Shown in pieces: positions 1 through 64,000 of a stretch of 64,000 nucleotides of DNA. Numbering within the stretch: position 1 is the stretch's first letter; each line of letters opens with the position of its first letter. The stretch covers positions 31,931,106 to 31,995,105 of the forward strand of contig NC_092100.1 of the NCBI RefSeq assembly GCF_045679555.1. Direction: 5' to 3'. Source of the DNA: Salvelinus alpinus (taxonomy: Eukaryota; Chordata; Actinopteri; Salmoniformes; Salmonidae). The notes below the pieces were generated by a model. It saw only the letters and a program-made list of their open reading frames with translations. It was not told the DNA's origin and did no database searches. The position numbers and the translations under genes are program-made.

Positions 1-637
1 TGATAATTAAAAGGAATATCCTGAGCTGACAGTTGGACCCTTTCCAAATCCGATTTTCACCTCCAGTTTCTGTTTCATTGGCTGGAGTTTTCTGTGGGTG
101 TAGACCTGACAGACTTGGTATAATGGATTAAATGAAACATAATGAGATTCCTCATGTCAGTATTCAGTGGTGAAAGCAAATTAAAGGAAATCACATGGAG
201 CCACAGGGAGGATTTATTGATCCTTTCTTTTACTCTGTGTAATAATATGGCTGATTGCATCTGACAATGACAGATGAAATACAATGAGCTTGACATCTTT
301 ATATCTTAACGCAAAAAAATACAGTGGGCCTTCGATAGTGGTTCTATCTACTATGTCAGCACAGTAAATCATTCTACAAAACTGCAGTCTGTCTTACTGA
401 TGTCAACTGACTAGTTGTATTAATTGACCATAGGCCTCTTGCTGCAGCGAGGCAGGCACCCGCTCCACCAGCTGTGTTTGAGACGGGCCAGCATCCGGCA
501 CTTCTAAAGCCATTATTTTCACACTTGGGTGGCAGCCTTTCATGTGTGTGCTGTTACATCAATGTTAAAATGCTGCTTCTCAATGGCTATCAATGATGGG
601 CAGACATAAGCTGTGACTGCAAATGACTACATTGCTA
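1..637. other. Upstream flank, nothing recognised
   Basis: A 73-codon minus-strand frame at 296-75 has no recognisable domain and is taken as noise. No repeat seen before the Tc1 at 638. Confidence 0.6.
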
Positions 638-1831
638 CAGTTGAAGTCGTAAGTTTACATACACCTTAGCCAAATACATTTAAACTCAGTTTTTCACAAT
701 TCCTGACATTCAATCCTAGTAAAAATTCCCTGTCTTAGGTCAGTTAGGATCACCACTTCATTTTAAGAATGTGAAACGCCAGAATAATAGTAGAGAGAAT
801 GATTTATTTCAGCTTTTATTTCTTTCATCACATTCCCAGTGGGTCAGAAGTTTACATACACTAAATTAGTATTTGGTAGCATTGCCTTTAAATTGTTTAA
901 CTTGGGTCAAACGTTTTGGGTACCCTTCCACAAGCTTCCCAAAATAAGTTGGGTGAATTTTGGCCAGATCCTCCTGACAGAGCTGGTGTAACTGAGTCAG
1001 GTTTGTGGGCCTTCTTGCTCGCACACACCTTTTCAGGTCTGCCCACAAATTTTCTATAGGATTGAGGTCAGGGCTTTGTGATGGCCACTCCAATACCTTG
1101 ACTTTGTTGTCCTCAAGCCATTTTGCCACAACTTTGGAAGTATGCTTGGGGTCATTGTTCATTTGGAAGAGCCATTTGCGACCAAGCTTTAACTTCCTGA
1201 CTGATGTCTTGAGATGTTGCTTCAATATATCCACATAATTTTCCAGCCTCATGATGCCATCTATTTTGTGAAGTGCACCAGTCCCTCCTGCAGCAAAAGC
1301 ACCCCCACAACATGATGCTGCTACCCCCGTGCTTCACGGTTGGGATGGTGTTCTTCGGCTTGCAAGCCCCTCCCTTTGTCCTCCAAACATAACAATGGTC
1401 ATTATGGCCAAACAGTTCTATTTGTGGGCAGAACAGAAAAAGTGTGTGCGAGGAAGGAGGCTTACAAATCTGACTCAGATACGCCAGCTCTGTCAGGAGG
1501 AATGGGCCAAAATTCACCCAACTTATTGTGGGAAGCTTGTGGAAGGCTACCCGAAACGTTTGACCCAAGTTAAACAATTTAAAGGCAATGCTACCAAATA
1601 CTAATTGAGTGAATGTAAACTTCTGACCCAGTGGGAATGTGATGAAAGAAATAAAAGCTGAAATAAATCATTCTCTCTACTATTATTCTGACATTTCACA
1701 TTCTTAAAATGAAGTGGTGATCCCAACTGACCTAAGACAGGGAATTTTTACTAGGATTAAATGTCAGGAATTGTGAAAAACTGAGTTAAATCTATTTGGC
1801 TAAGGTGTATGTAAACTTCCAACGTCAACTG
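638..1831. mobile_element. Tc1/mariner element (Sleeping Beauty-related) with fold-back structure, defective
   Basis: TIRs CAGTTGAAGTCGTAAGTTTA (638-) and its inverse (ends 1831) are flanked by TA (636-637, 1832-1833). A minus-strand transposase C-terminal half runs from about 1430 to stop 866, with the DDE-region sequence WPSQSPDLNPIENLW. From about 1432 the plus strand repeats the same C-terminal end, KLVEGYPKRLTQVKQFKGN, ending at 1604. So both ends are 3' ends and the N-terminal DNA-binding half is missing. It cannot encode an active transposase. Confidence 0.88.
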
Positions 1832-2389
1832 TATGTAGTGGTTCATGTCCTGAAATATGTTTAAAAACATAGGCTACCTATTTCTGGTGCCAATCCATGC
1901 TGGATGTTTTCCTGTCCCACTAGAGCTGGAAAGAAGGCATAATACACCATTGGAGTTTAGTGAATGTCTATCCCCTCAGTGATATTGTTGACTCCAATCA
2001 CTTGTTTGATGGATTTTCCTAATCAAGGGGAGGTTGGGGCAATGAGAGCCTTCTCCTCAGAGGGATGGGGTGGAGGCTGGCCTTGTAATGGCTCCCTAGA
2101 ACGAGGGAGTGGTCTGGTCACTCTTCTTGATTTTGATCCTAAAACACAGGTGCAGTGTAATTCACCTATTCCACGTCTGTCTTTGAATCTGATCCATTTT
2201 TGACCTTCCCCACCAAATCCTAAGCTATTTTCTTATCTCTAATGTATACTCATGTTGGATGTGTACCCTAGCTCTATTCTTGCACTGTACTACTGTCTAT
2301 CCATTGCTGTTTCTCATTCAAACTCAATTAGGTAATTAGGTAAAAGTAGGCTATTTTAGCGTAAATGTGAAGTAGGCCTACTGTCTAAT

Positions 2390-2472
2390 GAATTGTTAGA
2401 TACTTCTGAATTTCGCTACACCCGCAATAACATCTGCTAAATATGTGTATGTGACCAATACAATTTGATTTG
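2390..2472 (+). repeat. LINE 3'-tail fragment
   Basis: Matches the 3' end of the LINE at 59310-62287: TTTCGCTACACCCGCAATAA, then ATGTGACCAATACAATTTGA. This is a heavily 5'-truncated insertion just upstream of the rgma promoter. Confidence 0.75.
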
Positions 2473-3321
2473 TAGCCTACTATAACAGAGTCTGCATTAC
2501 TATTATTACCGTTTGATAACAGTGGTTATAGTTGCTATAGTTGTAATACAAAGTAGTGGGATGAACGAAATGTGGAGGAGGAGCATGAATCGTAGTTATT
2601 GTGGTTTATTAACATTTGTTGCAGCAGCTTGTGCGTAATGTTTGGATAATAATCATACTCACTCTACACATTCGCCAATTGCCAGAAACGGCGTGAGGTG
2701 TCGGGGGACTGAAGTGGGGTCCCGAAGTGGGGTCCCAGCGGCGTCATGCAGAGACGATCATTGTCTCTCTCACACTTTCTAACTAGCCATTTCACAACAG
2801 CGAGGCGAGGAATCGAGCCAGGCCAGAGATATCAGTAGTCCATGTGGAGCAGCAGCGGTGTCCCGAGGGCTCTTCCTCTCAACAACAACGAGAACCAACT
2901 AAACTGAGTGCAGGAATACAAGCGCAAAGATGAGAACAACTGTTGGAGTTAAATTCTATTAATATTTTATTAGACATGTTCGTTATATCGGGTGACTGTT
3001 TAGTCAAAGGAATGAGGCAGACGAATTGGCTCCAAGTGTAGGAGAATCAGTTAATTGACCAGGTTCTCTATCTCAACTACCAGCGAATTATTGTGTGAAA
3101 AAAATTACTTTAATCACACTCGTTATCTGTTACACCATCGAAGGAAACCATGCATGGAAGGCGGCATTTCCCACCAATTTAAACAATGTTATACGTGCTA
3201 CATTTGGATTAGCGTGCTGTACAACACCTAGCTACCGGTATTTCGGGTGGAATTTCGGAGTGGCTTCTTGCTCGCGCATTTGCGCTTTCCTCGCGTTCCG
3301 CAGCTAAACTTGGAGAGCTCC
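2473..3321 (+). promoter_or_regulatory. rgma: Probable rgma promoter and 5'UTR region
   Basis: About 850 bp upstream of the rgma ATG free of recognised repeats. GC-richer stretches occur at 2690-2900 and 3235-3330, in contrast with the AT-rich flanks. No TATA box or initiator can be assigned with confidence, and the transcription start was not located. A frame at 3095-3307 that opens with GTG is not credible as a gene. Confidence 0.4.
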
Positions 3322-3335
3322 ATGCAGTCGCGAAG
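3322..3335 (+). CDS. rgma: rgma coding exon 1 (14 coding nt) with 5'UTR upstream
   Basis: ATG-CAG-TCG-CGA-AG is followed by a donor gttggt at 3336. It joins to the acceptor at 8090/8091 and reads [17 protein letters not shown]. This parallels the human RGMA N-terminus, which begins MQPPRER. The match of both frame and residues is why I chose this start over the internal ATGs in exon 2. The 5'UTR start is not visible. Confidence 0.75.
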
Positions 3336-6300
3336 GTTGGTATTGGCTGTTTCTCAATATAGTGACAATTGGGCTATTTTCAGAGAGAAATTGAAGTCTG
3401 AAATCTAAACTCGTAATGCCGATGGAGATTGGTGATATTTCTGTCAATGGGTCATTTTTGTCTAAGGGTTCTTTCCTATTTTTGTCAGTGGACTATAGGA
3501 GACAATTTATATTGTAAAGAGTAATGATTATCCATGTGTTGATGACTATTTTAATAAATTAGCCCCTGTATTGTGTGCTAGGCTATAGATATTTTCTTTA
3601 TGTAAAATGTTTTTGGGCAAAATAGACCAATTGCATACACAGTACAGGCTACAAAATAGAATTCGCAATGCAAGTTGTCCAACTGTAATAACATGTTTTG
3701 AATGTTATTATAAGCATGGCAATGTGTTGACATATGGCATTGCTTTATCAATAACTGTATAGCCTCATAGGCCTATGTGTAATTGTAAGTTCACCATTGT
3801 TAAGAATATTTATATGTACTCAATATGATGATATTGGGCCTACAATATCATATGCTTCTCCTCTTTCACATTGCTCAAATCAAACACTTTACGCACTCAT
3901 TATTCAGGAAAAAAATGCAATTGGAAGCTTCCAATTAAGCGCCTATCATATTTGTGTTTTGAATAAAGAGAAAGAGATGGGCTTCATTATTCGCTGTGAT
4001 AGAAAGGAAACGGGAAAGTATCACGATTCAATGTCAATGACTGATTGACAGTTGTAGGCTACTGTAGCATAATAATTGCGCTAAAACGCCATAAAGACGC
4101 ATTTTATGACATATAAACGTATCCCCGCACTCATAATGCCATGTGTCTGCATTCATAATGCCATGTGCGTTTGCCATGATGAGAGGTTTGATATCTAGAG
4201 TTAATAAAGGTGTCATCTGTTGGAAAGTGTGAAGTAACTGCCCCGGTGTCATACAGTATAGGCTAAGACAGACCATATGTGTCTATGGGCCAGATGCATT
4301 ATTAGTGTATCTCCACAAAATATAGCCTAATGAAACCAACTGGAACATTGTAGTAGACTAAGTTTATGAATTTCAATCGACATGTAGGCCTTGGTATTGT
4401 AAGCGTACGGATAGGCCTTACGTTTATATTCCAAGGTCAGTGATGGCAAAATGAGATCAAAACATCCATTTGTTCCATGGACTGATTACGTTTGGGGTGA
4501 ATGTGGTTTTATCTAGCATTACAGGAGGCATTACATGGGGGCCTTTGATATGCGCTATTAGGCCTACAGATGTAGGATCTTAATTTGATCACCCTGTTGC
4601 AGGAGAACATTCCTGCAATGCAGAAAATGTAAAAATTGAGTGTATTTGAGGTTTAAAAAGGCTTCTGAAGTTTGAAATTTCCACTTTTAAATTTCATACT
4701 AGATTTTTAACGTAAGAAAAATTTAGCAGCCCCTATCAAAATGTCCATTCATTATAATCCACATAATAATTCACATTTCCTGTTGCTGCAGGAGTATTTT
4801 GCTGGTGTAGCAAACTGGCTCAAGTTAAGATCCTACATATGTGAGATGTCATTAAATGTTCTACAAGTCTAGGCTACATGTCAATTACCACACATTCATA
4901 AGCAATGCAAAACACCTCCCAGTCCTTACAGAACATAAGTGAGTATGTTAAGAAATATAGCCTACTATCACTGTAATACCACTCAAGTGACCCAACCAAA
5001 CACTAAAACACATGTAGTTCCAACAAACTATGCTGTTTAATTTGGTTTGATAATTTAGAGTCATATTAATCTATAGCCATTGCCCATGTTCTATCTCTTT
5101 CCAGAAAAATAGCTTGTCTGGATGGTGTTTGGTGGTTCTCCAGTAGGCTAATGTCCCCAGGGTTTTTCATCAACCCCAATAGACTAGTATAACCCATAGA
5201 GATAGATAGAAGACCCATCTTTGTATCTGTGCCATAATAACGCATGTGACAAAATGGGCAGTGCCACTGAGGCTATCTCCATTTTAAAGTAGTACATTTT
5301 CTTCTTCTTCATTGGCTGATTTATCCCAACTCATAGGAATCCCCACCCAGTTGACTCCTTTAAAATGGTGGACACCCTCAATGGCAATGTCCATTTTAAA
5401 ATGGGTTATATCCATGATGAGTACTCTATCTCAATGGTTTAACCTTATTAGCCTACACAGTATGTATGTAAGCCTACATAACCTCTCAGCTGGATATTAT
5501 TCTAAATATCTTCTCATTGAAGTGCAATTGTGCAGCAATAAGTTCAATGTCTTATTACATCAGCCACCTGATATTTAAGGATAAAAAGAATGGATCAACA
5601 TGGTCAGAAACATTTTATGCCATACAAAGGACATGACTTGCTTTAGTGACATCTCTACTGGTCTTGTTGAGAGTGTACTAACCAGCATAACATATCATTT
5701 GACACAGCTTAAAGAACAAGTTTTGCTTAAGTATCTTAAGTATTTTTTACTTATATCAGGATTTCTCACCCTCTTTTTGATTAGTAAGGTTATTATCTTT
5801 TTTGCTGTTTTTTTATCTCCATAATTTTTCACCCATTTTCAATTCTACACAGATTGTCACAAATAGCATCTAATCATCATTTAACTGAATCATTCTGTGT
5901 AGATTTCATTTGTTTTTGTACCCTACATGATGGCTTTAAGTTGCCTATGTCACTGTAATCATTTGACATATTTGACATTGTCAGGTGTCAGTCATCATGG
6001 TGTCATAGATAGAGATTTTGTACTACTATTCAGTGCTTGACTTGAGCAGGGGCTCATTTGAGCTGAGTAGCGGCACCTCAAATGTTCTACTGCTTGAGCT
6101 TCTGCACCTCTTATAGCAGGGTTCCCCAACTGAACAGTACTGAACAAAGATATAAATGCAACATGCAAAGTGTTGGTCCCATGTTTCATGAGCTGAAATA
6201 AAAGATCCCAGACATTTTCCATATGCACCAAAAGCTTATTTCTCTAAAATGTTGTGCACAAATTTGTTTACATCCTTGTTAGTGAGCATTTCTCCTTTGC

Positions 6301-9300
6301 CAAGATAATCCATCCACCTGACCGGTGTGGCATATCAAGAAGCTGATTAATGATCATTACACAGGGGCACCTTGTGCTGGGGACAATAAAAGGCTACTCT
6401 AAAATTGGCAGTTTTGTCACTCAACACAATGCCACAGATGTCTCAAGTTTTGAGGGAGTGTGCAATTGGCTTGCTTACTGCAGGAATGTTGTCAGAGAAT
6501 TGAATGTTCATTTCTCTACCATAAGTCGCCTTCAATGCCGTTTTAGAGAATTTGGCAGTACGTCCAACCGGCCTCACAACCGCAGACCACGTGTAACAAC
6601 GTCACCCCAGGACCTCCACATCCGGCTTCTTCACCTGCGGGATTGTCTGAGGGGGGAGGGGCTACTGAGGAGTTTTTCTGTCTGTAATAACGCCTTTTTG
6701 TGGGGAAAAAGTCATTCTGATTGGCTGGGCCTGACTCCCAAGTAGGTAGGCCTATGCCCTCCCAGGCCCACCCATGGCTGCGCCCCTGCCCAGTCGTGAA
6801 ATCCATAGATTAGGTCCTAATGAATGTATTTATATTGACTGATTTCCTTATATGAACCGTAACTGTTGCATGTTGCGTTTATATTTTTGTTCAGTGTAGT
6901 TAATAAGGATGGTTAGTACGTTTCATATAAACTACAGGTCAAAGCACACGATAAGTGCGATTCACCACGTTACAGGTTTACCTGCTCCAACATATATTTA
7001 CTCGACATATACTATTATTTAGGTTAGCATGTGCTGTTAGCAACAAAGCAAAACAGTGTTCCCATTAAACTATTGACAAGAGAACCAAAGTGACGACAAT
7101 GAACAAATCTACACATTGAGGTGTAATTTGACACTTAGGAGGGACCGAAAGCTGGAACAACCGCACCTCATTGGCCCAGTCAGTAGTAGGCAATTGCCTA
7201 AACTGCACCTTCTTGGCACTGAGGAAGTTCGATTAAACTGACTCGTGGTGCACCAGTCTATGGCCCGTGACGTGACAGGGCAAAAACGGTGAGGGAGGAG
7301 AACCTGCTCAAATCGAACAGTAATCTGCGCTGCTCCATTATGTTGTCAACAAGGGAGCATTGGTCTTCGTTCAGAAACATACATCTCTTTTCCATAAAAT
7401 ATATGTTCAAATTTTCAAACTAGTCTTCATTGGGAAGGTAGATTTTTTTTATAAATCAAAAGCAATCACTTTTGCATGTGAAAACATAAAATCATACTCA
7501 TTACTCCACGTGCATAACCATTTGTTTTGAGCCAGCGTAGGCCAGTTGTTTGGCATCTGACTCAGGCAGGTTTTGTCTAGGATACAGCTTTTGTCAAAAT
7601 GTTGTTTTCATACCAGGTTTAGAAGAACTTACACAGCAGGTTAGGATAATTAATGTAGCAGTTTAGGATGATTTGGTTAAGGTTAGCAAAGGGGTTAGGG
7701 TGAGCTATAATGCACCCCACATTTTTGGGGGGATAAAAGCTGTATCCCATCTAGACATGACGGCTCACGCCCAGGAAGCAACAAAACGAACGCAATCACT
7801 TTTCAGCCGGTGCAAAACCGGGCAAGATAAAATCGAATCCCCTCACTCCGTAAATGGAAGATCGATTGCCAGCTTTCACTGTTTGCTGAGGAATTCGAGT
7901 GCAGTCAATAGGCTTCTAGAAAGAAGGCGAAGTTACTTCGAGAGTTCGAACCAAGTTCTTGTTCGAGGACATGACTGCATTCCTTAACTCCAGACCTCAT
8001 GTAGCCTTCTGATTTGGGTTATTCAACCAGATAGACGATACGAATTTCTCCTAATTCATTTTTTTCCACATTCTCATTTGATTCCACCAGGGAGAGGAGA
8101 GAAGTGCGACCCCGTGCTGGATGGATGGTTATGGGGAAAGGAGCAGGAGGACCTTCGGCGCTTGAAGTCGGCAAGATCCTTGTTGTGTTTCTTTGCCTGT
8201 TTCCTTCTGGTAAGATAATATTAGAAATACTAATTGAATCATGCCTCTGTAAACAGGGTTAATATGATTTATGTAGTTATTACAATCCTTGTTTAGTTAT
8301 ACTCTCTTGAGGTCTTGCAAGGTTAGCCCAGTACCACGATGATGGCAAAATCAACACAATGAAAAGGACAAGACACATTGTTACATTGAGGCAATATTCA
8401 CGGATACAATGTTAAATTGAAACAAGCTTCACAGAATGGCTACATTTATGCATTGTTACATTTAGCAAAAGCGTTTGCCGTCGTGCCAAAGTAGCACATT
8501 TTCTACAAATGTAGCATCCATTTGCAAGTTTTGCAGCTCACATAGTATTACAAAGACAATATTTGAGAAGATCAACAAAAATGTAAGACTTACTTAATAA
8601 ATTGCATGTCAAAACTGGTAAAATGCATAAAATATCAGAGACCTGTGGAATCGACTGTCGGTGAAAACAGCCAATTATTTCGCCTTTCTTGTGCTCCATG
8701 TTGTGAGTTTGAGGCCTATGCTAGTCGTAATAATTTTCTGTTAGTTATAGAAATAACGTCTTATTTTAATTTAACCGTTTTATGCAGCTCTAGGCTACTC
8801 AAGTGCTACACCCCCGTGTGGTTGTTTGTTTGAGGGTATGGGGGTAGGGTTTACGGATTCTATCCCTCTTTACTAAAGTAGCCTACTTTCTTGATTTTAC
8901 TTTTTATTTTGGCGTCGGTCAAAACAAGTAAAGTTACCCTGAACTGTACATCGAATTTCCCCATGAGCAATTCATAACCATGCTTAGGTTATTCATTGTT
9001 TGACCTGTATGGTTTTAGTAAAAGTAAACATGAGATAAAACTTGAACAAGCACAGCTAATAATGGTCTTACTTTCCTGTTTATGCGATACAAAAATACCA
9101 TATCTCCATGCCCCATAGAACTCAATTTGCCCATTTGCCAACCTTTATTTTTATTTTTTACCTTTATTTAACTTGGCAAATTGGTTAAGAACAAAATCTT
9201 ATTTACAATGATGGCCTACCATTTTTATCGGTTTCTTTCAAATCACTTACTAACAAATGCAAGTGTTCGTTTTTAAAGTTTATTAGTTCATTGCCATTTA

Positions 9301-12300
9301 TCAGAGAGGTGATAAATGCCTTTTGTTGCTGAGGCGGGAGTGGTGTGTCATTTGGTGGTGGGGGGGTGGGCTGCTCAGTTCTGAGGGAAAGTTTGGTGGA
9401 GGAAATGAAGGCCTAAACTGAAGTTTGTTTATTAGGCGACAGCTAGGAGATCCAATTGTATTGGTATTTGCTTTTAATTACATCTATTTCCTATATACCC
9501 ACCCCTTATTTCATGCCTCCCAAAGCAACTTAGATTTCAGGTCATGTAATTTAAGTACCAGGGAATGCGTGTTGAAAATTGCGTTACTCTTTGATTATGG
9601 CCTTCTGTGGAATGGTGAGACCTCTCTTCTGTTCCAACTTCTGGTCCCCCCCCCCCCCCCCATTGCCTCAACCCATTGCTGATGAAACTCAATCTAATCC
9701 CTTCACACAGGGCTAATTTATGACTCTGCTGGTCTCTTCTCAATGGCAAATTACATTGTCTTCATTCAGAGCTGTAAGACTACCCCCTCCCACATTGGCT
9801 CACACAAACTCATACCCCCTCTGGTTCACTTCAACGAGCTGGATTCTCAAAAGGGAAGGTCTTTCCTCACCCCTGGTGTTTTTTTTTTTTAAAGACTGAT
9901 TTCTGGCTTTTAGCCATGCAACAGGAGGATATAGTATAAATGAAACACTGGGTAGGATACCAACTGGTGAATTTATGCAGTTAACACTTCTGAGTAGCTT
10001 GTTTTGACAAATTCAAATTAAATTGTATTTGTCACATGCGCCGAATACAAGAGGTGTAGAACTTACAGCTTACTTACAAGCCCTTAACCAACATTGCAGT
10101 TTTAAGAAAAATAAGTGTTTACTAAAATAAACAGAAGTAAAAAAATAAAAAAATATGTAATTCAAGAGCAACAATAAAATAACAGTATAACAGGAGGTAC
10201 CGGTACAGAGTCAATGATGCAACCTGTCAGGATGCTCTTGATGGTGCAGCTGTAGAACCGTTTGAGGATCTGAGGACCCATTCCAAATATTTTATATTTA
10301 TCTCCTGAGGGGGTATAGGCGTTGTTCCCACTTACTGACTGACTGTCTTGGTGTGTTTTGACCATGATAGTTTGTTGGTGATTTCGATAACAAGGATCTT
10401 AAAGCTCTCGACCTGCTCCACTACAGCCCTGTCGATGAGAATGGGGGCGTGCTCGGCCCACCTTCTCTAGTCCACGATCATCTCCTTTGTCTTGATCACA
10501 TTGAGGGAGGTGTGTTATCCTAGCACCACACTGCCAGGTCTCTGACCACCTCCCTATAGGTTGTCTCATCGTTGATGGTGATCAGGCTGACCTCGGTGTC
10601 ATCGGCAAACTAAATGATAGTGTTGGAGTCGTGCTTGGCCATGCAGTCGTGGGTGAACAGGGAGTACAGAAGGGGACTGAGCACACACCCCTGAGAGTCC
10701 CTGAGGATCAGGGTGGCAGATGTGTTGTTACCTATCTTTACCACCTTGGGGCATCCTGTCAGGAAGTCTAGGATCCAGTTGCAGAGGGAGGTTTTTAGAC
10801 CCAGGGTCCTTAGCTTAGTGATGAGCTTTGAGGGCACTTTGGCGTTGAACGCTGAGCTGTAGTCAATGAACAGCATTTTCATGTAGGTGTTCCACTTGTC
10901 CAGGTGGGAAAGGGCAGTGTGGAGTGCAATAGAGATTGCGTCATCTGTGGATCTGTTGGGGCGGTATGGAAATTGGAGTGGGTCTATAGTTTCTGGGATA
11001 ATGGTGCACCTCATGGCTACAGACGTGAGTGCTACGAGTCGGTAGTCATTTAGGCAGGTTACCTTAGTGTTCTTGGGCACAGGGACTATGGTGGTCTGCT
11101 TGAAATGTTTGTATTACAGACTCGGTCAGGGACAGGTTGAGAATGTCAGTAAAGACATTTGCCAGTTGGTCAGCGCATGCTCGGAGTACACGTCCTGGTA
11201 ATCCATCTGGCCCTGTGGCCTTGTGAATGTTGACCTGTTTTAACTTCTTATGGATAGGGGGCAGCATTTTCACATTTGGATGAAAAGCGTGCCCAGAGTA
11301 AACTGCCTCCTCCTCATTCCCAGATGCTAATATATGCATATTATTATTAGTATTGGATAGAAAACGCTCTGAAGTTTCTAAAACTGTTTGAATCATGTCT
11401 GACTATAACAGAACTTATTTGGCAGGTAAAACCCAGAGGACAAACCATTCAGATTTTTTGTTGTTGTTGAGGTCACTCTCTTTTCAATGGGATTTCATTT
11501 GGAATCCAGATTTCTAAGGGACCTTTCTGCAGTTCCTATCGCTTCCACTGGATGTCAACAGTCTTTAGAAATTGGTTGAAGTTTTTCCTTTGAGAAATGA
11601 AGAAGTAGCCATGTTTAGAATGAGGCTCCAGTGAAATGTACTGTTTTAGAGGCGCGTGACCAGAAAAACACATTGTTTTCCTCCGGTATTGAACACAGAT
11701 CATCCCGTCTTCAATTTGATCGATTATTTACGTAAAAAAATACCTAAAGTTGTATTACAAAAGTAGTTTGACATGTTTGGACAAAGCTTACAGGTAACTT
11801 TTGAGATATTTTGTAGTCACGTTGTGCAAGTTGGAACCGGTGTTTTTCTGGATCAAACGCGCCAAATAAATGGACATTTTGGATATATATCGACGGAATT
11901 GATCGAACAAAAGGACCATTTGTGATGTTTATGGAACATATTGGAGTGCCAACAGAAGAAGCTCGTCAAAGGTAAGGCATGAATTATATCTTTATTAATG
12001 CGTTTTGTGTCGCGCCGGGAGGGTTGAAATATGATGGTCTGTGATTGTTTGCTGGGGTGCTATCATCAGATAATAGCATTGTTTGCTTTCGCCGTAAAGC
12101 ATTTTTGAAATTACATGTTGGCTGGATTCACAACAAGTGTCGCTTTAATTTGGTATATTGAATGTGTGGTTTCATTAAAGTGAAATTTTTATAGTAATTT
12201 ATTTGAATTTGGCGCTCTGCGTTTTCACTGGATGTTGGCCAGGTGAGACGCTACCGTCCCACATATCTCAGAGAGGTTAACGGTCTTACTCACATTGGCT

Positions 12301-15300
12301 ACGGAAAGTGTGATCACACAGACGTCCAGAACAGCTGGTGCTCTCATGCATGCTTCAGTGTTGCTTGCCTCGAAGCGAGCATAGAAGTAATTTAGCTCGT
12401 CTGGTAGGCTCGTCACTGGGCAGCTCTCGGCTGTGCTTCCCTTTGTAGTCCGTAATAGTTTTTTAAGCCCTGCCGCATCCGACGAGCATTGACGCTGGTG
12501 TAGTACGATTCAATCTTAGTCTTATATTGACACTGCCTGTTTGATGGTTCGTCGGAGGGCATAGCGGGATTTCATATAAGCATCCGGATTAGAGTCCCGA
12601 TCCTTGAAAGCGGCACCTCTACCCTTTAGCTCAGTGCGGATGTTGCCCGTAATCCTTGGCTTCTGGTTGGGGTATGTGTGTACGGTCACTCTGGGGACGA
12701 TGTCATCGATGCACTTATTGATGAAGCCAGTGACTACTGTGGTGTACTCCTCAATTCCATCAGAAGAATCACGGAACGTATTCCACTCTGTGCTAGCAAA
12801 ATAGTCCTGTAGCTTAGCATCTGTGTCACCTGACCACTTCCGTATTGAGCGAGTCACTGGTACTTCATGCTTTAGTTTTTGCTTGTAAGCAGGAATCAGG
12901 AGAATGGAGTTATGGTCAGATTTGCCAAATGGAGGGCGAGGGAGTGCTTTGTATGCGTCTCTGTGTGTGGAGTAAAGGTGGTCTAGAGTTTATTTTCCTC
13001 AGGTTGCACATGTAACATGCTGGTAGAAATTAGGTAAAATGGATTTAAGTTTCCCTGCATTAAAGTCCCCGGCCACTAGGAGTGCTACCTGGATGAGGAT
13101 TTTCTTGTTTGCTTATGGCCTTATACAGCTCGTTGAGTGCAGTCTTAGTGTCAGCATCGGTTTGTGGGGGTTAATAGACAGCTACGAAAAATGGTAACTA
13201 GTGTGGTCTACAGCTTATTATGAGATACATTACCTCAGGCGAGAAAAACCTAGAGATTTCCTTTAATATTAGTTTTTGTGCACCAGCTGTTATTTACAAA
13301 TAGACACAGAACGCCACCCCTTGTCTTACCGGAGGCAGCTGTTCTATCTTGCCGATGCACGGACAACTCCACCAGCTGTATGTTATCCATGTCGTCGTTC
13401 AGCCACGACTCGGATAAACATAAGATATTGCAGTTTTTATTCTCCCGTTGGTAGGTTAGTCTTGATCGGCACTCATCTATTTTTTCATCCAATGATTGCA
13501 CGTTGGCTAATAGGACTGATAGCAGCGGCGGATTAGCCATTTGCCGTCGGATCCTTACATGGCACCCCGACCTACGTCCCCGATATTTCTGCCTCTTTAT
13601 GAAAATTATGGGGATTTGTGCCTTGTCTGAAGTAAATCCTTCGCGTCCGTCCAGTACGAGGTGAGTAATCGCTGTCCTGATATCCAGAAGCTCTTTTCGG
13701 TCATAAGACACAGTGGCAGAAACAAAATAAGTTACAAATAGCGCGAAAAAGGACAACACAATAGCACAATTGGTTAGGAGCTCGTAAAACGTCAGTCAAC
13801 TCCTCCGGTGCCATTACAAGAGTGGCCTGAGGTGTATGTTGGTGTTTTTATAATATGTCCCTGTTGAAATAAAGTTGGTATTTTTTTTTACACGTTAAAT
13901 TAATACACCTTGTCTTCCACAAAAATATATTTTTTGGTGATGCATTAACTTTTGCATGTCCACTGTATCTCTTGGAAACTGTGAATCTCACTTTGTGTGC
14001 TGTATGTTCTTTAAGAATGCGGTTGTGTTCATTGAGGGTTATGAAATCTCAGAGCAGAATTGATTTGAACTTGGCAAATTGCAGCCACTTGGAATCCACA
14101 TGTGGTGGAATTTTGGGTTTCTTTACACATGAGGTCAGAGTTATTTAATGGAAATAAATGCTCAATTTGTCTTGAGACACTGAAAAAACATGGAAAAACT
14201 AAAAGGATGCTGCAGGGCTTTTTGGAATTATAGAAGTCTAAATAGAAGGCATTGCCCTTACGTAGGTTATTGTTTAAGGTTTCCAAACACACAGATAAGA
14301 CTGTATAACACTTGCTTTTATTAAAAAATGTTAGTACATAAAAAAACTGTCGCTTGTAAGTATTGGTTTTTCCATTGTTGTGTGAACTATGGTCCTAATG
14401 TTTTCTTCTCTCTACAGTGAGTCTGCAGTGTAAGATCCTAAAGTGTAACTCAGAGTTTTGGGCCTCAAGCTCCGGCCCGGAGGAGGAGTTCTGTACTGCG
14501 CTGCGGGCGTACAACAACTGTGTACGCCGCACCGCACGCACCTGCAGAGGCGACTTAGCCTACCACTCAGCCCAACATGGCATAGAGGATCTCATGAGCC
14601 AGAACAACTGCTCCAAGGAGGGGCCTACAACTCAGCCTCGAGCCCGGACCCCCGCTCCACCACCACAGCTCCAGCCTGACAGCCAGGAGCGCTCCGATGG
14701 GCCGGAGCAGTGTCATTACGAACGCAGCCTTCATCGCCAAGCCTCACCACCCAACTACACCCACTGTGGCTTCTTTGGAGACCCGCACCTCCGTACTTTC
14801 AGCGATGACTTCCAGACCTGCAAGGTTGAGGGAGCCTGGCCCCTTATCCATAACAAATACCTGTCTGTTCAGGTGACCAACACACCTGTCGTGCCTGGCT
14901 CCTCTGCTACGGCCACCAGCAAGGTGAGAGGAGCCTCTACATCTCTCTATCGTATTCACATGTTGAATCCATGACATATTGACTATATTGTGGGCACAGC
15001 ACAGTTATCAACGTCAGGCATCCCCAGACACTCTAACTACTGATCAAGTATTCTGTGATTAATTCTTTGCCAAGGACTGAAACCGTGCAAAACTACTCCC
15101 TTGAAGTAAAATGTCACCACTTCTCTTATCATCATAGAAATACCAACAGACCTTGCAAAAAAACTTCTGATAGCACCTGTCTTCTCATCGCTGCGGAGGA
15201 GTGTACAAGTGTTCTAAGTAAAGAACTCAGAAATAGCAAAAAATATAGCTTGTTACCTAGCTATGTCCACTATTACATAATTGAGCTTCCAATATGGGCC

Positions 15301-18111
15301 CATAAAGGAAAGCTGTGTTAAAATGCCAGGTAGATGTTTTTAGGAAAGGGAACATTTTGTTGTCTGTCCTGACCAAGGCTGTTACTCCTCTATTCTGCCA
15401 TTTTCTTACTAAAGAAAGCCCTTTCAGGGAATGGAAAAATATGTTGGCCTGCTTGTTTGAATCAGTAAACAGACAAATTGTACTGGAGTGATTAGTTTGT
15501 AGGAGCTCTCAAATCAAGAAATAGTATCGTAAGTAAGACCTTTGCATGTAAGGTTCTGGGCCTCTTTAATGTGGGTAGAGAAGTAGGAACAGCCGTGTGG
15601 ACTCTGGTTAATGTTTGGATCAGTTCCATCGCAGACCAAGAGGCAATACACAGACCAATTGTTGGGATCTTGATAAGGTTTACAAATGATATGCCAGTAT
15701 TATAACAGCAGTATAAACATCAAACGTTACCAGGTGGCTCCAGCCCTCTCGCTTTCTTTTGTTTTTTGTTAACAGCCAAGACTAATGTTAGGCCCACTGT
15801 ATGTGTAGCAGTCCATACCCTAGCATTGTGTGTATGTGAATTACAAACTGTTGTTTTAACTAAGTGCTCAAGCCATGCAGGAAACTGCAGACATTTTCTC
15901 CACATTAGTTGGCCCTCATACCTCATCAATTATCATTGTTTTGCTTCTATGGTACATTGGACGGCCTGGAGGGTTTACCCTGAAATGGCTTTCACTAACT
16001 TAAGGGGAAAACAAAGAACCCTGAGCATTTGTAGTCTGTGAATTCACTTAATATTCGGTCCACATTTGGTGAAATTTTGGCAATCGTGATTGTGTGACCA
16101 AAAGGCCTCCGTGCACTGTATCCTGACATCAGGGTTTACACTGAAACTTTGTCCTCAATCACATAAAGAGAAAGACCAATTTTCCATCATCAGACCTAAT
16201 GATGCACTTTCAGCATTCAGGCTTTTTTCTGTGCACTTAAGGTAATTTATATTTGTACACAGCTGTACTTGGAAACAAATTAGACAGCTTTTTAAGTTAT
16301 TCAGTCTGGACAAAGGGAAAACGATGCTACAGCCTATACAAACAAGACTTCCCTGGGTATAGATAGACCATGGCATTGCTGGAGCTCTGCTTAATATTGG
16401 CTCCTGCTGCAGTGTATGGGAACTGTCGGTTGTATACTCTACCAGTGTGACATGCTAGCTGTTCCCTTAGACTTCCAGTCATTGAGCCAATGACTATCCA
16501 CTTAAAAGCTCTTCTCAGCAGAAATATATAAAAAAGGATATTGTTTTAGCGGTGGCGACAATTTAGCAGCGATGGGCCACCGCTGCCAAATGAATATAGG
16601 GGAAACACTGACTACCTTCATTAAGGGGGATGGTTAATGAAGCAAATTGTTTCTTTATGCACAGGGTTTTTGTAGAGGTTTTTGCATGTTATTAGATAAA
16701 GTTGTCCTTTGAAAACAGGAGATTGAGGGGTGTGCTGGGTGGCAGATGACTTCACTGGGTAAGGCATTTTGGTGCTCCCCTGCCCCCTCCACTCTGAGAT
16801 CAGAGCCTCTCGGCTGTACCGGGGTCACTTCTGTGACAACGGCTCACTGGCGTCCTAATGAAACCATGCAAGTGGAGAAGTGACCAGCCTTAGTTAATTA
16901 GCCGCAGAGCATGCTCTCCCCTACTGGTACAGTGCCACTCCCCAGAGCACAGTTCTGGGGTTCACAGGCATGTTTTTCACCACTATGAATGGCTCGTCTT
17001 TGTGTCTGCACACTGAGGCCCGATTTAACATGGCCTATACCCATGTTTTCTGAGGCCGTTTACTTTGGCCTCCCCATGTTGAGACAGAGCTGAAATGTGA
17101 CACTGGGGTGGGGTCTGCATTACACAAACTACTGGTGTTCTTAATGCCAAAGCACAAAGATACCCCTCAGTCATTTGTGTAGCCCTACCACTAACTCTTG
17201 TCCACATAAACCTGACAATAGAGAGCCTCCATACAGTTTTTAAATTCAACTGGTGTTCAATGATTTCATTAATTTGATGTCTATATGTACCTTTTCTATT
17301 TTCAGCCTCAAAAGGCTCCATCATTACCTGAAACGTATTGAATGAGCTAACTATTGTTGTGCTCACTGCTATTTCTAATCCCCTCTCTCTCTTGCTACAG
17401 TTGACAATCATCTTCAAGAACTTCCAGGAGTGTGTGGACCAGAAGATGTATCATGCAGAGACAGACGAGCTGCCTGCAGCGTTCGCCGATGGCGCCAAGA
17501 ACGGCGGAGACCGCCACGGGGCCAACACGCTACGCATCGTGGAGAAGGTGCCTGGGCAGCAGGTGGAGATCCACGCACGCTACATCGGTACAACCATTGT
17601 GGTCCGGCAGGTGGGGCGATACCTGACCTTTGCTGTGCGGATGCCAGAGGAAGTAGTGAACTCTGTAGAAGACCGAGACAACCAGGACCTGTACCTCTGC
17701 CTGCACGGCTGCCCCGCCAACCAACGCATCGACTTCAGGACATTCAGGGCCCATACAGTGGAGGGCCACGGCCTGAGCCGGACTGGCAGCCCTCCCCATG
17801 GGTTTACCTACAAGGCTGCCATGGCTAAGTGTAAAGAGCGCCTCCCAGTGGAGGACCTGTACTTCCAGTCCTGTGTGTTCGACCTGCTTTCCTCTGGGGA
17901 CGTCAACTTCACCATGGCTGCCTACTATGCCTTTGAGGATGTGAAAATGCTCCACTCCAACAAGGACAAATACCACATTTATGAAAAGGATGCATTTGGG
18001 AGTAATACGGCGCCAAGGGGATCAGATGTGTTCTCGCTAGTCCTCCTCAACTTTCTGGCTGTGTTGTTGTTCATCTATAGTCCCCTGCCAACATCATCCT
18101 CATTATGCTAG
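3322..18111 (+). CDS. rgma: Repulsive guidance molecule A, complete four-exon coding sequence
   Basis: Coding exons: 3322-3335, 8091-8209, 14418-14923 and 17401-18111 (stop TAG 18109-18111). All junctions are GT/AG and in frame, giving 450 codons (449 aa; human RGMA is 450 aa from memory). RGMa is a GPI-anchored neural guidance protein that binds neogenin and acts as a BMP co-receptor. Seen in the protein: a hydrophobic signal segment at about residues 31-44, the family start [11 protein letters not shown], an RGD at 88-90 within [10 protein letters not shown], and a partial von Willebrand D region with the autocleavage site GDPH at 165-168 (cut D166-P167). N-glycosylation sequons occur at NCS, NYT and NFT. 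The hydrophobic C-terminal tail after [14 protein letters not shown] fits a GPI signal. The start at 3322 lies in a 14-nt coding piece; M17 (8125) or M19 (8131) could also be used. The gene converges on chd2. The family call is firm; the RGMa paralogue call rests on sequence and on the chd2 neighbour. Confidence 0.95.
4564..4841. mobile_element. Short DNA-transposon MITE
   Basis: Inverted ends TACAGATGTAGGATCTTAA and TTAAGATCCTACATATGT bound about 280 bp with no coding potential. It lies in rgma intron 1. Confidence 0.7.
6138..6898 (+). mobile_element. Tc1-like transposon remnant with N-terminal transposase fragment
   Basis: Inverted ends CTGAACAAAGATATAAATGC and its inverse (TATATTTTTGTTCAGTG, 6881-6896). 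The interior encodes only the helix-turn-helix part of a Tc1 transposase on the plus strand ([20 protein letters not shown], 6510-6570; [17 protein letters not shown]), with the catalytic half deleted. The terminal sequence is typical of a very abundant fish family. Confidence 0.75.
7640..7720 (+). repeat. GGTTAGG-rich dispersed repeat fragment
   Basis: Degenerate tandem TTAGG/GGTTAG units (GTTAGGATAATTAATGTAGC, GGTTAAGGTTAGCAAAGGGG) resemble a dispersed fish repeat. They are interspersed rather than telomeric. Boundaries are uncertain. Confidence 0.35.
8091..8209 (+). CDS. rgma: rgma coding exon 2 (signal peptide)
   Basis: The acceptor is a pyrimidine-rich tract ending ccaccag and the donor is CTG|gtaaga. 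The exon encodes residues 5-44, including [11 protein letters not shown] and the hydrophobic core [10 protein letters not shown] that targets the protein to the secretory pathway. Two in-frame ATGs (8125 and 8131) could serve as alternative starts. Confidence 0.88.
9141..9220 (-). repeat. HpaI-type SINE, 3' fragment
   Basis: The minus strand reads the SINE 3' part: AAGATTTTGTTCTTAACCAA, then GCCAAGTTAAATAAAGGTAA. The tRNA-like head is absent. Confidence 0.7.
9646..9661 (+). repeat. Poly-C run
   Basis: About 16 consecutive C residues in rgma intron 2; such runs are prone to length error in assemblies. Confidence 0.7.
10010..13800 (-). mobile_element. CR1/L2-group LINE, inactive, interrupted at 11244-12276
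   Basis: Minus strand. Endonuclease region at 13759-13250 ([33 protein letters not shown]), linker pieces at 12857-12522 and 12416-12225, reverse transcriptase at 11080-10610 ([36 protein letters not shown]), C-terminal part at 10365-10162. The codon before the FADD active site is a stop (TAG), and several frameshifts break the frame. The 3' end is near 10010. A second copy lies at 59310-62287 in the opposite orientation. Lies antisense in rgma intron 2. Confidence 0.85.
11244..12276. mobile_element. TTAA-flanked non-autonomous DNA element, 1033 bp, nested in the LINE
   Basis: TTAA at 11240-11243 and 12277-12280 bracket the insert exactly; joining the flanks restores the LINE reading. The left end is CTTCTTATGGATAGGGGGCA. 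It shares GATAGAAAACRCTCTGAAGTTTC with the element at 35090. TTAA target duplication is the hallmark of piggyBac-type transposons. No transposase was seen. Confidence 0.75.
14418..14923 (+). CDS. rgma: rgma coding exon 3 (N-terminal cysteine-rich domain and autocleavage site)
   Basis: The acceptor is tctctctacag and the donor is AGCAAG|gtgaga. The exon encodes residues 45-213: the paired-cysteine N-terminal domain with RGD, a proline-rich linker less conserved in the family, and the GDPH cleavage site. Cleavage leaves two fragments that stay joined by disulphides in the mature RGM family. Confidence 0.95.
14924..17400 (+). other. rgma: rgma intron 3
   Basis: A 2.5-kb intron with no coding exon. 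A short repeat-like GC-rich stretch at about 16540-16612 resembles a common teleost dispersed repeat. The stretch 16720-16930 is GC-rich compared with its surroundings and might be a conserved regulatory element; that cannot be judged from one genome. Confidence 0.6.
16540..16612. repeat. Dispersed repeat fragment
   Basis: GCGGTGGCGACAATTTAGCA and CCACCGCTGCCAAATGAATA form an imperfect inverted repeat followed by GGGGAAACACTG, a combination common in teleost dispersed repeats. The family is not named. Confidence 0.35.
17401..18111 (+). CDS. rgma: rgma terminal coding exon (C-terminal domain and GPI signal)
   Basis: The acceptor is cttgctacag and the exon runs in frame to TAG. It encodes residues 214-449. 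It includes [20 protein letters not shown] and MLHSNKDK, which are typical of RGMs, then a short variable segment and a hydrophobic tail. The tail and the absence of following charged residues fit GPI anchoring. A long antisense reading frame at 17530-17976 is a composition shadow. Confidence 0.96.
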
Positions 18112-18675
18112 CTGTCAGTGGGTGTGAAACAGTGCTCTCAGAGCAGCCCATGTGCAATCAAACTCATCCCAGCCATGGTTTCATCATTGTTTTGTTGTTG
18201 TCATCATGTGTTGACTTCCATCTGGTGGTGAGGTGAGCTCTATGTGCTCCCACCTATCATTACATTCATTCTGCTGGTTTAAGGACTGGTCCTTTGATGA
18301 AGGGGAGCGGTGGTGAGTGAGAAGAGCCCAGGAGCCCCAGTACTTTGGATATCAAGCTGGGATTAAATCCCACATTTCCACTGGGACTGCATGTGCCTAT
18401 GGGAAGTGAGATGAGATTATCTCTTGCAGAAAGAAGAGTTTGCTGATCTCCTCACGGGTTCCAAGCCAGTGGAGCTCTCTGTGGCTCATGGGTGTGGGCT
18501 AGACGACATGACGGGCTTTTGTTAACCTCTGGCCAGACGTAGCTCCCTGTTTGATCTTCCAGCTTTGGAAAAGCTGTAGCTTTTTGGAGGAAGCTCTCAG
18601 CCAAAAGGATGTCAGAGCAGCGAGTCTAGTTGTCTGCTGTGGAGATTAATAGGTCATAACGCCAGGTCTTTTGTA

Positions 18676-18725
18676 ACATTGTGTGTTTGTTTGTCTGTTT
18701 GTTTGTCTGTCTGTGTGTGTGCGTT
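18676..18725 (+). repeat. TTTG/TCTG microsatellite
   Basis: Tandem tttg/tctg units passing into tgtgtgtg in the rgma 3'UTR. Low-complexity and probably length-variable. Confidence 0.7.
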
Positions 18726-19289
18726 GCGCACCTCTGTGGTTAATTGTGTGCTCCAGAAACGGTTGTGTGTGAGTGTTACTCAAAAGTGCAAGAAATCTTT
18801 CCTTGGGAGAAATATTTCCTAATGTTGTTATATTGCACCCCAGGTTCCAATATAGACCCGTCATGGTGGCCTAGAGTCAGTTGAAACTGCCTCTGCCTGC
18901 CAAGTGGTTACTTCTAAGTGAACTGGCAGACAGTAAAAAAATATTTTCACAACTTTTTACTTGTCAATCAGTGTCAAAAAGACTTAGTTCAAATATTGCT
19001 GTTTTTAAAGTGTTAAGTATGATAAATGTATTTTTTGTATCAGGTCTAATTAGGAATGGAGATGTTAATAAGGAAAAAGCCCGGAGCAAACTTTACCAAG
19101 GGCACACAATGCAGAAACGCAGATCACGTTTACACAGTATCTCTCTTCATTCAACCCATCAACCAACCAACTTTCATGTTCAATTTCTACAGATCATTTG
19201 TGAATGATTTGTCTTGTCTAGGCAGTCAACAGTTCCCCGCAGATGTATGTATATTGGCAATGTGATGGGTTTGAGAAAGGTATAGTCAC

Positions 19290-19975
19290 ACTAGGTTAAA
19301 ATAAAATGTTTTCCCACCCGTGGTGTGTTTCCACCAAATGGACTTGTTGCGGATACAAATCAGTGTGATGACGTAGTGCACACAACATGTACTTTAAGTT
19401 AAATGTGTTTCCATCATATTTTCAACTCTACCGATAGTTTTGTCACAAATTGTAGAAAATGTACCTACTCTGGTCTTGACACATGCGCTCTAGCCAACAG
19501 CTGGCAGATACAGTGCAGGTAGGCTAGTCTACATTATTATGGATAAGAGCAAGAATATTTGTCAAATGGCAGTCAATCATCATGTCACCAGAATAAGACC
19601 CTCAACATTTATTGGAAAGGAGCATCAAGCTCATCACTGTGCACTTTCACCACCCTGTGAAGTTCATTTATTTCATCTGTAGTCTAATAAATAGCATTGT
19701 TTCCCTAGTCGGAGGACACATCATATCATCACGTGACTCCCAAGTTCTTCGATATGATGGTTATTCTATTAATATTTGTGCACAAAGGGGTTTCCACTGC
19801 CATTTCTCGCATAATTAATTTTTACCAACACAAAAAGATCCCACCATGTTGAATGAACAAATTATTTCTCGGCATTTATAAAATTATACCAAAACCTCCT
19901 GTTTCTAACACCACTGTCGTGATTTGTTTTATACGGTATGATTTTACTCACATAACTGTGGATGGAAACGTAGAG
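19290..19975. repeat. Possible dispersed repeat in the rgma 3'UTR
   Basis: Ends containing GTGTTTCCACCAAATGGACT and GTGGATGGAAAC are partly inverse to each other, and the interior motifs look like a salmonid dispersed repeat. Boundaries and superfamily are uncertain. Confidence 0.3.
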
Positions 19976-20247
19976 AGCAGGCCCTGTATGTAAAAGAGGG
20001 TGTTGACATGGCTCCGCTATAGGGAACGTACGACTTGCATCTGTCTGTAGACCTGTTAATTGATGGCTTTAATCTTTGCCAAAGAACAAGCCCTGGTGCC
20101 AACAATTTTCCCAACAGCTGAATTTTCACTTCTCTCTTTCTCTGTGAACTTTTGCGATAGTTTCCATTTGGATTGTGTAGAACGCTGGTGCTACTACTTG
20201 ATTTTGAATGTAATCTTCTGTCATATGTGACATGCATGCAGCTACAG

Positions 20248-20935
20248 CAGTGGAGGCTGGTGGGAGGAGCTATAAGAGGACTGGCTCATCTTAAAGGCTG
20301 GAATGGAACGCATGGTTTCTATATGTTTAATGCCTTTCCATTTATTCCATTCAATGGTGTAAATTACTTAAGTAGTACTTTAAAGTGTTTTACTTAAGTC
20401 ATTTTTGAGGTATCTGTATTTTACTATTTATATTTTTAACAACTTTTACTTAACTACATTCCTGAAGAAAAGTATGTACTTTTTACTCCATACATTTTCC
20501 CTGACACCCAAAAGTACTCGATACATTTTGAATGCTTAGCAGGACAGAAAATGGTCAAATTCGCACACCTGGTCATCCCTATTGTCTCTGATCTGGCGGA
20601 CTCACTAAACACATGCTTTGTTTGTAGATGTTGGAGTGTGACCCTGGCTATCCGTCTGGTTTGCTTAATATAAGGAATTTTAAATGATTCATACTTTTAC
20701 TTTTGATACTTAAGTATATTTTAGCAACTACATTTACTTTTGATACTTAAGTATATTAAACACATACGTTTAGACTTTTCCTCAAGTAGTATTTTACTGG
20801 GGGACTTTTACTTGAGTCATTTTCTATTAAGGTATCTTTACTTTTATTCAAGTATGATATTTGAGTACTTTTTCCACCACTGATTCCATTCCAGCCATTA
20901 CAATGAGCTCGTGCTCCTCCCACCAGCCTCCACTG
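20248..20935. mobile_element. hAT-type MITE (outer), split by a second hAT insertion
   Basis: TIR CAGTGGAGGCTGGTGGGAGG at 20248 and its inverse, CCTCCCACCAGCCTCCACTG, ending 20935. Flanking 8-mers agctacag and atctacag match 7 of 8, fitting a hAT target duplication. Host of the insert at 20352-20882. Confidence 0.8.
20352..20882. mobile_element. hAT-type non-autonomous element nested in the outer MITE
   Basis: Ends CAATGGTGTAAATTACTTAA and GAGTACTTTTTCCACCACTG are inverse. Perfect 8-bp target duplication ATTCCATT at 20344-20351 and 20883-20890. About 530 bp, AT-rich, no open frame. Confidence 0.82.
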
Positions 20936-22376
20936 ATCTACAGTACCATTTTGATGTGTTGCAGTTTCCCCATTGCATTGTCTGTGTAATTATTTCATTC
21001 ACTAGTAAGCCTAAGGGCTCGTTTAAATTCGTACAGAGGAAGTTCAGCGAAATTGAAAGGTAATTTCTGATTGAGCCGACACATGCAGCGTTTATCGTGA
21101 ATGCAGTCTCCGCGAGCCAGGAACCTTGCCTTTAAATGTCAATCATGCTATAGCGCTGAACTTCCACGATACAGATTTAATCAAGTTGTAAATCTTGAGG
21201 CTGAGGTACTAATACTTCAAAGGCATGTTATATGAAGAAGACATTGAACCTTTCATTCTGGTTGGATCTTTATTTTGCATTATTTGTTGTATACCCAAGT
21301 AAGGATAAAACCTTGTCAGACGATTTGCTTTGGGTTTTTTTTTCGATTTCATCTCGGTTGAATATTTTGGGGTTTTACCTTCCTAGTCCCTTAGCACTCA
21401 TCTATTAAACAACTTAACAAGGTAATATATCCTTACACTGAAGTATTTGCCCTAACTACTGCTATGGGAGCATGTGCAGTTCTTAGTCTGGCCTAAAAAG
21501 ATGATCAAAGAAACAAAAATGATTGTAACACTGAATCTTGTGTTTATAGATGTAATTTGTATTGTGAGTTTGATATATGGTTCTACATGTGTGATTGTAT
21601 ATATGTTTGTGTTGTTGAATTGCTAAAATATTGTATTATCTGTTGTGTTGAATTTATCACTACAGTTTTGTATATGAGAAAAGGTTTGTTGAATGTGACC
21701 TTTTTTTTATTTAAAAAGGATTTAGTGAAAACGTGAACATTACAAAGCTGTTGGGTTGTCAGGGCCTAGTTTTCAGCTATCAATTAATGGCAGGAATCCT
21801 ATACTGGTTACTGTAGTTTCAGAGCATTCCTTTACCTGCTCAGGAGCAGACAAGTTAACCTTGATTCCATCCACCTAGATATCTACAAAGGGAATACAAG
21901 AAAGTTTGTTTGGTGTTCTTGTCTTTAATTTTAAAGCACTTTATGTTTTTTCACTTGGCTCTTACTTGGTTTGAACTTGATTGTGAATAGAGGTTGTCAG
22001 ACTTGTAACGGTAGAAAAATATGGAATAAAAAAAACATGTCCGATTGGGAGAAGCCAGAAAGATCAAATTGTGTTTGTAGGACAAAAGCGGTGCCACACA
22101 AACTGTTTATACTGTAAAGTATTTATTAAATAAAAGAGACAGCACCCAAAGTTAACCTCTTTTTGTTTCATTGTGATAATGATTTTTTTTTTAATTCTTG
22201 ATTCCCAGTGCTGTTGCATTCAGTGCCTTGATTTGCTTAGTTACACTGCCCCCTGGTGTAAGCGTTTAATGGTATGAATACATTTGAACTGCTCCGGGGA
22301 GTCCTGACATATCATACAAAACAAGCATCTCGATAGTAATCCAGGTGTTAGCCATGGATGTTCATATTAGCAGATA

Positions 22377-23875
22377 CAGTGCATTCCGGAAGTATTCAGA
22401 CCCCTTCACTTTGTTACAGCCTTATTCTAAAATTGATTAAATAAAACATTTCCTCAATCTACACACAATACCCTATAATGAAAAACAGAACAGGTTTAGA
22501 CATTTGCAAATGTATTAAAAACAGAAACCTTATCTGAATAACTATTCAGACCTTTGCTATGAGACTCGAAATTGAGCTCAGGTGCATCCTGTTTCCATTG
22601 ATCATCCTTGATGTTTCTACAACTTGGAGTCCACCTGAGGGAAATTCAATTGATTGGACATGATTTGGAAAGGCACACAACTGTCTATATAATGTTTCAC
22701 AGTTGACAGTGCATATCAGAGCAAAAACCTAACAATGAGGTCGAAGGAATTGTCCGTAGAGCTCTAAGACAGGATTGTGTCGATGCACAGATCTGGGGAC
22801 GGGTAACAAAACATTTCTGCAGCATTGAAGGTCCCCAAGAGCACAGTGACTTCCATTCTTAAATGGAAGAAGTTTGGAACCACCAAGACTCTACCTAGAG
22901 CTGACCACTGGGCCAAACTGAGCAATAGGGAGAGAAAGGCCTTGGTCAGGGAGGTGACCAACAACCTGATGGTCACTGTGACAGAGCTCCAGTTCCTCTG
23001 TGGAGATGGAGACCCTTCCAGAATGACAACTGTCTCAGCAGCGGTCCACCAGTCAGGCCTTTATCGTAGAGTGGCCAGACAGAAGCCTCTCCTCAGTAAA
23101 ATGCAGGACAGTCCTTTAGGTGCCAAGTGGGCTCTCAGACCATGAGAAAGTAGATTCTGGTCTGATTTGAACTATTTGGCATGGATACCAAGCATCAGGT
23201 CTGGAGGAAACCAGGCATCACTCACCTGGCCAATACCATCCCTACAGTAAAGCATGCTGGTGTTAGTATCATGCTGTGGGGATGTTTTTCAGCGGTAGGG
23301 ACTGGGAGACTAGTCAGGATCGAGGGAAAGATGGAGAAAAGTACAGAGATCCTTGATGAAAACCTCTAAAGAGCAATCAGGACCTAAAACTTGGGCAACG
23401 GTTCACCTTCCAACAGGACAGCGACCCAAAGTACACAGCCAAGACGATGCAGGAGTGGCTTCAGGACAAGTCTCAATGTACTTGTGGCCCAGCCAGAGCC
23501 CGGACTTGAACTCGATCGAACATCTCTGGAGAGACGCTACCCATCCAACCTGACAGAGCTTGAGAGGATCTGCAGAGAAGAATGGGGGAAAATTCCCTAA
23601 ATACAGTTGTGCCAAGCTTGTAGCGTCATACCCAAGAGGACTCCAGGCTGCCAAAGGTGCGTCAACAAAGTACTGAGTAAAGGGTCTGAATACTTATGTA
23701 ATTGCCATTTTTGTAAAAAAAATTATACATTTGCTAAAATTTCTAAAAACCAGTTTTTGCTTTGTTATTATGGGGTATTGTGTGTCGATTGACAGAAAAA
23801 ACAATTTAATCCATTTTAGAATAAGGCTGTAACCGAACAAAATGTGGGAAAAGTGAATGCTTTCTGAATGCACTG
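22377..23875 (+). mobile_element. Tc1-like transposon, nearly full length but degenerate
   Basis: TIR CAGTGCATTCCGGAAGTATTC and its inverse ending 23875, with TA on both sides (22375-22376, 23876-23877). Plus-strand transposase pieces: the helix-turn-helix part around 22830-23140 (KVPKSTVTSILKWKKFGTTK), then [19 protein letters not shown] near 23235-23290 and WPSQSPDLNSIEHLW near 23485-23530, in shifted frames with stops between. Fills most of the rgma-chd2 intergenic gap. Same family as the element at 40539. Confidence 0.85.
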
Positions 23876-24339
23876 TAAATGTTGTGGGAAGGGTCAAGAT
23901 TCCCAATGACATTAATAGTATTCACAAAGCAATTAACCTTTATCATAATCAGATTGATTGTTGGTCTTATACTTTACTAGATTAATAAACAAGTGACGAT
24001 GCGTTTCATAATGTAGGAAAGTTTAATACATATGTCTATTAACATTTTTACAGTAGATTATGTGAAGAGTGGCTTTCACAAATATAAATTATTTCGGCTT
24101 GTTTTCAAGAGGACAGGTCCAGGGACTGTAGCGTGGAGAAAAGGAAGGAAGGCGGTGTTGGTTGACTATTCCTTGTAACAGATCTACCCACAGAGGACAT
24201 AATACACAGATTCACCTGTGTAATGCTGTTTATCCTTTTCCCAATAACTTGTGGGGAGTTACAGAAGAACATGACAAACTAAACAATTTGTTCCCACCTC
24301 CAGTCTTCACTTAACAAGCGTTCCACAATCATCCATTGA

Positions 24340-25749
24340 GAAGTCTCAAAACATGACTGTTTAATACTGCATCATTGCTGTAGTTGAGTACACTAATGTA
24401 CATGAACCCATATACAGTATGAAAATATACACAAAAATAAGGCACAAATGGGAGAAGCACACCAAAACACCAGAAATCATAAGAACCAGAGCAGGGCCAG
24501 TCTCTGGTTTGGCACTGAACCAGATTGACCAATAACAGCTTGTCATCAACCACATTCGTAAACACTCAAATGTCCCTTTGAAAATTTACCAGAAGTTAGT
24601 TACATTGCTGTCGCTGGGAATCAAACAATCTTTTAACTTTAGAGAAAGAGAAAATGATTTCCAGTCTTCTCAAACATTGTTCAATACTTTTATGGGTGGA
24701 ATAAAGCGGTAGAGTGCAGTACTTCTAGTGCAATGTAAGATGCAAAAGTACCATTCATACATAAGACACAGAAATATGGTTGAAATAGCTTCATTCTTTG
24801 CACATCTACAAATAAATGTTATTAGGGATATTAGGCTTAAACATTGTCATAGTGTTCTTCTGAACCTTTGCACAAGGAATTACCTTAAATACTGCTTAGA
24901 AAGTTGTCCTTTCATTAGGTCCTCAACTTATCAGCGAGTAAGTGGTTTTTATCAACTTAAAGAAACTTGCAATGATGAATGTCTTTACAGAAGAATGATT
25001 ATCAACAGTAATGAGAAATTCTCATTAAAACCTTTTAAATAGTCATTCTGAGGACTAGGTACTGGCAAGCTGACTAACTTACTATTCTCCACTTCAATTT
25101 AGACATAAGGATGCACTCCCATTTGGATTTGGGGAAGAAGGTGCATCTCTTTATGAAATGATAGTTGTACGACCATCTCAACATTAAGATTCATAAACAT
25201 TTGAAGGTGAGGGTGACATGATAAATATGACATTTTTACAGAAACATTTCCTATGGACATCATAATGGCATAAAGCTAAACACAAAAAAGAAAATCAAAG
25301 TCATGGTTCCTTTGGGAATAATCCCATACCTCTAACAGTCAAAAAGGCCAAATACTGTAGGCACTTTTATGTTCCAAGATCAGTCAACATCAACCTTTTA
25401 GGCATTGTAAGCTTTCCCCAGATAATAGTCCATGGGACTAGTGATCCACAGGCATTTTACAGACTCATCACTAACACAGACTGATCACCTGTCATTTCAT
25501 CTAAAAAAAACAAACATCTGTAATAGATTTCAATATGGGCACAGACAGTTCACTACCACAGTCACACCTGGAGGAGGGGTTTGGAGTTTGGTGTTTGCTG
25601 GTAAACAGAGTATTTGCGACTGAGTGTGTGTCCGGCCAAGCAACCAGTGAGTCTAGCCAGCTCAGACCTGTCCTTCAGCAGCATGTGGAGTTCACACTGT
25701 GTTCATCACCTGAACAAAATACACTCATATTGTCCTTCAGCGGCAGTCC
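24340..25749 (-). other. chd2: chd2 3'UTR, probable
   Basis: A 1.4-kb AT-rich stretch after the chd2 stop without recognised repeats. The variant poly(A) signal ATTAAA lies at 24365-24360 on the minus strand. The Tc1 copy at 22377-23875 begins beyond it. The exact cleavage site is not known. Confidence 0.5.
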
Positions 25750-48313
<22,564 letters not shown>

Positions 48314-48363
48314 CGTTTTATCTTGAAAACGTTGGATTTGATGATCTTATGTGCTGGTATTTG

Positions 48364-49200
48364 CTGTCAAAAGTTAGAAGAGTGATGAACTATCATAAAA
48401 GTCCCATAAGATAGTTTCTCAGACAGTAAAATCCTTGACGTTACGAAATAAGACAACGTTGTGTTAGGCGTTTAAATTGGATATATATTAATATATAAAT
48501 TATCGATGGATAAATGACAACTGATGACATCCTGTAATTAAAAACCCAAGTGTTGAGAATTACAATTAGATCCACCGACCGAGCCACATGCACTAATTCT
48601 AACTGCGTCATCAGACAAAGGACGACCAAAATGTGATAAATAAAAATTCAATCGATTGTAGGCATTATAAAAATGTAAACATACCTATTCCATGTACAGT
48701 AAGGTATAATGAAGTATTAGATTCACATCCGCAAAGTAGGCTATAGACTATATAATACTCATGACCCCAAAAAAAGGTATTAAAAATAAAAGTTGAATGA
48801 AAATAAACATTAGGGGGAAAAAAACATTAATAGGATATTGAAGCTTCAACACAAGTGATCGTGAGACGAAAGGCTAGAGCTCTTCACAGAGCACACGAAA
48901 AATGGAGGCGCGCCATGGCTGCCAGACCTAGGCAGAGAAGACAACGACTCGCGCATACACTCAGTAAAACCGATATACACGACGAAAAACGAATAAAAGC
49001 AGTAAACCTAATCTACTGTTCACTATAGTACTAGTTATTTTAAATTAAAATATTAATAGAGCGGCATATTCCAGCTTGATTTCATGAAAAGGGCTGACGA
49101 AAGCCCAATGAATTGTTCCCCTTCCCAAGGCTCATCCGCCATCTAGAGCTCCTTCCTAGCTCTGAAAGCTTTGCCTTTGATTGACGTTATTTCCATTTAC
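48364..49200 (-). promoter_or_regulatory. chd2: Probable chd2 promoter and 5'UTR exon
   Basis: The first coding exon begins at an acceptor (tttgacag, 48364), so a non-coding 5' exon must lie upstream. A good donor GGAATAG|gtatgttt ends at 48685, giving a 321-bp intron. Sequence at 48880-49150 is GC-richer than its surroundings, with an AscI-type GGCGCGCC and two ATGG motifs (minus-strand TAGATGGCGGATGAG near 49133-49148, a YY1-like site). The start site is not determinable here. Confidence 0.4.
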
Positions 49201-50114
49201 CCCACACTCAGGTGATGTCCCAAAGTCCCACCCCCTTTATTTTGTATAAAAACGGCAAACCTATACTACATTTTTATTTCATAAAAGGTTGCTTCACTTC
49301 AAGAGGATAGCCTTTGCCAAAGTCATATCCATATATATTTTTTTATCAATAAGGGTTACATTTGTACAAAAATAATTAAACACTAAGACCCATCACTTCC
49401 TGCTCAGACAGGAAGTATGACTTCAGGAGCCATTTTAGAGGCAGAGCCTTGGCCACCATTTCAGTTCTTGCCAAAAGCTCTGTTTTAACTGTGTATTATG
49501 TAGAGCTATGTAGAAATGCAGAGTATTACTGTATGGATTAGCCAGCCCCTTCTCAATGGAATGTGTTGATCACTAGCAGCCATACCCTTTCATTTGACTT
49601 AAGTATTTTACAAAAAAATTATGTTTGCCAATTACGAGTCGGATTGTGAACACAGAACAGTCCTACAAAAAGTGTAGGAAGTAATAAAACTGGTCAAATA
49701 AATTAACCAGGGATATAAATGGTAAAAAAAAATTGCTACCTTGTTAAGTATTGCTCGTAATGGAGACAAGTAGCGTAAATGCTTGAGCAAAAAAAACTTT
49801 TGCGTAATAGGTGTAAAAGTCCAAAATAAAAAGTTGTGTAAACTATTATTTGCGTTTACCCGCCAATTCCCCCAATCTTATTTAAAGTTAGGAGGCCTAA
49901 TTTAGCTAGCACTATTAAATGTCCATTTAGATTGTACAAGGCAAACGTATCATACCTTCCAGGAAACAGGAGTAAATCGGAAGCCCCAGAAAATACCAGA
50001 AACTTGATTACATTTGAGTAAAATTGATTCAGTTGGAGAGAATTTTCACATTTAGCGAAAAGACAGTAGTCTTGTAACATTCTTGGGTAGCATATTGATC
50101 AATGAAAGAAAGTC
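48686..50114. other. Gap between the candidate lncRNA and chd2
   Basis: Contains the probable chd2 promoter (48.88-49.2 kb) and further minus-strand ATGG motifs (CTGAAATGGTGGCC and AAAATGGCTCC, about 49432-49470). A longer lncRNA end or an additional chd2 5' exon could occupy it. Confidence 0.4.
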
Positions 50115-50442
50115 AGAATAGAGAAAATAGCAATTTTATTTAACATAAATAACATCCTATTAGGAAATCACAGAAGTAGAAAAGTAGTGTAACTGAATTC
50201 AGTAAAGGAAACCATTACAATATTCAAACAATTGATTCCAAAGAATTGCCAGCACATCCATCCAAAGCACAAGAGTCCATGTCAAAGTTTTCAAAGTTAT
50301 TCCAAATGAGGCATCTTATCCAGTAAAATAAAATCCTGAAAAATCCAGTCAGCTTTTCAAAAATCCAATTAGCTCCCAAATCAACGCCGCCATCTTGATG
50401 ACAAAGCAGTTGTCTCCACTTCAATGTCCAGTAGAACGGGGT
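50115..50442 (-). ncRNA. Candidate lncRNA terminal exon with poly(A) signal
   Basis: The acceptor is tttcttaattccattaaag (50443 side); AATAAA lies at 50140-50135 with T-rich sequence after it. Motifs on the minus strand: CAAGATGGCGGCG (about 50387-50399), TTGGATGGATG and GTAATGGTTTCC (50218-50207). A 66-codon frame (50424-50224) opens here with no recognisable domain and probably is not translated. AAGATGGCGGC is also the YY1 DNA consensus, so the motif could act in DNA as well as RNA. Confidence 0.5.
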
Positions 50443-52599
50443 CTTTAATGGAATTAAGAAAAAGGAAATGAGTCGAAAACCCCAATTACATTTAATTAAT
50501 ACTTCACTTTTGTCCTAACCCATCAGTTGGAATTTGCCTGCGAAAATAGCTTCAACACCACCACAAAAGATTCCGATTCCAATGCTCAATAGCTAGCTGA
50601 AAGTCGAGTTGGTAATAAAACCCAAAGTTAAAATGTCTGTATCATAGCAGTATGCAGTGACAAATATCACAATTCAAATAAATCCCCCCAAATCCAGAAT
50701 GTTTATCTAAGAGCATTAAGGGCTGAATCCTTACTACCCATACAAATGTGTAATATGCAGACAGATTGGACAAAATGTGAATTTGAAGATTCAGCCCTAT
50801 TCGCCCCAAATGACCTTGTGCCCATGATTTTCAAATATGAACTTTAAACAATTAAGGGAATATTTTTTGGGGGGGATGGAATACTAAAAGTAATGCAAGT
50901 CAGCAGTTCAAATTTCCACAAAAGCAATAATTTAAAACCTTTGGAAATCTATGATTCTCACAAGTGTTTTAACAATAAATCTAAAGTCAAATATTATTAT
51001 GCTTTGTTCACCTGTTCCCAGGAAGTAGGAAACTCAAAACTACCCGAACGGGGAAACATTAGGAGTACAACGACTATTTCATACTTGGGTGCTCGTTATG
51101 ATTGGTTTTGGATGTCGGAAACTCGCAATTACGTAAATTCTGGGAGCTTTCCAGAGGTATCCCAGTCCCAAATTTCCGATGATTCCGAGAGCACACGAAC
51201 GCAGCATTATGCAATTTAATAGCAAGCATTCAACAAATTTTACAGCTGAATAATTTGAAAACAAGACAAAAACAGGAAATACAGGTGAAAGCTAAGCAAA
51301 TGGAATGTTACAAGATGTCTGTTAATCAAAACATATTACAGATCAGTATAACTTATAATTTTAGCATGGATAACGTAAAGTAGTTATTTATATCTGACAA
51401 ATCAAAATCGTTCATACAACCCATGGCTTGTGATCTACTTTTGAGATTACACTATGTTCATTAGAATAGATATACAATAAGGTGGTGACATTAATTTGAT
51501 AGGATTTATTATTATTTTACTGTCAAGCTAGGCGAAACTACTTAAACTGCCCACTAGGGGGTTCACAGGAATCAAATTGAGCACACGCTGGCATGAGTTA
51601 ATCTCATAATCCACTTTTGGCCAATTGACATTGATGAACTATTAGAGTTGTATCTAAACTACTGCTGCTTTATTTGTAACGAAACACAAAACTCCAACAA
51701 TAGTAATCATGCATGGAGTTAAACTGCACAAAATATGCTAAATGTGCTTCCTCTGCATGCACCCTGCCTCAAACTTCCACACATGACCAGCAGAGATTCC
51801 ACAAGGAAGAGAGGTAATCACAAAAATGAGAATAATAATTTTAATAAGAACGAGAATAATAAAAAGAGTTCTCAATCTATTACGCATTCACATGAGCCAA
51901 GAAAAAATAGAGGCAGGTTCCGACCCAAGATGTCAGTTCATGACCAACAAGTGAAAATAAAGTGAGGATTTTTGGAGGATCTTGCCAAGAAAACAACTGA
52001 ATTATTACGAGAAACCATCTCATATTCAAAGTACAAGGAAATATCCATCGGGCCTTTAGTTTGAAGTTCTAATTTAGTGGACATGCAAAGAAATCCATTA
52101 GTAGAGGTGGGTTGGGTCTAATTAATACAGGATTATTTCACATCTAACCTTTTTACTGAAGAAAAAAAGACAGCATGGCCTAAGTGTGATCATTTGACGT
52201 TTAGAAAAGTGAAATTCCTCCCGAATAAGTCAGAAAATACTGAATCATAATGGTAGTAGTAGGTAGGTTACTTTATTATCCCAGATAGGAAATAGGTAGA
52301 ATAGCATAATGCAGTAGTCTATGTATCATGTCAGAATACACTGACCAAGTGAAAAAAGGAGCTTCAATCTATTACGTTTAAAATTAAAGCTGATAATGAA
52401 AAAACAAACAAACAAAAAATACTGGAGGATAAATTTGGGCAGTTGTGAATAATTATAGTACATGTTGACCTGGCATAGGCCACAGGCAAGAGAAGAGTCA
52501 GGGAATATTTGAAAGTTGGAAGAAAGCTTCTTTAAGCATCAGGAGTTATCAACAATGTATGGCAACCTCCAGCTTCTAGGGGAAGTATGAGCATATTTG

Positions 52600-52800
52600 A
52601 AGTAAATCTTTAAAGGGCGAGTCCTTTACGCATCATACGCTAGCGTACCTGAAGACTTCGTCATTGAGCTTACTTTTGTTAGCATTGGCTGGCGAAACTA
52701 GCTCCAACTTCCTTCATACAGAGACATAAAAATGGTATCCACAAGTTCATTGGACGCTGGGTAAGTAGAAAAACAGAATCTCGCAGTATCCCTTTAAATC
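52600..52800 (+). repeat. Dispersed repeat fragment in a candidate lncRNA intron
   Basis: Contains AACTAGCTCCAACTTCCTTC, GAGACATAAAAATGGTATCC and ends with TATCCCTTTAAA, matching a repeat I associate with salmonid genomes. The GCTGG|gtaagtag inside resembles a donor but belongs to the repeat on the other strand. Confidence 0.45.
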
Positions 52801-53360
52801 ATTGTGATAAAATAGGATGCCCTTGTAACAGGGCTTCATATACCAAATTAAGAGATTAGTAACTTTAAACCATTTCAGCTTAATTTGAAGTGTCTGTTCA
52901 GTGGCATGTAACAATGAGTGATACAATTATAGCTTTCGCCATGCAGCAAAAAACAACAAAGGGGTAAACTTTCACTGGAATATACATATTTTAATAACAC
53001 TGCAAGAAGAGGTAGAATGTCATGGTGGTAGATCTCTGTTGATCTCAATTGGTTAAAATCAGTTTTCCAAATTATACCACATCACTGGGAATCCTACTCC
53101 CCATTACCAATAAATAGGCCTAGCTTTGGATTGTTATGGATGTTAAAGATCAAGTGCTATGTTTAAGGCCCTGTGTTTTGGGCAAACATGACATGCCTGG
53201 ATTTGGAATTTTATGTAAAAGTTGTTACTTCAATGTTATTAAACATAACTTAATGTTTTTCTAAGAAATCGATTTAGTACAGAGTATTGACATTACATAT
53301 ACGGCAGACATTTGAAGAAACATTCCATTTGTTACAGCACACAACACAGACTAGACTTAC

Positions 53361-53421
53361 ATAGCTGTCTTCTTACTTCATGGGGAGGGAATGGAACAGG
53401 CAGTCAGTCTATGTCTTGATT
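53361..53421 (-). ncRNA. Possible lncRNA exon 4 (45 or 61 nt)
   Basis: The acceptor ttttatcccttacag is excellent. Two good donors follow: GAA|gtaagaag (exon end 53377) and CTAT|gtaagtct (exon end 53361), suggesting alternative splicing if transcribed. Confidence 0.35.
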
Positions 53422-54745
53422 CTGTAAGGGATAAAATGAGAAATTAGGTGACCATCAAATACACCAGACCACGAGTTGTTTCATGAATACTCACTCATAC
53501 TGACCAAATATTAGAAAATGTGGTCTCTCGGAATGGAGTTCCTCATCTAGGTTTTTACTTGAATACCATTTTTGCAAACCAAAATACAAATTCCCCGAAA
53601 TGTGATCAGGTTTCCTAGTGCTATGCATTTTGCTCAGTTCAAGTAGTGCAGAATTATAAAAAAAATATGGGTTCCTGACTTTAAAAAAAATCTATGACCC
53701 CCCCAAGATGCCATTACAAAATTCTGCGACCCTAGTCTACGAGTTGGGACATTATATTACACCTTTCACCTTTTCAACCAAACAAATAATTTACAGATTT
53801 TCATCAAACATGTGTGTGTATTATCAATTATTATGATAACCATTCTTCATATTAACAGAATACAACATGGCATCTTCTTGATTGGTAATATTGTCAATTT
53901 GACCAATTTAGCAAGCTAGCTAGCTAACTTATTAACAACTTTAGTTAGCTTATTAGTATTACTTACTACATTAACTCATCTCATTCAACCTGAAACCTTC
54001 TAACTGATAAAGAACCTGAACAGACTTAAGCCATATAGCAATTTAACTGGTAAATACTAGCTTCCAAGGAGCACTTGAACACAAGGATAATACTACTTTT
54101 AGGATAACGATCATACATTTTAGGCCTAGGCTAGATTGAGTTGAGCCAAATTAATAGGCACATTATTAAAAGCCCTTTAATTCCCAATGTTCTTTACTTG
54201 TCTGAGATCATTTCTTTACTTACCCATTGGCTAGCTAGCCATTTTTTTCGTACTGATGTATGAATGTCAGTTAGTTCTCCCAAAAAGGATAAATAGCATT
54301 TTTTACAAGCACTTAACAGAGACCTTAGCAGAGAATCAAATTCCAAAAATAAGTCAACGCACAAAATGTGAACGTAACATCATCTGCGAAGATTTGAAGC
54401 AGCGTCGTGGTAGCAATAAGAGCTAACTTTTATAGTGAATAATATTGCCCTCTTGTGGTCTTAACAATCATAACACTGCTCACAAGTGTGTTCAGCGATA
54501 TTTTTAACGTATTTATTCATTGTAAGAAATGTTCCTATTTCCTCTTCTTTTCAAGTATTGAATGGGCACAGACTAAATAAATGCCAAGTGAGTACAAAAT
54601 GCAAATGTTACAATGTAGTGTTAGGATACACTGTAACACACACCCATATAATATTTTACATGGAAGAGATGTTATTCAAAATGTGTTGTTTTCAGGTTAT
54701 ATCTTCTTCTCAGTCTTTAATTAAAAGCGAACACTTTATACTTAC

Positions 54746-54805
54746 AAGTCTTGATCATTCCGATCCCCCTAGTCATCGATTTGGTGGACCACCCGGATGA
54801 CAAAC
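54746..54805 (-). ncRNA. Possible lncRNA exon 3 (60 nt)
   Basis: The donor GACTT|gtaagtat is strong; the acceptor tacttttgaag is weaker, after a long T-rich tract. The neighbouring sequence has no repeat signature. Confidence 0.3.
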
Positions 54806-54972
54806 CTTCAAAAGTACAAATACAAAAAGTGAAAACAGGCCAACAGCACAACCTATTGGTTAGTCTAATATAGCAGTCAGGAGAAACGTACTTGCTAAAT
54901 TAAACATACGCACTGTTAATAATTAATAGTCATAAAATGCCATCACAAGCTCAGTTTATTACACAAACCTAC

Positions 54973-55036
54973 CATTTTTCGAGTATCAAGACTTCGGTAT
55001 TCTTCTTAACCCCCATTCTTCAAACTTCAATGTTTC
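54973..55036 (-). ncRNA. Candidate lncRNA exon 2 (64 nt)
   Basis: Minus strand: tttcttttttcag precedes 55036 and ATG|gtaggttt follows 54973. Both sites are close to consensus, and the exon contains GAATGGGGG and ends GAAAAATG. The internal frame has stops, so it is not protein-coding. Confidence 0.5.
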
Positions 55037-56562
55037 CTGAAAAAAGAAATATACATGTTAGATTACAATGATTATGTCACAAAATCTGGCAGAATGCCAT
55101 ACATTGTCTGATACAAGAGATTCTATACATCTGTACAGAATTTCATATTCTAAATGTTACTACAAATACTACAGAGGCAACCATATACTCGAGCAACTAA
55201 TAATTCATTTGTGATCTAAACTCATTTGCAGAAGGCAACTTATAACCATTTACATTTTACGAATACATGCTTGTCCTAAAATACTATACTTTCAACTTGA
55301 AATATGCGTTGTGGCCATTTATCCAACAATTTTTGTATCAAAATGAGTAAGAATTGTTCATGGAACACAAAGATTAAACCGGCAACCAATTTATGACCAC
55401 AATATAGCAGCTGATCAATGATACCTTATTTAAATATAGTGTCCCTAAACATGGAAATCTTGAGACTTGCCTGAATCAATATCTCAGCATCAGGGACCTT
55501 TATATTAAGCTATAATAAAGATGATAACAGAGCATCAACTTGATTACATTAAATATCCATGAAACAAATCTCATCCTCACTGTATGGACATATTTCAATA
55601 ACCTGGTCAGGATAGCATTAAGTAGCTTTTGTGTCTTGGAAAAGGGTGTATTTCTTAATAATTCCTCTATGAAATCTGATCAAGTGAATCGTTCTGTATT
55701 TGTGAAGTGTGAAAAACCTACTCCCATAACTACTAAAATAATAACCCCAAAAATATTTATGGAATTATTTCAGAGACTTTTATTTCCATTCTGTAACACA
55801 AAGAGTTAAAAGCCAACACCCTATTTACAATTTTTTGAAAAATAGCTTATATATGCTCAAGACGTTGCAGTTAAATTTAAACATACAACTTGTGTTATGT
55901 GTAATGAAAGAGCAACATTATCGAACATATTGTTTAACTTCAAATTTAACTTAATAATTTTAACTACTGTTAAAATGAGCTGAAATATTAAGTTAGCCAT
56001 AACTATACCTGTCTGGAATGTTTTCCAGCATGTAACACCTAAACCTGGCAATAAAGCCTTTTCTAACAGATATATTTATTTGTATGGAAAAACATCGAAA
56101 TGCACTATATAATAGAACATCCCTTGAAATCACAATATAAAGCTTCATACTTTCATCTTACTCTCAACCCACTTAAATCTACATTTATTGTTAAGGTGTA
56201 ACGTTACTCAATTTAGTTAATTATCTGTCAATTTCAGACAAGGGCATTTGCCCTTTCAAGGACAAAGCACATTTTAAATGCGTAGGTTCTAGAACTCGAA
56301 AGTGTACCGAATAATAATGTTACTTTGTATTTGACTTAAATTAACGCAACACATTTTTTCTTTCTCCTATTCATCCCACGAATTAGAATTTCAACCACAC
56401 GAACATTAGGTCCGAATATTTTATTTGTATAATTCTTAACCGGGAACACACCATGGCCATTTTTACAACAGACCGTAGAACCCTCGCCCTTTCCACCATA
56501 TTGCCACATCTTCTAAACGCGCCTTTATAGGGGAAAACTGTTTCTGTTTTTTAGTTTCTTAC

Positions 56563-56820
56563 CCACATGTGAGAAGGGCGCTATCCCCCGTCTTCTACCC
56601 GCGCGACCGCCGCATTTCTTGCAGATTTTCGTCATTTTATCGGGATCTTCACCCTGACAGTTGTACGTCTCTGCCATTCTGTGCTGGATGCTGGTCTCTT
56701 CCGTCTGTCCTTCTCACTGGGTCTGCAAGAACTGTTATCCTATTCAATAGCTCTGCCCCCTCTTTTTCAACGTAAGCGCACACAACTTCCTCTGAAACAC
56801 ACCAGCATCCTGGGTAGCAA
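56563..56820 (-). ncRNA. Candidate lncRNA exon 1 and its promoter-proximal sequence
   Basis: The donor CACATGTGG|gtaagaaac is near-consensus. The region is GC-rich against AT-rich flanks. Upstream, minus-strand GCTACCCAGGATGCTGG (about 56800-56820) resembles a ZNF143/THAP11-type promoter element. The exon holds a 38-codon open frame starting at 56677 (MAETYNCQGEDPDK...KICKKCGG) that would stop five codons into exon 2. I do not recognise this peptide. The start of transcription is a guess. Confidence 0.45.
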
Positions 56821-56829
56821 GCAGAGCCT

Positions 56830-58548
56830 CTACTCTTAATGGTTTAGATAATTACTATAAAGCGATTTATTGAGGAAAATATGCAACATTGTGGCTCGAC
56901 ATTTATTTTATACACTTTTCTGAAATGTATCAAATGTTAAAACTAGGAGATACATTGCGGCAACATTTCCCTTGTATTGTCCAAAGATCTATGCTCAAAG
57001 GTTTACTGTCTGTTTTGCATTTAATGTTTGTTCTTAAGAAATGTTTTGTGTTTATGAGGCAAGATGTATAAACCAACTTCATTGGTGAAATAGTTTAGTT
57101 TTGAACATTAAACAATGCTGAAGTTGTGTTTTACTACCTCCTGTCCTGTATTTCATTAAATTTCAGTACACTTATTTCATCACGTGTTGCATAGCTAAAG
57201 GCTATTCAATTAAATAGTTATAGAACACAGTAGATATGTCAAAATCTACCAGTGTCAAACTAATATAGACTACCACATTTGTAATTGTTTGCCTATAATA
57301 TGTTGATGTAATTGCTTGAATTGATAATAATTTGTATTAATATTACAAATAATATGCATGTAAGAACCAATTGTATACAGATACAATTGAAGAATGTCAG
57401 GGAGAGACCATAATGGCGTTGCTTTGTGGGAAGCAGCAAAAACACATACGCCATTTTGAACTTACTGTTCAGTCCTCAGTACTCCACCCCATCACCGACC
57501 AATAAGATGTGAGCGGAACAGCTTCGGCTGTTTTGCAGTGGAAGATTTCCTGGAAAAATATCCACAGCCTAGCAACAAGAGTTGTAAACCCCCATTCCCA
57601 TGAAAAACGGCACCCGTCGTTCCCTCATTGGACAGATCACAGAAACTTATTTGCACAGGAAAAACAAAATGGTGCCAGTTGAACTAGAAGTTACCCTTCA
57701 CTATAGACCTGGGATCAGATTACCCTACCCAAACTGGGGGGGAAATATCTTATCCTGTATCAGTAGTTAGGGGCAAGTTCCACCTCCTGCTAAAATGCAG
57801 AAAGACACATTGTGATTTGTGATGGGCGAAAAGAGGATATATTAATGCAACATTGATCAAACTTGTTGTCATTGTTGAACATGACAAAATATTGCTTTTC
57901 TTTTTTTAACAGCCCATAAAATCATAAAGGTTGTAATTGGTTACACGTGCTTGCTTACACATGCTCTAGAACTAAAGTAGTGCCAGTTGATATGCCCATT
58001 TATGAAGTTCATGGTCATTTTAACTGCAACGTTTGTATTGTATTAGACAGAGAGTAGACCACCGTTTCCTGTCAGTAGAATTTTGCTGTAGCCCTTATTC
58101 ACTGGTTTGAATAACAGGTATCCAAGCAACAGTAACCAGATCTACTAATTTTCTGTGTTGGCGTCCGATTTACAATTCCTGCCGAACAGACAACAGATCT
58201 GATTTTTTTTAAACAAATATAGAGTTGTATTATTTTGATAAAACAAGTAGTGTGTCAGACAAAGAGTAATTGTTGTTATAAAATGAATACATTAAAAAGC
58301 AGCATTTGACAGCTCATACTCAATAGTTAGGCTCCTTTAGTCCAATATTGGGCTAACGTTACTCCTTAGTCCAAGGACCTTACATGTCTGTTTAAAGGGT
58401 GATTTGGCTCTGGAAGCCAAAGCTGCCAAATACTGCAGCTAAACGTGAATCGATTCTCAATTGCAGTAAGGTTCTAGAAACATAAATCCCTCTACTTTCA
58501 TATAACATAAAACTAATTTCACAAATGCAAAATACACACACTGTACAA
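56830..58548. other. Upstream flank of the candidate lncRNA
   Basis: AT-rich with scattered short frames. Holds the ATGGCG pair near 57.4 kb and a CCAAT motif. No gene recognised. Confidence 0.5.
57380..57480 (-). promoter_or_regulatory. YY1-like ATGGCG motifs upstream of the candidate lncRNA
   Basis: ATAATGGCGTT on the plus strand and CAAAATGGCGTA on the minus strand lie about 45 bases apart; a CCAAT motif (gaccaataag) follows at about 57498. They may be promoter elements or part of a longer first exon. Function is inferred from motif shape only. Confidence 0.25.
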
Positions 58549-58713
58549 CAGAGGAGGCTGGGTGGAGGAGCAACAGGAGGACAGGCTCATTGCAATGGCT
58601 GGAATGGAATAAATTGAACGATATCAAACACATCAAATATAAGGAAACCACATGTTTACTCCATCCATTACAATGAGCCCGTCCTCCTATAGCTCATCAA
58701 CAAGCCTCCACTA
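58549..58713. mobile_element. hAT-type MITE, short copy
   Basis: Left end CAGAGGAGGCTGGGTGGAGG and right end CTCATCAACAAGCCTCCACTA; shares GGCTGGAATGGAA and CATTACAATGAG with the element at 20248. A clean target duplication was not found. Confidence 0.7.
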
Positions 58714-59028
58714 CCGTACACTGTTTTAACAGTTTCAGCAGACAGTATTCTTCAGTGACAACACCTTTGTGGCGTCTGTCTACCGTTTACACACAGGTGT
58801 TCGGAGACGCAGATAGCGCTGTAACGTGGAAATATGGCAGTGTGGGAACCCTAACCCTGCTTACGAACAGTCGGGAAGCAAAGGGCTATGCTGATCCCAG
58901 TGTCATGGTGATTAAATGCCGCCATCTAGTGTATATTAGAGCGCAATTGGTTGTAGATGCTCTCATTTAATTATGTGTGGTCAATAACCTTCATATTTTT
59001 GTAGAAAACAATGCATCAGCTTGTTTAC

Positions 59029-59309
59029 AACAGTGGAGGCTCCTCAGAGGAGCAAGGGGAGGACCATCCTCCTCAGTGAATTTCATTTTTCATTTTTTTT
59101 GTAAAACAGAAAAAGTTATCCATTTAAGATAAAACTATACAAAATATATTTGTCACCAAATAATTGATTACAACACACTGTTTTGCAATGAAGGTCTAAA
59201 GTAGCTTCAACAGCATTCTGTAGGGTAGCACCATGGTGTAGCCGGAGTACAGATAGCTTCCGTCCTCTTGGTACATTGACTTCAATACAAAACCTAGGAG
59301 CCTCCACTA
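59029..59309 (+). mobile_element. DNA-transposon fragment cut off by a LINE
   Basis: Begins CAGTGGAGGCTCCTCAGAGG, a terminus similar to the hAT MITEs, and continues to CTAGGAGCCTCCACTA where the LINE-like sequence takes over. The inner sequence matches a salmonid repeat I recognise in part only. Confidence 0.5.
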
Positions 59310-62287
59310 CTAGGATTACTTACTTCAAGTTGGACGAGGGGTTCTTCTTCAATGAGTCGGATGCGAGGGATATACTACGGACACCCGACCAGGCCCAGAT
59401 CCCCGTGATTCACTGGAAAAGGAAAGTAGGTTTCGCGGAAAGAGATCAGGATGCCGTGTGAGGATCAGGCGACGAGTAGCTAATCTGCCCTTGCCATCCG
59501 TTCTGCTAGCTAACGTTCAATCGCTGGAAAATAAATTGAACGAACTGAAAGCATGTATATCCTACCAACAGGACATTTAAAACTGTAATATCTTGTTTCA
59601 CCAAGTTGTGGCTGAACAACGACATTAAGAACATACAGTTGGCAGGTTATACACTATTGGCAGGACAGAACACCAGCCTCTGGTAAGAGACAGGGCGGGG
59701 GCCTATGCATATTTGTTAACAATAGCTGGTGCACGATATCTAAGGAAGTGTCAGGGTTTTGCTCACCTGAGGTAGAGTATCTCATGATAAGCTGTAGACC
59801 ACACTATCTACCTAGAGAGTTTATCTGTATTTTCCGTAGCTGTCTACATACCACCAGAGACCGAAGCTGGCACTAAAACCACACTCAATGAGCTGTATTC
59901 CGCCATAACCAAACAGGAAAACGCTCATCCAGAGGCGGCGCTCCTAGTTGGACTTAAATGCAGGGAAACTTAAATTAGTTTTACCTAATTTCTATCAGCA
60001 TGTTAAACGTGCAACCAGAGGGAAAACAATTCTAGACAACCTTTCCTCCTCACACAAAGATGTTTACAAAGCTCTCGCTCGCCCTCCATTTGGCAAATCT
60101 GACCATAAATCTATCCTGCTGATTCCTGCTTACAAGCAAAAATTAAAGCAGGAAGCACCAGTGACTCGGTCTATAAAAAAAGTGGTCAGATGAAGCAGAT
60201 GCTAAACTACAGGACTATTTTGCTAGCACAGACTGGAATATGTTAACCATGGCAAAGTGACGGGGAATATGGCAGAATACAAACAGAGCAGTCTTTCCCT
60301 CAGCAAGGCAATCAAACAGGCAAAACGTCAATATCGAGACAAAGTGGAATCACAATTCAACGGCTCAGACACAAGACGTATGTGGCAGGGTTTACAGACA
60401 ATCATGGACTACAAAAGGCAAACTAGCCACGTCGGGGACACCGACGTCTTGCTGCCAGACAAGCTAAACACGTTCTTTGTCCACTTTTAGGATAACACCG
60501 TGCCACCAACGCGGCCAGCTACCAAGGACTGTGGGCTCTCCTTCTCCGTGGCAGACTTGAGTAAGACTTTTAAACATGTTAACCCTCGCAAGGCTGCCGG
60601 CCCAGACAGCATCCCTAGCCACGTCCACAGAGCACGCCCAGACCAGCTAGCTGGTGTGTTTACGGACATATTCAATCTCTCCCTATCCCAGTCTGCTGTC
60701 CCCACATGTTTCAAGATGGCCACCATTGTTCCTGTACCCAAGAATGCAAAGGTAACTGAACTAAATGACTACTTCTGTCATCATGAAGTACTTTGAGAGA
60801 CTAGTCAAGGATCATATCACCTCCACCTTACCGGTCACCCTAGACCCACTTAAATTTGCTGACCGCCCCAATAGGTCCACAGACGATGCAATCATCATCA
60901 CACTGCCCTATCCCATCTGGACAAGAGGAATACCTATGTAAGAATGCTGTTCATCGACTACAGCTCAGCATTCAACGCCATAGTACCCTCCAAGCTCATC
61001 ATTAAGCTTTAGGCCCTGCGTCTCAACCCCGCCCTGTGCAATTGGGTCTTGGACGTTCTGACGGGCCACCCCCAGATGGTGAAGGTAGGAAACAACATCT
61101 CCACTTCGCTGATCCTCAACACTGGGGCCCCACATGGGTGCGTGCTCAGCCCCCTCCTGTACTCACTGTTCACCCATGACAGCGTGGCCATGCATGCCTC
61201 CAACTCAATCATCAAGTTTGCAGACGACAACTGTAGTAGGCTTGATCACCAACAACAACGAAACAGCCTACAGGGAGGTGAGGGCTCTCGGAGTGTGGTG
61301 TCAGGAAAATAACCTCTCACTCAACGTCAAAAACAAAGGAGATGATCGTGGACTTCAGGAAACAGCAGAGGGAGCAACCCCTATCCACATCGATGGACAA
61401 CAGTGGAGAAGGTGGAAAGTTTTAAGTTCCGGGGTACACATCATTTCGGGGTACACATCACAGACAAAACGAAATGGTCCACCCACACAGACAGCGTGGT
61501 GAAGAAGGCGAAACAGCGCCTCTTCAACCTCAGGAGGCTGAAGAAATTTGTCTTGTCACCGAAAACGTTCACATGCTTTTACAGGTGCACAATTGAGAGC
61601 ATGCTGTCGGGCTGTATCACTTCCTGGTATGGCAAATGCACCGCCCACAACCGCAGGACTCTCCAGAGGGTGGTGCGGTCTGCACATTGCATCATCAGGG
61701 GGCAAACTACCTGCCCTCCACGACACCTACAGCACCCGATGTCACAGGAAAGCCAAAAAGATCAAGGACAACAACCACCCGAGCCACTGCCCGTTCACCC
61801 CGCTACCATCCAGAAGGCGTGGTCAGTACAGGTGCATCAAAGCTGGGACCGAGAGACTGTAAAACAGCTTCTATCGCAAGGCCATCAGACTGTTAAAAAG
61901 CCATCACTAGCACAGAGAGGCTGCTGCCTATATGCAGACTTGAAATCATTGGCCACTTTAATAAATGGAAAACTAGTCACTTTAATAATGTCGCTTTAAA
62001 CAATGTTTACACATCTTGCATTACTCATCTCATATGTATAAATGTATTCTATACTATCTATTGCATCTTAGCCTATGCTGCTCTGACATTGCTCATCCAT
62101 ACATTTATACACATTCTTATTCCTTTACTTAGATGTGTGTGTATTAGGTTTTTGTTGTGGAATTGTTAGATATTACTTGTTAGATATTGCTGCACTGTCG
62201 GAACTAGAAGCACAAGCATTTCGCTACACTCGTAATAACATCTGTTATCCATGTGCATGTGCATGTGACCAATACAATTTGATTTTA
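59310..62287 (+). mobile_element. CR1/L2-group LINE, nearly complete but inactive
   Basis: Plus strand, same family as 10010-13800. Pieces: HWKRKVGFAERDQDAV (to 59461), endonuclease remnants from 59500, 59948-60193, 60257-60490 and RT from 60500 (NPRKAAGPDSIPSHVHRARP), [20 protein letters not shown] (61100-), the FADD active-site motif (FADDN) near 61215, C-terminal ESMLSGCITSWYGKCTAHNR (61596-61650). Several frameshifts. The 3' end is AATACAATTTGATTTT at about 62270-62287. Confidence 0.85.
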
Positions 62288-62343
62288 AGAGTGTACTCTG
62301 GGAAAAGGGGAAGAAACAAAATTGGGCTCAGGTGTACAACTTA

Positions 62344-64000
62344 CTCACTGAGATCAAATCAAATGTATTTATATAGCCCTTCTTACATCAGCTGATATCT
62401 CAAAGTGCTGTACAGAAACCCAGCCTAAAACCCCAAACAGCAAGCAATGCAGGTGTAGAAGCACGGTGGCTAGGAAAAACTCCCTAGAAAGGCCAAAACC
62501 TAGGAAGAAACCTAGAGAGGAACCAGGCTATGAGGGGTGGCCAGTCCTCTTCTGGCTGTGCCAGGTGGAGATAACAGAACATGGCCAAGATGTTCAAATG
62601 TTCATAAATTACCAGCATGGTCAAATAATAATAATCACAGTAGTTGTCGAGGTTGCAGCAAGTCAGCACCTCAGGAGTAAATGTCAGTTGGCTTTTCATA
62701 GCCGATCATTAAGAGTATCTCTACCGCTCCTGCAGTCTCTAGAGAGTTGAAAACAGCAGGTCTGGGACAGGTAGCACGTCCGGTGAACAGGTCAGGGTTC
62801 CATAGCCGCAGGCAGAACAGTTGAAACTGGAGCAGCAGCACGGCCAGGTGGACTGGGAACAGCAAGGAGTCATCATGCCAGGTAGTCCTGAAGCATGATC
62901 CTAGGGCTCAGGTCCCCCGAGAGAGAGAAAGAAAGAGAGAAAGAGAGAATTAGAGAGAGCATACTTAAATTCACACAGGACAAGACAGGAGAAGTACTCC
63001 AGATATAACAAACTGACCCTAGCCCCCCGACACATAAACTACTGCAGCATAAATACTGGAGGCTGACACAGGAGGGGTCATGAGACACTGTGGCCCCATC
63101 CGATGATACCCCCGGACAGGGCCAAACAGGAAGGATATAACACTTTGCCAAAGCACAGCCCCCACACCACTAGAGGGATACCCTCAACCACCAACTTACC
63201 ATCCTGAGACAAGGCCGAGTATAGCCCACAAAGATCTCCGCCACGGCACAACCCAAGGGGGGGCGCCAACCCAGACAGGAAGATCACGTCAGTGACGTCA
63301 GTGATTCAACCCACTCCCCTCCTAGGGACGGCATGAAAGAGCACCAGTAAGCCAGTGACTCGGTTCGAGGCAGAGAATCCCAGTAGAGAGAGGGGAACCG
63401 GCCAGGCAGAGACAGCAAGGGCGGTTCGTTGCTCCAGAGCCTTTCCGTTCACCTTCACACTCCTGGGCCAGACTACACTCAATCATATGACCCAATGAAG
63501 AGATGAGTCTTCAGTAAAGACTTAAAAGTTGAAACCGAGTCTGCGTCTCTCACATGGGTAGGCAGACCATTCCATAAAAATGGAGCTCTATAGGAGAAAG
63601 CCCTGCCTCCAGCTGTTTGCTTAGAAATTCTAGGGACAATTAGGAGGCCTGCGTCTTGTGACCGTAGCATACGTGTAGGTATGTACGGCAGGACCAAATC
63701 GGAAAGATAGACAGAGCAAGCCCATGTAATGCTTTGTAGGTTAGCAGTAAAACCTTGAAATCAGCCCTTGCCTTAACAGGAAGCCAGTGTAGGGAGGCTA
63801 GCACTGGAGTAATATGATCAAATGTTTTGGTTCTAGTCATGATTCTAGCAGCCGTATTTAGCACTAACTGGAGTTTATTTAGTGTTTTATCCGGGTAGCC
63901 GGAAAGTAGAACATTGCAGTAGTCTAACCTAGAAGTAACAAAAGCATGGATGAATTTTTCTGCATCATTTTTGGACAGATAGTTTCAGATTTTGCAATGT
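62344..64000 (-). mobile_element. Second LINE type (CR1/L2-like), 3' part running off the window end
   Basis: Minus strand: the C-terminal reverse-transcriptase region at 63864-63479 (ITPVLASLHWLPVKARADFK, KQTAGGRAFSYRAPFLWNGL, DADSVSTFKSLLKTHLF), followed by a 1.1-kb 3' region to AGATCAAATCAAATGTATTT near 62350. The 5' part lies beyond 64000. Different family from the 59310 copy. Confidence 0.8.
62919..62959 (+). repeat. GA-rich microsatellite in the LINE 3' region
   Basis: GAGAGAGAAAGAAAGAGAGA purine tract. Low complexity. Confidence 0.7.

Follow-up and report, generated by a model that had tools for sequence, protein, structure and literature searches.

A probable fish ortholog of the non-coding gene Chaserr predicted upstream of chd2 in Salvelinus alpinus

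The window, the whole stretch of 64,000 nucleotides of Salvelinus alpinus DNA analyzed here (NC_092100.1, positions 31,931,106 to 31,995,105), contained chd2 on the minus strand, as identified by tblastn with a human CHD2 sequence and by PDB and Pfam. The neighborhood of chd2 was as follows.

14399..18105, plus strand: rgma-like gene in convergent orientation to chd2, scanned at two exons
25753..48313, minus strand: chd2, from the start-codon exon to the C-terminal exon
48601..49300, no strand: CpG-rich promoter-like block of chd2 (o/e 0.85-1.15), partly identical in the duplicate described below

On the same strand, with chd2 directly downstream of it, a unit of five predicted exons was located (a slash marks a splice junction).

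56201..57000, no strand: CpG-rich promoter-like block covering exon 1 (CpG o/e 0.74-1.19 in 400-nt windows)
56563..56720, minus strand: predicted exon 1, donor TGG/GTAAGA, 5' end assumed at 56720
54973..55036, minus strand: predicted exon 2, 64 nt
54746..54805, minus strand: predicted exon 3, 60 nt, with a weakly scoring acceptor
53361..53421, minus strand: predicted exon 4, 61 nt
50115..50442, minus strand: predicted terminal exon 5, 328 nt, 3' end as given by the initial annotation
50135..50140, minus strand: polyadenylation signal AATAAA near the 3' end of exon 5

The initial annotation, which had proposed this unit as a fish Chaserr, had named the exon 1 donor, the three internal units and the AATAAA, and a check of the minus-strand sequence found all of them at the coordinates claimed. 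For exon 5 the initial annotation had named no 3' splice site; it was placed at 50442 (ttaattccattaaag/ACCCCG), and this site is identical at the duplicate locus. With the assumed 5' end, the spliced model measures approximately 671 nt over five exons, and exons 1 to 5 are predicted to span 6.6 kb. The predicted 3' end lies 1.80 kb from the chd2 start codon (1.86 kb in the duplicate). The exon 1 promoter is CpG-rich but not extreme in composition, with a GC content of 0.42-0.47 and a CpG o/e of 0.82-1.19 in three 400-nt windows over exon 1. The longest ORF of the spliced model has 43 codons, in agreement with the earlier claim that the exons share no long frame. Judging from these sequence features, the unit is presumably transcribed.

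A generic matrix was used to score the splice sites. Their earlier description as strong held for exon 2 (unit score 10.6) and in part for exon 4, which was moderate (7.1), but not for the exon 3 and exon 5 acceptors, which ranked within the top 9.7% and 26% of all AGs, respectively, and were weak at both the window and the duplicate locus. Within 49-57 kb, 12 minus-strand units, including the three named ones, and 7 plus-strand units scored at least as high as the weakest of the three, and splice strength alone thus did not exceed the chance level. As comparable units occur on either strand of this region, splice strength was ruled out as proof of a gene. The acceptors at 51039, 51011 and 50335 outscored 50442 as candidate 3' splice sites of the last exon. 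The site at 50335 was rejected, as it would lose the conserved element described below; at 50442 the duplicate has an identical site.

The conjecture that chd2 may exist as duplicates was borne out, as this genome contains a further chd2 copy on contig C9, in a block collinear through chd2 and rgma. A five-exon unit was also present upstream of this second copy, with an approximate spliced length of 646 nt (5' end assumed). The exon 1 donor retained its GT there, as GTACGT; exon 2 had the same length, with the donor GTAAGT; and both junctions of exon 3 were identical between the copies. Exon 4 was 51 nt long in the duplicate versus 61 nt in the window, and exon 5 was 307 nt versus 328 nt. The comparison bears on the alternative that splice-like signals arose by chance in neutrally evolving intergenic DNA and that the similarity of the copies reflects duplication only. 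The 12 and 7 comparable units on the two strands fit such an explanation, as does the finding that introns were likewise 79.4% identical where aligned (4225/5321 positions). The exons were 86.1% identical at aligned positions (540/627; Fisher p 4.4e-5 versus introns), although a rigid-shift control was borderline, the observed identity being reached by 13 of 214 shifts of the exon set. Against chance signals, all eight splice dinucleotides were kept in the duplicate, when compared to a background of approximately 55-58% on that strand of the locus (249/457 GT, 229/398 AG), and strong-scoring sites remained strong in 4/6 named cases versus 3/16 unnamed ones. The published Chaserr motif also lies in the expected exon. 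We consider the chance explanation very unlikely, and it is their conservation in the duplicate that lifts the case for the splice sites beyond strength.

The units could also be alternative 5' untranslated exons of chd2, transcribed from an upstream promoter. Their position directly upstream of chd2 on the shared strand is compatible with this, and an acceptor-like site is visible ahead of the chd2 start codon. However, exon 5 ends with a polyadenylation signal AATAAA that is retained in the duplicate, chd2 has its own promoter-like block at 48.6-49.3 kb, and mouse Chaserr is independent of Chd2 according to the mouse study (PMC6841665). Such untranslated exons are therefore an unlikely reading, though not quite as unlikely as chance signals.

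The last exon of the predicted Chaserr gene carries two copies of AAGATG.

50386..50397, minus strand: CAAGATGGCGGC, Chaserr motif 1 (AAGAUG followed by a purine), matched by the duplicate at 11 of 12 letters
50312..50317, minus strand: second AAGATG, followed by C, without counterpart in the duplicate

No AAGATG occurs in exons 1-4, and the first window copy and the sole copy of the duplicate are followed by G. The two copies share an identical block of 27 nt that surrounds the first AAGATGG and ends in CATCAAGATGGCG; the CATCAAGATGG block belongs to exon 5. Two or more AAGATG were found in 0.66% of 5000 exon 5 shuffles; of the 124 stretches of the window anchored on AATAAA, 3 contained as many, the exon 5 stretch among them. 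CAAGATGGCGGC is the sole perfect match within the window to SAASATGGCGGC, which we take to be the YY1/TISU consensus. By this consensus, a YY1-like site, CTAGATGGCGGA, at 49146-49135 within the chd2 promoter block follows the perfect element approximately 1.2 kb downstream and is kept in the duplicate. Of the four motifs named by the initial annotation, AAGATGGCGG is present and exon 2 keeps AATGG in the duplicate, but TTGGATGGATG and GTAATGG are not kept there. TTGGATGGATG and GTAATGG do occur in the window, and the second AAGATG (50317-50312) had been overlooked by the initial annotation. Exact motif 2 (AAATGGA) was absent from the predicted unit, the nearest sequence being ACATGGAC, which is kept in the duplicate. 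As AAAUGGA is conserved in 11 of 16 published Chaserr sequences and is thus not universal, we did not regard motif 2 as defining. A strand excess of ATGG-type words (A[AG]ATGG, 10 versus 2 in 50.1-57 kb) was left unused because it was one of five patterns tried in six regions, and further regions also vary. No signal of RNA structure was detected in exon 5 (z 0.38; 63 of 100 shuffles fold equally well), nor any Rfam match at gathering scores.

Two short ORFs were considered.

55020..56677, minus strand: 43-codon upstream ORF, running from an AUG in exon 1 over intron 1 to a stop in exon 2
50349..50393, minus strand: predicted 14-codon ORF opened by the AUG of the motif, MAALIWELIGFLKS

The former might suggest a small protein-coding gene across exons 1 and 2, as its start context is good (CACAGAATGG) and the duplicate retains ATGGCAGAGA. 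Past the start, however, the duplicate is frameshifted, and its ORF has 27 codons and ends within exon 1. A 43-codon peptide was ruled out by this frameshift, and a protein-coding gene is extremely improbable. The ORF is a possible trigger of nonsense-mediated decay. The predicted 14-codon ORF retains its length in the duplicate as MATGIWELIGFLKS, with the stop TGA in the window and TAA in the duplicate.

Published BLAST searches found no human-fish Chaserr match (PMC7798263). Among 23 mammalian fragments drawn from the literature, two had their best site in a predicted exon, exon 5 in both cases, and this result was scoring-dependent: once gap costs were softened, the two matches were equaled by 342 and 62 of 12736 window stretches. 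For a mouse nested RACE primer with AAGATGG (PMC6841665), the best site over the two strands of the window was in exon 5 when a strict scheme was applied. The two matches seem reversed relative to the mouse order, as deduced from primer nesting. The match of joined human exon 4 pieces was reached by 17 of 1000 shuffles but equaled by 362 of 12788 window stretches. A human exon 2 contig gave nothing against the predicted exons (499 of 1000 shuffles were as good), and the match of one mouse primer to exon 2, reached in 5 of 1000 shuffles and at 37 of 12788 window stretches, was given no weight.

The proposed orthology to Chaserr was supported by strand, gene order, distance to chd2, five-exon layout, last-exon AAGAUG and polyadenylation signal. 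The locus upstream of chd2 is very probably orthologous to Chaserr, as a non-coding gene of five exons with a polyadenylated transcript. The layout, the motifs, and the conservation of splice sites and polyadenylation signal at the second chd2 copy are read directly from the DNA. By analogy with the mouse, cis repression of chd2, conserved dosage control and an RNA-binding step may be expected. Chaserr restrains CHD2 levels in mice (PMC6841665), and the fish gene would most likely operate in the same way: transcription, splicing and 3'-end formation approximately 1 kb upstream of the chd2 promoter would dampen chd2 in cis, assisted by the AAGAUGG element of the last exon, and CHD2 protein would feed back onto the tandem pair. 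Owing to its short upstream ORF, the spliced RNA may be liable to cytoplasmic decay.

A fish Chaserr has been described before, that of zebrafish being already published (PMC7798263, PMC6841665). The fresh point is that, from the sequence of the two loci, both chd2 duplicates appear to retain their own Chaserr. We offer as a doubtful proposal that the deeply conserved AAGAUGG, beyond being an RNA-protein site, serves in this fish as a YY1 DNA site and/or a translated start, and that each chd2 copy kept its own cis-repressor after duplication; if true, dosage feedback would thereby be put to a natural test. In mice, loss of both Chaserr alleles is lethal (PMC6841665), and CHASERR loss is linked to a human neurodevelopmental disorder (PMC10705407, PMC12644095). 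The two chd2 copies, each with a Chaserr-like unit, represent paired natural variants: retention extends to the splice dinucleotides, the polyadenylation signal and the first AAGAUGG element, but not to the upstream peptide, to other AUGG sites or to parts of exons 4 and 5. The comparison narrows the set of what the RNA may need, and dosage feedback after gene duplication becomes testable with two copies.

Chaserr (CHASERR; 1810026B05Rik, LINC01578) is a vertebrate lncRNA upstream of CHD2, published as a spliced, polyadenylated, nuclear RNA. It is described as repressing CHD2 in cis, with AUGG elements of the last exon binding DHX36. Published Chaserr has five exons, a polyadenylation signal and a last-exon AAGAUG typically followed by a purine (PMC7798263, PMC6841665), with a length of 579-1313 nt (PMC7798263); its distance to the CHD2 start site is under 2 kb (approximately 2.2 kb in mouse). 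The unit predicted here shares the tandem arrangement on the same strand within 2 kb of chd2 (measured to the start codon, the start site being represented by the promoter-like block only), the five predicted exons, the polyadenylation signal and the last-exon AAGAUG, the first copy of which is followed by a purine. It also shares a short ORF stopping upstream of several junctions and the absence of a conserved protein, the 43-codon ORF being frameshifted in the duplicate, and both copies (assumed 5' ends) fall within the published length range. In contrast, exons 1 to 5 span 6.6 kb here, when compared with approximately 17 kb between the start sites of both genes in mouse, exact motif 2 is lacking, and the promoter is CpG-rich yet not extremely G+C-rich. 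Zebrafish Chaserr would, judged by position and layout, be the same gene in another teleost; in the present genome, the chd2 block is duplicated, with the unit on both copies. The yeast SRG1-SER3 system (PMC6841665), although not a relative, is alike in outline, as upstream non-coding transcription on the same strand represses the downstream gene; SRG1 runs into the SER3 promoter at its 3' end, whereas at least 0.8 kb separates the predicted 3' end here from the chd2 promoter-like block.

The Chaserr candidate, a predicted five-exon non-coding unit on the minus strand upstream of chd2, amounts to approximately 671 nt after splicing when its 5' end is assumed at 56720 and its 3' end at 50115. 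The minus-strand units and the AATAAA reported in the initial annotation were all found in the window sequence at their positions, giving the following model.

Exon 1: ends at 56563, minus strand, 5' end assumed at 56720, followed by donor GTAAGA
Exon 2: 55036-54973, minus strand, 64 nt, followed by donor GTAGGT
Exon 3: 54805-54746, minus strand, 60 nt, followed by donor GTAAGT
Exon 4: 53421-53361, minus strand, 61 nt, followed by donor GTAAGT
Exon 5 (last): 3' splice site placed at 50442, minus strand, 3' end assumed at 50115
AATAAA: 50140-50135, minus strand

A tblastn search with a human CHD2 query located the exons of chd2 on the minus strand, arranged in order, with MMKNKNKKQ at 48313 and the C-terminus at 25753. 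Six chd2 pieces scanned against Pfam gave Chromo (two), SNF2-rel_dom (two), Helicase_C and CHD1-like_C, and the best PDB match of one chd2 exon was CHD1. An rgma-like gene marked by RGM_N and RGM_C domains was on the plus strand; human chd2 and rgma are convergent. Upstream, much of 59-63 kb was filled by ORFs resembling reverse transcriptase.

The presumption that chd2 may exist as duplicates was borne out. In this 2.37-Gb genome, a 60-aa chd2 piece matched three places among the candidates scored, which were the window, contig C9 (98% identity) and contig C18 (73%), the last being by inference chd1. The C9 block was collinear with the window for the Chaserr candidate, chd2 and rgma. A transposon-like stretch at 636-1426, presumably Tc1-like, showed 93.6% and 90.1% identity to two places beside this second chd2 copy. 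The copy itself carried a tandem repeat of a 54-nt unit in 31 copies (L010:3882-5557, a stretch of C9), while a single unit was present in the window (33441-33386). The unit contains the end of a helicase-region exon and its 5' splice site (CCATTCCAG followed by GTAGGG), and the exon frame was open across the array, with the first stop 581 codons after the beginning of the stretch read. The array multiplies the splice donor, and reading through it would give CHD2 an 18-residue repeat.

A 10-kb portion of the window was aligned globally with the duplicate. All eight splice dinucleotides of the candidate were kept, the background retention being 249/457 for GT and 229/398 for AG. The exon 3 junctions and the exon 5 acceptor, low-scoring, were identical in both copies, and the exon 2 donor persisted in altered surroundings (GTAGGT in the window vs GTAAGT in the duplicate). 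As a second control, minus-strand sites in 49.3-57 kb that were strong in the window (13 donors scoring at least 2.4 and nine acceptors at least 4.0) were counted as kept when the duplicate scored at least 2.0 or 3.0, respectively, at the same place. Four of the six sites belonging to the candidate were kept (the exon 2 and exon 3 donors and the exon 2 and exon 4 acceptors), compared with 3/16 of the other sites (donors 2/9, acceptors 1/7); the acceptors of exons 3 and 5 were under the entry cut-off and thus outside this count. The exon 1 donor, whose score prints as 2.0 in the duplicate, was left out of the kept sites; that of exon 4 dropped to 0.7, with GTAAGT present two bases further on.

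Aligned identity was 540/627 in exons and 4225/5321 in introns (Fisher p 4.4e-5; gapped positions, 44 exon and 614 intron, left out and sites treated as independent). The excess in exons was modest, as 13 of 214 positions of the exon set slid as a rigid pattern matched or beat the observed identity. Splice strength was not decisive for the candidate either, because 12 minus-strand units (the three internal exons of the candidate among them) and seven plus-strand units in 49-57 kb scored at least as high as the weakest of the three. CpG-rich blocks (o/e approximately 0.7-1.2) lay over exon 1 (56.2-57.0 kb) and before chd2 (48.6-49.3 kb), and similar blocks were present elsewhere in the window. 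Part of the chd2 promoter block (49200-49101), with a YY1-like CTAGATGGCGGA, was identical in the two copies except for a few bases at the end. Stretches in introns 1 and 4 (56308-56238, 52131-52092 and 51770-51731) were also identical in 40-nt windows, and are candidate regulatory elements.

In the last exon, GACAACTGCTTTGTCATCAAGATGGCG was identical in both copies and AATAAA was kept. The second AAGATG, the published Chaserr last-exon motif, was not kept in the window-duplicate alignment, and neither were GGATGGATG and GTAATGG, two motifs on which the initial annotation had relied. Exon 5 has two AAGATG; as many or more were present in 0.66% of its 5000 dinucleotide shuffles, and 3 of the window's 124 AATAAA-anchored stretches, exon 5's own among them, reached the same count. 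A mouse 3' RACE primer, ACCACTGAGAAATCAAGATGGCAG (PMC6841665), aligned to the motif stretch, with 3 of 1000 shuffles doing as well. Under a strict scheme, the best site of both RACE primers in the whole window, on both strands, was exon 5, with the other primer matching downstream, not upstream, of the first; when the gap costs were softened, the two matches were equaled by 342 and by 62 of 12736 stretches. The best site in the window was outside the predicted exons for the other 21 of the 23 fragments. The mammalian fragment matches lend weak support to Chaserr identity.

The AAGATGG element might, less probably, also act as a YY1/TISU site, being the only perfect consensus match in the window, and the YY1-like site of the chd2 promoter block was kept in the duplicate. 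However, the duplicate matches only 11 of 12 consensus letters, and YY1-like sites were in excess window-wide (11 observed vs 4.6 expected). In the literature searched, CHASERR together with TISU was found only in PMC7798263, where the TISU passage concerns Cyrano. The element also opens a 14-codon ORF, whose length was kept in the duplicate with 40/45 nt identical and the stop being TGA in the window vs TAA in the duplicate. The five changed bases are confined to two codons and the stop, and the rest of the frame carries no silent change, so it is at most a candidate coding frame.

The upstream ORF stopped in exon 2 in the window, 47, 107 and 168 nt ahead of the three following junctions, and in exon 1 in the duplicate; its start ATGGCAGAGA was conserved between the copies, and its peptide was not. 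Under the standard rule, the ORFs of both copies would predict decay of the RNA.

No paper on Chaserr in duplicated fish genomes was found by title in the literature on CHASERR in zebrafish or salmon and on chd2 in salmonids. Zebrafish is included in the set of PMC7798263, and a human CHASERR isoform is reported to have four well-supported introns (PMC10705407). PMC6841665 describes the tandem Chaserr-Chd2 layout, with homologs in all vertebrates that were studied there. It names a non-conserved ORF that stops in exon 2 as the likely trigger of decay, and reports repression of Chd2 by Chaserr in cis. The tandem unit upstream of chd2 in S. alpinus, with its 3' end near the chd2 promoter and a last-exon element that would contribute to the effect, probably dampens chd2 in cis, as in mouse.
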